From Chitinispirillaceae bacterium (lineage in GTDB: Bacteria > Fibrobacterota > Chitinivibrionia > Chitinivibrionales > Chitinispirillaceae): a DNA stretch of 64,000 bases. Below the pieces are notes generated by a model. It did not search any database. It was not told where the DNA came from and was given only the letters and a program-made list of their open reading frames with translations. A program made the translations under genes and the position numbers. The DNA is taken from positions 1 through 64,000 of the forward strand of contig JAFGIN010000054.1 in NCBI GenBank assembly GCA_016929595.1, in the 5' to 3' direction. Positions 1 through 64,000 of this stretch are shown piece after piece; position 1 is the first letter of the stretch; the number at the start of each line of letters is the position of its first letter.

Positions 1-58
1 AGTGACTGAGTGACTGAGTGACTGAGTGACTGAGTGACTGAGTGACTAGTGACTGAGT
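1..58. repeat. Octanucleotide tandem repeat (AGTGACTG)n
   Basis: The window opens inside a perfect head-to-tail array of the 8-mer AGTGACTG. About five and a half perfect copies are followed by a 1-base slip and one more copy. It must extend beyond the left edge, so its full length is unknown. It sits directly upstream of degenerate repeat-rich DNA and an integrase fragment, which marks the left end as accessory DNA. Confidence 0.9.
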
Positions 59-117
59 TGCGGGTTCCATTGTCTTCCTTACCTTTAGCCTTTGAGAATA
101 GTACCGGAGAAGTTATT

Positions 118-265
118 GGAAGTAATCCTGACAATGCACGGATCTCACGCCCCAGTTCGTCCCGAGCACGGGGATTACTGCAACGCCTAAATCCCTCGCC
201 CCAGTTCGACAGGCTCACTGCAACGCCTAAACTCCCCGGAGGGGGACTTGAAGACAGGTATGCCT
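118..265. repeat. Degenerate intergenic repeat segment
   Basis: The phrase CGCCCCAGTTCG followed by CTGCAACGCCTAAA occurs twice in tandem (about 148-190 and 196-233). It is followed by a CCCCGGAGGGGGACTTGAAGAC segment that resembles the core of the palindromic element at 34784-34924. The 106-codon open frame across it has no recognisable protein character, so I read this as non-coding repeat DNA. Confidence 0.5.
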
Positions 266-369
266 CTCATGGAGCAGGGGATCGCATAGAGGAAACATTG
301 ACATTAAAAGTAACCACCTCCCTGCTATCGATAATAAGAACGATACTGCTTGCGACAGCAAACAAGTAG

Positions 370-510
370 ATGCCGGAAAGTACGCTCGCTTCAATGCTGG
401 ATAAACTCCGTCTTGAGGTGAAATCGCGTAATTATCGTAAGCGAACCTATGAGGGATATATCTCTTCTGTCAGCAGGTTTCTTGATCGGCTTACTCCGGA
501 ATCATCGTAA
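370..510 (+). pseudogene. Tyrosine recombinase (integrase) N-terminal fragment
   Basis: A 46-codon frame starts with ATG at 370 and stops with TAA at 508. Its product, reading LDKLRLEVKSRNYRKRTY and onward through YEGYISSVSRFLDRL, has the pattern of the SAM-like core-binding N-terminal domain of XerC/D- and integron-type tyrosine recombinases (helix, short basic turn, R-T-x-x-x-Y, helix ending RFL). No catalytic domain (R...H-x-x-R...Y) follows within the next 460 bases, so this is a truncated remnant and cannot be active. It suggests that the flanking DNA arrived or was rearranged by a recombinase-bearing element. The family assignment rests on pattern recognition over about 40 residues. Confidence 0.6.
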
Positions 511-977
511 GACTATTTGTATGCATTCAGTCTGGTGACGTAAAAAGGTACAGAATTCAGTATCCAGAATGCGAGACAAGAATAGTAACTGGTAGCTTTA
601 ATCTTTGTTTAAATGCAACCCAATATTTAGTTATCAGAGTAAAAACGCCAGTACATTTGTCCATGTATTTATTTATACATAATAGTGATGGCAGCTACAG
701 TCTATTACCATGTCATACTACCCCATTTTTACACTTATTTGAACCAAATTTCCAGTAATTTTAATAATTGAGAGAAAATATTTGATATAATAGCTATTTT
801 TTCTATGATAACCAGCCATTTCAACTGACGACGAAATGTGGGGATCACGAACTGTTCGTGATCCAAGGAGTTGTGTGCAGTGCCTGTTTGCCCCAAAGGC
901 AATAAAAGGCGGGCGCGAAGAATGAATACAAAAAGAATTAATATCTGTTCACTGCGATCAAAACACTTTAATTGTTT
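511..977. other. Gene-free AT-rich stretch with a palindrome
   Basis: I see no credible gene here. The DNA is AT-rich. The only clear structures are a perfect hairpin at 842-864 (10-bp stem GGATCACGAA/TTCGTGATCC, 3-nt loop CTG, no T tract) and the left arm of an inverted repeat at 880-918. Confidence 0.6.
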
Positions 978-1644
978 ATGAATATTATTAAAAAAACCAG
1001 ATGGATTATATGTTTATTTGTATTGATATTTATTTCTTGTGCAAAGCATTGCCAAAGAGCTTTTTATATACCAGATGCATCTCTAATAAACATTAATGAT
1101 GCTAGTAAATTAAAGGATGATATAGAAAATATTCGATTGCATTTTAAACAGAAGCTTACTATTCGACATGAAATTGATACTGGTGACAATATTGTCATTC
1201 TGATTTCAAACCTTCGGAGTGTGGCATTAGTCCGTGATGTGGATACCTACAAATTAATTTCAATTGAACTACCAATAGAATCATTGGGAACTGAAGGTGA
1301 AATATTAATAAATGATAATTCAATGAAGAATATTAAAAATGCAGTTACTTCTGGAGGAATACAGTGGATTAAGAGTTCATGTATTGGAAATATTAAAAAT
1401 GGCAGCATTAAATATAAGGCAAGAAACGATTCAATTTATGATTTTAACTTGAATCTAAATATCAATTTAACTTCAATTGAAGACAGTATTGAAAGCTATG
1501 ATATTACTTATAAGAATAAAATACAGTTAATAAAAGGCAACCTTGATAATTACCAAAGAGTTCCTGAATGCCCTTGTCCTAAAATGTATTTATCTCATTA
1601 GTGATTACTTAAATCGCGCCCGAAGACAGGGGGCAAACAGGCAC
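880..1644. mobile_element. Lipoprotein gene bracketed by inverted repeats (cassette-like)
   Basis: The left arm has GTGCCTGTTTGCCCC (880-894) and GGGCGCGA (911-918). The right arm has the exact reverse complements TCGCGCCC (1614-1621) and GGGGCAAACAGGCAC (1630-1644). The spacers between the two blocks differ (16 versus 8 nt). The only gene between the arms is an AT-rich lipoprotein gene (978-1601). No transposase lies inside. This could be a non-autonomous mobile unit, a cassette, or the foot of a very large palindrome; I cannot tell which from one copy. Confidence 0.5.
978..1601 (+). CDS. Uncharacterised lipoprotein
   Basis: I do not recognise a family. The product (207 aa from ATG 978; an in-frame TTG lies two codons upstream) has a basic N-terminus, a hydrophobic segment and a lipobox-like FISC at about residues 19-22, so it is probably a lipid-anchored envelope protein. 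The mature part is rich in Asn, Ile and Ser, with a beta-like alternation and an isolated C-terminal CPCP motif. Its AT content is clearly higher than that of neighbouring genes. It is the sole gene between the inverted repeats at 880-918 and 1614-1644, which fits recent acquisition. Confidence 0.6.
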   Translation: MNIIKKTRWIICLFVLIFISCAKHCQRAFYIPDASLININDASKLKDDIENIRLHFKQKLTIRHEIDTGDNIVILISNLRSVALVRDVDTYKLISIELPIESLGTEGEILINDNSMKNIKNAVTSGGIQWIKSSCIGNIKNGSIKYKARNDSIYDFNLNLNINLTSIEDSIESYDITYKNKIQLIKGNLDNYQRVPECPCPKMYLSH

Positions 1645-1843
1645 AGACACATGAAAATATCGGGATTCATTCGGGAGCGGGACACGTCGGGAGAGCGTCC
1701 TCGTTCCGCTTTATATCGGGATGGCCGGGCGGTTGCGCAATCAACCGTCACTACGCCAATTTTACAATTGCTGGCAGTGCAAAGAGTGAAGCCGGCGCAA
1801 AAAAGAACTACTGCACGTCCTATGCAGCAAGAAAGGATGAAGA

Positions 1844-3181
1844 ATGGATAAGATAATTGCATTCATACTGCTAATTACCGCAGTACAGACGTATTCTAAT
1901 CAACTTGAGTACCTCGGTAGAATCCCGGATGATTCAGCAACAGTAAATGGCTTAGCAGGTGCGCAAAGCGTTTTAGTATCAAATGATGATCGACATATCT
2001 ATGTTGCGGGCCTCAACGATCATTCTATCTGCTGGTTCACACGATTGTCAAAAGATGATATTGAATATTCTGGGCGAGTTAAAAATGATAGTAATAATGT
2101 TTCTGGCCTTGAATGCGTGTATGATATAACTTTCAGCAAAGACGAACGGTTTGTCTATGCAGTTACATACTACAGCAATACTCTCGTCTGGTTTTCTATA
2201 AATAAAAACACGGGATTGCTTACATTCGAAGGAAAATTATTTCAAGGTACGAACCATGTTAAAGGTTTAAACATCCCGATAAAGATTGCTTTAAGCCCAT
2301 GTGGTAAGCATCTTTACACAGTATCATACAATGATAGCACAATCGGACTATTTGCTCTCGACTCTGCAAGCGGTCTACCATCATATCAAAACTTTTACAA
2401 GGATGGCACATCCGCAATAGACGGGCTTGCTGGAGGATACGACATTTGTTTAGTTCCAGCTGGAAATAATGCTTATGTAGTAGCAAAAAAGGACAGCTCA
2501 TTGTCAGTATTTAACAGAAGCACCACAACCGGTGAGTTAACTTTTATTGAGAAATATGTATGGTCAGCATTACCCTGCTCTACATTGATTTACCCAACAA
2601 AATTAATTTCGAGTAGTGATGGTAAATATATCTATGTTGCTTCAGCTGCGAGAGGAAGTATCTCTTGGTTTCTACGAAATAAAACAACAGGGAAACTATC
2701 TCTACAAGGAGAAATCATTGATAATCAAAATGGTTTTTCAGGACTTTCTGATGTAAATGATATAGCAGTAATTGATCATGGGTATAAATTTGTTGCTACA
2801 GGATATGGAGGAGTAACTATACTGAACTTAAATGAGGATAATGGTAGTTTATCATTTGATGAAACTTGTCGGGTAGCCGCATCAAATGGCATAGCATTCT
2901 TTGGAACATCTGTAGCATTTACATCAGACTATAAATATATATTCGTTGCTGATTTTGGAGATAGACTCCAGATTTTCAGCTATTCTAATGCACTTGTTAA
3001 TTATAATAATGTAAAAAATAATATAACTTTAAATATGAACAAGAGAACAGCTTTTTATGATTTGCGGGGAAGAATAATAGTAAGCGATCCAATAACCAAA
3101 AATATTAGCTGCAATCTTATAATTTCAAAAGGGAAAAAAAGTAATAGTAAATATTTTGCAGGCGTTCTAACTGTAAAATAA
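1844..3181 (+). CDS. Secreted seven-bladed beta-propeller (lactonase-like) protein
   Basis: The 445-aa product starts with a short signal peptide (hydrophobic to about residue 18). At least six repeats of about 50-55 residues follow, of the form S-x-D-x-x-x-(I/V)Y-V, then a W/F-hydrophobic strand and N-x-x-T-G-x-L. This is the blade pattern of 6-phosphogluconolactonase/YVTN-type propellers. The C-terminal ~70 residues (FYDLRGRIIVSD...) resemble the beta-sandwich sorting tails of other exported proteins in this window, but without the usual glycine ending. An enzymatic lactonase role is not supported by visible residues. A binding or structural role on the cell surface is equally possible. Confidence 0.75.
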   Translation: MDKIIAFILLITAVQTYSNQLEYLGRIPDDSATVNGLAGAQSVLVSNDDRHIYVAGLNDHSICWFTRLSKDDIEYSGRVKNDSNNVSGLECVYDITFSKDERFVYAVTYYSNTLVWFSINKNTGLLTFEGKLFQGTNHVKGLNIPIKIALSPCGKHLYTVSYNDSTIGLFALDSASGLPSYQNFYKDGTSAIDGLAGGYDICLVPAGNNAYVVAKKDSSLSVFNRSTTTGELTFIEKYVWSALPCSTLIYPTKLISSSDGKYIYVASAARGSISWFLRNKTTGKLSLQGEIIDNQNGFSGLSDVNDIAVIDHGYKFVATGYGGVTILNLNEDNGSLSFDETCRVAASNGIAFFGTSVAFTSDYKYIFVADFGDRLQIFSYSNALVNYNNVKNNITLNMNKRTAFYDLRGRIIVSDPITKNISCNLIISKGKKSNSKYFAGVLTVK

Positions 3182-3191
3182 AAAGCACCGG

Positions 3192-3590
3192 TTGGAACAA
3201 AAATGCATTGACGGTTCCTGTCTCAAAGCTGCCCTGCATTCTGGCTTCTGTGAAATGTTTTGCGCTGATCCAAAATGTGACTGTAGAAGAGTGATTTTGA
3301 ATGTGACAGATTCAGGTTTTAATACTTTGGCAATGATAGGATATGGTTGGGAAACAGAAGAATTTTACAGGAACTGGTTTAATTCAGACCATATCACAAA
3401 AGATGATATAAAAGAATTCATAGGCCCAACACATCACAATGGGATTATTGAAACAAAATATGCCGATTTTTTTCTGAACTTTTTTAAAACTACTTTGCTA
3501 TATGATAAAGAGTATATTCAAAGAATTAAAAAACATTACAGAATGGTTAAAAACCTTCAAAAGAAAAAACGATTACTATTGAGAAGATAA
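3192..3590 (+). CDS. Small Cys-rich protein, uncharacterised
   Basis: This 132-codon frame starts at a TTG 10 nt after the propeller stop codon. Its N-terminal half has a compact Cys cluster, with CEMFC and then DPKCDCRR, that looks like a metal-binding knuckle and is followed by a beta strand (VILNV). The C-terminal half is helical and very basic (KNLQKKKRLLLRR). I have seen CDCRR-type segments in uncharacterised metal-binding proteins but cannot name the family. No Shine-Dalgarno precedes the TTG, so the gene may be 5'-truncated. Confidence 0.5.
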   Translation: MEQKCIDGSCLKAALHSGFCEMFCADPKCDCRRVILNVTDSGFNTLAMIGYGWETEEFYRNWFNSDHITKDDIKEFIGPTHHNGIIETKYADFFLNFFKTTLLYDKEYIQRIKKHYRMVKNLQKKKRLLLRR

Positions 3591-4140
3591 TAGAAAGTTA
3601 TACAGTGATCAACGATACGAAAGTTGATGAAAGTTCCCGATAAAAAGAATCGGGGCTTCGAAGACTCAGCTTTAAAATCTGGAAAGGAGTAACCCTCCTT
3701 CGCATAAAGCTACGGAGGGTAAACTAACCACCAGTACCTCGGTTCAGCTAACGCTGGTCTCGAAGACTCGGCTGCTTATCTGTTGTAGGTAGCACTTATA
3801 TTGACCCTACCCTATTACGGGAAGCCCTGGCAAATAAGAACTGAACAAAAGATAAGAAGTGTAGATCCCGATTGAAATACGGGACATCGAAGACCCAGCA
3901 GTACTTTGCAGGCCCCTTCGACTTTGCTGCACAAGTCCGTGGCGGGGCTGTTGATACTACCGGAGAATTGGTGCTGGAAAAAAAGTCCAGCCGGAAGCTC
4001 TCACCCCCAAATCGGGTATTTGCCCGAATCCAATAAATAGTTTCGGCTTTAACCTTTTTTATTCTTTTTAAGCAAAATAAGGCTATATTTTATATATACA
4101 AATTTCGTGGAGGCATTACGGTATTTTGTAACACCATAGT
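3591..4140. repeat. Gene-free stretch with three hairpin+box repeats
   Basis: Three copies of a TCGAAGACYCRGC box (3657-3670, 3759-3772, 3886-3899) each lie 1-3 nt after a short hairpin: CCCGAT/ATCGGG at 3636-3654, ACCAG/CTGGT at 3730-3758, TCCCG/CGGGA at 3866-3884. A separate strong hairpin ACCCTCC/GGAGGGT lies at 3692-3720. A 63-codon open frame at 3845-4036 crosses the third box, but I recognise no domain in it. The stretch is best treated as repeat DNA. Confidence 0.5.
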
Positions 4141-5577
4141 GTGAGAATTATTATGAAACCTGCTATCAATTGTTTTTTCGTTATTTTAGTGATTCTGATC
4201 CTTTCACAGTCATCTCAGGCACTCATAGTCTGGGATGGTAAAATCGTTGATGCATGGCCGCAGGAGGTGCATCAGGTTGTGCTTGGAAAAAGGGCTGCAT
4301 CATCAGATAGTGAACCTTACGGCTTTTTTCCCCGGCCCCGGGACACAACGTACGGGGTTGTCATGATAGTGGATTTCAGTGATCAGGAAGCAAAATTTAC
4401 TAAAGAACAGGTGGAGGAGTGGCTGAATAAAACCGGTTACTCATCTACGTATGCCAAAGGATCGGTACACGATTATTATTATCAGATATCAAACGGAAAA
4501 TTCAGTCTGTTCAACGATGTTTTTGGCTATTACCGGGCAAAACAACCCAAATCGTACTATGAAAACTCATCGGGATATGAAAAAGCAAGTGAACTTGTTA
4601 ATGAGATGCTGACTTATTTTGATCCTGTGATTGACTTTTCAAAGTACGATAATGACAAAAACGGAACGACCGAATCCATCAGTTTTGTTTATGCAGGAGC
4701 CGGCAAGAATTGGGGAAAAGGCTTGTGGCCGCATTCCGGATGGATCAATAAGAAAAAAGACGGGGTGACACTGGGGACCTATAATATGAGCGATATGGGT
4801 TCAGGACTCGGACTTTACGTTTTCTGCCACGAAACGGGTCATATGATTTTCGGATGGCCGGATCTTTACTGGTTCGGTGATTATTGTATCATGGGCAACC
4901 GGATGAGTGATAACAATCCTGTGCCAGTCAATGATTTTTTCAGAGCTGATCAGGGCTGGATCCCGACAACAACAATCTCCGTGACAGACAATGCCAGATA
5001 TACCGTTGCCCCCGGGCAGATGGTTTATCGCTATATCAATCCAGCCAATAAAAAGCAGATGTATCTCTGGTCGTTTATTCAAAATACCAGCAGGTACAGT
5101 ACTCTAAAAGGTAAAGGGTTGCTGGTATTCAAGTTTGACAATTCCATAAGAGGAAATTCATCAGGAACATCAAGACAGCTCTATATTGTTGAAGCTGATG
5201 GGAATAATGCCATGGCTGAAGAACAATGGCCCAATCCGGGGAGTGCTGCAACAGATTTCTACTACAGCACCTATAAATCAGAGTTCTCTTCAACAACGAA
5301 ACCAGCGTCGCTCTGGGGACTGAAAATCTATAATATCAGCCCGGTTGCCGACAGCATGACTTTCTATGTCGGAACAGGTACCGTACCCGCTCACGGAGGG
5401 CTCTGTCTCCTGCCTGTCACTAATGCATCAGAAAAAATGCCGCGTTCACTATTCAATCTTAAAGGACAAAGGGTCGGTAGAGCAACGGTGTCTGAATCGG
5501 CAGATATTCTTCAAAGTAACGGTTTTTATATTATGAAAAACTTACAAAATGTACAACAGAGTATCATCATTCATTAA
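4141..5577 (+). CDS. Secreted M6-family metalloprotease with C-terminal sorting domain
   Basis: This is an exported zinc endopeptidase of the immune-inhibitor-A (M6) type. A signal peptide ends near residue 27 (QSSQA). The N-terminal domain has the family-typical VVMIVDFSD strand and the SVHDYYYQISNGKF segment. The zinc motif HETGH lies at residues 230-234, followed by the downstream GWPDLY acidic segment and an IMG (Met-turn-like) motif. The last ~65 residues (MPRSLFNLKGQRVG...) form a short T9SS-like sorting domain. GTG at 4141 is followed four codons later by an ATG (4153), which is equally plausible; neither has a good ribosome binding site. It is likely a secreted scavenging protease. 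Confidence 0.88.
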   Translation: MRIIMKPAINCFFVILVILILSQSSQALIVWDGKIVDAWPQEVHQVVLGKRAASSDSEPYGFFPRPRDTTYGVVMIVDFSDQEAKFTKEQVEEWLNKTGYSSTYAKGSVHDYYYQISNGKFSLFNDVFGYYRAKQPKSYYENSSGYEKASELVNEMLTYFDPVIDFSKYDNDKNGTTESISFVYAGAGKNWGKGLWPHSGWINKKKDGVTLGTYNMSDMGSGLGLYVFCHETGHMIFGWPDLYWFGDYCIMGNRMSDNNPVPVNDFFRADQGWIPTTTISVTDNARYTVAPGQMVYRYINPANKKQMYLWSFIQNTSRYSTLKGKGLLVFKFDNSIRGNSSGTSRQLYIVEADGNNAMAEEQWPNPGSAATDFYYSTYKSEFSSTTKPASLWGLKIYNISPVADSMTFYVGTGTVPAHGGLCLLPVTNASEKMPRSLFNLKGQRVGRATVSESADILQSNGFYIMKNLQNVQQSIIIH

Positions 5578-5594
5578 ATTTTATGTATCAAAAT

Positions 5595-6698
5595 TCATTC
5601 AGTAATTTCCGAATTTTCGATTGTCTTTTTAGTATCGCTGTGCATCGAAATTCCCGGCAATATGTACCATGAGCCTCCTGTATTATTCCGTATAGTCGAG
5701 TTTTCTATATGAATATTGCCAGAGTGATCATTAGTGACAAAGAAAACAGCCGACCCGTGCGCATTTACCTTATTATGCTCTATCAAGGTCCCATAAATTG
5801 CAAGTGTCATGGTATTTCCATCATTGTAAATCGCTCCACCACTCCCACCGCCCGGTGTACCGCTTTTTTTTGGATTTGCACCGTTACCGGTCGCAGTATT
5901 GTATGAAAAAAGACAATTGTAAATACTCCACGATACCCCGATGCTGCTGATACCACCTCCATTTGAACCGCTGTTTCCATATCCGTCAGCGCCGCCGAAA
6001 GTACAATTTACAAGATATACCGGTCGTCCCTCATACTGCATGAACACCCGTATCGCACCTCCTCCGACATCAGGTCCGGTCGGATCACATACATTATTGA
6101 AAAACCTGCAGTTTACAGCTTTGAACTGTCCTCCCTGCGCAAAGATTGCACCGCCACCTCCATTCTCCTCCCCCATTCCCTTTGCCGCACCATCGATAAA
6201 GGTTATATTCTGCACAGTCAAACGTGGAGTAGCCTGGTTGTCACAGTGTGGTGTCGTCCAGTGCTGAGCCTGATCACAGGTATTCATATATAAAATTCTT
6301 ACCGCGCCGCCTCCACTCAGTGTAACAAGCCCTCCGCCATCAATTACAACATGATCACTGGAATCATTGAATATTTTTGCAGTTCGTGGAAGAGTAATTG
6401 TAACAGGTTTATTGCCGCTGTTAAACGTAATAACTCCCCCTCTTTCTACAGCTTTTATAAAATCTTCAGCAGTACAGCTTTCGGGAGTGCCATTTCCAAC
6501 GACATTATCCGGTATGGAAAAATCTTCCAGGCCACCGTCCTGAGGAACGGGATACTTACCATTGGGGTTCCCGGCAGGCGGTCCATCAAGTGGATTAGTG
6601 AGAGGATTATTAACGATTATACTGGCCGTACCATCATCTGTACAGCCCCCAGAGAATAGCATTATAAAACAGATTACCGCCGGTATACATCTGCTCAT
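5595..6698 (-). CDS. Surface lipoprotein with parallel beta-helix repeats
   Basis: The N-terminus MSRCIPAVICFIMLFSGGC is a lipoprotein signal peptide with lipobox FSGGC. After a Pro/Asn/Gly-rich linker the protein has the pectate-lyase-like right-handed beta-helix pattern. It begins with a GGVITFNSG / TITLPRTAKI start, then VVIDGGG. GGGGAIFA, GGGAIRV, GGGISS and GSGGAIYN coil repeats with ladder Asn residues follow, as in polymorphic outer-membrane and choice-of-anchor proteins. An AAAGGA site precedes the ATG by 10 nt. It converges with the M6 protease gene, with only 17 bases between stops. It is probably a cell-surface adhesin or carbohydrate-binding protein; catalytic residues of polysaccharide lyases are not evident. 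Confidence 0.8.
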   Translation of the reverse strand: MSRCIPAVICFIMLFSGGCTDDGTASIIVNNPLTNPLDGPPAGNPNGKYPVPQDGGLEDFSIPDNVVGNGTPESCTAEDFIKAVERGGVITFNSGNKPVTITLPRTAKIFNDSSDHVVIDGGGLVTLSGGGAVRILYMNTCDQAQHWTTPHCDNQATPRLTVQNITFIDGAAKGMGEENGGGGAIFAQGGQFKAVNCRFFNNVCDPTGPDVGGGAIRVFMQYEGRPVYLVNCTFGGADGYGNSGSNGGGISSIGVSWSIYNCLFSYNTATGNGANPKKSGTPGGGSGGAIYNDGNTMTLAIYGTLIEHNKVNAHGSAVFFVTNDHSGNIHIENSTIRNNTGGSWYILPGISMHSDTKKTIENSEITE

Positions 6699-6734
6699 CT
6701 TGCGAAGTCCTTTGAAATGGTATTATTTGTAGTA

Positions 6735-8462
6735 TTACTGAACTGCTGCCTGATTTGATTTCGAAACAATGTAATCACGCAACCGATCAAAGTCCGGATC
6801 ATCTACTATCATATGTTTATTTTTTTCGCCGAGAGCTTTCAGTGTTAACATGTAAAGATCAGCAGCCATAGTAATATTACCTTGTTTCAATAATGCCTTA
6901 CAAGCCCCGATTGAAGACCTGAAATCGCTTTTGTTACGTTCAAACGATTTGATATAATTTTCGATAGACTTATCGTAACTGCCCATATCATAATAGATTT
7001 CTCCCAATACCATAAAAAAACGCCAGTCCTGACTGGGAAATTTCAAGTCACGGTACAGAATAAGAATAAGCAGTGCAAGACCAGATAATAACGCCATTGA
7101 TGAAGACCGCCTGAAAAGAGCAGGGCTTAGTTTATGTGCACGATACAGGTTCAGGATATTCCAGAGCCCGGCACTACTGATTATAATAAAAAGCGGCATC
7201 GTTATAAGAAAAAAACGTGTATCATAAAAAAAGATCAAAATATTCAGGCTGTTAACAATAAGGAAAAGAAGCAGCAGATAATATTTTTTCCATTGCCTCA
7301 AAGCAGTAACAAGTCCGACGCACAGAAACGGAAACAGCAGGTAAAAATTTACAAAAGGTATTTTCAACGATGACGTAAGGGTGTTCTTTTCAAACACCAT
7401 GCTGTACATATTGGTACGTTCAGCACCGGAAAAAATATTCCTGAACTTCTTCCACTCAAGAATAACATATCTTAATGGTTCATTCCAGATAAAGGAGATC
7501 CCTTTTTTATACCAGTATCGCGAGACTCCCGATCGTGTCAGTTTTTTTCCTGAATTTGACTGCGCCACAGAAATTATGTCTTCGTTCTGAAAAGTAATAT
7601 CTCTGGAAATCCCGTCGACAGCCATATACGTACCTTCTGCCTTGTCATTATTTCCCATATAAAAAACTTCGCCGCCATTACTGGAAATCAGCACGAACTC
7701 TTTTCCAACATAATAGTTTCTTATTGTCACCACTGATACGGTCAGCATAAGCGGCAATATGAAGAAGAACATTTTTTTCAGCAATTCGGAAGGAAGCCGC
7801 TGTTTGAAACCAATTGTATAAAAAAACAGTATAAAAGGGACTGCCAGAATAAAATGAGGCTTTACTAACAGTAATAATCCCATGAAAAAGCCGGATAGAA
7901 GAGTTTTATTAAAAAATTTGCCTGAAATCAACAAACGTATGGTAAGAATGATTAAAAATGCTGCTATGCATTCGGAAAGAATACGAGTTGAATAAAATAC
8001 CTGCATACCGTACAACGAAAAGAGCAGTCCGGCAAGCAATCCCGTGAAGTTGTTTCTTGTAATCTTTGTGCATACAGAGTATACAGCCGCTGCAGTTGCT
8101 GCACTTATGCAACACTGAAAAATATAGATTGGAAGGAGTATCTCACCAAAAACAGAGATAAAAATGGAAAGTAAATAAGGGTAGAGCGGAGCCTGATGAA
8201 AAATGGTGTTTCCCAGCCAGTCACCGCTGGCTATCTCCTGAGCCCATTTCCAGTAATTTGATGAGTCCCATAGAAGAAAGTTTGAAAAAGGACTTTTGTG
8301 GTAATCAAAAAGTACCACCATGTTGATAAAAAACGAGACCAGAGCAACAACAGATGCACCGTTTTTTAATAGTACATTTTTAATGTTTACAGTTGTCTGA
8401 TCAGTCGCATCTCCTGCACCTGCAGATGAGTTTTTAGGCTTCGTACTCTTCATTTTCATCAT
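6735..8462 (-). CDS. GT39-like (ArnT/PMT family) membrane glycosyltransferase with TPR tail
   Basis: The 575-aa product has about 11-12 hydrophobic segments. The first luminal loop holds the family signature: acidic LLWDSSNYWKWAQEI, then GDWLGN and QAPLYPYLL. This matches polyprenyl-phosphate-sugar:acceptor glycosyltransferases of the GT39/GT83 superfamily (catalytic Asp in the first loop). The last ~110 residues (WRFFMVLGEIYYDMGSYDKSIENY) form TPR-like helices facing out of the membrane domain. It is expected to transfer a sugar from a lipid carrier to protein or lipid on the periplasmic side. The acceptor cannot be told. It is preceded on the same strand by the GH116 gene. Confidence 0.8.
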   Translation of the reverse strand: MMKMKSTKPKNSSAGAGDATDQTTVNIKNVLLKNGASVVALVSFFINMVVLFDYHKSPFSNFLLWDSSNYWKWAQEIASGDWLGNTIFHQAPLYPYLLSIFISVFGEILLPIYIFQCCISAATAAAVYSVCTKITRNNFTGLLAGLLFSLYGMQVFYSTRILSECIAAFLIILTIRLLISGKFFNKTLLSGFFMGLLLLVKPHFILAVPFILFFYTIGFKQRLPSELLKKMFFFILPLMLTVSVVTIRNYYVGKEFVLISSNGGEVFYMGNNDKAEGTYMAVDGISRDITFQNEDIISVAQSNSGKKLTRSGVSRYWYKKGISFIWNEPLRYVILEWKKFRNIFSGAERTNMYSMVFEKNTLTSSLKIPFVNFYLLFPFLCVGLVTALRQWKKYYLLLLFLIVNSLNILIFFYDTRFFLITMPLFIIISSAGLWNILNLYRAHKLSPALFRRSSSMALLSGLALLILILYRDLKFPSQDWRFFMVLGEIYYDMGSYDKSIENYIKSFERNKSDFRSSIGACKALLKQGNITMAADLYMLTLKALGEKNKHMIVDDPDFDRLRDYIVSKSNQAAVQ

Positions 8463-8537
8463 ATTTTCTGATACATTGGAGATTCGCCCTGATCTGCTTA
8501 CTCAAAAGTCAGAATACAGCACTGAAAACCTGTTTTC

Positions 8538-11090
8538 CTAAAAAATACTGTTCAGTGTTGGAAGAGGATTAAATATCCCGTCACGTATGCCTTGAAGTTT
8601 TTCGCTGGAGATATACTCCATCGAAGGATTTTTCTCCCACTCCAGCTTTATCGCATTTAAAAACAGTACATCGTAGATAGCACCCGGACGTGGATAGCTG
8701 GCAACAATGTAATGTGGACCAGCTTTCTTCTCACCTTCCTGTTTTTCATACTCCGGCCGTACACTCTCTGCGGTGTTAAGTGAATTACCATGACCAAAGA
8801 TAATTTTATCCATCAACCGATACACCTCTTTACTCTCATCACATAGACCATAATAATCAAGCATCTGTGCAAGAACATAATTTGATGCAATCCACACATC
8901 CTTACCCTGATCGGAATCCACCTGTGTTCCATCCTCTTTACGCGCTGTGGCCCACCCCATCGGAGTACGGTTATTGGTATAAATGGTTTTCAACAGTTTG
9001 ACAACACGGTCATCTGGAAGATATGATTTCTCCCCCATTGCAATCCACTGCCACAGTCCGACAAGCTGATCGGTGAAAACATCAGTGCATCGTCCCTCAC
9101 CGTCGATACCTGTGCAGGTAATATAGTATGACATCTCTTTGCCATCGGAATTTGTCGTATCGAGCCAGAGTGTATCGTATGTCGCTCTTGCTTTTTCAAG
9201 CATCGACTCATAACGTTGTTTTTCATCAGTATCATTTGTAATTTCCGCCATGCGGCTCATCGCAAGCAGACATGCCACAAACAGATTGGCATCGTATACA
9301 TCAACTCCTGCAAAGGGAATATTATCATAAGTATTACGGACCTCACCAGGACGCCCTTCAGGAATTCCATCATTATCAAAATCCAGACTTACAAGGTAAT
9401 TGAACCCTTTCTTCAGAGTAGCCCAGTTATCGGTTATAAAATTTGTATTACCCGTATATTTAGCGTCACGCAGCACCCGCAGAGCCAGCTTGGGAAACAG
9501 ATCGATCCAGTAGGATGTATTATACCAGGTGTATTCGGAACGATCCCGCAGTGCATTACCGAATGTTAATGAACCAAGATCGTGATACACAGAGCCATCA
9601 GATTTTTTCGCGGCATATACATGGATATCACTGCCGGCTTCACGACCGCTGGCCTTAAGTTCTTCCAGATATTTCTGCTGCAGAAGCGGATCGGAGATGT
9701 AATAGTGATAAAACCGCAGGTCATCATTCCTGTCGTTGATCGAATTAACAAACTTTTGGCACAAATCAATCTCAAATCCGGGAAATATTGCAAGAAGTAA
9801 CTTCGAATAGAAATCGACATCAGCAGAATTATTAAATGGATAATCAAAACACTCAAGAAATCTCGCCTGATTATCCGGATCAACCACCGATGCATTGGAG
9901 AGCAGATAGCTGAGTTCGTTGAAAAGCAGGCGGCTGACCATCAGGGCACTCTCTTTATCATCCTTATACGCCGGAGATTGCTGAACAGATGAAAAAATGT
10001 TCTCCTGTATTGCGATCGTCCTGTGCAGCCAGTCCTCATAGTTGCGCAATGCAACTGCTGCAATCTGCAGATCACGCGTTTGTATATCATCGAAATTTGC
10101 GGTATACTTTCGCGGTATGGTTACATTGTCAGAATAGCGCTGTGATGGAAAATCGAGTACTTTCACAACAGGAAAAGACACTGATGATTTCGCACCAAGA
10201 GTAACCGTAACACTGATCGCAGCTCCATAATCGTTGCCATCAATTATATCATTAGTATGGTGAAATGTTCCATCAGGGTTAACAACAAGATCCTGATTAT
10301 AATTGCGTAACCTGAAAGCCTCCTGTACATCAATCCGGAGATCATCACGACATGGTACAGCAATCACCATCCGATCTTCACAATGGTTATTCCCCATTCG
10401 AACACCTTTAATGCCATCAGATGAAAACTCCTTGTGCACCTGTCCGGATACAGCACAACTGCCCAGAAAAGTATAATCCTGCTCTCTTGGCCGACTCATT
10501 TTTCGCGTAATATTAACAAGAGATGGAACCGGAATGACTACCGTCACCGTCTCTGAACTATCGGTTCGGTTGGTCAGTATAAATTCTTCAACACCTGCAG
10601 GTAAAAACTGGTCAGCTTGTGAAAGAAGCGGCGAAACCATCCTTCTATTGATTTCAACATTATCAAGCTTACACCGTAATTCAGCAATCGGCGTTGCAAG
10701 TGAAAGCGATACACTTTTCTGCGCGATTGTTGGATGATAGTAATTCTGAGGTAGTGGAAAATCATCTGGATTTTTCAAATCGTCCAGATTAAAACTGGTC
10801 AGCATACAGGTTGTTCCATCCTGCAGCCGCACGAAAGGAATCGACGCAAGTTGAAAAGGATGGTCATTAAGGAATATCAAACTTCCAGCATCAATAAGTC
10901 CACTGATACAACCATCCGGAGAAATCACCATTGAAAGCGTCAGAGTCCCCTGTTTGGCAATTGCCTGAGGGGATGATACCGAGAGATAATGCCCCTGATT
11001 ATGGACACCCATCCTGTTTTTAACATAAACATCTTTGATTTTCGGGCCATTCAAGGTATAAAAACGCTGAATTTTTTTACTGATATTCAT
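8538..11090 (-). CDS. GH116 family glycoside hydrolase
   Basis: The 850-aa protein has an N-terminal beta-sandwich (about 1-330) and a C-terminal (alpha/alpha)6 barrel, as in GH116 (GBA2/DUF608) enzymes. The family nucleophile region appears as FLECFDYPFNNSADVDFY with Glu at about residue 413. The barrel has FDNDGIPEG, then RNTYD and the DVYDANLFVACLLAM helix. The acid/base region FTDQLVGLWQW carries Asp at about residue 674. These match the Glu/Asp pair known for GH116 beta-glucosidases/xylosidases. There is no signal peptide, so it probably acts in the cytoplasm on imported oligosaccharides. The exact substrate is not predictable. Confidence 0.82.
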   Translation of the reverse strand: MNISKKIQRFYTLNGPKIKDVYVKNRMGVHNQGHYLSVSSPQAIAKQGTLTLSMVISPDGCISGLIDAGSLIFLNDHPFQLASIPFVRLQDGTTCMLTSFNLDDLKNPDDFPLPQNYYHPTIAQKSVSLSLATPIAELRCKLDNVEINRRMVSPLLSQADQFLPAGVEEFILTNRTDSSETVTVVIPVPSLVNITRKMSRPREQDYTFLGSCAVSGQVHKEFSSDGIKGVRMGNNHCEDRMVIAVPCRDDLRIDVQEAFRLRNYNQDLVVNPDGTFHHTNDIIDGNDYGAAISVTVTLGAKSSVSFPVVKVLDFPSQRYSDNVTIPRKYTANFDDIQTRDLQIAAVALRNYEDWLHRTIAIQENIFSSVQQSPAYKDDKESALMVSRLLFNELSYLLSNASVVDPDNQARFLECFDYPFNNSADVDFYSKLLLAIFPGFEIDLCQKFVNSINDRNDDLRFYHYYISDPLLQQKYLEELKASGREAGSDIHVYAAKKSDGSVYHDLGSLTFGNALRDRSEYTWYNTSYWIDLFPKLALRVLRDAKYTGNTNFITDNWATLKKGFNYLVSLDFDNDGIPEGRPGEVRNTYDNIPFAGVDVYDANLFVACLLAMSRMAEITNDTDEKQRYESMLEKARATYDTLWLDTTNSDGKEMSYYITCTGIDGEGRCTDVFTDQLVGLWQWIAMGEKSYLPDDRVVKLLKTIYTNNRTPMGWATARKEDGTQVDSDQGKDVWIASNYVLAQMLDYYGLCDESKEVYRLMDKIIFGHGNSLNTAESVRPEYEKQEGEKKAGPHYIVASYPRPGAIYDVLFLNAIKLEWEKNPSMEYISSEKLQGIRDGIFNPLPTLNSIF

Positions 11091-11201
11091 AATTTCGATT
11101 CTTTTCCAGTGTTAGCTTTAGGGATGTACATTAATGGAATAAAGATGAAATATAATTTCTGATTGCAGTAATTTTGGAAAAAAACGGTCAGAGGATCGTA
11201 A

Positions 11202-11528
11202 CAATACAACTGTTCTGATTTCAGTCCCGGAACTGATAACTGGAGCGACTCAGGAACAGGGACCGTTACCGACGAAGAGTTCAGTATTAATATTGAAACT
11301 GCTGCTTCCAGAAACCACGATATCCAGCTTGTCCAGAATGGGCTTTTTCTGGAAAAAGGAAACACCTACAAGGTTGTATTCGATGCATATTCAACTGCAA
11401 ACAGGACTCTTGAGGTGAATGTTCAGGCAGGCAGTGATCCATGGACAAGTTACATGCCGCAATTGAAGCAATTCGATCTTTCCACCACAAAACAGAGACT
11501 CTCTTTTACATTCACAATGGAAGCGTAA
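11202..11528 (+). pseudogene. Carbohydrate-binding domain (CBM4/9-like) remnant
   Basis: The frame open from 11202 to TAA 11526 reads as one CenC-type carbohydrate-binding jelly-roll: FSPGTDNWSDSGTG start, LVQNGLFLEKGNTYKVVFDA middle, then an NVQAGSDPWTSYMPQ loop and an LSFTFTMEA end strand. It has no start codon, signal peptide or partner domain, and a TAA precedes it in frame. It is therefore the broken end of a larger secreted enzyme. The decay continues into the GH127 remnant that follows. Confidence 0.7.
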
Positions 11529-11591
11529 ACAACAGACATTGACCAGATTAGCTTCAATGCAGATGAATCAAAGCAATGTAGGACTGAAATA

Positions 11592-11922
11592 ATGAACAGG
11601 TATTTTTTTATCTTGATGAAATTTTTACAGCTGCTGTCTGTCAGGGCCAAAGCACAGGAGATTCTTTACCCCAACGAATTTGCTCTGTGCGATGTTACAC
11701 TTCTCGATGACCCCCTTCAAACATTCCAGAGATCTTAACATTAACCATTTACTTAAGTACAATGTCGACCGTCTGCTTTACTGTTATCATACAGATGCTG
11801 GATTACCGACAAACGGAGCCAGTAATTACTCCAATTGGGCAGGACTTGACGGGCATGTGGGAGGACATTACCTGTCTGCTCTGGTAATACATAATGCTGC
11901 AACAGCAGATACTAAAAGCTAA
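11592..11922 (+). pseudogene. GH127 (beta-L-arabinofuranosidase, DUF1680) N-terminal remnant, frameshifted
   Basis: An ATG at 11592 opens a frame with a hydrophobic N-terminus and LYPNEFALCDVTLLDDP, the first strand of GH127 proteins. The frame stops at 11736. A +1 shifted frame continues the family: RDLNINHLLKYNVDRLLY, AGLPTNGASNYSNW and AGLDGHVGGHYLSAL, then stops at 11920. The shift is most easily placed at the C5 run at 11711-11715. Only the first ~110 residues of a ~600-residue enzyme remain, so the gene is dead whether or not the frameshift is a sequencing error. Confidence 0.8.
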
Positions 11923-11974
11923 CAGCCACAATACGACAAGTCGTGAAGATCATTTCTGGCAGGCTGAGTCCAGA

Positions 11975-12151
11975 TTACCACGATTCTATTTCCTTTAAAA
12001 GTTCTTCAGTTGTTACTGTTCGCCCCTCTTTTAATGCTGTCTGACCACGTGTCACTTTATCTATAACATAAAGACGGTACATAACATCATCAATTTGTGC
12101 ATTATCTGGTAGTGATGAAATTGCTCTGATTGCTTCCTCTTTTACTGTCAT
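11975..12151 (-). CDS. Small antitoxin-like protein (58 aa)
   Basis: A complete 58-codon frame (ATG at 12151, TAA at 11975) encodes an acidic helical protein: VKEEAIRAISSLPDNAQIDD, then VMYRLYVIDKVTRGQ and LKEGRTVTTEELLKEIESW. This D-x-(V/I)-x-YR-LY-(V/L)-x-x-K-(V/I) plus EGR-x-(V/I)-x-x-EE layout is common in small orphan or RelE/ParE-associated antitoxin-like proteins. No toxin gene is adjacent: upstream is the broken hydrolase and downstream the GH127 remnant. It may be an orphan. The functional call is inference from sequence style. Confidence 0.6.
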   Translation of the reverse strand: MTVKEEAIRAISSLPDNAQIDDVMYRLYVIDKVTRGQTALKEGRTVTTEELLKEIESW

Positions 12152-12291
12152 AACGACCAGACTCCCATTAAAGGTGAATAATTATACCGATGATAATACA
12201 AAAATTTTTGTTTAGTAACATTTTAGTTGTCCTTTCAAATCTTTGGAATATATTAATTTCGATTGACCATACCTGTAAGATTATGACATAA

Positions 12292-12680
12292 TTAAATCGA
12301 CTTACGTATCCAATTATCAAGATATTTCAGTTGTTCCGGAGTATGAAAATAGTGATCACCACCATCCAGAATATCTACATCGCACCTGAATTTTTCTGTA
12401 AATGAATGCTCTTGTATATACTTTTAATATTCGAGTAGATGACATCAATATCATGAACCCCATTTTGAACAGAGCACTTATAGGGATCCATTTTACGTTC
12501 ACCATGTTCAGGAAGATCAAAACTCAATACCTGATAGCTCCTGGATGTCGCAACATGTGCAAAACTTTCAGTTTCCTCTTTATTTGAATATCTTCCATGA
12601 ACTGTAAGATACAACTTGTCAGAATCAGAACCATATAGAATTGACGGTATGTTTTTAATACTAAATTTTTTTGTTTCCAT
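12292..12680 (-). pseudogene. Alpha/beta hydrolase with internal deletion
   Basis: The first frame (ATG 12680, with GGAG 9 nt upstream) encodes the N-terminal third of a small alpha/beta hydrolase: LYLTVHGRYSNKEE, then VLSFDLPEHGERK and QNGVHDIDVIYSNI. It then runs out of frame at about 12375. A second frame reads the end of the same family, DVDILDGGDHYFHTPEQL then KYLDNWIRKSI, stopping at 12292, where GGDHYFHT supplies the expected catalytic His region. The nucleophile elbow (G-x-S-x-G) and about 80-100 residues between them are missing. The gene is an internal-deletion pseudogene. Confidence 0.7.
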
Positions 12681-12782
12681 ATTTAATATCTCCAAAGATG
12701 CTTATTCCTGTTGTGCTCTTGAATTGTCAGGGTATCCATATACCTCTTTGCTTTTTCTGTATTGGGCGCATTATGATTAATT

Positions 12783-13259
12783 TTACTTCCTGAATAATGA
12801 AATATTTCTTTTTGTAAATTCATTCCCCGGATCATTACCACATTTTTTGCATTTCATATAGTAGGGCGAATTTATTGTGCCGCATGCAGCACATGAATAG
12901 TCTGCATGCATTTTGTTAATCCATGATTGAATACCATTATTTTTCCTGTATCTGGCTGATTCAAATAATTCAGCTCTATGTGGTGCCTTCTTCTGGAACT
13001 CTTTTATCGCATTGCAGGGATATGTCTGACAATCTTCACAATTTGGTATATTCTTACTTTGTGTACAGTTCCTGAATTCACAATCCCGGCAGTGTGGACT
13101 CAGTACCGTTGATCTGCAACCGTTGCACCTGATCTCTTTCTTATTTGTTTTCAACATTGCCGCTAAGCGTTCAAGCTCATTTTCATCATTATTTTGTGTC
13201 GCAATGTAAACTCCACACGATTCACAAAAAAGGCCGCAGACGGCAATTGTATCTTTCAT
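12783..13259 (-). CDS. DUF3795 Cys-rich (zinc-binding) protein
   Basis: The product (158 aa) opens with AVCGLFCESCGVYIA, the hallmark of DUF3795 proteins. It continues with IRCNGC, CRDCEFRNC and CEDCQTYPC clusters, and ends in a C-terminal CxxC...CxxC ribbon (CAACGTINSPYYMKCKKCG). The total of more than 15 cysteines argues for several zinc sites. The function of DUF3795 is unknown. The gene is intact with good codon structure, in contrast to the broken hydrolase just downstream on the same strand. Confidence 0.8.
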   Translation of the reverse strand: MKDTIAVCGLFCESCGVYIATQNNDENELERLAAMLKTNKKEIRCNGCRSTVLSPHCRDCEFRNCTQSKNIPNCEDCQTYPCNAIKEFQKKAPHRAELFESARYRKNNGIQSWINKMHADYSCAACGTINSPYYMKCKKCGNDPGNEFTKRNISLFRK

Positions 13260-13358
13260 TGATTTCTCTCCTTATGTACAAGAAGTGTGCTGTATCGTAA
13301 TAGCCAGTAGTTGCCGAGATTATTATGTCAATGTTAAATAAAACATTATAAAAATGTC

Positions 13359-14159
13359 TTATAACAATCCTGTTTTTTTAAGAATGGATTCGATGATTCC
13401 TTTTGAATCCTTACCCGATACGTTTATCCCTTTAATAAGGCAGGCAAACGAATAGCGTTGGTCCCTGCCTGTCACGTATCCGACAAACCAGCCGAGACTT
13501 TGTTCTTTGTCGCTATCCAGATTTACTCCGCTGCCGGTCTTTCCATAGAAAACGCCTTTTGATGTCGTTTCGATTACCATAATTTCCCTGAGAACGCTTT
13601 GTGATTGCTGATTAAAGGTTAATTCTCCATTCAAAAGTTTTCTGATTAGTTGTGCTTGTTCCAATGGAGAGATCTTAATTGATTTTTTCCCTTCGCGTGG
13701 TAACCAGAAGTCGTCAACACCAGATGAAATATCCTTATCACCATAATCAATGCTACAGATCCACTTTTTCATCCGTTCATTGCCGATTGTTCTGGCTAAT
13801 ATCTGATATGCCGGAACACATGAAACCTTAAAAGCCTCTTTTAAAATGAGGTTTCTGTTCCATGAGGAAATAGCGCGTGCAATGCTGTCCCATCGGTAAA
13901 AAGAATCTGCAGCAGAGTGAATGATCTGACATTCAGCTCCAATGAGTGTATTCCAGATTTTGAATGTTGAACAGGGTGTGTATCGTGTTTTTATCAATAC
14001 AGAATCGTGAGCAATGATTACTCCGAATTTACAATTAACAAAAACGCAGGTGATATCCTGTGTTGCGACAGTTTCTTTTATTGCGTCAAGTAGTGGTATA
14101 GTTTTCGAAAATGCATTGACGCTCATGAATGATATTAAAATTGCTGTATATCGCATCAT
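13359..14159 (-). CDS. Class D (OXA-type) beta-lactamase
   Basis: From the ATG at 14159 (AAAGG six bases upstream) the protein is 266 aa, the normal class D length. The longer frame to 14279 would add 40 unlikely residues before the signal peptide MMRYTAILISFMSVNAFSK. Class D motifs are in order: S64-T-F-K67 (nucleophile and the Lys usually carboxylated), S113-C-V115, Y139-G-D141 where YGN is usual, the FWLPREG-x-x-x-IS omega region, and K207-T-G209. It is predicted to be periplasmic and to hydrolyse beta-lactams. Activity and spectrum cannot be told. There is no integron or insertion sequence next to it, which suggests an intrinsic chromosomal enzyme. Confidence 0.85.
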   Translation of the reverse strand: MMRYTAILISFMSVNAFSKTIPLLDAIKETVATQDITCVFVNCKFGVIIAHDSVLIKTRYTPCSTFKIWNTLIGAECQIIHSAADSFYRWDSIARAISSWNRNLILKEAFKVSCVPAYQILARTIGNERMKKWICSIDYGDKDISSGVDDFWLPREGKKSIKISPLEQAQLIRKLLNGELTFNQQSQSVLREIMVIETTSKGVFYGKTGSGVNLDSDKEQSLGWFVGYVTGRDQRYSFACLIKGINVSGKDSKGIIESILKKTGLL

Positions 14160-14623
14160 GTTTACCTTTAAAATATTACTATTTACAATTAATATCTCTA
14201 ACATCCCCGTTTTGTCGTTAAAGTAGCATTGCTGTTTGTGTACCCGGTTAAAAATACATCCAACCCCGATGCTTGTCATAGTTAATCATGATTGTTTCAA
14301 TAAGCTGATAGGGATTTTGATCTTTTTTACTTATGAGTTTAATATAGTGCTTGCATTGGTCTGGTACAACTATTTTGATAAAAGTTCCGGGGAAATTAGC
14401 AACCACTTTTTGGAATTGGCAGTACCGAATAGCTTAAAATGGGCTCTTTTAGCCGGTTAAGACAATAAACAAATCTCAAAATTGTTACTTTCAATCCCCA
14501 ATGTAAGGATTACCAACATTGATCACAATAAAGTGTTGTTCTGAAAATTAGAATTTTCATATATTTTATGTACTATTTTAATGGTATATAACTGATATAG
14601 TACAGATTTTCATTGGGGGGATT
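14160..14623. other. Gene-free divergent intergenic region
   Basis: This lies between the divergently read beta-lactamase gene and the small gene at 14624. Open frames here have no protein character. I see no clear promoter, terminator or repeat; it presumably holds promoters for both directions. Confidence 0.4.
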
Positions 14624-14800
14624 TTGGAAATAAAAAGAGTAACGCTTGAAGAAGTTCGACAGAAAGCTCTACCAATACTTGTTGCAGGCTATGAAAAGAG
14701 AAAAAAGCTTCGATCCTCTGCCGAAGAACGACTTCGAGAGCAAGGGAAAGTAATTCGTGACAAACAAACTTCAGGAAGACCTAAGCTCAGCTCTATCTAA
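14624..14800 (+). CDS. Small basic protein upstream of nucleotidyltransferase remnant
   Basis: This 58-codon frame starts with TTG at 14624 just after a G6 run (14615-14620) and ends at TAA 14798. The product is highly charged and helical: EIKRVTLEEVRQKALPI, YEKRKKLRSSAEERL. Its end overlaps by 44 nt the start of the nucleotidyltransferase-like frame at 14757, as in two-gene toxin-antitoxin or Abi pairs where the small partner comes first. I do not recognise a named family. The overlap is the main reason to call it a gene. Confidence 0.4.
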   Translation: MEIKRVTLEEVRQKALPILVAGYEKRKKLRSSAEERLREQGKVIRDKQTSGRPKLSSI

Positions 14801-15379
14801 ACTGAGTACTCAATTTTCTGCCGATCCTGAGCTACTTCACGAAGCTGTAAAAATTGTTTATTCTTCCATCCTTAACAAGTACGGTTTTTCATGTGTTATA
14901 GTTGGTGGCCAATCGGCTGCTTACTGGATGCGGATACCTGGTTCTATTGATGTCGATTTTGTACCTACTCAAAGAGTTGAATTAGCAAAGTTATTCTTGC
15001 ATTGTGGATTTACAACAGTGCATGGCTACAAATACCGTTTTCTACACAGGCAAACTAACGTTCTTATTGAGATTGTTGACGAAAAGTTGGATATTGAATA
15101 GGTTAAAAAAGTTTCTACTTCAAAAATAGAACCTTTTAATGTTGACAACCCTGAAGTTTCTTCACTCATGGCTGGAACTGCAGAAGTTTTGGACCCGGTT
15201 TATGTTTTCCTTAATTATGTTGAAGCATCGGATAATTAGCAATAGAAAGAGCACATGCTCTTCTTGACCTATACAGGCCATTTATTATTGCAGAGTTAAA
15301 TCAACTCAACAGTAATGGAGATATTTCTGAAAGGTTAGTAAGGATAATGCACGTAAAATTTCATATTACTTTTAAATAA
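14757..15379 (+). pseudogene. Nucleotidyltransferase-fold protein (DUF6036/AbiEii-like), decayed
   Basis: From a GTG at 14757 (AAGGGAAAG upstream) the frame encodes an N-terminal helix and the nucleotidyltransferase signature: VIVGGQSAAYWMRI then GSIDVDFVP, giving the GG...S and D-x-D pattern of MNT/AbiEii/DUF6036 proteins. An in-frame TAG at 15099 interrupts it. The same frame continues to about 15238 (EPFNVDNPEVSSLMAG). A second frame then carries the C-terminal helices (ERAHALLDLYRPFI, LNQLNSNGD) to TAA 15377. With a nonsense codon and a frameshift it is a pseudogene. It was probably the larger partner of a defence or addiction pair with the 14624 gene. Confidence 0.62.
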
Positions 15380-15873
15380 CAATAATTATGGAAATCAATC
15401 CAGTATACTGTTAATGTTGCCAGACCAGCCACTTTATTGACCTTCTAAAATTAAATAGCGTAAAAACCGGTACTAATAAACAGAAAGTATAACTGGCAAA
15501 CGATACTATCATCCACAATTCTCACTTTCTTCTATTCTAATTATTAGTCCCCACCCTCTTACCTAATCCGGAACTGATTTTGTTAGCACCGACAGTAATA
15601 ACCTTAATAATCGCATTGCACTCATTCCTCTTTACGATACCTATACGAAGTATCGGGAGTGGTATATACACCTGTTACAGGTGGAACGTAGTGATGGTAC
15701 AAGGGAGATCAGGTCTATATCATGAATGTATTGATTTTATTAAAATGCCTCTACAGGTGAATACTGCGAGCCTACCTGTTTTACACCTCGATTTCCGCAC
15801 CCCGAGGTGTGGTGCTGCTGTTATTCATTGTAAGGTAAGCTGTTACAGCCATTTCCTATTTGCAGAGATAATT
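15380..15873. other. Gene-free intergenic region
   Basis: I see no credible gene. Two small palindromic bits are visible: ACCTGT-ACAGGT near 15670-15682 and CACCTCG...CGAGGTG near 15784-15813. The 160-codon plus-strand frame that runs through it overlaps the propeller gene and has no protein character. Confidence 0.4.
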
Positions 15874-17124
15874 TTATTGAATTTTCAAAATTCCTTTTGT
15901 ATATACCGTTTCTCCAATTCGCAGTCGTACGATATAACAACCGGATTTATTCCTGCTGTTATTCCATATAAATTGATGAGATCCGCCGGGCAGGCGTGCA
16001 TGCACCAGACATGCAATTATTCTTCCTTTAATATCAAGGATGTCTGCGTCCATTGTTTGTGATTGAGCAAGTGCTACACTGATAGATGTTGCATAATGAA
16101 TCGAATGTATAGTCACCTGATCAGTAGCGATGTGGTTTTTTACAGGTGCAGTTTTCAAAGGAAGGCCCATATTGACACGTTGCCAAGACCTTCCGCTATC
16201 GTTCGACCTGAATATCCCATCAGTGTTTGTTCCTGCAAAGATGGATGCTCCGATTGCAGTGATGACAGTAACATATCCGGAAAGTCCACTGTCTGACTTC
16301 AACCATGTGTTACCATTGTCGGTCGAGCGGATGATACCACCAGGAGATAATGCGGCAAGCAGTACATTCCCGGAAGTCGCTAACGTAGAGTTGTATCGGT
16401 TAAAAGAAGCAGAAAATTCTACTGGGGTACAATTGATCCATGAGCTTCCCGAATCTGTTGAACGAAAAATACCTTTATCATTTGATGTAAAAATCGCATT
16501 TCCTGATTTAGTCAAATTATAAAAATATGTAACAGGATCCCCGGATGTGGCTGGGGTAATTTTCTCGAGCGTGTAACCCATATCAACTGAACGGAAGAGG
16601 TCACCTGAAGCAATAAACAACAGCGTGTCCATTGGTAAAAATTGACACCCGGTAACGTATTCATCGTTGTAGGTAATAACTTTCATAGCTGTGTCATTGT
16701 CTTTTAAAAAAAATGGGTTACAGTCATCCAATCCAACGAATAATATATTCTGATGTTTCAGCAGGGACAAAATGTATATGCAGGATTGAAGACTTTGAGA
16801 GGTCTCTATTTTACTCCAGGTTTTTCCCTTGTCTGTAGAGTGATAAATAAAATATTCAACAGCAGCGTAGAGATTTTTACCATCAAATTCAAGGGCGCTC
16901 ACTTCTTTGCCAGAAAAATCAGACAGGTTCCACTGCGCACCATTGTTAATCGAGACAAACAGGCCTCTGGGAGTTCCCGCGAAAATGGTATCGTTGAATC
17001 CTGTGATTGCGTTAATGTTATTATTTAACACTTCATACTTTTGAGTGCCCTCTGAAATTCCCAGCCGATTGAAGCTTATTACTATAATTCCTATCAGGAC
17101 AAATTTGATTGTAGTGTGGTTCAT
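15874..17124 (-). CDS. Secreted BNR/YCF48-type beta-propeller with sorting domain
   Basis: After a signal peptide (to about residue 25), the 416-aa protein has seven or so repeats of the type G-L-F-x-S-x-(D/N)-x-G-x-x-W, for example GIFRSTDSGSSWINC, GIIRSTDNGNTWLKS and GIFRSNDSGRSWQRV. These are the Asp-box motifs of BNR/sortilin-like propellers. The last ~75 residues (DADILDIKGRIIACLVHARL, then SGCYIVRLRIGETVYTKGILK) form a clear T9SS-like C-terminal sorting domain. It is an exported surface protein of unknown ligand. No sialidase catalytic residues were identified. Confidence 0.82.
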   Translation of the reverse strand: MNHTTIKFVLIGIIVISFNRLGISEGTQKYEVLNNNINAITGFNDTIFAGTPRGLFVSINNGAQWNLSDFSGKEVSALEFDGKNLYAAVEYFIYHSTDKGKTWSKIETSQSLQSCIYILSLLKHQNILFVGLDDCNPFFLKDNDTAMKVITYNDEYVTGCQFLPMDTLLFIASGDLFRSVDMGYTLEKITPATSGDPVTYFYNLTKSGNAIFTSNDKGIFRSTDSGSSWINCTPVEFSASFNRYNSTLATSGNVLLAALSPGGIIRSTDNGNTWLKSDSGLSGYVTVITAIGASIFAGTNTDGIFRSNDSGRSWQRVNMGLPLKTAPVKNHIATDQVTIHSIHYATSISVALAQSQTMDADILDIKGRIIACLVHARLPGGSHQFIWNNSRNKSGCYIVRLRIGETVYTKGILKIQ

Positions 17125-17857
17125 ACCAACTCCGATGGTTATAGTGATGAAGGATGAGATTCCATACGCAATATATGAATTTTTGAAGTTGTTTCATTAC
17201 CCAATTACATTGGTTGATAGAAATACCATTATTGTTCACCAATTCGTCCAGTGATCTGAATTACACTTTTTTCGGCGTGATTTGTTTATTTGTCCAACTG
17301 TATCTTTTGAGATTAATCGTAACTGGAAAGGAGGCTCGAAAACCATAGGAAATTCCCTGGAGCTCTTTTAACTTTGGAGGAACTTCAAAAAAATATTGAG
17401 AAAAGGAAATGAATTATACAGGCGGCCAAAACGTGATTTACTGTAATTTTTACAAGGGCTGCACATTTTGACATTGTACTGAAGTTTCATCGCATTTACG
17501 TTTTTTTTTGCTTTTATAAGAACAGTCGCGCTATTGTGACTACAACCTTCCGATAATTGCATATTTGCAACTCGCCTTAGCATTTTTTCAGCTATGCATC
17601 ACACAAGTGAAGATTCAACCCGACCCTGCGATTTCAGATGCAACCCCTTTGAAGTAGAATAGTGTGCTCTTTTAATACAACACTATTATTCCCCGGCATC
17701 AGTTTTTTCTAAACCCGTACTTTCAGCCTTATAATCTGCATTCAGCTTTTTCTTGCTATTCTTGTTATACTCCTGCCAAAAGTTGTCTCTCAATTCCCTG
17801 TCAATCAACATTGGAAAGTCCATATAAACAATAGACGATGGAATGAATGCAACTATC

Positions 17858-18200
17858 CATGTTTTCTCAGAATTTCTCATTCCCCCTCTCCATTCATTTG
17901 ATGGAGAGGGGGACAAAGGGGGTGAGGCGAACGCGATCAATGATAATTACATATTTCACACAACTGCACCAGCATTAAAATGCAGGCCACACAATTATCT
18001 GCGATATTTGCAGTTTCTCTATTAGCGAAAAATAGGAACCCATGCCTTGACACACGCTCCCCGTCTCCCGGATGGGAGAAGGGGTTGGGGGAAGAGGTCA
18101 CCCGCAAAGCGAAACATGAGAATCCATGCTTTCTCAGAACTCCTAATTCCCCTCTCCAACTATTGGAGAGGGCGCAAGAGGGTGAGGCGAACGCTCACTA
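17858..18200. repeat. Dispersed intergenic repeat cluster, left of cotH gene
   Basis: The cluster has three parts. (a) TTTCTCAGAAYTYCTMATTCC plus a GAGAGGG hairpin plus GTGAGGCGAACGC occurs twice (about 17860-17935 and 18127-18195). (b) A ~105-bp unit at 17923-18033 includes ATTTCACACAACTGCAC and ATTAAAATGCAGGYCACACA. (c) TTGACACACGCTCYCCGTCT followed by CCCGGATGGGAGAAG occurs at 18047-18080. Units (b) and (c) recur in different order at 20020-20223. The 17125-18373 gap holds no other credible feature. Confidence 0.75.
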
Positions 18201-18373
18201 AAAGTGAGCACTTCTTTGTTTCAAAAACACTGTAATGCGTTAAAATATGATATATTAACAGATATACACAGTACAAACTTTCTATTATACAGTGTTACAC
18301 AATGTTCAGGATTTCATAAGATTTACATTAGCATAACTGATAAAGCAATCACCAAATCTTGCCGGATAGAAAA

Positions 18374-19792
18374 ATGATGAAAATTAGTGCTGTTTTTTTA
18401 ATCTTTTTGCTAACCACTACAGTAACTGCCCAGGAAAATCAGGACCGTTTATTTGATACCAGGACTATTCATTCCATAAAAATCAATTTTTATAAATCTG
18501 ATGACTGGGATTCAGTACTGGCCAGATTCAACGTGGGAAATGACACCCTTACTTATACACCGGTAAAAATAAAAATCGATTCTACCATCTTTGACAGCGT
18601 TGGTTTATCAATAAAAGGCCATCCATCAATAAATCCAGATGGATCATATCAGAAATACCCTTTTAAAGTTGATTTCAATGAATTCAAAAAAGGTCAAAAG
18701 TATGATAATGTGAAAAAGTTCAATCTAAACGTCAATGCATTCGATAATAATATCGTAATGAACAACGTTTTTGCCTATTTCGGGCTTCCATACCAGCGTG
18801 TCTCAAAAACACAGGTTACCCTCGACACTGTTAATTTAGGTGACTATATTATTGTTGAACAGGTTGATAAAACTTTTTTAAACAGAACATTTGGAAATAA
18901 AAGCGGCAATTTATACAAAGGAGATTTGCAGGCGAATCTTAAATACCTCGGTGATGATCAGGCTTTTTACGAGAATAAGTATACCTTAAAAACCAACGAG
19001 GACAAGAATGATTACTCAGACCTGATTCATTTTATTGATATTTTAAACAATGTGAAAAATGAACAGGCACTGGAAGATTCCATACGAAGCAATTTTGATA
19101 TTGACAACTATATAACTATTTTATCGGTTCAGATCGTAATGGGTAAAATTGATGATTACTTTGATAAAAATCACAACTATTATCTTTATCATAATGATGA
19201 AACAAAACGGTTCTCTTTTATCCCCTATGATAACGATATGATAGCGCAACGAAATCCATTGTTCATAGGAAATGTTGGAAATCTACCGTTATTAAAAAGC
19301 ATATATACAATTCCGGCTTTGAAAAACCAATACTTTAACTGCATGTGCAATGTGTTCTCTAAAATCGGATCCAGTTTTCCTGCTATCGAAACAAAATATG
19401 ATTCCGATTATACTCTTTACAAAAACAAAACAAGTGAAAATATCATCTATTTAGAGTCACAAATGAAGAGCTCTGGATTTACCTGCCCAAAAGTTGGTAC
19501 ATCGAAAAAGTTAGTTAATAATCAATCTGTTTCCAGTGAACAACAGACACTTCACCCATTTGAAAACAAGCTTCGTATTACTACTTCATTAATAACCGGT
19601 AAAGAATTCAGTCTGGCAATTTATTCGGTGAACGGCCGGATACGCTATAATCAAACTTTTCAAAATACCCAGCCGGGTATACTACATATTGATCTCTCTT
19701 TTTTACCGCCAGGCAGTTACGTTGCAGAGATGAAATGCACTTCCGGAAACAGAGTGCAGAAATTTGCCATTTCCTCTTTCTGCAAACAGTAA
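18374..19792 (+). CDS. CotH-like kinase family secreted protein with sorting domain
   Basis: The product (472 aa from ATG 18374; a TTG lies five codons upstream) has a signal peptide ending near TAQ. The central region follows the CotH protein-kinase-fold pattern: SIKGHPSINPDGSYQKYPFK substrate lobe, LGDYIIVEQVDKTFL, GNLYKGD, and LYHNDETKRFSFIPYDNDM with the D-x-D metal site. The last ~75 residues (FSLAIYSVNGRIRYNQTF, then PPGSYVAEMKC) are a T9SS-like sorting domain. CotH proteins phosphorylate surface or spore proteins in Bacillus. In carbohydrate degraders, related proteins are exported and their role is unknown. Repeat clusters flank the gene on both sides. Confidence 0.8.
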   Translation: MMKISAVFLIFLLTTTVTAQENQDRLFDTRTIHSIKINFYKSDDWDSVLARFNVGNDTLTYTPVKIKIDSTIFDSVGLSIKGHPSINPDGSYQKYPFKVDFNEFKKGQKYDNVKKFNLNVNAFDNNIVMNNVFAYFGLPYQRVSKTQVTLDTVNLGDYIIVEQVDKTFLNRTFGNKSGNLYKGDLQANLKYLGDDQAFYENKYTLKTNEDKNDYSDLIHFIDILNNVKNEQALEDSIRSNFDIDNYITILSVQIVMGKIDDYFDKNHNYYLYHNDETKRFSFIPYDNDMIAQRNPLFIGNVGNLPLLKSIYTIPALKNQYFNCMCNVFSKIGSSFPAIETKYDSDYTLYKNKTSENIIYLESQMKSSGFTCPKVGTSKKLVNNQSVSSEQQTLHPFENKLRITTSLITGKEFSLAIYSVNGRIRYNQTFQNTQPGILHIDLSFLPPGSYVAEMKCTSGNRVQKFAISSFCKQ

Positions 19793-19998
19793 AACAGGCA
19801 GGTTCTTTAGATTGCAGCCGCATTGTCAGCAATATTTATAATGTTTCCCCTGCAAAGAAAAAAATATCTTTGTATTTACTACAATAATTAATGGCTCTAC
19901 AAACCATGGACTGTAACACACTGCTGTAGGGGCTCAAAATTTTGAGCCCCTACTACGCCAAACCCCAGCGTTATCCGCGATAGTTCTCGGCATTCACC

Positions 19999-20223
19999 CT
20001 TGAGAATAGTAACCTGAGTGCGTTGACACACGCTCTCCGTCTCCCGGATGGGAGAAGCGATGCAGCGATCCCGCACTCGGAACGAACTGGGGCCGGGGGA
20101 TGAGGCGAACGCGAGCAATGAAAACTACGCATTTCACACAACTGCACAGGCGAAACTGAACATGCATTAAAAATGCAGGTCACACATTTACCTGCAATAT
20201 TAGCTGTTTCTAATAGAAAAAAA
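19999..20223. repeat. Dispersed intergenic repeat cluster, right of cotH gene
   Basis: Unit (c), GTTGACACACGCTCTCCGTCT and on to the GGATGGGAGAAG hairpin, lies at 20020-20054. Unit (b), GAGGCGAACGCGAGCAATGA through CACATTTACCTGCAATATTAG, lies at 20101-20223. Both are direct-oriented copies of segments left of the cotH gene. A TTTCGTGTATTTCGTGGTTTC phrase follows at about 20262-20283. The 19793-20354 gap contains no credible gene. Confidence 0.75.
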
Positions 20224-20354
20224 ATATAACAAAACAAACTATCCACATTCTTTTGTCGTGTATTTCGTGTATTTCGTGGTTTCTCTTGAACCACTAGCTC
20301 AAATGTTCTGGAGGCATCCTGTAATATCCAATTCGGTGTGGTTGTAAAAGATAT

Positions 20355-22442
20355 TCACTTTAAAATTCGCAAATTAAACGTAGTCGTCAATGCCTGCGAT
20401 TCTACTCTGCAATAATAGACACCTGAAGCCATATTGTCAATTAAAAAGAACTGTTCTTGCGGTCCAATCCCTGAAAGACCGCAGAAAAGCGTCTTTACCG
20501 GCTTACCCATGGTAGTAAAAATCTTTACTTTAAGGTTCTGTTTTTTTATAAAACAGGTTTTCAAACGAATTTTGTGTTTTTCATATGAAACCGATATGTT
20601 TGAATGTATTGGCTGATGCGAATATGCTACGGCAGTTTCTCTGTTCCTTTTGAGGTGCACTGATGCATCAACAATACCTGTGACATTTGCTTTTTCATCG
20701 GACGACACAACTACATACCATAGCTGCTTGTCATCAGGCACAGCTATAAAACTGTCGGTTTTCGCAATCCTCTTTTTCATCAATACGACCTCAAACAGCT
20801 CACCTCTGCTATATTTCTCATAATTACTGCTATTACAAATAAAGAGATCGATACAACCGGTTTTTCGCTCATCAGTGAACGTACACGGAAACGAGTGATT
20901 AAACAATGCATACTCATTTTTACCGTAAACAAATTCTTTCTGTGCATCTAATGAAAACGTTATCATTACAGATTTATCATTGTCAATTTGCTGATTCACG
21001 ATCTGATATTTCAATTTTTCGGAACTGCCAGTAAGTATTGGATCCCATAGATACCGTTTACCAGCAACAGATCCCTTTATAATTGAAGTTTTATTTTTTG
21101 TTCCCCTGCGGCTCTGTATCTCTCCAGTAAAAACAGGTATATCATCCCCCAGTAAAAACCTGCAAAAGCCATCACTACCGGTCCATCCAGCCAGAAGAAA
21201 ATTACCCGGAGCCCCGTCGGCATCGATAGTAATTCTTGCGCCATCAACCGGCAAGCCCTTTGAATCCTTCACGTTTACATCAAGAGTACAGACCGGTGTA
21301 TAATGCTCTGTCGTCCCCTGGATAAACCCGTCACCCCGCCAGTTAAAACAACCATTCAAAGGTCCCTTCGATGGATCTGCCCAGTAATCATTTGCATGTG
21401 ATGGTTCATTCATCCGATCGATCCATCCATTGATCGGCTCCCAGTCAATCCATCGACCACCATCATAAAACTCGTTCCACTTATGATCGTAACGACTTGC
21501 TTTTGTTAAAGTAACCGGAATGAGAACCGTGCGTGCTGCTGCAGATGCAAACCAGCCGTGCTCAGAACAGGTTCCTTTATGCTGATGGTAGAGATATACC
21601 GGTTGTGGCCAGCGATACTCAGGAAACCCGCCTCCCCAGGGCATTATCAGATTGCACCACTGGGAGAGACGACCCAGCGCACCGTTTTCGGCAACACTGT
21701 TCACTTTATTTGCCCATAGAAAAGTAATCCCTTTCATTGTATCACAAAGAGCATTGTACCCACTCTCCCTGTAATCCCACAGATACGTACGCCAGAACTT
21801 CCCCTGTGAAGGCGATGTTGGATTTGGAGAGTTTTTGTTGATATATGCCGGAAGCTCACCCTGAAGTTTTGGAAAGACTACATACCAGTAATAAATATCT
21901 CTGGGAAGTACATGTTTTACCACACTTCCCTTCTCGATTACATTGTAAGAAGTTGTTGAGAAATAATTCCTGTCCGACCCGGAATTTCCACTATCAATTA
22001 TTGATACATACTCCAGCACCGAGTCTGCCCGATACACCTGTAAAACGTTTTCTCTGATTAACTCAGGATAGAATCCTTTACTATTGATCACCTCGAGAGG
22101 CAGATGAGCGATAGTAAAAGCAATCTCATCGATGTAGGGATCTTTTGCATCAGTTATAATCCGTGCATAGGTCTCCTGCAAGGCTTCAGGAAGGGATATC
22201 AATTTATCTATAAGAGCCATGCGTTGCCACTCAGGAGCGATTGCAACTGCCCGCTCTGCATTTTTGACCAGCCCACTGCCATGAACCTGAACAGATGAAC
22301 CGACATAGTCATCAGCTGAATTAATGATCCAGCAACAATGGTTTTTTACGGGTACCCGAACAGTCTCAACTGTAGAATCGACCGTTACCCATCCTGCATA
22401 CAGGGATGATATCGATACCAACAGGAATACAAACAGTTTCAT
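20355..22442 (-). CDS. Secreted transglutaminase-like protein with sorting domain
   Basis: This is a 695-aa exported protein (signal peptide MKLFVFLLVSISSLYAG; AAGGATC upstream of the ATG). A helical N-terminal domain precedes a transglutaminase-type papain fold. The Cys lies in QHKGTCSEHGWFASAAART, the His in ASRYDHKWNEFYDGG, and the Asp in GRWIDWEP. A fold of carboxypeptidase-regulatory type follows (LDVNVKDSKGLPVDGARITI), and the protein ends in a T9SS-like sorting domain (LKVKIFTTMGKPVKTLF, then ASGVYYCRVES). It could crosslink or hydrolyse proteins at the surface. The intact triad supports activity, but the substrate is unknown. Confidence 0.8.
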   Translation of the reverse strand: MKLFVFLLVSISSLYAGWVTVDSTVETVRVPVKNHCCWIINSADDYVGSSVQVHGSGLVKNAERAVAIAPEWQRMALIDKLISLPEALQETYARIITDAKDPYIDEIAFTIAHLPLEVINSKGFYPELIRENVLQVYRADSVLEYVSIIDSGNSGSDRNYFSTTSYNVIEKGSVVKHVLPRDIYYWYVVFPKLQGELPAYINKNSPNPTSPSQGKFWRTYLWDYRESGYNALCDTMKGITFLWANKVNSVAENGALGRLSQWCNLIMPWGGGFPEYRWPQPVYLYHQHKGTCSEHGWFASAAARTVLIPVTLTKASRYDHKWNEFYDGGRWIDWEPINGWIDRMNEPSHANDYWADPSKGPLNGCFNWRGDGFIQGTTEHYTPVCTLDVNVKDSKGLPVDGARITIDADGAPGNFLLAGWTGSDGFCRFLLGDDIPVFTGEIQSRRGTKNKTSIIKGSVAGKRYLWDPILTGSSEKLKYQIVNQQIDNDKSVMITFSLDAQKEFVYGKNEYALFNHSFPCTFTDERKTGCIDLFICNSSNYEKYSRGELFEVVLMKKRIAKTDSFIAVPDDKQLWYVVVSSDEKANVTGIVDASVHLKRNRETAVAYSHQPIHSNISVSYEKHKIRLKTCFIKKQNLKVKIFTTMGKPVKTLFCGLSGIGPQEQFFLIDNMASGVYYCRVESQALTTTFNLRILK

Positions 22443-22550
22443 TAAGCGGATCCTTTTTGCCGTAGGGTTATTGATAAGATAAACAAAATCTAAAAATAAT
22501 GGACATATTTTTCATGATAGTCCATATCGATAGCCCGAAAATGGCAGTGA

Positions 22551-24563
22551 CTATTGCTGTTTGTAGTATTCGATAATTCCATTCGCTGCAGTGCGGGCTA
22601 TGCATCGCCAGGATTGAGGCTTCAGAGATTCAGGATCATTCAGAGGAGACAATGATAATGCTACAGCCGGGCATTCAGTCTGCTGCAGGACATACATTAC
22701 TTTTTCCTGCACTGCCACTGATGAGGAAGATTCATTCTTCCAGCATCCGGCAACACAATCTGAAAGTTGTTTTCCTTTTGCGCTTCCGGGCATACAGGCT
22801 ATATATGGTGAATTTTCTGTACTATCTGCCCTTATTAAAATATAGAGATCAGCGCCGGCATTCTGAGCTCGTAAAACCCTTTCGGTTACATGAATCGTGC
22901 GATCATCATCCCTGGCAAAAAGAACATAAGCCCCATATTCTTCTAATGTCGAAACTATATAATTGGAAACTTTTCTGGTTATGTCGCACGCTCTTGCTCC
23001 CGTTTTACTTATACCACCATTTTCTGCCCCTCCGAATTCCGGATCAATCACAATCGTTTTACCGAACAGAATACCTGATGAACGTGGTGAAATTGTTATA
23101 CAGTTTAACTTGTTTCGCTTTATACCCAGCGAAGTATCGACATACCCTTTTGCAGATACAGCAATTGAAACTTCCTCAACAGTACTGTCTTCTGTTAAAA
23201 AAGAGAAAAAGCCGTTATTATCGGTAATGGCTGGGATGCCCTCACAGAAAATTAAACAATGTCGAGGTCTGAATCCTGAATCCACAGACCGTATAAACCC
23301 CTGAAATGGATGCACCCTTGTTGTATCAGCCATGATATCCACATCCTGAACTACAGAGTCGCATTGTAAACGGAAATGTTCAACGACATCACTCAGACGA
23401 TGATAACAGAGAGCGATTCCATTTTCAACCGATACGGTATCTTTTGTATCATGAATAACCGGTGTTCCATCCCTGACAGGAAACCCGATACTATCAAGTA
23501 CTGTTACCGTTACAGGAACAACAGACCCGACCGGAAAATTCCCGGAATGTACAATAAAGGTGCAGGGTGACCGGTTAATCTCGTATGACAAATGAACTCT
23601 GGTTGCCAGATTACCATTGCGATTTCCGGCAAAACAGGTAATGGTATATTTCCCATTAGCAAGCGGCCAGGGCAAAACAGCTGTAAACCCCGATCCGGTA
23701 ATTTTCCCTGAAAGTTTTTTCTGATTACAATAGATACCTGTTGTCTGGGAATCGAGGGGAATATCACTTTTAATCGTGGCAGAAATGATTTTTCTGCTGG
23801 AGTCAATTTTTACAGATCTAATTTTGGGAACTCCACCGGAAAACCATCTGACTATTCCACGAAAATAAGCCATCGCTTCCAACGCAAGAGCCGCACTGTC
23901 CCCCAGGATTTTTTCCATTTCAGGGTGAGACAGATACGATGGCTCCCCGATGATCGATGGTACCGTCGTTTTACGAAGAACAAAATAGTTACCTGTATGT
24001 ACGGTTGATTGTCCAAGTCCAAGCAAGCTGCTGAATTCAGCATTGATGATCACCGCAGCATCAAGTGACCCATCGGGATCCCCCTGAGCATAAAAGATCT
24101 TTGGAACATTGACATCCCGTGAATCATTTTCAGTCCCGTTATGATGAAGAGATACGAACAAATCGGGCTCCAGAGAATCACGGTAGACACAACGATAAGC
24201 CAGATCTTCACGTGCAGTACTTTTTGCAGACCACAACACAGTTGTATCCGATTCTCTTGTCATGAATACTTTCGCACCATGATATTCTAACTGTTTTTTG
24301 AGTATTTTTGCTACGGAAAGATTGATATCACTCTCTTTTGTCCCATATAAACCTACGGCACCACTTGTCTGGTTTCCATGTCCCGGATCGAGAACCACTC
24401 TTTTTCCAGCAAGGTATTTCACATCCTGTATAGTAATCTTTTGTGGCTGGTACCAGTTTTTTGATGAAGGTGCCGGGGAAAAAGAGATACATGATATGTA
24501 CTCAAAACAGCAGACTATCCCAATTATTCTAAAGAGAGTTTTTATCACTTTGTTCCCGGACAT
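22551..24563 (-). CDS. N-acetylmuramoyl-L-alanine amidase (Amidase_3) with second degenerate amidase domain
   Basis: This is a 670-aa envelope protein with an N-terminal hydrophobic signal and possible lipobox (YISC, Cys25). Domain 1 (about 50-245) is a complete zinc amidase: VVLDPGHG with His62, GTKESD with Glu77, LFVSLHHN, and GEPSYLSHPEMEK with the catalytic Glu. An Ig-like/CARDB-type middle region follows. Domain 2 (about 490-668) has the same fold order (TIVIDPEFGGAENGG, SNYIVSTLEEYGAYVLFARD, YILIRADST), but the zinc ligands are replaced (PEFGG for PGHGG, IRADS for IHANS). It should cleave peptidoglycan stem peptides, with domain 2 likely non-catalytic. The start lies 4 nt after the ccsA stop, so the two genes are probably co-translated. 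Confidence 0.85.
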   Translation of the reverse strand: MSGNKVIKTLFRIIGIVCCFEYISCISFSPAPSSKNWYQPQKITIQDVKYLAGKRVVLDPGHGNQTSGAVGLYGTKESDINLSVAKILKKQLEYHGAKVFMTRESDTTVLWSAKSTAREDLAYRCVYRDSLEPDLFVSLHHNGTENDSRDVNVPKIFYAQGDPDGSLDAAVIINAEFSSLLGLGQSTVHTGNYFVLRKTTVPSIIGEPSYLSHPEMEKILGDSAALALEAMAYFRGIVRWFSGGVPKIRSVKIDSSRKIISATIKSDIPLDSQTTGIYCNQKKLSGKITGSGFTAVLPWPLANGKYTITCFAGNRNGNLATRVHLSYEINRSPCTFIVHSGNFPVGSVVPVTVTVLDSIGFPVRDGTPVIHDTKDTVSVENGIALCYHRLSDVVEHFRLQCDSVVQDVDIMADTTRVHPFQGFIRSVDSGFRPRHCLIFCEGIPAITDNNGFFSFLTEDSTVEEVSIAVSAKGYVDTSLGIKRNKLNCITISPRSSGILFGKTIVIDPEFGGAENGGISKTGARACDITRKVSNYIVSTLEEYGAYVLFARDDDRTIHVTERVLRAQNAGADLYILIRADSTENSPYIACMPGSAKGKQLSDCVAGCWKNESSSSVAVQEKVMYVLQQTECPAVALSLSPLNDPESLKPQSWRCIARTAANGIIEYYKQQ

Positions 24564-24567
24564 TTAT

Positions 24568-26496
24568 TCAGGAAGGAACAGAGACTGATTTCTTTTCCGT
24601 TTTTTTTATCAGAAATGCAAAGGAGACCAGAAAAACAATCTCAAAGGCTAAATATAAAAATAGATAGTGAGCACCTACAGATGTAAAGCCATATGAATGG
24701 AGGCCGATACCAAGCAGATTAACTCCCACCCATGTCAACATGACAAGCATCATACCGATAACCGCACCAGCAGCAATACCATACCTGCCAGCCAGCCGCC
24801 CGGATTTGCCATGAAGAAAAGCGACACCCCATAGTATTATCAGAAGCGCACCGTTTTCTTTCGGATCCCAGCCCCAGAATCTGCCCCAGGCCTGATCAGC
24901 CCACATTCCACCAAACACCGTTCCAATAATGGTAAATATAAATCCGAAAACAAACATGCCATAAATTGCACTTAACAGTTTTTCCTGGTTGTCATCGACA
25001 CTACGCTTTTTGATCAGAGCGATCAGCATATATACATGTGCCATGAATCCGGCACCAACATGTCCGGCATATCCCAGTGAGATGGTTACGATGTGAGTTG
25101 TAAGCCAGAATGAGGAATCAAGAACAGCCGATAACATTCCCAGTGTATCCCCGTCTTTGGTATATCTTCCGGCAATATGAAGAAACAAAAACCCTGTCAA
25201 AGCCGATAGTAAAATTCCAAATGAACGTATTTTTATTGACTCAAGAATAATACCCAGCACCACAGATGCCCATGCTGTAAATATGAACGTCTCATAGAGA
25301 TTGGTAACCGGCGGGTGGTGCATTATTATCATCCGGGCAATTATACCTGATGTATGCAGAACTACTCCGAGAATAATCAAAAACAGACCAACGGAGTACG
25401 CTCGCTTCCAGAGTGAGGAAACTGCGAGTAACGAGAGAAGAAATGCTATCCCGTAAATAATTTTTGTAAATAGAAACGGATTTATTCTATTATATAGTAT
25501 TTCAAGTTGAGGTCTGGAAATAGAAAGACTTTTTGAGACTGGCAGATAGGTGCACCTGATAAAGTGGTCTATTGCATTATCGAAAGCGGATTGATAACCG
25601 TTTAGATATGCATCCCGCGCTTTTATCATCATATTCACTGATGAATCATTCAGTGCACCAGTCCGCAACTTCCCGACATACCCCCACAAACTTCCCCACC
25701 GCTCAGGTGATGTTTCAAGGGGAATTATGTGAGGAGGATTGCTTTTCATATCGTTCTCGATTTCATACATGCGCTTTGCAAGTTCCAGCAGGACACTTTC
25801 ACCCGGTGATAAGGAATCACCACCCTTTCTCTGAATCTCCCGCATACCCTCAGCAATCTTTTTTGATGACGATAACAGATTAAAGTATGATGGTGAAAAA
25901 TGCATTGGTATACCGAGCTGTTCTGCAAGAACAGAATCCGTTATGGCAAGATATTCTTGTGGGTCAAGAAAACTGAATGTTGATCTTAAAAACAGATATT
26001 CTTCGAGATTATTTCGCGTTTGTAATATTTCTCTCTCAAATGAAGTCCACTCACTGGAAGATGTTTGAACTGTTTTCTGTGCGATATCCTCAATTCTGTT
26101 TATTGCGCCATACAATTCACGAAATGAATATCTCCGTTTCGCACGAGGTAGAATTCCCAGAGCATTTGCAACATCCGGATTATTTACAATAAATACAAGA
26201 TCATCATCCGCGCTTTGTGGATGAAACATCACACTTGAAATCCATTCCAAAGCACTGGCTCCTGCTACCTTCTGCCTGCCTGAAAACTGCATCAGTTTAT
26301 TTCGGGCATAGGTATCTAAAGGCTTTTTTCTACCATTTTCCAGAACTATGATTTCACCAAGTTTTTCAACTGACAACCCCCGCGTTTTCTCATGAGTTCC
26401 GGCAACAGAAGATACATACCCCAGAACCACCGCCAGGATCAATGCAGCTATAATTGAAAGCTTCTTTTTTAAATCCCAATATCCCATTTTAATCAC
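24568..26496 (-). CDS. ccsA: Cytochrome c biogenesis protein CcsA (system II haem handler)
   Basis: The C-terminal ~300 residues carry eight or so transmembrane helices with the WWD-type haem motif seen as WADQAWGRFWGWDPKENGA. Conserved His residues lie in flanking loops (IIMHHPPVTNLYETF, LHSYGFTSVGAH). The N-terminal ~330 residues after the first helix form a large exported domain (GRKKPLDTYARNKLMQFSGR), as found in the longer CcsA/ResC versions. With ResB next door, it delivers haem across the membrane and attaches it to apocytochrome c. The frame starts at GTG 26496; an ATG three codons in (26487) is the likelier start. The order resB-ccsA-amidase on one strand suggests an operon. Confidence 0.9.
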   Translation of the reverse strand: MIKMGYWDLKKKLSIIAALILAVVLGYVSSVAGTHEKTRGLSVEKLGEIIVLENGRKKPLDTYARNKLMQFSGRQKVAGASALEWISSVMFHPQSADDDLVFIVNNPDVANALGILPRAKRRYSFRELYGAINRIEDIAQKTVQTSSSEWTSFEREILQTRNNLEEYLFLRSTFSFLDPQEYLAITDSVLAEQLGIPMHFSPSYFNLLSSSKKIAEGMREIQRKGGDSLSPGESVLLELAKRMYEIENDMKSNPPHIIPLETSPERWGSLWGYVGKLRTGALNDSSVNMMIKARDAYLNGYQSAFDNAIDHFIRCTYLPVSKSLSISRPQLEILYNRINPFLFTKIIYGIAFLLSLLAVSSLWKRAYSVGLFLIILGVVLHTSGIIARMIIMHHPPVTNLYETFIFTAWASVVLGIILESIKIRSFGILLSALTGFLFLHIAGRYTKDGDTLGMLSAVLDSSFWLTTHIVTISLGYAGHVGAGFMAHVYMLIALIKKRSVDDNQEKLLSAIYGMFVFGFIFTIIGTVFGGMWADQAWGRFWGWDPKENGALLIILWGVAFLHGKSGRLAGRYGIAAGAVIGMMLVMLTWVGVNLLGIGLHSYGFTSVGAHYLFLYLAFEIVFLVSFAFLIKKTEKKSVSVPS

Positions 26497-26508
26497 TGAT
26501 ACTTCGAT

Positions 26509-27609
26509 CTATTTTACTTTTTTAATATACGTATAAAATGAAAGTATGTAATGATACAACAACCCCAGTATTACAATTATACTGGACAGGTAAGGAACAA
26601 AACGCATCGGATTATCAACAACTGACAAGGTTGATGACATTGCTTCACCCTGTTGTGAAAATCCGGTCTGATAAAAAGTGATCGTTTTGTATCTGAACGG
26701 ACGATTCATCGAAATTAAGGCTTCCCTGTTAATCGTGTTATTACTGATAGTTATCAGGCTCTGATAACTTTTCGCTTCACGGGTACCCGGGTGATCAATT
26801 TTTGTAAACTTCTCAAGCTTTACTGTAAAAGGAAGCAGTACCTGAGCCTGTTGAAGAATACCCATTAGAGTATCACTACCAAAAGCAAAAATCGCCGGAG
26901 CCTCCGAACCACTGAACAGTATCATTCTTGGGACTTCACCACCACCATTGAGTTTGTTTTGTATATTGACAACAACTCCGGGAAAATTTCGTCCATTCTT
27001 TTCCGGAGGTTTGCTCAGTAAAGATTCGATTGTATGCGGATTTGTTCCATAACCAGTGCAGTTTGCATAAAACTCAAGAATATTTATATTGATCCCGTAG
27101 TCCTTGAATTCAAGATTGTCTCCCTTTTTTAACCCTGAAACATTTTTACGCCCTATATTAGTTATTATTCCTTTACTTTTTCTAAAAAATGCGATCTCCC
27201 AATCATACTGTTTTGTAGCAACAGATGTATTCTCACCCTCCAGCAGCGAAACAGTCGATTCATTAACCAGGGATGCGGCAAAACCCGATCCTGCAATAAG
27301 AATTATGACTCCAAGATGTATTAAAAAAATACCTGTCTTTCTGAAATTGAAATTGAAAACCCGCAGAGAAGAAGCAAGAAGATTAATCGTAAGCAGAGTT
27401 ATAACCGTTTTAATCCCGGGGAAGGGAATAAAACCGAATTCGATAAAGAACCATGATGCAAAAATGTGCTTTTGTGCTGCATAAATGCCATAATCTACCT
27501 GATAAAAGGTACCCCAGACAACTAGTAGAAAAAGTGCAAGCACGCAAGTAATGGTTATCTTGATCGACGCAGCAGTTCTTAAAACTTTTTTAAACAATTC
27601 TTGCAACAA
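26509..27609 (-). CDS. resB: Cytochrome c biogenesis protein ResB
   Basis: The 366-aa protein has the ResB/Ccs1 layout. There are three N-terminal transmembrane helices (ITITCVLALFLLVVWGTFYQ, a second at about 62-80, and TGIFLIHLGVIILIAGSGFA). A large exported beta-rich domain of ~210 residues contains GGEVPRMILFSG and NRPFRYKTITFYQTGF, and a final helix precedes a short cytoplasmic tail. It is 12 bases upstream of ccsA on the same strand, and together they form the two-protein system II apparatus. It is shorter than many ResB proteins but in the range of the compact forms. Confidence 0.88.
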   Translation of the reverse strand: MLQELFKKVLRTAASIKITITCVLALFLLVVWGTFYQVDYGIYAAQKHIFASWFFIEFGFIPFPGIKTVITLLTINLLASSLRVFNFNFRKTGIFLIHLGVIILIAGSGFAASLVNESTVSLLEGENTSVATKQYDWEIAFFRKSKGIITNIGRKNVSGLKKGDNLEFKDYGININILEFYANCTGYGTNPHTIESLLSKPPEKNGRNFPGVVVNIQNKLNGGGEVPRMILFSGSEAPAIFAFGSDTLMGILQQAQVLLPFTVKLEKFTKIDHPGTREAKSYQSLITISNNTINREALISMNRPFRYKTITFYQTGFSQQGEAMSSTLSVVDNPMRFVPYLSSIIVILGLLYHYILSFYTYIKKVK

Positions 27610-27821
27610 AACCCATAAAAATTAAAATATACCTGCAAACAATTATCTGCAAGTCTGACTCAGGTGAAGCACGTCCGGTTTCAAATTAAAAAACATCCAG
27701 AATTTACACTACACACACCGTTCCCTATGCATCCACTCTGCCCCAATGAAAGTATTTTACTCTGATTAGCCAGAGTTATAACAACACCATACAGCAAATA
27801 TAATAAGGAACTACCCGACCA

Positions 27822-28988
27822 TCAAAAAAATGGAGGATATTTCGTTTTATCCGGAATGATAGCAACTCCTTCCATTTCTATCAACCACCCGGGTCTGCAT
27901 ACAGGTCCTTCAACGGGCATAAGCGCGACATTTTCCGGAATGAGTTGAGATATGAGGTCGGTAATCAATTTGTAATGTTTAGTATTTCGCAGGTAAATAA
28001 TGAGGTACTGAAGATCACTGAGTGATGCACCGTGTGGTTCAAGCAGCGCTTTAACATTGTCAATAGTCCTGACTGTCTGCCTGCGAATATCACTTTCATA
28101 CATTATGTTCCCAAGCTTATCGATACTCGCAGTTCCTGAAATATGCATATGAGACCTGTCTCCAAACCTCAGTCGCGTCCCACGTTCGAATGTTACTCCG
28201 TAAACAGCTGTACTTGAAAGGTTCTCAAGGGCTTCCATTTTAATGATTTGCTCCTCTTTTATATTCTGGATAGAAAGAGCATCCATCGAAACAAGACAAT
28301 TTGTATCAACCGATTGTCCTTCGATACCAGTTGACGCAATATACCGGGTATCAGCAGTAAGACCAATCACATTAAAAAGCTCTCTGCGGGAATCGATCAT
28401 ACCAGTGTAATTATTATCTACATCTCGTACATAAATCCAGGTACGTAAAGTATTATTACGAACATTCATATTATAATTTTTCAGGTCAAGACTCAGGTCT
28501 GAAAAAATCCTCAGTGTCTGCATAGCAGAATCGCTGTATTTTTTACTCCTTGCCCCGGCAGTCCATAATAGAGAGTAATGATCACCTTCAGTATACACTT
28601 TCTGGATCCCGGAACAGGTCTTGTTATATTTTGCAGTAGTGGCTGACTTTATATGGTAGATCAGTATTCCTAATTGCCCACCGGCCAGAGGTGCCTGCTG
28701 TATGCATGATACCGCTCCGTCTTTGAGCATTCCATAGAGCCTGGATTGCATCAAAAACTGATAATCATTCACAATATCACTAAAATAAAAACGGGTAAAC
28801 TGAAGAGTTGTTTCATCAAGACCATTTTCTGCCAGAGCTGCAGAATAACTGTTAGCAAGTTCCTCAGCTGCCTCATCGAAGGATATACCATCGGACGCTG
28901 TCGCGGTAAAAAAGATCTCCGTAGCACCTGTGGGAGTGGAAAATGAACTGCATTTCAAACCCCTTGCCTTTACATAATCTGTCAGCAT
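27822..28988 (-). CDS. RidA-fold protein, FkbO/Hyg5 chorismatase-like
   Basis: I chose ATG 28988 because GGAGG lies 7 nt upstream; the longer frame from 29015 has no such site. The 388-aa product has an N-terminal degenerate RidA-like half and a C-terminal RidA half: GDRSHMHISGTASIDKLGN, then QTVRTIDNVKALLEPHGASL and LQYLIIYLRN. The centre has RTWIYVRDVDNNYTGMIDSR and IASTGIEGQ, typical of the FkbO/Hyg5 family and its relatives. FkbO/Hyg5 enzymes hydrolyse chorismate to dihydroxycyclohexadiene or hydroxybenzoate products. Whether this one acts on chorismate is unproven, because many relatives are annotated only as RidA-like. It stands alone, without aromatic biosynthesis neighbours. Confidence 0.62.
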   Translation of the reverse strand: MLTDYVKARGLKCSSFSTPTGATEIFFTATASDGISFDEAAEELANSYSAALAENGLDETTLQFTRFYFSDIVNDYQFLMQSRLYGMLKDGAVSCIQQAPLAGGQLGILIYHIKSATTAKYNKTCSGIQKVYTEGDHYSLLWTAGARSKKYSDSAMQTLRIFSDLSLDLKNYNMNVRNNTLRTWIYVRDVDNNYTGMIDSRRELFNVIGLTADTRYIASTGIEGQSVDTNCLVSMDALSIQNIKEEQIIKMEALENLSSTAVYGVTFERGTRLRFGDRSHMHISGTASIDKLGNIMYESDIRRQTVRTIDNVKALLEPHGASLSDLQYLIIYLRNTKHYKLITDLISQLIPENVALMPVEGPVCRPGWLIEMEGVAIIPDKTKYPPFF

Positions 28989-29193
28989 TACTAACCTCCG
29001 CAGTTTTTTGATCATTTCTGAATTTATGTAAGCTTAAGTTACCACCATAATTAAAAAAAAGAGCTATTTATTTTTTAAATAATCAATAATATGTTGGCAC
29101 TATAGCCAACGTTTTTATCAGAGATAGTGCATATTTAAAGATATTACCTATCTCTCATCACTTTCTTTTTTTTGAACCTGTCAAAAAAACACC

Positions 29194-29220
29194 TAAAGTT
29201 TCCTCATTTTATACCGATAT
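29194..29220 (+). promoter_or_regulatory. Sigma-28 (FliA) promoter of the flagellin locus
   Basis: TAAAGTTT (29194-29201), 11 nt spacer, ACCGATAT (29213-29220). The -35 and spacer match the sigma-28 consensus TAAAGTTT-N11-GCCGATAA exactly, and the -10 differs at two positions. Transcription should start near 29227-29230 on the plus strand, placing the first AGGGGAAG hairpin about 35 nt into the RNA. I found no comparable promoter directly before the two flagellin genes, so they may be read from here. Confidence 0.8.
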
Positions 29221-29263
29221 GATAAAAGGGTGAGTTGTAACATACTTACCTGAAAACATTATC

Positions 29264-29321
29264 ATCAGTAGGGGAAGCACTGATTATAATGCTGATCGGA
29301 TGTACACAAGGGAGGTCAGTA
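29264..29321 (+). promoter_or_regulatory. Leader hairpin 1 (AGGGGAAG loop) plus RBS
   Basis: ATCAGT (29264-29269) pairs with ACTGAT (29279-29284) around loop AGGGGAAGC. The ribosome binding site AAGGGAGGT (29308-29316) lies 30 nt beyond the AGGGGAAG and 5 nt before ATG 29322. It is the same architecture as the leaders of both flagellin genes, yet the ORF it serves is not a flagellin. Confidence 0.65.
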
Positions 29322-29747
29322 ATGATCTGCAATAATCGCATCTATTCTTCATTTCTCAGTCAATTTGTACGTCGAAGTCATTATTCACTTTCCAATTGCG
29401 CAATCCTTAACAGTCTCATAATTATCCGTACTTCATTCGATAGCAGTTATCGGGAACGCTGTCGGAATCGCGATCGATCCTTAATTACTGTGTTTTTCGA
29501 TACCGATACCGATGCCGATGCCGATACCGATACCGATACCGATACCGATACCGACACCAATACCGATACCGATACCGACACCGACACCGAAGTAAAAACC
29601 GGTGCATTGTATTATGGGACAGTTAAAAATTCTTACTTCGGTATAATTATAAAACCGGTTCTTTTTAAATCCAGTTTTGACTTAGAGGATAATTTTTTAA
29701 ATCTACTACGAAGGAGGTTGAAGTGCAATAAACCTTTACTATTATAA
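29322..29747 (+). other. Non-flagellin ORF behind flagellin-type leader
   Basis: The ATG at 29322 has an ideal ribosome binding site and opens a 141-codon frame. The product starts MICNNRIYSSFLSQFVRRSH, with no relation to flagellins. It then crosses the hexanucleotide array as a (Asp-Thr) repeat and ends KCNKPLLL at TAA 29745. Neither half looks like a natural protein. I infer that a former flagellin coding region was replaced or overrun by repeat DNA, leaving promoter and leader intact; a translated short product remains possible. Confidence 0.4.
29498..29590. repeat. Hexanucleotide tandem repeat (CGATAC/CGACAC)n
   Basis: About 15 head-to-tail copies of CGATAC with GCC and ACC variants. 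The region just before it (GATAGCAGTTATCGGGAACG, AATCGCGATCGATCC) is also rich in GATxxC words, as if older copies had decayed. The unit is six bases and uninterrupted, so this is a microsatellite and not a CRISPR array. Copy-number change by slippage would not shift a reading frame through it. Confidence 0.9.
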
Positions 29748-29771
29748 CATATAGTGAACGATTGGCAGTCT

Positions 29772-29825
29772 CAGGGAGGGGAAGCCCTGCAGTCTGTTAA
29801 AAATACAACACACAAGGGAGGTTTT
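29772..29825 (+). promoter_or_regulatory. Leader hairpin 2 (AGGGGAAG loop) plus RBS, flagellin gene 1
   Basis: CAGGG (29772-29776) pairs with CCCTG (29785-29789) around the 8-nt loop AGGGGAAG (29777-29784). The ribosome binding site AAGGGAGGT (29814-29822) begins 30 nt after the loop and lies 3 nt before ATG 29826. The stem sequence is unrelated to leaders 1 and 3, while loop, spacing and RBS are kept. Confidence 0.7.
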
Positions 29826-30671
29826 ATGATTGGTGGAATCGATTATTCATCAATTCGTCTTGCATCAGCGTACAACATTAACAATCAACTGCTATCAGAT
29901 ACTTTAAGCAGAATTGCTACCGGAAAAAAGTTCTCAAAACCCAGTGATAATTTTACAGGATTCATCCGCATCAATCAGATGCAGAATGACATTGACGGTT
30001 ACCAGTCAATTAAAGAAAACCTGACAATTGCCAAGGGAATCACCGCTATTGCATCTGAAGTTGGAAATACAGTTTATGAAGATTTAACAGAACTTAAAGA
30101 TCTTGTCACCGCATATTATAACACATCAGACAGCGAAGATGACAATGCGGCAAGGAGTGAAATTGAATCAAAATTCAGCATCCTTAAAACTAGCCTGACA
30201 AACTATATCGCAGACAACAAATACAATGGTACATCAGTTTATAGTGCAGCAACTCTTGACAGCATAAAAATTGACCCAAATGGTACAGGATCACTTTCTA
30301 TTGCATTTGAAGCGACTGATATAGCTAACCCATCTACTCCGACACTGACTGGTTTTGTCGTAGGCAACGAAACTCAAACAGCCGATAACAGAGATGCTGA
30401 TCTTGAAATAATAAACAACCAACTAACAGCAGCAACTAACTATCTTTCCAAAGCAACATCGTACGACAGATCGATTGATAGACAGATCAGGATTTCTGAT
30501 ACAATAATTCAAAGTAAAGAGTCAGCGATTTCATTTATTTCTGATATCGATGAAATCTCAGAATTGAACAGAAAAACCGATCTTCAGATTCGACAGGAGG
30601 CATCTATTGCAATGATGGCCCAGGCGCAATTGCTCAGGAGTTCAATAACCAAACTATATGACCGGATGTGA
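29826..30671 (+). CDS. Flagellin-like protein (small, copy 1)
   Basis: I start at ATG 29826, directly behind AAGGGAGGT; the upstream extension of the frame reads through the leader hairpin. The 281-aa product has flagellin termini. The N-terminal helix SSIRLASAYNINNQLLSDTL is followed by SRIATGKKFSKPSDNFTGF (the LSSG-x-R-I-x-x-x-x-D-D-x-A-G counterpart). The C-terminal helix ends QEASIAMMAQAQLLRSSITK. The central region is only ~80 residues, so the protein is essentially D0/D1 with a minimal surface domain. It should form filament subunits exported by the flagellar type III system, or act as a minor or cap-proximal flagellin. It is in tandem with a paralogue 90 bases downstream. Confidence 0.85.
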   Translation: MIGGIDYSSIRLASAYNINNQLLSDTLSRIATGKKFSKPSDNFTGFIRINQMQNDIDGYQSIKENLTIAKGITAIASEVGNTVYEDLTELKDLVTAYYNTSDSEDDNAARSEIESKFSILKTSLTNYIADNKYNGTSVYSAATLDSIKIDPNGTGSLSIAFEATDIANPSTPTLTGFVVGNETQTADNRDADLEIINNQLTAATNYLSKATSYDRSIDRQIRISDTIIQSKESAISFISDIDEISELNRKTDLQIRQEASIAMMAQAQLLRSSITKLYDRM

Positions 30672-30697
30672 TGATGTAAAACAGTTGTATACGCTGC

Positions 30698-30761
30698 AGT
30701 AGAAATGAGGGGAAGCGTTTCTGCTACCGCACAGATTCATAACATCAAAGGGAGGTGCACT
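30698..30761 (+). promoter_or_regulatory. Leader hairpin 3 (AGGGGAAG loop) plus RBS, flagellin gene 2
   Basis: A 10-bp stem (30698-30707 with 30716-30725, including two G-U pairs) presents exactly the loop AGGGGAAG (30708-30715). The ribosome binding site AAGGGAGGT (30748-30756) begins 33 nt after the loop, and ATG is at 30762. It lies between two tandem flagellin genes in a 90-nt gap, so it can act in a shared transcript. Confidence 0.72.
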
Positions 30762-31580
30762 ATGATTACCGGAGCATCACTTACGGTTACTTATGGCCAT
30801 TTGACTTCATTCTACAAAAGAAATGAAAATAATCTTGGTCTGTCCCTGCTTCGCCTTGCCAGCGGCAAGAGAGTCGAACAACCGTCTGACAACATTCCTG
30901 ATTACTTCAATGCAGCCAGACTGAAACAATCGGATTCGATACACCAGGACGTACACTCAAAACTCAATGAAGCTCTTTCCAGAACAGAGATCGCTGAAAC
31001 TGCCGGCACCTATATTTTTGATGATCTGACCTCCGCTAGAAATCTGATTGACAGTTATTACAGCGACAGTACTACTGAGGATGAAAAGGAAGCTATAAAA
31101 GTCGAATTTTCACAAATACTCCGGCAGGTTAGATCTGTTCTGGACAATACCTGGCTTGATGGAAAACTGGTGATTGATGTTTCGGGAGATACTCCGTTTG
31201 CCCACGCACCGATTAACCCTTCAGATCCGGATGAAACGCTTGCGCTATACTTTACAGATAAACAGATCCCCGATATAGACGGGCTCACCCTTGGAACTAC
31301 AACTTACGAAACAGAATCACAGGCTCTGCAGACAGAACTTAACAAAGCAGCATCATTTATTTCAAAAGTAAGTGTTTACCAAAGAAGCGTAAACGCATTC
31401 ATCAATATCAATGAAAGAAGCAGATATGCCGGACAAACTATCTATTCGGGAATTACCGCCTGCGATACAGGAATGGAGATGATCAAAGCAATGAACCTGA
31501 GCATCAGAAACCAGTCTTCACTCTCCATGATGGCACAGGCAAATTTGTCAAGAGCATCGGTACTGAGGCTCGTTTCTTAG
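30762..31580 (+). CDS. Flagellin-like protein (small, copy 2)
   Basis: I start at ATG 30762 behind AAGGGAGGT. The 272-aa product repeats the plan of its neighbour: N-terminal helix with NENNLGLSLLRLASGKRVEQ and PSDNIPDYFNAARL; a middle of ~90 residues (DGKLVIDVSG, LYFTDKQIPDIDGLTLGT); and C-terminal helix NQSSLSMMAQANLSRASVLR. The identity to copy 1 is concentrated in the helices. Both genes lack long variable domains. Its stop (31580) faces the dxs stop (31588) with 7 bases between them. The two flagellins and the orphan leader form one locus under the sigma-28 promoter at 29194. Confidence 0.85.
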   Translation: MITGASLTVTYGHLTSFYKRNENNLGLSLLRLASGKRVEQPSDNIPDYFNAARLKQSDSIHQDVHSKLNEALSRTEIAETAGTYIFDDLTSARNLIDSYYSDSTTEDEKEAIKVEFSQILRQVRSVLDNTWLDGKLVIDVSGDTPFAHAPINPSDPDETLALYFTDKQIPDIDGLTLGTTTYETESQALQTELNKAASFISKVSVYQRSVNAFININERSRYAGQTIYSGITACDTGMEMIKAMNLSIRNQSSLSMMAQANLSRASVLRLVS

Positions 31581-31587
31581 CAGTATA

Positions 31588-33501
31588 TCATTTTAATACA
31601 TTTTTCAATTGCGTCTCAGTGCCAATCACCTTTAACACCTCTTTTGCGATACTATCAGCATCAAGACCATAATCACGAAGCAGCAGATCTTTATTGCCAT
31701 GATTGACAAATTCATCGGGGAAACCAAAAATCATGATACGAGGCAACACCTCTACATTTGCCATGTGAGCACATTCAAGAACAGCACTTCCGAATCCACC
31801 ACATCTGGAGTTATTCTCGATAGTAATAATCAGATCAAAATTACTGAATAGCTCATTATAAAATTTTGTATCAAGAGGTTTGGCAAAACGGGCATCGATC
31901 AGTTTAGGTGAGTGCCCTTCACCTTCAAGTATTTTACACACGGCATCCGCCCGGCTGATACAATCACCTATTGAAATAACCGCTACCCCGCAGCCTTCAC
32001 GCAGGATCTCTGGAATACCGATAGCAATCTCTTTGTATTCAGTATCTATCGGTACCCCGGCCCCACACCCCCGGGGATAACGAATAAATACCGGCCCACC
32101 GGTATATTTCACCGCAGTAAATAACATATTTTTGAGTTCAGCTTCATCTCTTGGAGCCATTAATACAGCTCCGGGAACCGAACGCAAAAAGGACAGATCA
32201 AAAACCCCATGATGCGTTGGTCCATCATCCCCGACAAGTCCGGCTCTATCGAGACAAAAAATAACAGGTAATTTTTCTATTGCAATATCATGTAAAATCT
32301 GATCATATGCACGCTGCGCAAAAGTTGAGTACAAGGCAACAACCGGCCGCATTCCTTTAAGAGCCAGACCGGCTGCAAAAGTTACAGCATGCGACTCTGC
32401 AATTCCAACATCAAAAAAACGATCTGGAAACTCTTTACTAAATTCAACAAGTTTAGTTCCATCCCGCATGGCAGCTGTAATGGCTACAATATCTTTATGT
32501 GTTCTTCCAAGATCCACGATTGTCTTTCCAAACACATCACTGTAGGTGGGGGCAACGGCCGGAAACTTTATAACGTCACCGGTTTCCCGCGAAAAGCTGG
32601 AAATACCATGATACTTTGTAGCATCACATTCGGCAAAGCTGTATCCTTTTCCCTTTTTTGTGACAATATGTATCAACACTCTCGAATCGGGTAATGCTTT
32701 TATCGATGTGAATATTTCAACCAACCCGGCTATGTTATGCCCATCAACAGGACCAAAATAACGTAATCCCAGATCTTCAAACAATTTTCCGGGAATCACG
32801 ATATGTTTTACTGCATAATCGATGCTGCTGACCACGTTTAAGATACTTTTTCCAACGTTTGAGCCGCTTAATCTATTCCATATCTCTTTTTTTATTCTGT
32901 TGTAACGTTTGTCTGTCAAAACTCTTGTCAGATAATGTGACAAAGCACCGACATTATGTGATATTGACATTTCATTATCGTTAAGAATCACCGTCATAGA
33001 TGATTTGCTTGACCCGAGGTTGTTGAGCCCCTCAAATGCCAAACCGCCGCTCAATGCGCCATCACCAATAACTGCTATTACACTGTTATTTTTCCCCTGC
33101 AGCACATTCGCTTCAGCCATCCCTAACCCGGCACTGATTGAAGTTGATGCATGACCGACCGTCAACGCATCATGAGGACTTTCTGTTTTTTTAGGAAAAC
33201 CACTTATCCCGTTGTGCTGCCTCAATGTATGGAAAACGTCTTTTCTACCTGTTAGAATTTTATGGGTATATGCCTGATGTCCCACATCCCAGATAATTTT
33301 ATCATCAGGACTGTCATAACAGTAATGCAATGCAATGGTAAGCTCAACAGTACCCAGACTAGGAGCCAGATGCCCTCCGCACTTACTGACCGTTTCAATC
33401 ATCATTTCCCGAATCTCCGCAGCAAGCTGAGGCAATTGAGTGATTTGAAGTTTCTTCACATCAGCAGGAGAGCTTATACCATCCAGTAACCTTTTAGACA
33501 T
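31588..33501 (-). CDS. dxs: 1-deoxy-D-xylulose-5-phosphate synthase
   Basis: The 637-aa product has the complete Dxs layout. The TPP domain carries WDVGHQAYTHKILTGRK, GHASTSISAGLGMA, and GDGALSGGLAFEGLNN followed by the NDNEMSIS diphosphate-metal motif. The pyrimidine domain has DRFFDVGIAESHAVTFAAG and FCLDRAGLVGDDGPTHHGVFD, and a transketolase C-terminal domain ends the protein. It condenses pyruvate and glyceraldehyde-3-phosphate to DXP, the first step of the MEP isoprenoid pathway (also thiamine and pyridoxal supply). It stands alone here, converging with the flagellin gene. Confidence 0.97.
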   Translation of the reverse strand: MSKRLLDGISSPADVKKLQITQLPQLAAEIREMMIETVSKCGGHLAPSLGTVELTIALHYCYDSPDDKIIWDVGHQAYTHKILTGRKDVFHTLRQHNGISGFPKKTESPHDALTVGHASTSISAGLGMAEANVLQGKNNSVIAVIGDGALSGGLAFEGLNNLGSSKSSMTVILNDNEMSISHNVGALSHYLTRVLTDKRYNRIKKEIWNRLSGSNVGKSILNVVSSIDYAVKHIVIPGKLFEDLGLRYFGPVDGHNIAGLVEIFTSIKALPDSRVLIHIVTKKGKGYSFAECDATKYHGISSFSRETGDVIKFPAVAPTYSDVFGKTIVDLGRTHKDIVAITAAMRDGTKLVEFSKEFPDRFFDVGIAESHAVTFAAGLALKGMRPVVALYSTFAQRAYDQILHDIAIEKLPVIFCLDRAGLVGDDGPTHHGVFDLSFLRSVPGAVLMAPRDEAELKNMLFTAVKYTGGPVFIRYPRGCGAGVPIDTEYKEIAIGIPEILREGCGVAVISIGDCISRADAVCKILEGEGHSPKLIDARFAKPLDTKFYNELFSNFDLIITIENNSRCGGFGSAVLECAHMANVEVLPRIMIFGFPDEFVNHGNKDLLLRDYGLDADSIAKEVLKVIGTETQLKNVLK

Positions 33502-33687
33502 TCGAGTGATTCCTTAATCCCATACTGATTTCTGTTTCCTGTGAAAAATTACCTCACCATCAGAAATCATTAATAGTAAAACTAAACAGTGTTTCTTACG
33601 TTAGAAGATAGCATCCGTGCAAATACTTAGCAAGTAAAAGCCCACGAAACTATCGAATAAATCAGGTGTTAAAAGGATGAATCTCAA

Positions 33688-34725
33688 CTAAAATAAAACC
33701 TTTAAAACGCTCAAAATTCCCTGTTTCCATGGAACCCGGTGCGAAACGCCTGATGAATGTTTGAATTTTTCAATATTTTCAAGATACCATTTAAAATTCC
33801 TTATTAACGCATCTTTATTTGAATACTTTGGCTGAAAACCAAGAATATTCTCAGCTTTTTCTATTGAAACAAAAGAATCCTCACACGCAGTCTCGTATAC
33901 CCATTTATACAAAGGTGACAGATGCAAAAACTCAAGGATTCTAAGTGCCCATATAGCGGGTGATGCCGGAAAACCAATAATCTTTTTATTGTGACCCGCA
34001 TAATCCAGTACTGCCTGATAATCCTCTTTCATTGTCGTGAACTCTTTTGCTCCGATATTAAATGTATCATTAACTTTTTTGCCATCTTTTGTCATACACA
34101 GCCAGATGGAATCGGCAAGATCCTCTACATCCAGCAACTGATACCTGTTATTGCCAGAGCCGATCATTGGAAAGTTATGTCCATCCTTAGCCCAGTCATA
34201 TAAAAGTGCAAAAACGCCCAGACGTTCAGGACCAATGAACGATTTGGGACGCACGATCGGTACGATCATTCCCTTTTTCCTGTATTCCAGACAAACCTCT
34301 TCGGCAAAAATCTTTGCATTCCCATAAGGCCCTACCCCACTTAGCTTATCATCTTCTCTCAGGGGATGATGGTCGGGAATACCATAGACTGCTGTTGAGG
34401 ATACATGTATGAATCGTTCTACCTTTGCAGTAAAAGCAGCATCAACAAGATTGCGGGTCCCATCAACGTCTGTAGTCATAATATCGTTTTTTTTGTAAAG
34501 TGGTAATGCTGCGGCAGTATGGATTACGTGGGTAATCCCCTGCATCGCTTCACGAACAACACTTTTATCGCGAATATCTCCCTTGATAAATTGTATCTTT
34601 GACGCTTCAGGGTAATCAAAATCGACCAGATCAAGAACAACAATTTCAGAAATGTTATGCTCCATGAGCTTCCGGATCATGTTTATACCTAAAAACCCTG
34701 ATCCACCAGTAATTAATACCTTCAT
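33688..34725 (-). CDS. NAD-dependent epimerase/dehydratase (extended SDR)
   Basis: The 345-aa product starts MKVLITGGSGFLGINMIRKL, the Rossmann G-x-x-G-x-x-G nucleotide motif. It has IKGDIRD, HTAAALPLY, the catalytic S-S-T-A-V-Y / Y-G-x-x-K pair (SSTAVYGIPD; GPYGNAK) and RPKSFIGPERLG. This is the extended SDR family of sugar-nucleotide epimerases and 3-beta-HSD-like dehydrogenases. The C-terminal part is longer than in GalE and ends in basic residues. The substrate is unknown. The ATG is followed upstream by a palindromic element (34784-34924). Confidence 0.82.
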   Translation of the reverse strand: MKVLITGGSGFLGINMIRKLMEHNISEIVVLDLVDFDYPEASKIQFIKGDIRDKSVVREAMQGITHVIHTAAALPLYKKNDIMTTDVDGTRNLVDAAFTAKVERFIHVSSTAVYGIPDHHPLREDDKLSGVGPYGNAKIFAEEVCLEYRKKGMIVPIVRPKSFIGPERLGVFALLYDWAKDGHNFPMIGSGNNRYQLLDVEDLADSIWLCMTKDGKKVNDTFNIGAKEFTTMKEDYQAVLDYAGHNKKIIGFPASPAIWALRILEFLHLSPLYKWVYETACEDSFVSIEKAENILGFQPKYSNKDALIRNFKWYLENIEKFKHSSGVSHRVPWKQGILSVLKVLF

Positions 34726-34783
34726 AGCGTCTCCATAAAAAAATCCAATTAAAAAGATTAAAACATGAAACTAATTCAAAATG

Positions 34784-34924
34784 GTAACTATTCAGGTACG
34801 CCCCTTAAATCCCCCGCAGGGGCCCGCAGGGGGACTTAAAGACGTGCTGCATGGGATTTATGTCCTCCAGGTTCCCCTGCGGAGGGCGAAAAACCGGTAA
34901 AAGGTATACTACCTGAATAGTTAC
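34784..34924. mobile_element. 141-bp palindromic (MITE-like) intergenic element
   Basis: A perfect 15-bp inverted repeat, GTAACTATTCAGGTA (34784-34798) and TACCTGAATAGTTAC (34910-34924), encloses a G/C-rich core. The core has its own partial symmetry (CCCCCGCAGGGGCCCGCAGGGGG; GGTTCCCCTGCGGAGGG). There is no ORF inside. The core phrase GGGGGACTTRAAGAC also occurs near 240-255. It lies between the divergently transcribed epimerase and kinase-aldolase genes. Size and structure fit a non-autonomous miniature element or a REP-like unit. Confidence 0.75.
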
Positions 34925-35061
34925 TCAAAATGTTTAATATTCTCTTACCTATCATCTCAATGAAAATAAAAGGATTATCGTAGTGATAGCAATGAAATTG
35001 TAACTTATTATGTTTCCCGATATTGTATTTTATTTCTCAATTTTGATTTACACAGTTATAA

Positions 35062-36645
35062 ATGGAATCTTTTTTAATGAAAATAACGGCCAAAAAACTT
35101 CCAGCAGCAAAAAAACATGTCGATATAAAAGAAAATGTTCGTACCGATCTGGTGATAAATTCATTAATCAAATCAAAATTCAGAGACAGGAAAACTCCAA
35201 CGCTCATAGCAATCGGAGGACCGGGTGGATGTGGCAAAACAACCTTCGCACACCGCCTGAAAAACAGTCTCAGAGGAAGCACTATCCTGTCTCTTGATAA
35301 CTACAAGACATCAAGACAGATGAGAAACGAACGGAATATATTTGGTCCTCACCCGGACGCAAACATGATTGATCTTATTGAGCATCATCTGAAATTACTA
35401 AAAACCGGACAGAATATATCTGTCCCTGTTTATGATCGCACGACAGGTGATACTGGCTCATTTACAGAATATGTTCCGGAAAAATATATAATAGTTGAAG
35501 GCGAAATCTCAACCTACCAGGAATTTCATCATCTGTTTGACTTATCTATTTTTATCGATGCAGACCTTAAAACGCAATTGAAATCACGGGTCGAGCGCGA
35601 TATCGGGCAATATGGATTTACCTATGAAAAGGCTGTTACCGTTTTTCTTAACAGCAATCTCAAAGAATTTGTTCAGTATGGCGCAGAGAGCAAAAACTGG
35701 TCAGATATCACCTGCTACTGTCACAATGATTATGAGATTCACCTCACAGCCGTGTCTGAAGAATTATTTCCACACCTGCAATCACTTACAGAAAATTTGA
35801 ACTTGATATCGATAGACGGAATGATCGTGCCTGTACCTACGCCATTTACAGGGAATAACACCATTGACCAGCAGGCATTTATCAGACACATAGAGTGGCT
35901 ATACACCAATGGCGCAAAAAAAATACTTGTCGGAGGCACTACAGGAGAGTTTTTTTCCCTTACCATTGAAGAACGTGTCAGGATATGCAGCCTTGCATGC
36001 AGATATTTTCCAGGTGCAATACTATTTCAGGTCGGAAGCGATGGTATTGGTAATACGATGTTACTCCTTGAAAAATCATTGCGTTATGGAATAGATGGTG
36101 TGTGTTGTCTCCCCCCGTTTTATTACAGTAACGCTCCTGATCGGGGGCTTGTAGAATATTTTTCTCTTGTAGCATCAAAATGCACCGCTCCACTGTATTT
36201 CTATAATTTTCCCTCGCATACCGGAAACAGAATAACCAGAGAGATCCTCGAACAGGTCCCCCACTGTGGTTTAAAAGACTCTTCCGATACAATAGAACTA
36301 GCCGCATACACACCACAGTACTTTACGGGTAATGAAAAATCCATTATTGAAACATACAGACATGGTGGGAAAGGATTTATCTGCGGTTTACCAAATATTG
36401 CTCCAAAGATATATCTTGAACTCGAAAACGCAGTATCATCTGATAATTATGCTCTCTCTGAAACTATCCTGCAAAAGATACTTGCCAATAAACCATCTAT
36501 TCCCGGAATTTCTGGCATAGCAATTCTCAAAGCGCTACTCGGGTCAATTATTGAAGGATATCCACCCTTCGTCAGGCCACCGCTTCAACAAGCGAACAAA
36601 CACACGGAATTTACCGCTGTTAAAGACGGCTTTAAACTTGCTTAA
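35062..36645 (+). CDS. Uridine kinase-like / DapA-type aldolase fusion protein
   Basis: This single 527-codon frame encodes two enzymes. Residues ~45-250 form a P-loop kinase of the uridine kinase/phosphoribulokinase type: GGPGGCGKTT (52-61), SLDNYKTSRQMRNE, the VPVYDRTTG acceptor segment, IIVEGE and a DLSIFIDAD...R-x-x-R-D lid. Residues ~254-510 form a complete DHDPS/N-acetylneuraminate-lyase barrel: VGGTTGEFFSL (from 290), YFYNFP with Tyr381, and GLKDSS with Schiff-base Lys405. Both active sites look intact. It may phosphorylate and cleave, or make and trap, a sugar-acid intermediate; that is inference. ATG 35062 or 35077 could be the start. Its stop overlaps the stop of the convergent outer-membrane gene by 4 nt. 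Confidence 0.82.
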   Translation: MESFLMKITAKKLPAAKKHVDIKENVRTDLVINSLIKSKFRDRKTPTLIAIGGPGGCGKTTFAHRLKNSLRGSTILSLDNYKTSRQMRNERNIFGPHPDANMIDLIEHHLKLLKTGQNISVPVYDRTTGDTGSFTEYVPEKYIIVEGEISTYQEFHHLFDLSIFIDADLKTQLKSRVERDIGQYGFTYEKAVTVFLNSNLKEFVQYGAESKNWSDITCYCHNDYEIHLTAVSEELFPHLQSLTENLNLISIDGMIVPVPTPFTGNNTIDQQAFIRHIEWLYTNGAKKILVGGTTGEFFSLTIEERVRICSLACRYFPGAILFQVGSDGIGNTMLLLEKSLRYGIDGVCCLPPFYYSNAPDRGLVEYFSLVASKCTAPLYFYNFPSHTGNRITREILEQVPHCGLKDSSDTIELAAYTPQYFTGNEKSIIETYRHGGKGFICGLPNIAPKIYLELENAVSSDNYALSETILQKILANKPSIPGISGIAILKALLGSIIEGYPPFVRPPLQQANKHTEFTAVKDGFKLA

Positions 36646-38369
36646 TAAATATTACCTGTTAATGAAACGGCAATCAGCGGTCCGATTTCAGTTCCAAACG
36701 GATGATATCGTGCTCTTTTTGCAGGACACAGACAGATTGGCCCGGCTTTAATGACCAGTTCCGGAGAAACATGAGAGGAAAGTATCGGTAATATGAAAGG
36801 AATTTTTAAACCGATATCACAGAAAAGAAGACGTGAGGAACTGCGTGTCGTATCTTTTCCAGAATATTGTGCGTTCCACTGAACCGGCCCGCGTAATGTA
36901 AGATTAAAATCGGTTTGCAATGTGTTTGTACCTCTGAAACAGTGTGTAAATCCCAGACCACACTCGTATGGTACATATTCAAACGGTACGCCCTTAAAAA
37001 TAATATTTCCACTACTCCAGAGATTTAAGTGTATTGATTCAAATGAAAACGCCATCCTCAGAGCTCCTCCACTGAGAAAGAGCATCTCCTCTGAATCAAT
37101 AAATTTTGTCGAAAGAACTGATGCTGCAGTATCGATCGAATATGACTGATATGATGATTTATAATCAGTCCATAACTCCAGGGTCAGAGGTAACTTCAGA
37201 CATTTACGCAAACTGGCGGACAATCGTACCTCATTGTAATTGAAAGGTTTGATGTGAGTTGTCACAGTATGCTTCGGTGTAATCTGAGTGACAGGTCGTT
37301 CTTCCGGTATGTATACCAGAGAATACATGACAGATACATCACTGCTGTCAAAAAAAGGTACAGTAACCGCAACATTTGCATCAGGTTTAATCGAACTCCA
37401 AAGCCCTCCTGATACCGATACGTTATACGTTTCTGCTGTATGCTTATATTCAAGTCCAGCCCTGTGCCCCTTTACCTTCTCATTTGAGAAAAGTGCTCTG
37501 GCAGTAAGGGTATCATCAGAGAATACTGTTTTCTTATATTGCGGGTTGACACTATAGTACGTTTTTTTTATTGAATTGATATGATCGTTGTAAATAGCCC
37601 GTCGATCGATCATTCCCGAAACAGAGAACTGGCTGTTCAATAAAGGTAGAATCAAACTTTGATTAAGCGCATTTCCACTCTTGTATAAGGGGTTATACAA
37701 CCCCGGAATAGTAACCCATTCACCATACCGATTGAAAACAGTTTTTGACACCACGTTTCTGACCGATAGTTTCATCTGCCCGGTAATATATTCTGCTACA
37801 CCATAATGTCCTATGTCCCTGTAAGGCAGGTAATGGCCACGTGCATGCTCGTAATTCGCACAAAACTGTTCAATCGCGTCTGCATACATTCCGAGGTGAT
37901 TATAGATTCCGGAGAGTTGCGCACCAATTCGGGGTATGTCGACTGTAACATTTCCATACGTGCCATGTTCTCTGTTGGGAGAGTCTCCACCTATCAAGCG
38001 TAGAAACAACGGTTCCCCCGTCTCGGAACTCAGATCAGCATGCATCGATACAATTGGTTTACGTTCAATATTCTTTTCTGAACTGGACTCTGATGTATCG
38101 ACATAAAACAACAGCGGCCTCTTGTATAAGCTTAAAAGGTCACTCGAATGCTCCAGTGAATATTCCCGAAAATTGACACCATCAAGTAGAAGAACCGATG
38201 AAGATTTTGTGGCAATTTCATTGGAATATATTGAAAACGCCAGATATAAAATAAAAAATATCCAGATATTTTTTTTCAGAAGCACCTTTGAGAAACCTCT
38301 TTTATAAAAGTATTTGCGGAGAAAACTACTCTTAATACCTTTAAACCAGGCTCTTGTAACACTACTCAT
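36642..38369 (-). CDS. Outer-membrane beta-barrel protein, uncharacterised
   Basis: I start at ATG 38369 (AAGGAAC upstream), which overlaps the stop of the upstream gene by 8 nt; the frame itself opens at 38447. After a basic stretch and one signal helix (IWIFFILYLAFSIYS), the mature ~530 residues alternate polar and hydrophobic residues with many aromatic strand ends (VSVSGGLWSS, VSVMYSLVYI, LPLTLELWTDY). This is typical of a 16-22-strand outer-membrane barrel. A plug/TonB box is not visible. It probably works with the smaller barrel protein encoded just upstream. The function is unknown. Confidence 0.65.
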   Translation of the reverse strand: MSSVTRAWFKGIKSSFLRKYFYKRGFSKVLLKKNIWIFFILYLAFSIYSNEIATKSSSVLLLDGVNFREYSLEHSSDLLSLYKRPLLFYVDTSESSSEKNIERKPIVSMHADLSSETGEPLFLRLIGGDSPNREHGTYGNVTVDIPRIGAQLSGIYNHLGMYADAIEQFCANYEHARGHYLPYRDIGHYGVAEYITGQMKLSVRNVVSKTVFNRYGEWVTIPGLYNPLYKSGNALNQSLILPLLNSQFSVSGMIDRRAIYNDHINSIKKTYYSVNPQYKKTVFSDDTLTARALFSNEKVKGHRAGLEYKHTAETYNVSVSGGLWSSIKPDANVAVTVPFFDSSDVSVMYSLVYIPEERPVTQITPKHTVTTHIKPFNYNEVRLSASLRKCLKLPLTLELWTDYKSSYQSYSIDTAASVLSTKFIDSEEMLFLSGGALRMAFSFESIHLNLWSSGNIIFKGVPFEYVPYECGLGFTHCFRGTNTLQTDFNLTLRGPVQWNAQYSGKDTTRSSSRLLFCDIGLKIPFILPILSSHVSPELVIKAGPICLCPAKRARYHPFGTEIGPLIAVSLTGNIY

Positions 38370-38946
38370 GACGTATAGTTCCTTTTTTACGAAACTCGAT
38401 ACCGGATCTGACTCCACAAGAGTATATATAAGCCGGATTTCCTGCAAAAATTGTTGAGAACTTTTGTTGAACTGTTATCGTCATTAGTTTCCAGCGATAC
38501 CCAAGCTCACAACCGACACCTGTTCCAAATTCGTTTTCCCAGTTTGCTATAATAACAAAATCATCAACTTTTCCTGACTTAAAGAGATGAAGAGCACAGT
38601 TCTCGATTGAAATCATTGGTGTCAAAGAAAGAACGTCCCTGCAGAATGAAAATGTATATCCCAGAGAGATATTTGTAAGTATTATACCGGTATGCATGAC
38701 CTTTTCTGTTTTTTTTACTTTTCCATACTCAGCGGCAAAACTGATTGATGTTCTCTCAATCCCAACAGGAAAGCTGCAATGGATGCCAAAGGTAGGGACC
38801 TGAATTACCTCTGTAAGTTTATTGTTTAAGACATGGTATGAAAACCCGGCATCGATAGCATAAGGCTCGCTTACAAACTTATCTCCATGTAATAAAGCCG
38901 CGACACAAAGCATGACAGATATGGTTTTAAAACAGTGATTGGTCAT
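38362..38946 (-). CDS. Small outer-membrane beta-barrel protein, uncharacterised
   Basis: The 194-aa product has a signal peptide (CFKTISVMLCVAALLHG) and about eight amphipathic strands (AIDAGFSYHVL, SFAAEYGKV, NISLGYTFSF, FGTGVGCELGYRW). This fits an 8-stranded OmpA/OmpX-size barrel. The last codons overlap the start of the larger barrel gene (ATGAGTAG junction), so the two are translationally coupled. I recognise no specific family. Confidence 0.65.
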   Translation of the reverse strand: MTNHCFKTISVMLCVAALLHGDKFVSEPYAIDAGFSYHVLNNKLTEVIQVPTFGIHCSFPVGIERTSISFAAEYGKVKKTEKVMHTGIILTNISLGYTFSFCRDVLSLTPMISIENCALHLFKSGKVDDFVIIANWENEFGTGVGCELGYRWKLMTITVQQKFSTIFAGNPAYIYSCGVRSGIEFRKKGTIRHE

Positions 38947-39133
38947 CCAGCAATTTTCCCGGTTCGTACAATTTTGATCGTAACTATTATTTCCGAAGAG
39001 TTGTTAAAATAGTTTTTAATGGTTTATTAAGTCTAATGGTTTATAATGAATTTGAAACAAATACCGCAAAAAAAATCCCGCCGCCCGGTAGAGACGTTCG
39101 GCCGGGCATCTGTACGATAAGGTTTTTTCCTGC

Positions 39134-39165
39134 AAAAAAAACGCATCTCAAAGGATGCGTTTTTT
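39134..39165 (-). terminator. Rho-independent terminator downstream of the CBM gene
   Basis: On the minus strand a perfect stem AAAAAACGCATC/GATGCGTTTTTT with loop CTTTGA is followed by a run of T. It lies 27 nt after the stop of the CBM protein gene. The sequence is symmetric enough to work in both directions. Confidence 0.85.
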
Positions 39166-39192
39166 AATCTGATGTATCGTGAAACACAGCAA

Positions 39193-40479
39193 TTATGGAA
39201 TGACAATCGATCTGCTCATATTAGAGCGATCGGCATCAACTTTAATAATCCAGGAGCCACTTGATGGGCGTGGAATATTGTAATTACCAGTCACTATATC
39301 TCCAATATATTTATTGTAGAATACTTTACCCTGAAGGTCATGAATACTGATTCTATTAATCAGAGCACCTGAAGGCAATCCGCATTGCAAATGAGATGGT
39401 AAAATATTGACTTCGAAGTGTGACGAAGCTTTATTCAATTGTGCAAGAGGTTTTTTTACCGAGGTTTGAGCCTTTACAAGTTTAATATTGTCAATATCGA
39501 TCTTGGCAACAGCTGTGCCGCAATAAAAATTAAAATTTAAAGAATCTTTCCCGACAAGCGAATCTGCACCTTCTTCAACCATAAAATAAAAATCATATTC
39601 CGTCCATTCTGTTCCTAAAGAATAACTGGAGCTGGTAACATATGCATATTCCCTTGATTCCCCAGCATTTACAGCAACTTGTATACTTGTTTCTACATCA
39701 GATTTGACAGAAAATGTAAATGTATATTCAGCACCCATTTCAGAAGTCCAGGAGCCATCAGAAAGCTGAACCTGCCAATCTTCCTGAGCTTTACTGGTAA
39801 CATTAATTCTACAGAATTTTGATCCCGACTGCGCACCTTCTGATTCAATGGTCATTTCAGCCTTACCCGAATCTCCCTGAACATAGAATCCCCAGCCAGC
39901 CCCATCCATCTCAAAGTCTCCATTTAAGTAAATGTTACCATCATCAGGTTTCTCTGTTATAACCACATCATCAATATCATAGCTTCCAACTGCATATCCG
40001 ACCACAATAGCAAAGTTGACAGCCTGAGGACCATCCGCATCCGCTTTGTATACCATATGATATTGCTTCCACTCGGTCGTAAGATTCAGTGTAGAACTTG
40101 TCTTGTAACTGTTGTCCTTACCATAAACAGATATTTGGGCTGTATTTTCAGCATCACACCGTGCCCACATTGAATAATGGTAATTGTACCCTTTTTTTAC
40201 AGCGTATGTCGGGTCCTTAAACTGAACATGCCAGTTTTCTTCAGTAACCTTTGTTACATTAATACGACAAAAGGTTTTCCCCCCATGAGCGGTTCCAGAA
40301 ATTGAATCCAGGACACGTTCTGCAGTTGCAGCCGTATTAACCTCAAGAGTCCATCCGCTGCTGGTCCATGATGCAATCTCAAAATCACCATTTTTCAGCA
40401 AATTCGCATTTTCACCAGCCATCAGCATCATTGATATTCCCGTAACAAGCATTGCTGTCTTCAAATACGTTCCTTTCAT
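39193..40479 (-). CDS. Secreted protein with two CBM4/9-like carbohydrate-binding domains and sorting domain
   Basis: This is a 428-aa exported protein (signal peptide ending MLMAGEN; AAGGAG upstream of ATG). Two CenC-type jelly rolls follow: residues ~25-175 (LLKNGDFEIASW, then IVVGYAVGSYDIDDVVI) and ~180-335 (IYLNGDFEMDGAGWGF, then YCGTAVAKIDIDNIKLV). Each has the usual N-G-D-F start and I-D-D/N-(V/I) end strands. The last ~75 residues form a T9SS-like sorting domain (NRISIHDLQGKVFYNK, then SGSWIIKVDADR). No catalytic domain is present. Next to the xylanase, it probably helps hold the cell or enzyme to xylan/cellulose. Confidence 0.87.
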   Translation of the reverse strand: MKGTYLKTAMLVTGISMMLMAGENANLLKNGDFEIASWTSSGWTLEVNTAATAERVLDSISGTAHGGKTFCRINVTKVTEENWHVQFKDPTYAVKKGYNYHYSMWARCDAENTAQISVYGKDNSYKTSSTLNLTTEWKQYHMVYKADADGPQAVNFAIVVGYAVGSYDIDDVVITEKPDDGNIYLNGDFEMDGAGWGFYVQGDSGKAEMTIESEGAQSGSKFCRINVTSKAQEDWQVQLSDGSWTSEMGAEYTFTFSVKSDVETSIQVAVNAGESREYAYVTSSSYSLGTEWTEYDFYFMVEEGADSLVGKDSLNFNFYCGTAVAKIDIDNIKLVKAQTSVKKPLAQLNKASSHFEVNILPSHLQCGLPSGALINRISIHDLQGKVFYNKYIGDIVTGNYNIPRPSSGSWIIKVDADRSNMSRSIVIP

Positions 40480-40564
40480 AATGATCCACTCCTTAGTTAT
40501 AAAGCATATAATTTAAAGATTGTTATTCCAAACTTCCACAAATCAACAAAAACTTTCCTGTAAA

Positions 40565-42139
40565 CTAAAAATTATATTCAATTCCACGATAAACAGCCTG
40601 TCCCTTTGTTGCCAGTTTAACGATGTGCATTCCTGAAGGTAACACAGCGGATTGATTGATCACCCCGTTTTTGAGTGACACAGTCTGTTTACTTATTAAT
40701 CGCCCCGAAAGAGTATAAGCATACAGCAACAGTTCCCGTGTATTGCATGATCCCGGAATTGTAACAGATTTACCATTAAAAAAATACTGTTCACCAATGG
40801 TGTGGTTTTTTCCATTTTTTCTGGTACCAGTTCCAAATGTCAGCCCTGCAGTGACAGATTTTTTTCCCTCACCGGGCTCCAGATAAATGGTATCACAATA
40901 GAGTGAATCGGCAAACTGAACCGATACCTCATACTTTCCATGAAATCCACGGAATGTAAACTCCCCATCAGAATTGAGGACCCCAGATGTATCGGTACGC
41001 CAAGCGTTGCGAAGATTTTTCCATCTTTTGCCGATTTCGGTTTCGTTAAAACTTGAATCAACCAGAAAACTGCTGATCCCTTCTCTCCATGCGTTTCCTT
41101 CCCACCATGCCCACATAACAAACCCGCCTATACGGGGATAGGCAAATGCAGAACGCACCAGTTCTTCCATCTTGTCAGCACGCTCTTCATAAGAAGACTG
41201 GAGGTCAAAATCCACTTCTGTCAACCACAGTGTCTGATCCGGAAGGGCTTTCGCTATAGTATCGATTTTCTTCATATAATCGGATCGTTCCACATAATCT
41301 CCAAAATGACCTTCCAGACCAACCACATCAATTTTTCCACCATTTGCTTCAATATCTTTTATTTCTTCAATGTAATCTTTGTAATCGGCAGCTTTTTCGA
41401 TTACACTATACTCATTCACTCCCATTAGAACATTGGAATCTAACGAACGGGCCCGCTTAAAAATCCACGAAAATATCTTATCATCACCAGAAAGCTGAGC
41501 CAGCAATCCTGGCCTGGTAGTTTGCATTTTGCCATCCAGATCCTTGAAATGAACAATTTCGTTAATAACATCCCAGTGGGCTACCCTTCCTTTAAAATGA
41601 TCAACAGCCCCATCAATTCGCCTCGCCATTGCATCTTTGAAATCAGCCGGCCCCAACTCCAATGACCAGGATGGCATCCACTCTCTTCTCTCATTCCAGA
41701 AAAGATTGTGTCCTCTCACCTTTATATCGTTTCTCTCGCACCACGAAACCAGCGAATCGGCTATCTCAAAATCCTGATAGTCATCTGCAGCTTCATTTGA
41801 AGGCCATTTCATCTCATTTTCTGGTGTTGCCCACTCAAAATTGTCTTTGAACGTATTTGCATACTTTGTACTGTCTTTTGTATTGAAAAATTTTCTGGTT
41901 ATTGACGCACCAAAACCAAAATCGTTGCGAAGCTGTTTGATTTTAACCGTTTTACCGCCAGCAGCCTGATCCTGGACGGATAATTTCAGGACACACTCAC
42001 GTTTACGCAACGTATCAATTATCGCGTTTGTTGAATCAACAAACTGCTGTGGAAGCTCAGCAAATACAGTAGAAAAAAAACTACAGGAAACTACCATTGT
42101 CGAAATGACATTAAAAGCTGTCATTTTTAATTTATGCAT
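40565..42139 (-). CDS. GH10 endo-1,4-beta-xylanase with sorting domain
   Basis: I start at ATG 42139 (GGGGGGTG just upstream); the frame opens nine codons earlier. A signal peptide is followed by a short N-terminal segment and a complete GH10 barrel. It has FGFGASITRKFF, NEMKWPSNE, RGHNLFWNERREWMPSW, WDVINEIVHF (acid/base Glu), GLEGHFGDY, and LTEVDFDL (nucleophile Glu), then FVMWAWWEG. A small beta domain (DGEFTFRGFHGKYEVSVQF) and a T9SS-like sorting tail (LLLYAYTLSGRLISKQTVS, PSGMHIVKLATK) end the protein. It hydrolyses internal beta-1,4 bonds of xylan outside the cell or at its surface. Confidence 0.95.
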   Translation of the reverse strand: MHKLKMTAFNVISTMVVSCSFFSTVFAELPQQFVDSTNAIIDTLRKRECVLKLSVQDQAAGGKTVKIKQLRNDFGFGASITRKFFNTKDSTKYANTFKDNFEWATPENEMKWPSNEAADDYQDFEIADSLVSWCERNDIKVRGHNLFWNERREWMPSWSLELGPADFKDAMARRIDGAVDHFKGRVAHWDVINEIVHFKDLDGKMQTTRPGLLAQLSGDDKIFSWIFKRARSLDSNVLMGVNEYSVIEKAADYKDYIEEIKDIEANGGKIDVVGLEGHFGDYVERSDYMKKIDTIAKALPDQTLWLTEVDFDLQSSYEERADKMEELVRSAFAYPRIGGFVMWAWWEGNAWREGISSFLVDSSFNETEIGKRWKNLRNAWRTDTSGVLNSDGEFTFRGFHGKYEVSVQFADSLYCDTIYLEPGEGKKSVTAGLTFGTGTRKNGKNHTIGEQYFFNGKSVTIPGSCNTRELLLYAYTLSGRLISKQTVSLKNGVINQSAVLPSGMHIVKLATKGQAVYRGIEYNF

Positions 42140-42399
42140 ACACCCCCCGATTAATGCAGAATTCAATTAAAGTGCTCTTTCAAGAATCAAGTGCCACGTA
42201 TCTATTGTGAAACAGCCACCCGGTTCTTTTAAAGAAATTTCGTTGTTCCATTCTGAATATAATAGATAACGTAAACACTTTATAAACTTTTACCCAGTAC
42301 TACTTTAAACATTCACAAATCTTTGTAGAAATTACATCTGGAAATGTTTAATAAATTTGTAGTCTGTAGGAAAAAATGTATATACGAACTGTTCCAGAC

Positions 42400-42431
42400 A
42401 AAAAAAAAGCCCGCTCCAAAGAGCAGGCTTT
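42400..42431 (-). terminator. Rho-independent terminator after tRNA-Asp
   Basis: On the minus strand AAAGCCTGCTC pairs with GAGCGGGCTTT (one G-U pair) around loop TTTG and is followed by a T8-9 run. It lies 8 nt beyond the 3' end of tRNA-Asp and closes the PgpH-HAMP-small protein-tRNA unit. Confidence 0.9.
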
Positions 42432-42438
42432 AAAATGG

Positions 42439-42512
42439 CGGACCGGACGAGGCTCGAACTCGCGACCTCTGGCTTGACAGGCCAGCGTTCTAACCAACTG
42501 AACTACCAGTCC
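42439..42512 (-). tRNA. tRNA-Asp (GTC)
   Basis: The minus strand folds as a standard 74-nt tRNA. Acceptor GGACTGG pairs with CCGGTCC (one G-U), with discriminator G. The anticodon stem CTGGC/GCCAG encloses loop CTGTCAA with anticodon GTC. The T arm has GTTCGAGCC. No CCA is encoded directly after the acceptor stem. It follows tRNA-Val by 22 nt in the same transcript. Confidence 0.95.
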
Positions 42513-42534
42513 TTACATAATTTAAATTTCAACA

Positions 42535-42609
42535 TGGGCGTTGAGGGATTCGAACCCCCGACCACCTGCTTGTAAGGCAGGTGCTCTATACCAGCTGAGC
42601 TAAACGCCC
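42535..42609 (-). tRNA. tRNA-Val (TAC)
   Basis: The 75-nt minus-strand tRNA has acceptor GGGCGTT/AACGCCC, D arm TAGCTCAGCTGGTATAGAGC, anticodon stem CCTGC/GCAGG with loop CTTACAA (anticodon TAC), T loop GTTCGAATCC and discriminator A. Its first ten bases are also the last codons and stop of the 73-codon membrane protein gene upstream. Confidence 0.95.
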
Positions 42610-42821
42610 GTTTTTTTTTCTGTTGTAACTTCCTTTTTATCTTTTAAAAAGAAGATCACCGGAATGAGCACACAATATACACCAACGATAAGCAACGGCG
42701 CAAGTGTTTTCGAAACAGGATTATCAGCAGGTCCCTGAGCAAGACAAACATATCCTATAACAAGTACTAACAGACTGATTCCAAAGATCTTAAGTTGTGC
42801 TGATGAAAAGATGTTTTTCAT
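42600..42821 (-). CDS. Small two-TM membrane protein overlapping tRNA-Val
   Basis: The 73-aa product starts behind a good AAGGA site (5 nt spacing). It has two hydrophobic segments (IFGISLLVLVIGYVCLAQG and LAPLLIVGVYCVLIPVIFF) around a conserved-looking GPADNPVS turn, then a charged tail. This resembles widespread small inner-membrane proteins of unknown function. The final codons ACG-GGC-GTT-TAG run into tRNA-Val: the G of ACG is tRNA base 1 and the TAG stop is tRNA bases 8-10. Cutting at the tRNA 5' end would therefore remove the stop codon. It lies downstream of the HAMP and PgpH genes in one direction. Confidence 0.75.
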   Translation of the reverse strand: MKNIFSSAQLKIFGISLLVLVIGYVCLAQGPADNPVSKTLAPLLIVGVYCVLIPVIFFLKDKKEVTTEKKTGV

Positions 42822-42872
42822 ATTGTTCCTTAAAGTGGTAATAAATTACATTATTTAAAAATCATAGTCAAG

Positions 42873-43490
42873 TTAAATTTCTAATTTTGATACAATTTCT
42901 TCTCTTTTTTCTCTGTTATCTGTATCTATCAGAGTTTTAATACGTTCACGGGATACTCTCATTGCCTCGTTTAGCAAGTCTGCAAGATTCTGCATCTCAT
43001 CCCCTTTACGTAATTTTATCTCTTTTGTGTAATCACCTTCAATCATGCTGTTACATGCCTTCTCAAACCGGTAGATCGGCCCGGCTACTTTATGCGAAAA
43101 GAAAATCGTCAGAAGCACGATCTGAACAATGACCAGCAGCAACCCCCCACCGACAACCAGCAGCAGTGCAGATAGAAGATTCTTCTGATAATCTTTGCTG
43201 TCAGAAAAAGTTCTTATATACTCAGTAATTCCCTCAATAACAGCTTTGTATTGCTCGGGAGCCGGTTCCCTTGAATCCTGCAACTGCGTTACAATCTGTG
43301 AATCCAGATTTTGCTTTAAAGTACGAATAGTACTTTGAATAATTGTCTGAGACGCCAGATAAAGAATTCCAAGCATAAAAGTGAGCATTATGAACATTGG
43401 AATCAAAAATGTAAGCATATAGCGACCCTGGAACTTTTTATCGATAAAGAAATGTTTTCTTACAAGACCAGTTCCCTTTTTTGCCATCAC
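42873..43490 (-). CDS. HAMP-domain membrane sensor-like protein
   Basis: This 205-aa protein has two transmembrane helices (about 25-47 and 104-130) around a ~55-residue exported helical loop. A HAMP domain follows, beginning FFSHKVAGPIYRFEKACNSM with EGDYTKEIKLRKGDEMQNLA and a helical end. No kinase, cyclase or MCP output domain follows, so it may act by protein contact. Its start overlaps by one base the stop of the PgpH-like gene, which argues for coupled expression and perhaps a joint role in envelope signalling. Confidence 0.78.
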   Translation of the reverse strand: MMAKKGTGLVRKHFFIDKKFQGRYMLTFLIPMFIMLTFMLGILYLASQTIIQSTIRTLKQNLDSQIVTQLQDSREPAPEQYKAVIEGITEYIRTFSDSKDYQKNLLSALLLVVGGGLLLVIVQIVLLTIFFSHKVAGPIYRFEKACNSMIEGDYTKEIKLRKGDEMQNLADLLNEAMRVSRERIKTLIDTDNREKREEIVSKLEI

Positions 43491-45808
43491 TAAGCTCCTT
43501 TATCCTTTGATGGATACTCGATTCTGGAGTGAAATATTCCCTGAAGGACAGGCATGAACCCTTCAACAATATCATCAAGGTCTCTCAATGTCAAATCACT
43601 CTGATCCAGTTGAGCAGAGATAAATTTATCCCGGATAATCTTCTTAACAAGATCTCTTAACAGTTTTGGTGAACTTGTTCCCAGACTCCGTGATGCAGCT
43701 TCAACCGAATCAGCAAGCATTATTATTGCAGCCTCTTTTGTCTGCGGCAAAGGACCCGGATATTTAAAATCCTGCTCCTGCACCTGTTTATGAGGATCCA
43801 GTTCCCGCGCTTTCTCATAAAAAAATGAAACCGTACTTGTACCATGATGCTGTAGAATCATGTCCTGAATTACCTTGGGAACCCTGTGTTTCCGCGCAAG
43901 CTCGACACCATCTTTTACATGCGAACAGATAATAAGAGCACTCATTGACGGAGCCAGCTTATTGTGCCGATTCTTATCAATCGCGAGACAGTTCTCAACA
44001 AAATAATCCGATTTTTCAATTTTACCAATATCATGATAGTACGAAGCAACACGCGCAAGAAGTGGATTGGCACCAATTTTCTGAGCGGCTGATTCAGCTA
44101 AATTTCCAACCAGAACACTGTGATTATATGTACCTGCAGCCTCTATTGATAATCGTTTCAGAATCGGATGATTCATGTCTGATAACTCAACAAGCGTCAT
44201 ATCCGTCGTGATATCAAAGAGATGCTCAAAAACAGGTGTAAATGTCATCGCCAGAAAAACCGAAATAATTACACTGATAAGAGAAATACCAAAGTTCTGA
44301 AACATCGCCGATGGATACATTTTGAACCCTGTTATATGCCACAGGGTAATTACAATAATGCAAATCAAGACCACAGGAGGAATTATCTGAAAAAAATGCC
44401 ACCTGTACCGAATGTTTCTTCCAAGAAATCCTGCAAGCGTTCCACCTAACAAAGAATAAATAAAAAAGAATTGATTAAATCCCATCACCACAGCAAAGAA
44501 CATACTTATGTAAAGAGTCAGTATCAAACTTAACTGGAGATTGAACAGTATCGAAGCCAGAAGTGAACCAACTGCAATCGGAATCAGATACTCAGGAATA
44601 ACCGTTGTTATCTCCTGTAAACCATCAATCAGACGCGGTGAAATCAATAGACCCAGACGGATCAGTGCTAATTGCAGAATAAAAAGCAGTGCAAATGCTG
44701 TTGTGTGTTTGGGGTTCTGACAAACTGATTTTTCGAAACGTACAATATACACTGCTACAAAAATCAGAGGAAGCAATACAATGAGCAACCTTCCGATGTT
44801 ACCAAACATAACCTTCCGGTTTTCCCTTACATTTTCCATTCTATCCATCGCCAGCCTCAACGACCGCAATTTCTGGATAATCTCCGGAGTTACTTCCTGA
44901 TGTTTTCTAACGATCTCGGTCTCGTTGATAACTTTTCCGCTGATCTCCAGCACACCCTGAGCCGCCTGCTGTTTTCGCTGAGCAGTTACCGCACCATTAA
45001 CGGTCACATTGGGCCTCAGAGATATAAATAGAAGTTCATAAATAGTATTAAGCGCAGCATCATCAAGGCGGCGTTCCGATCTGAGCCCTTTGACAGCCTG
45101 TTCAAGTGCGATTTCCTTGACAGGAAGTTCAGAAATGGCTATTGCACTCTCCATACTGTCCTTACGCAACGTAACATACGGTTTATCGTAAAGCAGGTAT
45201 TGTTCAAATGAGGTATTATAGAGTGAACGCAACTCAGATAATCGTTCCACAGAAGTAACAAGAAGTGTGGCAGACAACCCCTTGTCCAGTATATCACCAG
45301 CAAGAAGTTTGGCATCATCAATCAGGTATGGACGTTTCACCAACTCTGTAATCGAGTTTTCACTCAACTCCCGTGAAAGTTGACTTTTTAGCTCTACTTT
45401 CATCGTATCAGTACTGTTTTTTTCGATAAGTTTTTCAAACTTAACTCTCAAAGTTGAAAACTTTTCCAGTACATTTTTACGAATCCCCCGATTGTAGTCG
45501 GCTACAAGAAATACCTTTTCAGCAGCTTTTTTTCGCTCACGTTCCAGTTCATCATATGAACGGACTATATCGAATGTAAATGGTGCAATAATTGTTTCAT
45601 TCGCAGCTTCCCCAAGTTTTGGAAGATTAAATGACTCCACTGTAACAGTATAGGGAAACAGTAAAACAATTCCCGCAATTGTCCCTATTAAAACCAAAAG
45701 CTGGGCGGTAAGAATTGAGGATATCTTTATGCGATGCTTCTTTCCTATCTGAAGCACTCTAATACTCTTTGTATCCTTTGAACTACCCGCTGAATTTTTT
45801 TTACCCAT
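43490..45808 (-). CDS. pgpH: PgpH-type 7TM-HD phosphodiesterase
   Basis: The frame opens at a TTG (45823); ATG 45808 is the likelier start. The ~770-aa product has the three-part layout of the family: one N-terminal transmembrane helix, a large exported 7TMR-HDED helical domain (about 60-320), seven transmembrane helices (7TM-7TMR_HD), and a cytoplasmic HD domain. In the HD domain, AAGTYNHSVLVGNLAE, YYHDIGK (the HD pair) and the later His residues in LILQHHG-type sequence (MILQHHGTSTV) supply the metal ligands. PgpH enzymes degrade cyclic-di-AMP in Firmicutes. Substrate in this organism is inferred only from family. Confidence 0.88.
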   Translation of the reverse strand: MGKKNSAGSSKDTKSIRVLQIGKKHRIKISSILTAQLLVLIGTIAGIVLLFPYTVTVESFNLPKLGEAANETIIAPFTFDIVRSYDELERERKKAAEKVFLVADYNRGIRKNVLEKFSTLRVKFEKLIEKNSTDTMKVELKSQLSRELSENSITELVKRPYLIDDAKLLAGDILDKGLSATLLVTSVERLSELRSLYNTSFEQYLLYDKPYVTLRKDSMESAIAISELPVKEIALEQAVKGLRSERRLDDAALNTIYELLFISLRPNVTVNGAVTAQRKQQAAQGVLEISGKVINETEIVRKHQEVTPEIIQKLRSLRLAMDRMENVRENRKVMFGNIGRLLIVLLPLIFVAVYIVRFEKSVCQNPKHTTAFALLFILQLALIRLGLLISPRLIDGLQEITTVIPEYLIPIAVGSLLASILFNLQLSLILTLYISMFFAVVMGFNQFFFIYSLLGGTLAGFLGRNIRYRWHFFQIIPPVVLICIIVITLWHITGFKMYPSAMFQNFGISLISVIISVFLAMTFTPVFEHLFDITTDMTLVELSDMNHPILKRLSIEAAGTYNHSVLVGNLAESAAQKIGANPLLARVASYYHDIGKIEKSDYFVENCLAIDKNRHNKLAPSMSALIICSHVKDGVELARKHRVPKVIQDMILQHHGTSTVSFFYEKARELDPHKQVQEQDFKYPGPLPQTKEAAIIMLADSVEAASRSLGTSSPKLLRDLVKKIIRDKFISAQLDQSDLTLRDLDDIVEGFMPVLQGIFHSRIEYPSKDKGA

Positions 45809-46042
45809 AAATTGGAAAACCAATCACACTCTTTTCTTCAGACCTTTTTTCTTCTTACTTTATCCATCTTGATTTCATAATCAAAAAATACTACAACAAT
45901 TATTCATCTTTCAGGGAAAACAACCAGAACTATATAAATATATATATTCAGTATGAAGAATAAAGCATAATGTCAAAACACACGCATTTTTTTGATTTCT
46001 CACTATTGGCGATACTCAAAAAAACTTAAAACAGTTTAAAAA

Positions 46043-46900
46043 CTATCTGGGGATTCGCAGAACCTGCCCTGGAAACAGAATATCCTGAGGATTGATGGAA
46101 ACGTCTGTTTTTTTATTTTTCTGGAATTTTTCATAATTTTTATCTATAAGCTCCTTGTTCGCAAGGTATAACTTTCGCCATTTATACGGGTCTCCATACA
46201 CCTGATCATATCCGGCAATTTTGAAAAGTGACTCACTGGTACTACTATCGGTACTGACAATCCAGATATCTGCCAGATCCGAAGGTTTTCCAGAATCAAC
46301 AGCCGAAACCATAGCAGGTTCTTCCACAGCATCCAAAGTTCCGATGCCCGAAGAATCTGCAGATGAAATCTCCCGCTGTAACCTGGTGTAAGCCTCTGAA
46401 ATTTTCAGGTACAAATCTTCAATAACCTGGATTTTTTTTGCCACAGTTCTTAGACGGATAAACCTGGTAGTCGCCTTCAGCCTGCCTGCATAACTATAAA
46501 GCGAATCAATAGTCCTGATATTATCAGAAATGTCGACAACGCCTGCAAATAAAAAATTTTCCAGATAAAAAGCAATGCTGTCGAGGCTACTATTTACTGA
46601 GTCATACCCGTGTTTATCAGTGTTGAGTAACCTGTACCTTTCATTTAATGCATCTGTAAGTTTTCCTGTGCAGGCCTGAAGATCCTGTTTTAAATTTCCT
46701 ATTTTAGCCTGTTCAAGGGCAATCTGCTCTCTGGCTGCCATTTCACGCTGCTGTATAGTATCTAAAGCAAAACCACGAGCGGATTTTTTAATATCCTCAG
46801 CATTGATTAAAAAACTCAGCAGAATAACTATACCGCAGCAAAAAAGCAGGTAGTTATAATTTTCAAAAATGGAACTAAACTTATTGGGTGATCTCAGCAT
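46043..46900 (-). CDS. Membrane-anchored coiled-coil protein with C-terminal LysM
   Basis: I choose ATG 46900, which puts the single transmembrane helix (YLLFCCGIVILLSFLINA) near the N-terminus; the frame opens at 46999. A ~150-residue coiled coil (IQQREMAAREQIALEQAKI) follows. The last ~75 residues are a LysM-like module with the IYGDPYKWxxLYxAN and PGQxLxIP pattern (VYGDPYKWRKLYLANKELI, ILFPGQVLRIPR). It is expected to bind peptidoglycan from the inner membrane. The start overlaps the end of the upstream lipoprotein gene by about 20 nt, so the two likely form one envelope complex. Confidence 0.75.
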   Translation of the reverse strand: MLRSPNKFSSIFENYNYLLFCCGIVILLSFLINAEDIKKSARGFALDTIQQREMAAREQIALEQAKIGNLKQDLQACTGKLTDALNERYRLLNTDKHGYDSVNSSLDSIAFYLENFLFAGVVDISDNIRTIDSLYSYAGRLKATTRFIRLRTVAKKIQVIEDLYLKISEAYTRLQREISSADSSGIGTLDAVEEPAMVSAVDSGKPSDLADIWIVSTDSSTSESLFKIAGYDQVYGDPYKWRKLYLANKELIDKNYEKFQKNKKTDVSINPQDILFPGQVLRIPR

Positions 46901-47135
46901 TCCCCTGTTCGGTTTCCTGAAGTTCACTTTCCTTACCTTGAAGTTCGCTTTCAAGTAGCATTCTTTCCTGACGGAGTTCATGGAGCTTCTTTTCTGCACT
47001 CTCAGCAGCAGCTCTGGCCTGTTCCAGTTTACCCATCTCTTCGTTGCTGGGTTTTGGAGAACAACCTACAAGCACACTGGAAATGAATATGGTACAGATA
47101 AGAAAAACGCGAGAATATTTGAAAAATCTCGTCAT
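46881..47135 (-). CDS. Small coiled-coil lipoprotein
   Basis: The 84-aa product has an N-terminal signal with lipobox LVGC (Cys25). The mature part is a single charged coiled coil (MGKLEQARAAAESAEKKLHE...), 55-60 residues long, in size and style like Lpp-type spacer lipoproteins. A GGAGG site (AGGAGG) precedes the ATG by 8 nt. It overlaps the LysM gene downstream. It probably sits in the outer membrane facing the periplasm. Confidence 0.75.
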   Translation of the reverse strand: MTRFFKYSRVFLICTIFISSVLVGCSPKPSNEEMGKLEQARAAAESAEKKLHELRQERMLLESELQGKESELQETEQGNAEITQ

Positions 47136-47301
47136 TAAAAACCTCCTGTTTATTTTACTGGTTCCGTAAGTACATAGTCAAGTAATTTATTACGTTCCTT
47201 AAATATCCGTAAAAATAGTTTGCGGAAATAGTTATAATTGTTCTAATATAATAGTTTTTAAATACAAAGTGATTATAACGATGCTTTATCTCAACATTTA
47301 T

Positions 47302-49098
47302 TTAAGAATTATACTTTTCCTGCAGCTGAATTCCAAGTTCATCCAGCTGTTTTCTCGCAACCCGGTCGGGAGCGTTATCCATAAGTGAAATACCAGCAGT
47401 CGTCTTGGGAAACGGAATCGTATCCCTGATACTATCCAATTTCAGCATCACCATCACAAGGCGATCAAGTCCGAAAGCGATCCCGCCATGTGGGGGCGCT
47501 CCAAAAGAAAGTGCTTTTAAAAGAAAACCGAATTTTTCTTCAGCTTCCAACTCTGAGATCCCAAGTAACTCAAATACCCTCTTCTGTACCAGACTATCAT
47601 GTATCCTGATACTCCCCCCCCCTAACTCAAAACCATTCAATACAAGGTCATACGCCCGCGCACGAGTTTTAAAATATTCATCGGAAAGAAACAGATCCAG
47701 TTCATCAAGCCGGGGTGAGGTAAATGGATGATGAACAGAAACATACCGCTGTTCCTCCTCGCTAAATTCAAACATGGGAAAATCTGTAACCCACAAAAAC
47801 TTAAACTCATCCTTATTGATAAGATTTCGAACTGATGCCAGCTCCAACCGAAGCTGCCCAAGAGAAGTAAAACACACCTTCTCGTCTGCTGCAACCATGA
47901 AAATCATATCTCCAGATTTTGTCTCTGTAAGTTCAAGCAACCTGGCAATCTCTTCATGTGACAAAAATTTTTGAATCGGACCTTCAACACCAGTGTCATT
48001 CACTCGCAGCCAGACCAGACCCCCGGCTCCAGATTTTGCCACTAACGAAGTAAAGTTATCAATCTGTTTTCTGGTACAGCTCGCAAAGTCCGCAACAGCG
48101 ATCGCTCCTATTTTTCCATTGGCTTCAATTGTAGATTTAAAAACTTTAAATTCTGAATTCTGAAATACTGATGTTACATCTTTTATGGTAAGACCAAATC
48201 TGATATCTGGCTTATCTGACCCGTACGTGTGAAATGCCTCATGATAACTCATTTTTGGAAACGGAGTGCTAAGCGAAATTCCCAGACAATTTTTGAAAAG
48301 CTCTACCATCATACCTTCAAATACCCGATAGATATCCTCTTCTGTGATAAATGAAAGTTCGGTATCGATCTGAGTGAATTCCAGTTGTCTGTCAGCTCTC
48401 AGATCTTCATCTCTGAAACATCGCGCGATCTGAAAGTATCGATCAAAACCTGCAACCATTAAAATCTGTTTATACGTTTGAGGTGACTGTGGCAATGCAT
48501 AAAATCTTCCTTTATTCATGCGACTGGGAACCAGAAAATCACGTGCTCCTTCCGGAGTACTTTTCATCAGTATCGGGGTTTCAATTTCTAAAAAATTATT
48601 AGTCCATAAGTATTTACGTACTTCAGCAGTCACTTTATGCCTGAAAATGATATTATTCTGTAAAACAGGCCGCCTTAAATCAAGATACCGGTAAATAAAT
48701 CGAAGTTCCTCAGACTCTGATGCATCCGGGTCGTTTATATGAAGTGGCGGTGTTGCAGCCGAATTGAGAATTGAAAGTGCACTTGCTGTAATTTCAATCT
48801 GACCTGTAGGCATTTTGGGGTTAAACATTGATTCGGGGCGCAAAATAACTGTTCCTGTTATCGAAACAACAAACTCATGGCGAAGTCCAGCCGCTTTTTC
48901 AGCAAGTTCCTGAGAAATAGCCGGGTTAAAAACAATCTGAGTTATACCAAAACGATCCCTGAGATCTATAAAAATTATCCCGCCATGGTTTCTCCAGTTA
49001 TGTACCCATCCGTTGAGTACCACTTCCTTACCAGCATCCGCATGAGTTAATTCACCGCAGGTAACTGTACGCTGTAAAAAATGGTTCTGTTGCATCAT
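47302..49098 (-). CDS. aspS: Aspartate--tRNA ligase
   Basis: The 598-aa product matches bacterial-type AspRS. It has an OB-fold anticodon domain (VVLNGWVHNWRNHGG, FIDLRDRFG) and class II motif 2 (FRDEDLRADRQLEFTQID). The insert GAD domain lies between motifs, and motif 3 reads GIAFGLDRLVMVMLKLDSIR followed by DTIPFPKT. The Asp-binding loop is TPEGARDFLVPSR and SPQTYKQ. It charges tRNA-Asp. A tRNA-Asp gene lies 4.8 kb downstream on the same strand, but no coupling is seen. Confidence 0.97.
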   Translation of the reverse strand: MMQQNHFLQRTVTCGELTHADAGKEVVLNGWVHNWRNHGGIIFIDLRDRFGITQIVFNPAISQELAEKAAGLRHEFVVSITGTVILRPESMFNPKMPTGQIEITASALSILNSAATPPLHINDPDASESEELRFIYRYLDLRRPVLQNNIIFRHKVTAEVRKYLWTNNFLEIETPILMKSTPEGARDFLVPSRMNKGRFYALPQSPQTYKQILMVAGFDRYFQIARCFRDEDLRADRQLEFTQIDTELSFITEEDIYRVFEGMMVELFKNCLGISLSTPFPKMSYHEAFHTYGSDKPDIRFGLTIKDVTSVFQNSEFKVFKSTIEANGKIGAIAVADFASCTRKQIDNFTSLVAKSGAGGLVWLRVNDTGVEGPIQKFLSHEEIARLLELTETKSGDMIFMVAADEKVCFTSLGQLRLELASVRNLINKDEFKFLWVTDFPMFEFSEEEQRYVSVHHPFTSPRLDELDLFLSDEYFKTRARAYDLVLNGFELGGGSIRIHDSLVQKRVFELLGISELEAEEKFGFLLKALSFGAPPHGGIAFGLDRLVMVMLKLDSIRDTIPFPKTTAGISLMDNAPDRVARKQLDELGIQLQEKYNS

Positions 49099-49332
49099 CT
49101 ACCCTGTTTTAAAATTGGAAACCGTCCTGATTGCAGAAAATAACATGTGCCCACTGATCTTAAAAGTACCTGATGAACGGATATATTTCAAAAGACAGAA
49201 ACGGAGAATTTACACATAAAAGTGGGTTTCTCTGGCGGATAATTACAGTAAAGGGAAAATAAAACTCTTTTTTTGCAGTTTGAAAAGTACTATTTTGCAT
49301 TATTACATCTTGTCTGGAAGGTCTCTTATCTC

Positions 49333-51093
49333 ATGAATACGCCTTTGACTGATCCTTCAGGAAAAACACCCAGCGACTTGAGTTTGTTATCCAGAGAGCA
49401 CATGCTCCAGTCCGCAGACCGCATCGGGCACTGCAGAGTTATTGAGCTTATTGCTGCCGGAGGTATGGCAAACGTTTATAAAGTCTGGCATGAGCAACTT
49501 GAAGTAGTGCGCGCAATTAAGATCCTCAAGCCAGGGTATACTGAAGAGTCGAAGGGCCGCCTGGAGATGGAAGCTAAAATCTCCGCAAATCTCCGCCACC
49601 CCAACATAGTTGATATTTACTACATGGGATACTGGAACACAATACCCTATATCGAAATGGAATTTGTCGATGGGCCATCACTTAAAGACCTCCTCGAAAG
49701 CAACACCATACTCAGTATCCCATTGGCAATATCAGTCGCACATATGCTCTGCATCGCACTTAGATTTGCATACAATCAAGACATGACCCTCTATGGGAAA
49801 GTCTATGATCGACTGATTCACCGTGACCTTAAACCAGCCAATATCCTGATTAGCACCAAAGGTATTGTTAAACTTGCTGATTTTGGTATCGCACGGCCCA
49901 GTGAAGTAAGCATTCATACTGTTGGTTCCAAAATTATGGGGACCTTCGCATACCTCAGTCCCGAACAGCTAAGCGGCGAAAAACTTGATCAGCGATCCGA
50001 TATTTATGCTCTTGGTGCAGTCCTCTATGAAATGATCTCCGGTGTAAAAACGTTTCCACAGAAACTGCTGGTGGATCTGGTGCAAAAAAAATCAAAAGGG
50101 TATTATAAACCGATCGGAAGCATGGGACTGACAATACCACACTCGCTTGCAAGTATCATAGAAAAATGTCTCCAGACGGATAAAACTAAACGTTATTCAG
50201 ACATTGCCGATCTTGATGACGCTCTGATGGCTGTCTTCAAACGTCAAACACATCGGGATTGTGAGGATATATTAGCATCGTTCCAATCAGAACCGAATCT
50301 TTCCGAAGCCCCAAGGTCCACCCCAAAACCCCCAAACTCAAAACCGTTAATAGCTGTAGCGTCCAGCTTACTCATTTTAATAGTGGCCCTGATCTTTTTT
50401 ATAAGTATACAAAGTAAAGACACATCAAAGAAATTCAAAAAAGAGATCGCTCACGATGGAACATTTACACTTTCGCTTCCGGATACTCAAAAAGCTATTC
50501 AGACAAAAAAAATCGATAGTACAACCCGACCCGAAAAACCCTCGCGAGCTCACCTTCAGGTTGAAAATCGTCAATCAAGCCGAACTGAAGTTAACTCGTC
50601 AGTATTTCAGAAAGGCCTTGATGCCTTTAAAGCAGATAACTATCCCGATGCAGTATCCTATTTAAGTCAGGCCTCTTTAAAAGAGAGTGACCCAAAGAAA
50701 GTTGCTACCGCGAAAACACTTCTCCTTGAGTCTCTGCTTCAAACAAAGGACTATAATCGGGCATCAGAGATTGCAGAAAAGGAAGTTATCGAATCAGCCC
50801 ACTTTTATTTACTAAAGGGAGAATTGTACTACCAGCAGAGGAAAACGGCTGATGCAATCAGTGCAATTAGTAAAGCTCTAACATTAGAACCTGTTGAAGA
50901 AGTCCATCTTTCGCGTCTTCATTTATTAAAAGCCAGAACCAGTGAACAGGCATATAAAAATAAACCAAATTCAGTTAATTTGAAACGTATGTCTGATGAC
51001 TGGAAGACCTATATCAATTGTTGTTGTCAGAACAATTCCCAATCCAGAACGTGTCTGGAAGCGCAGGAAGTGATCTCCCGTTTCTCATTCTGA
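49333..51093 (+). CDS. Ser/Thr protein kinase (PknB-type) with transmembrane helix and TPR-like tail
   Basis: I start at ATG 49333 (GGAAGG 12 nt upstream); the frame opens at a TTG 60 bases earlier. The kinase domain (about 30-310) has ELIAAGGMANVYKVW (G-loop), RAIKILK (catalytic Lys), LIHRDLKPANILI, LADFGIARP, MGTFAYLSPEQL and SDIYALGAVLYEM, all intact. One transmembrane helix (LIAVASSLLILIVALIFFIS) follows at about 350. The exported C-terminal part has TPR-like helices (GLDAFKADNYPDAVSYLSQA, KGELYYQQRKTADAISAISK). It probably senses something in the periplasm and phosphorylates cytoplasmic targets. Confidence 0.9.
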   Translation: MNTPLTDPSGKTPSDLSLLSREHMLQSADRIGHCRVIELIAAGGMANVYKVWHEQLEVVRAIKILKPGYTEESKGRLEMEAKISANLRHPNIVDIYYMGYWNTIPYIEMEFVDGPSLKDLLESNTILSIPLAISVAHMLCIALRFAYNQDMTLYGKVYDRLIHRDLKPANILISTKGIVKLADFGIARPSEVSIHTVGSKIMGTFAYLSPEQLSGEKLDQRSDIYALGAVLYEMISGVKTFPQKLLVDLVQKKSKGYYKPIGSMGLTIPHSLASIIEKCLQTDKTKRYSDIADLDDALMAVFKRQTHRDCEDILASFQSEPNLSEAPRSTPKPPNSKPLIAVASSLLILIVALIFFISIQSKDTSKKFKKEIAHDGTFTLSLPDTQKAIQTKKIDSTTRPEKPSRAHLQVENRQSSRTEVNSSVFQKGLDAFKADNYPDAVSYLSQASLKESDPKKVATAKTLLLESLLQTKDYNRASEIAEKEVIESAHFYLLKGELYYQQRKTADAISAISKALTLEPVEEVHLSRLHLLKARTSEQAYKNKPNSVNLKRMSDDWKTYINCCCQNNSQSRTCLEAQEVISRFSF

Positions 51094-51666
51094 GAAAACT
51101 TAAAATTAATAAAAAACATTTGAACTTCATAATTTTTTAGCTTATTTTAAGTGCTGTACCTGGCGGCCATTTTGATTAAAAATGAGAGCTGGTATTACTC
51201 CCTGATTTTATGAAACATGTCACTGCATTTGCGACTCTTGTATTCATGAGTTTTTTTTCAAAATTCCCTTTTTCGTGAGTAACGGGGAGTAGATGTTTTC
51301 TCAGAAGACAGAATAATTTCTGGATACAGTTAAAAAGATTCAATCGCAGTAGAGATTATTTTTTGGTAATCACAATCTATCAATGTTTTTAACAGCACTG
51401 TACAGAAATGACCTTAAGATATCTTTTCACATGCATTTACCTTTTGGTTACCGTTTAGTTTATTACGGGAGCAGAGAACAATGCACAAATCCTTTAAATG
51501 TTACTATTCCGGCGATTGTATTCAAGTTTTTTCTGGAGTCACTGTCGCAAAAAACTCGCATTCAATGCGATTCCGATCTCAATTATCATTTTTTCGTACA
51601 TTTTCATTCAGAGTTTAATTGATAACCCCCCATCTTCATTTCATTTTAACTTCTGCGGAGAAAATC
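51094..51666. other. Gene-free intergenic region
   Basis: Open frames here are short and lack protein character. I see no terminator, repeat or clear promoter. It separates two plus-strand genes and probably holds the promoter of the response regulator. Confidence 0.4.
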
Positions 51667-52998
51667 ATGAAAATACCTTCAATACTCATTGTTGATGATG
51701 AGGAAGCAACTATTTTCGGCTACTCGCGTTACCTCTCAAAGGAAAATTATACTGTAGAAACAGCCAAATGCCTTAGTGATGCCAAGGATAAGGTAAATAT
51801 CAACAGCTTCGATCTTCTTTTGCTGGATCTGAAACTTCCTGATGGTAATTCGATTGACTGGATACAGACCCTACATACGACACATCCAAATACATCGATT
51901 ATTGTCATAACCGGAATCAGCGATATTCCAACTGCTGTCAAAGCTATTAAATATGGCGCGAGTAATTTTCTTACAAAACCCATCACAATGAACGACCTGA
52001 CTCACACCATAAAAAAAAGCCTCGAAGTTAAAGAATTGCGAAAAAGAGACTTTTTTTATCAAAGATTAACAAACCAGAAGTCAGACCCCTATTTTGGTGA
52101 AAGTAATACCATTAAAACTGTTTTACAATACGCAGATGTTGCAGCTGCAAATAATACTGTTGTACTGCTACTGGGTGAAACTGGCACAGGTAAAGGTGTT
52201 CTGGCACGATGGATTCACGACCAGAGCGCACGAAAAAATGAGTCTTTTGTTGAGGTTAACTGCTCAAGTCTCAAAGGTGAACTTCTCAGAAGCGAACTGT
52301 TCGGCCACGTAAAGGGAGCTTTTACATCTGCGATTAAAGACCGCGCAGGATTGCTTGAAGTTGTTGATGGTGGAACACTTTTCCTTGATGAAATAGGAGA
52401 TATGGATCTGGAGGTTCAAGCCCAGCTTCTCAAAACAATCGAAGAGAAATCTTACAGAAGAATCGGTGAAAACAAACTCCGTTTCAGCGATTTCAGATTG
52501 ATATGTGCAACCAATCGCAATCTTTCAGAAGCTTCAGATGATGGACGCTTCCGTAAAGACCTTTTTTATCGTATATGTATTTTTCCCATTACCCTGCCAT
52601 CTCTAAAAGAGCGCAACAGCGATCTTCAGGGAATGGTTGAACATATCCTTAAATGTTATGGTTATACAAAATTCCCGATTGCACCATCGGTAATCTCTCT
52701 GCTTCAGGAATATACCTGGCCGGGAAATATCAGAGAACTACGCAATATGCTTGAACGTGCTCTGCTGCTTTCCCAGGACGAAGAGCTGACTGCAGCCCAT
52801 TTTCCTGGTCTGAAAACCGTTGAATACATCGAAGAAACGCCAAAAGTGGTATGGAATCTCGAGGAACTTGAGTACAGCCACATACAGAAAGCATTAACCC
52901 ATTTTAATGGTGATAAATACGAAACATCCTCAGCCCTGGGAATCTCTTTGTCTTCACTCTACAGAAAGTTAGAAAAAATTCAGAATGAAACATCCTGA
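51667..52998 (+). CDS. Sigma-54-dependent response regulator (NtrC family)
   Basis: I start at ATG 51667 behind CGGAG; the frame opens 48 bases earlier without a site. The receiver domain (about 1-120) has ILIVDDEE, DLLLLDLKLPDG (phospho-Asp) and FLTKPIT (Lys). The AAA+ domain has LLGETGTGKGVLARW (Walker A), FGHVKGAFTSA (the GAFTGA loop with Ser for Gly), GGTLFLDEIGDMDLE (Walker B), and the YTWPGNIRELRNMLERALL sensor region. The end is a Fis-type helix-turn-helix (SSALGISLSSLYRKLEKI). No histidine kinase is adjacent. It directly precedes a ferritin-like gene with a candidate sigma-54 promoter. Confidence 0.92.
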   Translation: MKIPSILIVDDEEATIFGYSRYLSKENYTVETAKCLSDAKDKVNINSFDLLLLDLKLPDGNSIDWIQTLHTTHPNTSIIVITGISDIPTAVKAIKYGASNFLTKPITMNDLTHTIKKSLEVKELRKRDFFYQRLTNQKSDPYFGESNTIKTVLQYADVAAANNTVVLLLGETGTGKGVLARWIHDQSARKNESFVEVNCSSLKGELLRSELFGHVKGAFTSAIKDRAGLLEVVDGGTLFLDEIGDMDLEVQAQLLKTIEEKSYRRIGENKLRFSDFRLICATNRNLSEASDDGRFRKDLFYRICIFPITLPSLKERNSDLQGMVEHILKCYGYTKFPIAPSVISLLQEYTWPGNIRELRNMLERALLLSQDEELTAAHFPGLKTVEYIEETPKVVWNLEELEYSHIQKALTHFNGDKYETSSALGISLSSLYRKLEKIQNETS

Positions 52999-53091
52999 TT
53001 TCCAGTATGTTTCTTCTGCTGCATTCAATCTTCTCGTTTTTCCGTAAGTTGCGTATTCCGGCTCCCCCTCTTGATTCAAGTAAACAAAGTT

Positions 53092-53106
53092 CGGCACGTT
53101 CTTTGA
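53092..53106 (+). promoter_or_regulatory. Candidate sigma-54 (-24/-12) promoter
   Basis: The sequence CGGCACG-TTCT-TTGA matches the consensus TGGCACG-N4-TTGC with the correct spacing; the first T and the last C are replaced (C and A). It is 48 nt upstream of the ferritin-like start at 53154 and just downstream of the sigma-54 regulator gene. The -12 C is normally important, so this is a candidate only. Confidence 0.45.
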
Positions 53107-53153
53107 TACTTATTCTTCACGGGGAAAAGAGAACATTTAATCAAAGGAATGTC

Positions 53154-53723
53154 ATGATAAATGTACAGAACAGGAAAAACAATCATCTCAATGGTTTCAC
53201 CACACAAAATGAGAGATATCAGGACTTTCTCAAATTTGCTCTGAACAGAATAATCGAAACAGCCAGGTATTATGAATCACAAGCAAAAATATCACACCAT
53301 CCCGGAAACAAACAATTTCTTTATTTCCTGGCAGGAAAAAAGAGAGTTCAACATGTCATTTTAGAAATAGTTGCAGCCAATAGAAGCAACAACACCTATA
53401 GTGCATCAGCTGATTATCCTGCACACTCAAACGATACCGAGTATATCTGCTTAGCTGATTTAAAACCAGAATTTATAATAAAGTGTGCACATGAAAGAGC
53501 AGAAAAAGATCTGAATTTGTATACAAGCCTGGCAGCACTTGAAGAAGATATTCATACAAGAAGACTTCTGTTAACACTCTCGAAAATGGCCCGTGATTTC
53601 ATACAGGACGTTACCACCGGCTATTCAAAATTTACCTCGACTCAATTACATCCACAACCTCAGAATACCAGATTAATCAGGAATTTAATTGTAAAGCGTA
53701 CTGAAGAAACCCCAGTCCGGTAG
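53154..53723 (+). CDS. Ferritin-like (rubrerythrin-type) di-iron protein, putative
   Basis: I start at ATG 53154 behind AAAGGA; the frame opens at 53007 but that extension has no site and an unlikely sequence. The 189-aa helical protein has FALNRIIETARYYESQAKIS, then KKRVQHVILEIVAA, a linker, and KCAHERAEKDLNLYTSLAAL with LEEDIHTRRLLLTLSKM. The two halves supply E...E-x-x-H type ligand pairs like the ferritin/rubrerythrin four-helix bundle. There is no C-terminal rubredoxin domain. Likely roles are peroxide or iron handling. It follows the sigma-54 regulator by 155 bases, so it may be that regulator's target. Confidence 0.6.
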   Translation: MINVQNRKNNHLNGFTTQNERYQDFLKFALNRIIETARYYESQAKISHHPGNKQFLYFLAGKKRVQHVILEIVAANRSNNTYSASADYPAHSNDTEYICLADLKPEFIIKCAHERAEKDLNLYTSLAALEEDIHTRRLLLTLSKMARDFIQDVTTGYSKFTSTQLHPQPQNTRLIRNLIVKRTEETPVR

Positions 53724-53762
53724 TGTACCCACAACGGTTTGCAGCAACCTCAAAAACCCAAT

Positions 53763-53793
53763 AAAAAAAGGGTGATGTTCGAAAACCTCACCC
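53763..53793 (-). terminator. Rho-independent terminator of metK
   Basis: On the minus strand GGGTGA pairs with TCACCC around a 12-nt loop and is followed by seven T. It lies 37 nt after the metK stop. Confidence 0.8.
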
Positions 53794-53829
53794 TGATTCC
53801 TTCATGTTTTCAGTATATTTAAATTTAAA

Positions 53830-54990
53830 TTATATACCAGCAGCTTTTTTAACAGCGTCTACCATATCGATTTTTTCCCATGTGAAATTGGGAAGTTCTC
53901 TTCCGAAATGTCCGTTACGGGCAGTTTCGCGGTAGATTGGCCTCTTAAGATCAAGTGCTTTGACAATTCCTGATGGCGACAAGTCAAACACTTTCATAAT
54001 AACATCACAGATTTTGTCATCAGAGACTTTTCCTGTTCCGAATGAATCGACATGAACGGAAAGGGGCTTGGCAACACCAATTGCGTAAGACAACTGAATT
54101 TCACAGTGAGTTGCAAGACCTGCAGCAACAACGTTCTTTGCTACCCAGCGTGCAGCATAAGCGGCACTTCTATCAACTTTTGATGGATCTTTCCCAGAAA
54201 ATGCACCACCACCATGTGCACTATAACCACCATATGTATCAACAATGATTTTACGTCCTGTAAGCCCGGAATCACCATGAGGGCCTCCAACCACAAAACG
54301 ACCTGTCGGATTGATATGATAGATCGTCTTATCATCAAGATACTTTGCAGGAATAACTTTCTTAATGATTTTCTCAGTCATATCATTAGTTATCTGTTCA
54401 TGAGTTGCTTCAGGAGCATGTTGTGTTGAAAGCACTACAGTATTAACCCGAATCGGATTCAAACCATCATATTCAATTGTTACCTGAGACTTTGCATCTG
54501 GTCTCAGATATGGAATTTCTTTGCTTTCGCGAGCGTCAGTCAGTGTTTCCAGAAGGCGGTGCGCATAATGAATCGCCAGTGGCATATAGGTGGCTGTTTC
54601 GTTACATGCATAGCCAAACATGATACCCTGATCCCCGGCACCCTGTTCTTTATAAAGTCCTTCACCCTCAGTAACTCCCTGAGAAATATCCGGAGATTGC
54701 TGATGAATAGATATTGTAACACCGCAACTATCCGCATCAAAACCAATTCCACTTTCAGTGTACCCGATTTCTCTGATAGTTTTACGTACAACACTCTGGA
54801 AATCAACGATTGCCTTACTGGTGATTTCACCAGCCACTACTACAAGACCTGTTGTTACCAGTGTTTCACAAGCAACTCGTGAATTAGGATCCTGTTCGAG
54901 CATTGCATCCAGAATGGCATCCGAAATCTGATCACATACTTTGTCGGGATGTCCCTGAGACACGCTTTCTGATGTAAATAAACGACGCAT
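53830..54990 (-). CDS. metK: S-adenosylmethionine synthetase
   Basis: The 386-aa product has all MetK signatures: [20 protein letters not shown] at the N-terminus, [23 protein letters not shown] (signature 1), [20 protein letters not shown], and [20 protein letters not shown] (signature 2, P-loop-like). It forms SAM from methionine and ATP. An AGGAGG site lies upstream of the ATG. The 85 bases between metK and larC show no SAM riboswitch structure. A terminator follows at 53763-53793. Confidence 0.97.
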
Positions 54991-55075
54991 TCTTCCTCCT
55001 GAAAAAAACCATTATGAAAAAAGATCCTCAAAATACATGATCTCCACCAGATTTTCAAGATTTTAAGCGATGTGG

Positions 55076-56254
55076 CTATTCGATCGGTTTTCCAGAACGC
55101 AAATATCGCTCAACAATATCCATTGCCGGAACATTGTTCTGTTTTGCGATTCGTTCAAGATCATCAAATTCAAGTTTTGAAAAAGTGTATTCCCCGATTG
55201 AGCACTGTTTTTCATTACATAAGCTCCCGGAAAATTGAACCTCTGATGAATGTCTCTGAGCTATGATTCTTTGTTTGTTTTCTATACGGACACCAAGCGT
55301 TCTTGTTGTCTTGATCAGCAGTTCGGCAAGTGATTTTGATCTCTCAACTTTCGAAATCACCGAAACACGATAGCCCGGCCGGTTTTTTTTCATGAAAACC
55401 GGTATCCAGACCACATCGAGCGCACCGTTTTCAAACAGAACCCGGGTTGCATATCCCATGATTTCACCGGAGATGTGATCCATATCTGATTCTATCACCG
55501 TGATGAGATCATTAGTTACATTAGTTACATCAGTTTTACCAATTTCAATAAGCAATGTCCGTATATAATTGGGATGCTCATCAAACTGTTTCGTGCCACA
55601 CCCGTATCCAATACTCTCAACAACACCCTCAGGTATGGAAAGCACTTGTGTACCCAGGGCAGTTAGAATTGCAGCACCTGTCGGGGTCAACAATTCTGTT
55701 TCCACGTGAAGTGATTTGAAACGTTTTCCCCGAATCAATGCCGCAACAGCAGGAACAGGAACGGGCATGATTCCATGCGCAGCATTTATTGTTCCGGTAC
55801 CATCGGTCAGCGTTGAATAAAAAAATGTATCGATTTGAAAATATTCAAGAGCACAGCAGAATCCGACAATGTCAATAATTGTATCAACAGCTCCGATTTC
55901 ATGAAAATGAACCTTCTCGAATGGAATATTATGAACCTGTGCTTCAGCTTTGGCCAGATGAGTGAAAACTTTTTCAGCACGCTCGACAATCGAACCTTCG
56001 AGATCACCCCCCTTAAGGATTTTCATGATATCGGTGAAATGACGATAATCATGAGATGGTTCACTTTCAGGATTGATTAGCGTGCATCTCATCCCGTTGC
56101 GTTCTACCTTAGTAACACCAATGGTGATATTCTCAATTTTTAATGATTCCAGTCTTCTGGTAAGGTATTCAACCGGAAATCCAATATCGATTAATGATGC
56201 CAGAAGCATGTCACCGCTTGCACCTGAAAGAAGGTCGAAATAGAGATGTTTCAT
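55076..56254 (-). CDS. larC: LarC nickel-pincer cofactor insertion protein
   Basis: The 392-aa product starts LYFDLLSGASGDMLLASLID, the LarC hallmark. It has EKVHFHEIGAVDTIIDIVGF, the region HGIMPVPVPAVAALI with LLTPTGAAIL, and YGCGTKQFDEHPNYIR. LarC inserts nickel into pyridinium-3,5-bisthiocarboxylic acid mononucleotide to make the cofactor of lactate racemase and related enzymes. In Lactobacillus plantarum the protein is made by a programmed frameshift between larC1 and larC2. Here both parts are one continuous frame. larA, larB and larE are not in the window. Confidence 0.93.
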   Translation of the reverse strand: MKHLYFDLLSGASGDMLLASLIDIGFPVEYLTRRLESLKIENITIGVTKVERNGMRCTLINPESEPSHDYRHFTDIMKILKGGDLEGSIVERAEKVFTHLAKAEAQVHNIPFEKVHFHEIGAVDTIIDIVGFCCALEYFQIDTFFYSTLTDGTGTINAAHGIMPVPVPAVAALIRGKRFKSLHVETELLTPTGAAILTALGTQVLSIPEGVVESIGYGCGTKQFDEHPNYIRTLLIEIGKTDVTNVTNDLITVIESDMDHISGEIMGYATRVLFENGALDVVWIPVFMKKNRPGYRVSVISKVERSKSLAELLIKTTRTLGVRIENKQRIIAQRHSSEVQFSGSLCNEKQCSIGEYTFSKLEFDDLERIAKQNNVPAMDIVERYLRSGKPIE

Positions 56255-56431
56255 AAGTGCCTCACAATCATGATAATAGTGTTCTATCCTTGTACGCGAA
56301 ATATGATAACTTAACTGTTTTTGCAGTAAAATGCAAAAAAACTAGTTATTACCGAATATATTTATCACCAGCTGATATGAGAGACAATTATTTTACATAA
56401 AAACATTTTAAAGGTAAAAAAACAGCCAAAT

Positions 56432-57325
56432 ATGGGTTTAAATGGTCGGGTAATTGAAGAACAGAGAAATTATTTTATTGTAGATACAATCAAATCTGCA
56501 ATTCGCTGCAGTATCCGGGGAAGTCTAAAAAAAAATAGAGTACGTGTCTGTACTGGCGATATAGTCACTATTGATATTACAAATCAGGATACCGGAGAGG
56601 GTGTCATCACTGCTATTAAAGAACGAACCAGTTTCCTTAAGCGTCCGGCACTGGCAAATCTGACACAGATACTATTCGTTAACACCTACAAACATCCATC
56701 CCTCGATACCGAAGCACTTGACCGGTTTCTTTTTGCAGCTGAAGTATATCAGGTTCCTGCAGTCATCATTTTCAATAAAACAGATCTTCTTTCTCCTCAG
56801 GAATGGGAAAGCCTTGACGTCACAGCTTCTTACTACAAAAAAATCGGATACCGGATTTTATTTACTTCAGCAAAAAAGATGACCGGAATAGACGATCTTA
56901 AAGGCATATGCAGAAACGAGGTCAGTGCCTGCACGGGTTTGAGCGGGGTTGGAAAAAGCACCCTGCTTTCATGTCTCTTTCCGGAGATAGATTTCAAAAC
57001 TGCAAATGTAAGTGGGGCCAGCGGCAGAGGTACCCATACGACAACATCAATCTCCCTTCACCCATTCGAAAGCGGATATCTTGCCGATACACCGGGTTTT
57101 TCATTCGTTGAAATTCCACCTGTTGATGAAATTGATGTGGTAAATTATTTCCCCGAACTGGAAGCTGCAACAGGAAAATGCAGGTTCAACAACTGCATTC
57201 ACAATGGAGAACCGGGTTGCGAAGTACAGGAACTCATTAACATTAACGAAATACTGTCATCACGGCGGGAACATTATCTTAAAATTTTTAATGAAGAAAA
57301 AGCCAGAAGGCAGAAATTCAGATGA
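56432..57325 (+). CDS. rsgA: Small ribosomal subunit biogenesis GTPase RsgA
   Basis: The 297-aa product has an N-terminal OB fold (GRVIEEQRNYFIVDT...CSIRGSL, CTGDIVTID). The circularly permuted GTPase follows: IFNKTDLL (G4), TSAKK (G5), ACTGLSGVGKSTLLSCLF (P-loop, G1) and DTPGF (G3). It ends in a zinc finger (CRFNNCIHNGEPGCEV). It checks late 30S assembly. It reads away from larC with 177 bases between divergent starts. Confidence 0.95.
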   Translation: MGLNGRVIEEQRNYFIVDTIKSAIRCSIRGSLKKNRVRVCTGDIVTIDITNQDTGEGVITAIKERTSFLKRPALANLTQILFVNTYKHPSLDTEALDRFLFAAEVYQVPAVIIFNKTDLLSPQEWESLDVTASYYKKIGYRILFTSAKKMTGIDDLKGICRNEVSACTGLSGVGKSTLLSCLFPEIDFKTANVSGASGRGTHTTTSISLHPFESGYLADTPGFSFVEIPPVDEIDVVNYFPELEAATGKCRFNNCIHNGEPGCEVQELININEILSSRREHYLKIFNEEKARRQKFR

Positions 57326-57399
57326 CCTGCTGATGATGATCGCGCTTATAAATCCATGCAGAGCGATGCAGTAAGTATAACATCGTTAACTATAATTTC

Positions 57400-58224
57400 C
57401 TATACAATCTCTCTCTTATTAAAAACGGCTACTATCAAAAGAAGTGAAAAAAGAATATAAAAAAGAATATTAAGGACCGGATGAAAAGGTCCCAGTGCAT
57501 GGAATTCACTTTTTTTAATCAATGATGTTGCAAAATATTGTAACGCAGTCATTTTTGGCCAGATAACCCAGACCCATGAAACTGATCTTTCTGTCGTATT
57601 TACCTGCTGCATAAAGTTATGAGCAATTTCCGTCTGTGAAGCTGCATACACTGAATCGATAAACAAACTCCCAAAAGCAACTACCATTCCCAGAACTGCC
57701 GACAAAACATCCGGTAAGAAAAGCGTTAAAAGGAGAACAATACAAATAATAGCCAAGATGTTCAACGAAAGAACAAGTGATGCCGGAAAGAACCAGACAA
57801 TTCCTCCGCCGGTATTAACAAGCATAATTATGTAAACTGATAGATGAAGAATAAAGACCAATCCGTACGAAAGTACCCATAATCCAATTACTTTTGAAAA
57901 TAAATACGCCACACGGTTGACCGGCTTTGCAAGGATCATCACCGTAACACCATCATCCCTGTCCCTCAAAAAGGTTCTCATAGACATAAGTATTGCTGTT
58001 AATATGCCGCCAAATGCTATTATATTAAATCCGATCAGGGATCCATGCCAGCCTACAGTAAGCTGATCTATCTGTTCGCCATTGACGGTATAGTTGCCAC
58101 TGAAACAGCCTCTTAACAGCCAGGTAAACCCTATTGCTATAGCTGTCAGAATGTAAAAACTCTTATGGTGCAACTCATCAAGAATGGTATACCATGTACA
58201 GATGAGTAAATCGCGCAGTTTCAA
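57400..58224 (-). CDS. ABC-2 type transporter permease
   Basis: The 274-aa product has six hydrophobic segments. The N-terminal amphipathic TWYTILDELHHKSFYILTAI and the RTFLRDRDDGVTVMILAKPV-NR-x-x-YLFSKVIGLW cytoplasmic segment are typical of ABC-2 permeases. It should form an export channel with an ATP-binding partner, but no ATPase gene is in the window next to it, so the partner may lie elsewhere. The substrate is unknown. Confidence 0.8.
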   Translation of the reverse strand: MKLRDLLICTWYTILDELHHKSFYILTAIAIGFTWLLRGCFSGNYTVNGEQIDQLTVGWHGSLIGFNIIAFGGILTAILMSMRTFLRDRDDGVTVMILAKPVNRVAYLFSKVIGLWVLSYGLVFILHLSVYIIMLVNTGGGIVWFFPASLVLSLNILAIICIVLLLTLFLPDVLSAVLGMVVAFGSLFIDSVYAASQTEIAHNFMQQVNTTERSVSWVWVIWPKMTALQYFATSLIKKSEFHALGPFHPVLNILFYILFSLLLIVAVFNKREIV

Positions 58225-58280
58225 GCTGCCTCCTGCTATTGATGTTCACGTATCATCTATCCTGAACACAGCAACGTGCG

Positions 58281-58309
58281 CGTAATCAATGTCAATTGAT
58301 TACGTTTTT
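58281..58309 (+). terminator. Rho-independent terminator-like hairpin (plus strand)
   Basis: CGTAATCAAT pairs perfectly with ATTGATTACG around loop GTCA and is followed by T5. It is oriented for plus-strand transcripts, although no plus-strand gene ends nearby; rsgA stops about 950 bases before. The 58225-58538 gap contains nothing else I can support. Confidence 0.55.
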
Positions 58310-58538
58310 CAGAATAAATGGTCACTGTATAAAATAGTTCACGCATCCTGAAAATATTCAAGCTATAAATGAACACTGGACCTGAATCGGACAATTCGTT
58401 CACACGATCCGCTTAACCAGTAATTTTTAGTCCCGACGGGACAGTGTCAAAAATTTTACCCTCATCAGTACTAAATCGTGGTATATTCTCATATATCCTG
58501 TAGCAACTTTCAATATCATTGTTCTTTTTCGGGTACTG

Positions 58539-59024
58539 ATGAATAGAAGTAATTTGAGAAATTCCTGTTTTTTAATTTTATTTTTCACAATTGTTGCAGC
58601 AGCACAGACTTATGCATGCTCGATGCTTTCCCTCTCCGTTGAGAAAAATGGTGTCATCAAAGGAAAAAGTTATGCGGTTTCAAGTCTTTACATCAATTTA
58701 TCCACGGATTCTGTGAAAGTTTTTGGCAATTATCAGGGAATGTATATTTCCAATGGTTTTAGGGTGGATAGAAGAAATCATGACACATTATTTGTGAGCG
58801 GAAATTTTTTCGGAAAAGATGCCCATGTTTATCTCATAGTAAAACACAATCTGATTATCAGTAACTACAATTTTATAAGCAATACGGGTGAATCAACACT
58901 TTCTGCACAACTGACCCTGAAGCCGATTCAAAACCACTTTTCAGAAAAATATCATGAAAGAAGGGAACGGCAGCAGTCGCCATCTGCTCCCAGAGACCTC
59001 CTTGGAAGACAACAAAAAAAATAA
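58539..59024 (+). CDS. Small exported protein, uncharacterised
   Basis: The 161-aa product has a signal peptide (SCFLILFFTIVAAAQTYA). The mature part has beta-type strands (SYAVSSLYINLSTDSVKVFG, DTLFVSGNFFGKDAHVYLIV) and a basic, low-complexity C-terminus (YHERRERQQSPSAPRD). It could be lipid-anchored if the Cys at residue 27 (TYACSM) is used. I recognise no family. It precedes another exported coiled-coil protein on the same strand by about 130 bases. Confidence 0.6.
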   Translation: MNRSNLRNSCFLILFFTIVAAAQTYACSMLSLSVEKNGVIKGKSYAVSSLYINLSTDSVKVFGNYQGMYISNGFRVDRRNHDTLFVSGNFFGKDAHVYLIVKHNLIISNYNFISNTGESTLSAQLTLKPIQNHFSEKYHERRERQQSPSAPRDLLGRQQKK

Positions 59025-59152
59025 AAACCGGTCTGGGAAAACAATTAGACCGTCTAATTAAAGAAAACAGTTTATATTATGTATCCATAACTATATTCTT
59101 TTAAATTCAAAAAGTTAAACCCTGAACCGCATTATCTTTTGTGAGAAACCAA

Positions 59153-60949
59153 ATGCAGCTCAAGCAACGATTGTCAGTTTTTCTCTTTTTAATTTTAATA
59201 ACAGGTGGCGTGAGCAACGTATTCGCTGCAAAAGCTGGATCCAGGTCAGCGTCATCTAAAAATGGTTATATCTCACAAACATTCATCGATACTTCAATAC
59301 AACGGGCTTTTTACATTCTTAATGAAGCTGCAAGTATTGCCGGAATAGGATTCCGTCAACAACAGGCAATTGCTGAAGCAAAGTCTATTGCCAAGCAACT
59401 CCGTGCTGTTGCTGCCGGTGATAAAAATGAGCGATACATTCTCTGGAAAGTCAGTGAACTTGAAGCGCAGATCTATCTGGAAGAAAAAGATATGATGCTG
59501 CAAAAGGTACAACAGGGGCAAACTTCTATAAACCAGCTGGTATCGAGGTATAACACAGAAGTTGGAAGATCCCGACCCGATTTTGCATCAATGCGTCGAA
59601 TGCATGTGCAGATGGGGCAGCTTGATGGTATAAAAGCAAATCAGATGGCCGATTCGTATAACCAGCGCTACCGGGCTATCACCAGAGAGGTAACTTATGC
59701 GCTTGAAAAAGCACTTGAAAGTGGTGATCTTGGAAAAGCACAAACAGAGCTGGGATATTGCCTCCGTAATGCATCATACCTTTCCATGACAGCATCCACT
59801 TATAACCAGTTTGAAAAAAGGGTTGAAAAGTTAGCGGTAGCCAGAACAGAAAAACCACGAATGGAAGATGAGCTCAAATCAGCACAGAATGCTTTGCGTT
59901 CAAATAATTTAAAAACCGCACGAAACAGCATTAACAGTGCAGAAAGCCGCTTTTCCCTGATAAAATCAGCTCTGCCAGATGAAGAAACCTCAATACTGAA
60001 CAATGAACTTAGAAGATGCAGCAAACGACTCTGTACAAAAGAGGATTCACTTGTTACAGTAAATCTCGAAATTTTATCCAGACAGGGGATCACTGCTGCA
60101 GATGATTTTCTGAAAAAAACACTTCGTCCTCTGGGAGTATCCCGGGATAAAGTTGCGTTTGTAGATAAAGCTATAATCGATATTAAAAGCCCGGAGAACA
60201 GTGCGATCAGTGATGAAATCAGCAGCATAAATTCAGAAAGTGACGAGGAACCACCAGTCGATGAGAGTGCCGGGGATTCCCCCCCTACACTACTGGACGA
60301 TATCATGGCTCGGGCGCGAATGAAAGCTCAGGAAAAAACGGACAGTCTCCGCCGGATAGAAAATGCACGGATGCAGGTTGTAATGGCCGAAGAGCGCCGG
60401 CAGGACAGTATTTCTGCTCTTCTTCGGGCTGCGGAGCTTAAAGAGTTCCAAAAGAAGCAGAATAGTGCCCAGAATATCTCCATGGATATTTACGCACTGC
60501 TTGAAAAGAACCAGATCCAGGGAGCCAAACAAAGGTTCAACAAGGAACGACCATATCTGCTGCAATATCTGGATAAAAATGATTTCTACATACTCGAAAG
60601 TACACTTCAACAATTTACCCTTCCACCGCCACAACCTGTTCAGACTGTTGCAGCCAATCAGCCCAGTGTTCAAACGACTCGATCCGGGGGTACTGGAATT
60701 GTTCCGATAAGCAGCACGAATGCTCCACTTCCCCCTACTATTGAAGAAAAACTCAAAAAAAATCAGGCTCGTGCAGAATTCGAAATAGCCGAAATTTATT
60801 CTCTGCTTGAAAAAAATCAGGTTAATGAAGCATACAAACGCTTTCAGAAAAACAAAAAACCGCTTCAAATGTTCCTTCAGGCGGACATTTTCACATTACT
60901 TGAAACCACAATCTCTCAAGCCTGGGAATTTCAGCAGGGAACACAGTAA
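59153..60949 (+). CDS. Exported coiled-coil protein with two C-terminal repeats, uncharacterised
   Basis: I start at ATG 59153; a GTG four codons upstream is possible. The ~598-aa product has a signal peptide ending VFAAKA. A long helical region (YISQTFIDTSIQRAFYILNE, SAQNALRSNNLKTARNSINS) suggests a helical-repeat scaffold, followed by an acidic Ser-rich linker and a charged coiled coil. Two homologous ~45-residue helical repeats end it: DIYALLEKNQIQGAKQRFNK at ~440 and EIYSLLEKNQVNEAYKRFQK at ~545, separated by a Pro/Thr-rich linker. It is probably a periplasmic structural or binding protein. No enzyme motif is seen. Confidence 0.65.
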   Translation: MQLKQRLSVFLFLILITGGVSNVFAAKAGSRSASSKNGYISQTFIDTSIQRAFYILNEAASIAGIGFRQQQAIAEAKSIAKQLRAVAAGDKNERYILWKVSELEAQIYLEEKDMMLQKVQQGQTSINQLVSRYNTEVGRSRPDFASMRRMHVQMGQLDGIKANQMADSYNQRYRAITREVTYALEKALESGDLGKAQTELGYCLRNASYLSMTASTYNQFEKRVEKLAVARTEKPRMEDELKSAQNALRSNNLKTARNSINSAESRFSLIKSALPDEETSILNNELRRCSKRLCTKEDSLVTVNLEILSRQGITAADDFLKKTLRPLGVSRDKVAFVDKAIIDIKSPENSAISDEISSINSESDEEPPVDESAGDSPPTLLDDIMARARMKAQEKTDSLRRIENARMQVVMAEERRQDSISALLRAAELKEFQKKQNSAQNISMDIYALLEKNQIQGAKQRFNKERPYLLQYLDKNDFYILESTLQQFTLPPPQPVQTVAANQPSVQTTRSGGTGIVPISSTNAPLPPTIEEKLKKNQARAEFEIAEIYSLLEKNQVNEAYKRFQKNKKPLQMFLQADIFTLLETTISQAWEFQQGTQ

Positions 60950-61151
60950 TTTAGAATTTGTGCCTGATTAACATATGCTATCCAGAATTAATTCCATTAA
61001 TTTTTATTTTTTTAGTGAATTGAACATAGTATTTTCTCCGACTGCGGTGAATACTGCTGCTCGTGGGTCATTTGTGTTACACATTATTCGTGATCATCTG
61101 TTTTGATATATAAATTACCAGTTCAGATTGATCGGTTTTGAAGGGTTTTGA

Positions 61152-62834
61152 ATGAAATCGATTATTGTTGATTTGTTAAGCAAAGCGCTTTCTGATGCGC
61201 TTCCTCAGAGCGAAATTGTCCGTTTAATCGAGGTTCCACCATCAGATGATATGGGTGACTTCGCGTTCCCATGCTTTCCACTCTCACGTACACTTAAAAA
61301 AAATCCTAAGCAGATTGCGGACCAATTATGTGAATCATTAGTATTGCCGCCAGAGATTCAGGAAGTAAAAGCGGTGTCCGGATATTTGAATTTCTACGTT
61401 AACAAAAGGATCCTCACAGAAAATGTGCTTAAAGCGGCTTTTGAGGAATCATATGGAAAGCAGCAACGTGAGAAATCGATTGTTGTGGAATTTGCATCAC
61501 CCAACACCAATAAACCGCTGCATCTCGGACACCTTCGTAATATGTCATTAGGAGACAGTGTCTCCCGTATTCTTCAGTTCGGTGGAAACAGGGTTACACG
61601 TACATCAATAAACAATGACCGCGGTGTTCATATTTGTAAATCAATGCTTGCTTACTCAGAGTTCGCAAATGGTGCGACACCCGAATCGACTGGCAAAAAA
61701 TCAGATCACTTTGTGGGTAATTATTATGTTCTGTTCAGTAAAAAAGCTGCAGAAGATGAGAGCTGGAACGAGCGTGCACAGGAGATGCTCAGACTCTGGG
61801 AATCGGGTGATGAAGCAACGCTTGCCTTGTGGAAAACCATGAACGGGTGGGCCCTGGGTGGATTCAGGGAAACATATACACTGTTTGGAATCAAATTCGA
61901 CAAAGAATACTATGAGAGTAACATATACAAATCCGGGAAGGAGATCGTCCAGGACGGACTCAGTAGCGGAATCTTTACACTCCGCAGTGATGGTGCTGTC
62001 ATTGTAAATCTTGAGTCAGAAAAACTCGGTGAAAAGGTCCTTCTGCGCCCCGATGGAACTTCTGTATATATTGTTCAGGACCTCTTCCTTGCAGTTTTAA
62101 AGAACCAGGAGTATAAGTATGATCAGTCAATTTATGTCGTTGGTAATGAACAGGATTATCATTTCGCTGTTCTTATAGCTATTTTCAAAAAACTTGGAAA
62201 TCCTATTTCGGAACGAATGAAGCATCTCTCGTATGGTATGGTTGAACTCCCTGAAGGGCGAATGAAATCACGTGAAGGCACTGTGGTGGATGCTGATGAT
62301 CTGATCCATGAAACCGCACGTCTTGCAGCAGAGGAACTTAAAGAACGTTATACACTCAGTGAAGAGGAGAGTGCTGAACGCAGTCTTAAAATCGCGCTCA
62401 GTGCAATAAAATACCAACTTCTGAAAATCGACATTACAAAAAATATGCTTTTCGATCCCAAAAAAGCGATCAGCTTTGAGGGAGATACCGGGCCATATCT
62501 TATGTATAGTTATGCACGGGCTGCATCAATTCTTCGTAAAGCAGATGCCCCGAAAACATTCACGATTCCCGAAATCTCCCATCAGGAAGTCCGCATTATC
62601 AAAAAAATCGGGGTTTTCCCTGATGTTGTCAACACTGCTCTTGATAAATTATCACCATCGCTTATCGCCAATTACGCCTTCGAACTCTCACAACTGTTCA
62701 ACGAGTTTTATCACGCTTCTAAAGTTATCGGAAGTGAAATGCAGGATTTCCGTCTCCAGATTGTCAAGGCATTCAAGACGGTTCTCAAAAAATGTCTGTG
62801 GATGCTTTCCATTAACGAAATTGAAGAGATGTGA
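61152..62834 (+). CDS. argS: Arginine--tRNA ligase
   Basis: The 560-aa product is a complete class I ArgRS. It has an N-terminal additional domain (SDDMGDFAFPCFPLSRTLKK), the HIGH motif as SPNTNKPLHLGHLRN, and SINNDRGVHICKSMLAY. The catalytic core carries GRMKSREGTVVDADDLI in place of KMSKS, and the DALR anticodon domain ends LKKCLWMLSINEIEEM. It charges tRNA-Arg. There is no feature of regulation upstream. Confidence 0.97.
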   Translation: MKSIIVDLLSKALSDALPQSEIVRLIEVPPSDDMGDFAFPCFPLSRTLKKNPKQIADQLCESLVLPPEIQEVKAVSGYLNFYVNKRILTENVLKAAFEESYGKQQREKSIVVEFASPNTNKPLHLGHLRNMSLGDSVSRILQFGGNRVTRTSINNDRGVHICKSMLAYSEFANGATPESTGKKSDHFVGNYYVLFSKKAAEDESWNERAQEMLRLWESGDEATLALWKTMNGWALGGFRETYTLFGIKFDKEYYESNIYKSGKEIVQDGLSSGIFTLRSDGAVIVNLESEKLGEKVLLRPDGTSVYIVQDLFLAVLKNQEYKYDQSIYVVGNEQDYHFAVLIAIFKKLGNPISERMKHLSYGMVELPEGRMKSREGTVVDADDLIHETARLAAEELKERYTLSEEESAERSLKIALSAIKYQLLKIDITKNMLFDPKKAISFEGDTGPYLMYSYARAASILRKADAPKTFTIPEISHQEVRIIKKIGVFPDVVNTALDKLSPSLIANYAFELSQLFNEFYHASKVIGSEMQDFRLQIVKAFKTVLKKCLWMLSINEIEEM

Positions 62835-62882
62835 GCAGGTATTTTTAACATTTTAATCCGTCTGTAAGAAAGAAACATTCAC

Positions 62883-63992
62883 ATGCTAAAGACTCTCAAA
62901 AAAGTCCTGTTCCCCATTATTGCAACATTTCTCCCCTTTTCACAAATCAGTGCAGATACATTAGTTGATGCAATGCTTGCCGAGATGAGCCTCCCCGAAA
63001 AAATCGGCCAGATGATCCTTGTATATAATTCGCCTCACGATTTTCTTGAAAAGCATTCTGTCGGAGGCATCCTGCTAATGCAGAATATGCTTAAAAAACC
63101 ATCTGAACTGAAAAAAGAGCTTCAGGACAAACAGACTAAGCTTAAAATACCGCTGCTGATTACGATCGATCAGGAGGGTGGAACGGTCAATCGGATCAAG
63201 TATTTGCCAAAATGGGCAGATGCACCTTCAGCACAGGAGATGCGGAACTGGCCGGATGACTCGATACACACATTTCAAAAAAAGATTGCAGAAGAACTAA
63301 AGAGACTAAAAGTAAACTGTAATCTCGCCCCGGTTCTCGATCCATCGGAGAATCACACCGGACAGATGACCTACATTGCACGGAAGAATCGCACATTTGG
63401 CACGACCACTGATGAAATCGTCCGTCCATCACGGGCTTTTATCAGAGCATTTTCTGAAAATAATATCGGTTGTATCGTGAAGCATTTCCCTGGGTATGAT
63501 GTAAGTGTCAATAGTGATTTCAAGATAGCTATCAGTGAAGCGGATTCAGTGCAGATGTCACGTAACATCACGCCATTCAGAGAGCTCAACGGCACGTATT
63601 CCGGTATCATGATGTCGAGTATTCTCTATGAAAAAATCAATAATGTTCCCGCAGTATTCAGCCCTGATATTGTTGCAATGGCACGAAAAATCACTCCTGA
63701 TGGTATCATCATGACTGATGATCTCTGGGGTGTCGCACTGAGATCATTTACCTTCCCCGAACAGAAGGTAAAAACACTCGATTATCCCGACACCGCCTTC
63801 ATACGTATTGTCGAGTATTCGGTAAAAGCAGGAAATGACATGCTGATGATCACCTACCCTCAAAAAGTCCCCCTGATAATAGAAACGATATTAAAAATGG
63901 CTGATAACGACACTGCGGTTCTTGCTCATATCAATGATGCAGCCCGTAGGATTCTATTCCTGAAGAAAAAACTAAACCTCTTTACGGATTAA
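62883..63992 (+). CDS. GH3-family protein (NagZ-like) with altered catalytic loop
   Basis: The 369-aa product has a signal peptide (FPIIATFLPFSQISA) and a GH3 barrel: MSLPEKIGQMILVY, VGGILLMQ, IPLLITIDQEGGTVNRIK, NLAPVLDPSENH, KHFPG at about 200, and IIMTDDLWGV with the nucleophile Asp at about 279. In NagZ-type beta-N-acetylglucosaminidases, KHFPGHG-x(4)-DSH carries the Asp-His acid/base dyad. Here the loop reads KHFPGYDVSVNSDFK, so that His is absent. It may be an exported beta-N-acetylglucosaminidase/phosphorylase-like enzyme with a different acid, or an inactive binding protein. It ends 8 bases before the window edge. Confidence 0.85.
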   Translation: MLKTLKKVLFPIIATFLPFSQISADTLVDAMLAEMSLPEKIGQMILVYNSPHDFLEKHSVGGILLMQNMLKKPSELKKELQDKQTKLKIPLLITIDQEGGTVNRIKYLPKWADAPSAQEMRNWPDDSIHTFQKKIAEELKRLKVNCNLAPVLDPSENHTGQMTYIARKNRTFGTTTDEIVRPSRAFIRAFSENNIGCIVKHFPGYDVSVNSDFKIAISEADSVQMSRNITPFRELNGTYSGIMMSSILYEKINNVPAVFSPDIVAMARKITPDGIIMTDDLWGVALRSFTFPEQKVKTLDYPDTAFIRIVEYSVKAGNDMLMITYPQKVPLIIETILKMADNDTAVLAHINDAARRILFLKKKLNLFTD

Positions 63993-64000
63993 ATGAAAAT

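Follow-up and report, generated by a model that had tools for sequence, protein, structure and literature searches.

Three genes that stand in a row in the 64-kb stretch of DNA analysed here (the window) are each preceded by a hairpin that presents the same loop, AGGGGAAG, at a short distance from the same ribosome-binding site (RBS), AAGGGAGGT. A first-pass annotation, made from the letters, described these as three flagellin-type leaders carrying a selected RNA structure and proposed that CsrA reads both sites as a translational switch. The locus raises the question of what recognizes two short motifs that are shared by hairpins with unrelated stems. The answer that we consider probable, on the basis of genome comparison, is a trans-acting small RNA (sRNA) with two C-rich loops, which would contact the leader loop and the Shine-Dalgarno (SD) sequence and repress accessory flagellins.

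The leader element in the window and in relatives

The positions of the hairpins, the lack of similarity between their stems and their common loop were all confirmed (Table 1). AGGGGAAG is found at positions 29270, 29777 and 30708, and AAGGGAGGT at 29308, 29814 and 30748. The gap between the two motifs is 30 nt in copy 1, 29 nt in copy 2 and 32 nt in copy 3, a range of 29-32 nt rather than the 30-33 nt first described. The loop of copy 1 comprises nine bases, AGGGGAAGC, and its stem continues outwards with CATTAT/ATAATG. The extended RBS of the leaders reads (CACA)CAAGGGAGGT(G). Within the window, AAGGGAGGT occurs at these three sites only, and none of 100 shuffled sequences gave three occurrences. 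In the 6.6-Mb host genome (224 contigs, 95% complete), the pattern AGGGGAAG-N22..45-AAGGGAGG has three matches, all of them in the window, compared with one for a control pattern. When the loop was kept unpaired, the arms of copies 1, 2 and 3 gave -9.5, -15.8 and -12.2 kcal/mol; these energies were equalled by 0, 0 and 2 of 300 arm shuffles, respectively, and by no combination with foreign arms.

Table 1. Positions of the leader features in the window and of the sRNA gene elsewhere in the host genome.
Feature	Position	Strand	Basis
Sigma-28-type promoter TAAAGTTT-N11-ACCGATA, 5' of copy 1	29194..29219	+	Sequence reading; FliA-family sigma factor in genome
Copy 1 hairpin ATCAGT/ACTGAT, loop AGGGGAAGC; predicted sRNA docking site 1	29264..29284	+	
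Copy 1 extended RBS CACAAGGGAGGT; predicted sRNA docking site 2	29305..29316	+	
141-aa ORF behind copy 1, no known family, contains 6-bp tandem repeat	29322..29747	+	
Copy 2 hairpin CAGGG/CCCTG, loop AGGGGAAG	29772..29789	+	
Copy 2 extended RBS CACAAGGGAGGT	29811..29822	+	
Accessory flagellin behind copy 2, 281 aa, Flagellin_N, weak Flagellin_C	29826..30671	+	
Copy 3 hairpin AGTAGAAATG/CGTTTCTGCT, loop AGGGGAAG	30698..30725	+	
Copy 3 extended RBS TCAAAGGGAGGT	30746..30757	+	
Accessory flagellin behind copy 3, 272 aa, Flagellin_N	30763..31580	+	
sRNA gene core, host genome	G000:C220:76682-76778 (other contig)	minus	

Flagellin-family genes, as judged by Pfam matches, stand directly behind copies 2 and 3 only, so that the description as flagellin-type leaders holds for these two and fails for copy 1. 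The 141-aa ORF behind copy 1 has no Pfam match and no credible similarity to flagellin (best tblastn E value 0.08); a degenerate flagellin at this place is thus unsupported, and copy 1 is probably an orphan leader. The same ORF contains the hexamer CGATAC in tandem (15.5 copies, positions 29498-29590), which translates as a DTDTDT run; the CCGATA recurring in this repeat resembles many sigma-28 -10 boxes. The three leaders probably form one operon, in which the sigma-28-type promoter is followed by copy 1, the 141-aa ORF, copy 2, a flagellin, copy 3 and a second flagellin. Since the two window flagellins are only 27% identical to each other and the stems are unrelated, recent duplication of one segment is excluded.

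The relatives available for comparison are mostly metagenome assemblies. A loose pattern search of 100 of them returned many chance matches together with recognizable leaders before flagellin-like ORFs, and 22 leaders were aligned; the letters of loop and RBS in this alignment are partly fixed by the selecting pattern, whereas the stems are free of such selection. With the alignment anchored on the loop, 69.5% of the stem cells are paired, compared with a shuffled mean of 50.9% and with 30-49% when slid. Changes on both sides of a stem pair number 47, against a shuffled mean of 22.4 (0 of 500 shuffles as high). In an arm-swap control, the native arms total -321 kcal/mol, while the best of 20,000 permutations reached -216 kcal/mol. 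The leader stems co-vary as RNA stems, and the shuffle and arm-swap controls support the view that compensatory changes have maintained a selected RNA structure.

A covariance model built from the leaders (R1, with rough E-values) found matches in most of the order's flagellated genomes, frequently at two or three neighbouring genes, and the element is retained upstream of flagellin-like genes across the order. Of the 38 flagellated genomes covered (Fibrobacterota, Chitinispirillum lineage), 26 have leaders before flagellin-like genes. The named carriers are Fibrobacterota, namely Chitinispirillum, Chitinispirillaceae, Chitinivibrionales and records deposited as Fibrobacter sp. or Fibrobacteres bacterium; the R1 search found no element in the Fibrobacter-type family f8. 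Weak R1 matches in four genomes that have no sRNA (G002, G008, G009 and G012; E at least 0.27) were inspected and revealed no leader before a flagellin. Loop and RBS are both present at 45 of 62 accessory-type flagellin ORFs and at none of 32 canonical MRIN-type ORFs, in a sample enriched by the search that fetched it, and some flagellin-like genes in accessory-flagellin clusters are without the loop. Leaders of family f7 carry two or three GGGGAA hairpins each. At L127 (G024:C2) and L129 (G030:C46), two to three complete leaders follow one another in tandem at ~125-130 nt with no intervening gene; they stand at the start of accessory-flagellin clusters and, like copy 1, are possible decoys.

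A predicted small-RNA gene complementary to the leaders

In addition to the leaders, R1 matched in each genome a single orphan copy that is not followed by a gene. These copies were first considered as leaders of unannotated genes, which was rejected: no ORF follows them, and in the host genome the next gene lies on the other strand. When 18 orphan copies were aligned with their flanks, TATCGG and ACTTTAG appeared downstream at a fixed distance, and an A-run and a hairpin upstream. On the opposite strand, this is a sigma-28-type promoter, with TAAAGT (or a one-base variant) followed by CCGATA at equal spacing in 18 of 18 cases, and an intrinsic terminator lies on the same strand. The host genome encodes a FliA-family sigma factor (262.9 bits; cut-off 189.6). 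The transcript predicted from this strand is ~135 nt long in the host genome and consists of a closing stem, a hairpin GCAC-CUCCCUUGU-GUGC, a hairpin with a CUUCCCC loop and the terminator. Exactly 22 columns of the sRNA are invariant, and these are CACCTCCCTTGTGTG and CTTCCCC. The second hairpin has co-varying arms (their native pairing was equalled in 0 of 20,000 re-pairings), and two compensated changes and one wobble were found at the outer pair of the first. RNAalifold on a MAFFT alignment recovered only hairpin A because hairpin B varies in length; the arm-swap test was used instead. In family f7, the terminator of the sRNA adds another TTCCCC loop, and it looks as though contacts had been gained by leaders and sRNA alike.

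A CsrA sponge of the CsrB/RsmZ type, with several GGA hairpin loops, was ruled out, as the transcribed strand presents C-rich loops. In Rfam 15, no family matched the 18 sRNA loci at or above its gathering score; the leaders likewise had sub-threshold matches only, and these fell on the 6-bp repeat. Neither element was found described in the literature on CsrA/FliW leaders, sigma-28 sRNAs, C-rich loops and Fibrobacter RNA motifs (subscription journals lay outside this coverage), which agrees with the initial view of the leader element as undescribed. In most genomes, a gene for a TPR protein (L094:1321-2085 minus, and its counterparts) directly precedes the sRNA gene in the same orientation, and this conserved synteny hints at a link between the two.

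The sRNA segment CACCUCCCUUGUGUG complements CACACAAGGGAGGUG of the RBS, and CUUCCCC complements GGGGAAG of the leader loop; the two segments are ordered as antiparallel pairing with a leader requires. When the window was scanned with the complete sRNA core by RNAduplex, long gapped duplexes drowned the signal; this uninformative scan was replaced by one that used just the two complementary segments. On both strands of the window, the three leaders rank first, second and third of 25,562 positions, with -47.5, -45.6 and -42.8 kcal/mol, the next best position reaching -33.3 kcal/mol. For 38 leaders from 17 genomes, pairing with the sRNA of the same genome averages -26.7 kcal/mol at the SD site and -16.1 kcal/mol at the loop, and 38 of 38 leaders pair better with it than with 50 shuffled versions; this complementarity is partly guaranteed by the search and is not independent evidence on its own, as the sRNA was discovered via the leader model. 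Evidence outside this bias comes from the strand-specific promoter and terminator, the stem covariation, the single copy per genome and the distribution. Compensated base changes between sRNA and leader were sought and none was convincing: such a change could not be shown because the core is invariant, and the edge positions do not co-vary. One sRNA change in G037 has no match in the leaders of that genome. The sole other CACAAGGGAGG of the host genome (L136, G000:C135:7424-7434 minus) stands right before an ORF starting MTKNKVMEIILDCIENSRAAVLATVDHNGHPDMRWV; it lacks the GGGGAAG loop and would therefore probably be only a partial match to the sRNA.

A second covariance model (R2), built from the sRNA without its promoter and terminator, found one strong copy in each of 24 genomes. 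Six of these were outside the training set; one copy is cut by a contig end, and the promoter pair is present in all five testable cases, two of them with one base changed in CCGATA. Among the 38 flagellin-bearing genomes (host included), 24 have both sRNA and leaders, two have leaders only, none has the sRNA only and 12 have neither; in three f7 genomes the leaders scored below the threshold and were accepted by inspection. The two genomes with leaders only, G033 and G036, are fragmented (940 and 710 contigs, 86 and 77% complete). The co-occurrence gives a Fisher value of 3e-8 by genome, which relatedness inflates, and of 6e-4 by genus. In G013 and G031, which are sisters of carriers, flagellin, leaders and sRNA are all missing together. 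A composite sRNA pattern searched in the contigs of 84,980 species returned 16 records, of which 15 are named Fibrobacterota and the remaining one shares the promoter sequence of G039.

Proposed mechanism and related systems

We infer that sigma-28, the flagellar sigma factor, directs expression of the sRNA and that the sRNA encounters the leader RNA, the loop AGGGGAAG and the extended RBS being two docking sites of this one sRNA. The CUUCCCC loop would kiss the exposed GGGGAAG loop of the leader as the first contact, and a second segment of the sRNA would cover the SD sequence over up to 15 bp and block 30S binding. The predicted outcome is repression of the accessory flagellins without Hfq, for which the host genome (95% complete) has no match. 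Since the window operon and the sRNA both seem to have sigma-28-type promoters, the two would form a feed-forward loop by which the accessory flagellins are delayed or limited. More speculatively, the orphan leaders (copy 1 and the tandem ones in G024 and G030) could act as sponges. The repeat would thus become a closed circuit, with one predicted sRNA, defined flagellin targets and exact contact bases.

Several known systems share parts of this design. The sRNA sX13 of Xanthomonas acts without Hfq and has been likened to the C-rich-loop sRNAs of S. aureus and H. pylori (PMC3771888); the present sRNA is similarly predicted to be highly structured, with C-rich loops matching G-rich motifs near translation starts, a likeness of structure and target motifs. 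Unlike in sX13 (PMC3771888), one leader has two fixed sites that are each matched by a different loop, the regulon seems limited to accessory flagellins and the promoter is of the sigma-28 type. A flagellar sigma factor also drives UhpU, MotR, FliX and FlgO of E. coli, which affect flagellin levels (PMC10578931). However, the E. coli sRNAs derive from UTRs, the work on them involved Hfq, and the pairing sites of MotR and FliX are in coding sequences (PMC10578931), whereas here a free-standing sRNA gene matches the loop and SD sequence of flagellin leaders in a genome with no detectable Hfq. Campylobacter jejuni likewise has sRNAs within its flagellar cascade, CJnc170 (FlmR) and CJnc230 (FlmE), one of which is FliA-dependent, but CJnc230 is reported to act directly on flgM and Cj1387c rather than on flagellin leaders (PMC11187230). 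No description of a regulatory RNA was found for this lineage and no Hfq was found in the host, and the system may offer a natural case of two-point loop recognition without this chaperone.

CsrA and other readings of the two sites

A search of the genome for fliW and csrA found both, csrA lying directly downstream of fliW and next to a canonical flagellin. The canonical flagellins of the relatives carry classical ANGGA hexaloops, for example CGGC-AAGGAU-GCCG, with an RBS of the form ACATGGAGG, and that of the host at C191 carries GATCAAC-ACGGAAC-GTTGATC. The main flagellins are therefore likely to be under CsrA control. Canonical flagellins at L176, L182 and L186 (G037, G038 and G039), with ANGGAU hexaloops (GGC-AAGGAU-GCC and variants) and the RBS AACATGGAGGTT, are good candidates for CsrA targets.

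CsrA might also act together with the sRNA, binding a third site and aiding or hindering the sRNA on loop and SD sequence. An ANGGA hairpin, usually GAC-AGGGAU-GUC, lies between loop and RBS in 29 of 47 accessory leaders, compared with 6.8 expected from shuffling, and PMC7652899 cites work in which CsrA promotes an sRNA-mRNA complex. In the window, however, copies 2 and 3 lack this middle hairpin and copy 1 has a degenerate form of it, and so it is not essential. We regard such double control as a serious possibility that falls somewhat short of being likely. Since the window copies are without the middle hairpin, a two-site CsrA switch is plausible for their neighbours and at most a second layer for the element itself. 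Combining these observations for the Fibrobacterota lineage, one can tentatively picture flagellin paralogs with two post-transcriptional addresses used in parallel, although we doubt that every part of the picture is right: CsrA-FliW would read the ANGGA hairpins of canonical flagellins; a sigma-28-driven, Hfq-independent, double-loop sRNA would read the G4 loop and extended SD sequence of accessory ones; orphan leaders would be sponges; and CsrA would gate access of the sRNA where the codes meet. Canonical and accessory flagellins seem to be under different regulators, which suggests a route by which a bacterium with many flagellins could set the composition of its filament.

The sRNA could pair as predicted and yet activate or stabilize the mRNAs, or be titrated by abundant flagellin leaders, and the orphan leaders do resemble sponges. 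The pairing, however, takes in the SD core and is up to 15 bp long, which normally blocks initiation, and no structure masking the RBS was observed in the leaders, so that an activating or titrated sRNA appears unlikely.

The proposal of the first-pass annotation, in which CsrA binds the GGA of the AGGGGAAG loop and of the RBS to block translation until FliW releases it, would make the sRNA irrelevant. In its favour, csrA and fliW are neighbours in the genome and each site has a GGA, the first in a hairpin loop and the second over the SD sequence in AAGGGAGGT, and a two-site leader with hairpin loop and SD sequence is also found in hag/flaA under CsrA-FliW (PMC7652899, PMC4894983). Unlike in hag/flaA (PMC7652899, PMC4894983), the loop reads GGGGAA instead of ANGGA, an sRNA matches the conserved bases, and the classical ANGGA hexaloops sit on other flagellins and on a separate hairpin. 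CsrA needs an A upstream of the GGA (SELEX consensus RUACARGGAUGU; PMC7652899), whereas in the window loop the A precedes GGGG, not NGGA, and the sequence departs from A(N)GGA. Moreover, CsrA binding leaves unexplained the letter-by-letter conservation of the loop and of 15 bases around the RBS, as well as the complementary sRNA and its co-occurrence with the leaders. As the main mechanism at this locus, CsrA alone is quite improbable. Finally, a double-stranded DNA operator bound by a protein in both orientations would also make opposite-strand copies look complementary, but it is scarcely credible, because the arms of both elements co-vary as RNA stems, the position of the leader motif is tied to the RBS and the start codon, and the orphan has its promoter and terminator only on the complementary strand. 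Repression by the two-loop sRNA remains our preferred reading.

The GGGGAAG motif also occurs in other settings. At L132 (G043:C201), in another family of the phylum, a sigma-28-type promoter, a GGGGAAG hairpin and AAGGGAGG precede a 96-aa ORF that is not a flagellin; R2 found no sRNA in G043. A third class of flagellin (L008 = G000:C97, L050, L108, L177, L183 and L192) has GGGGAAG within ~10-15 nt of a sigma-28-type -10 box, so that the motif falls at the very start of the mRNA; no hairpin accompanies it. This arrangement is present even in G034, in which GGGGAAG follows a sigma-28-type promoter, yet no sRNA was detected by R2; there, the motif may serve another function or have an older partner.
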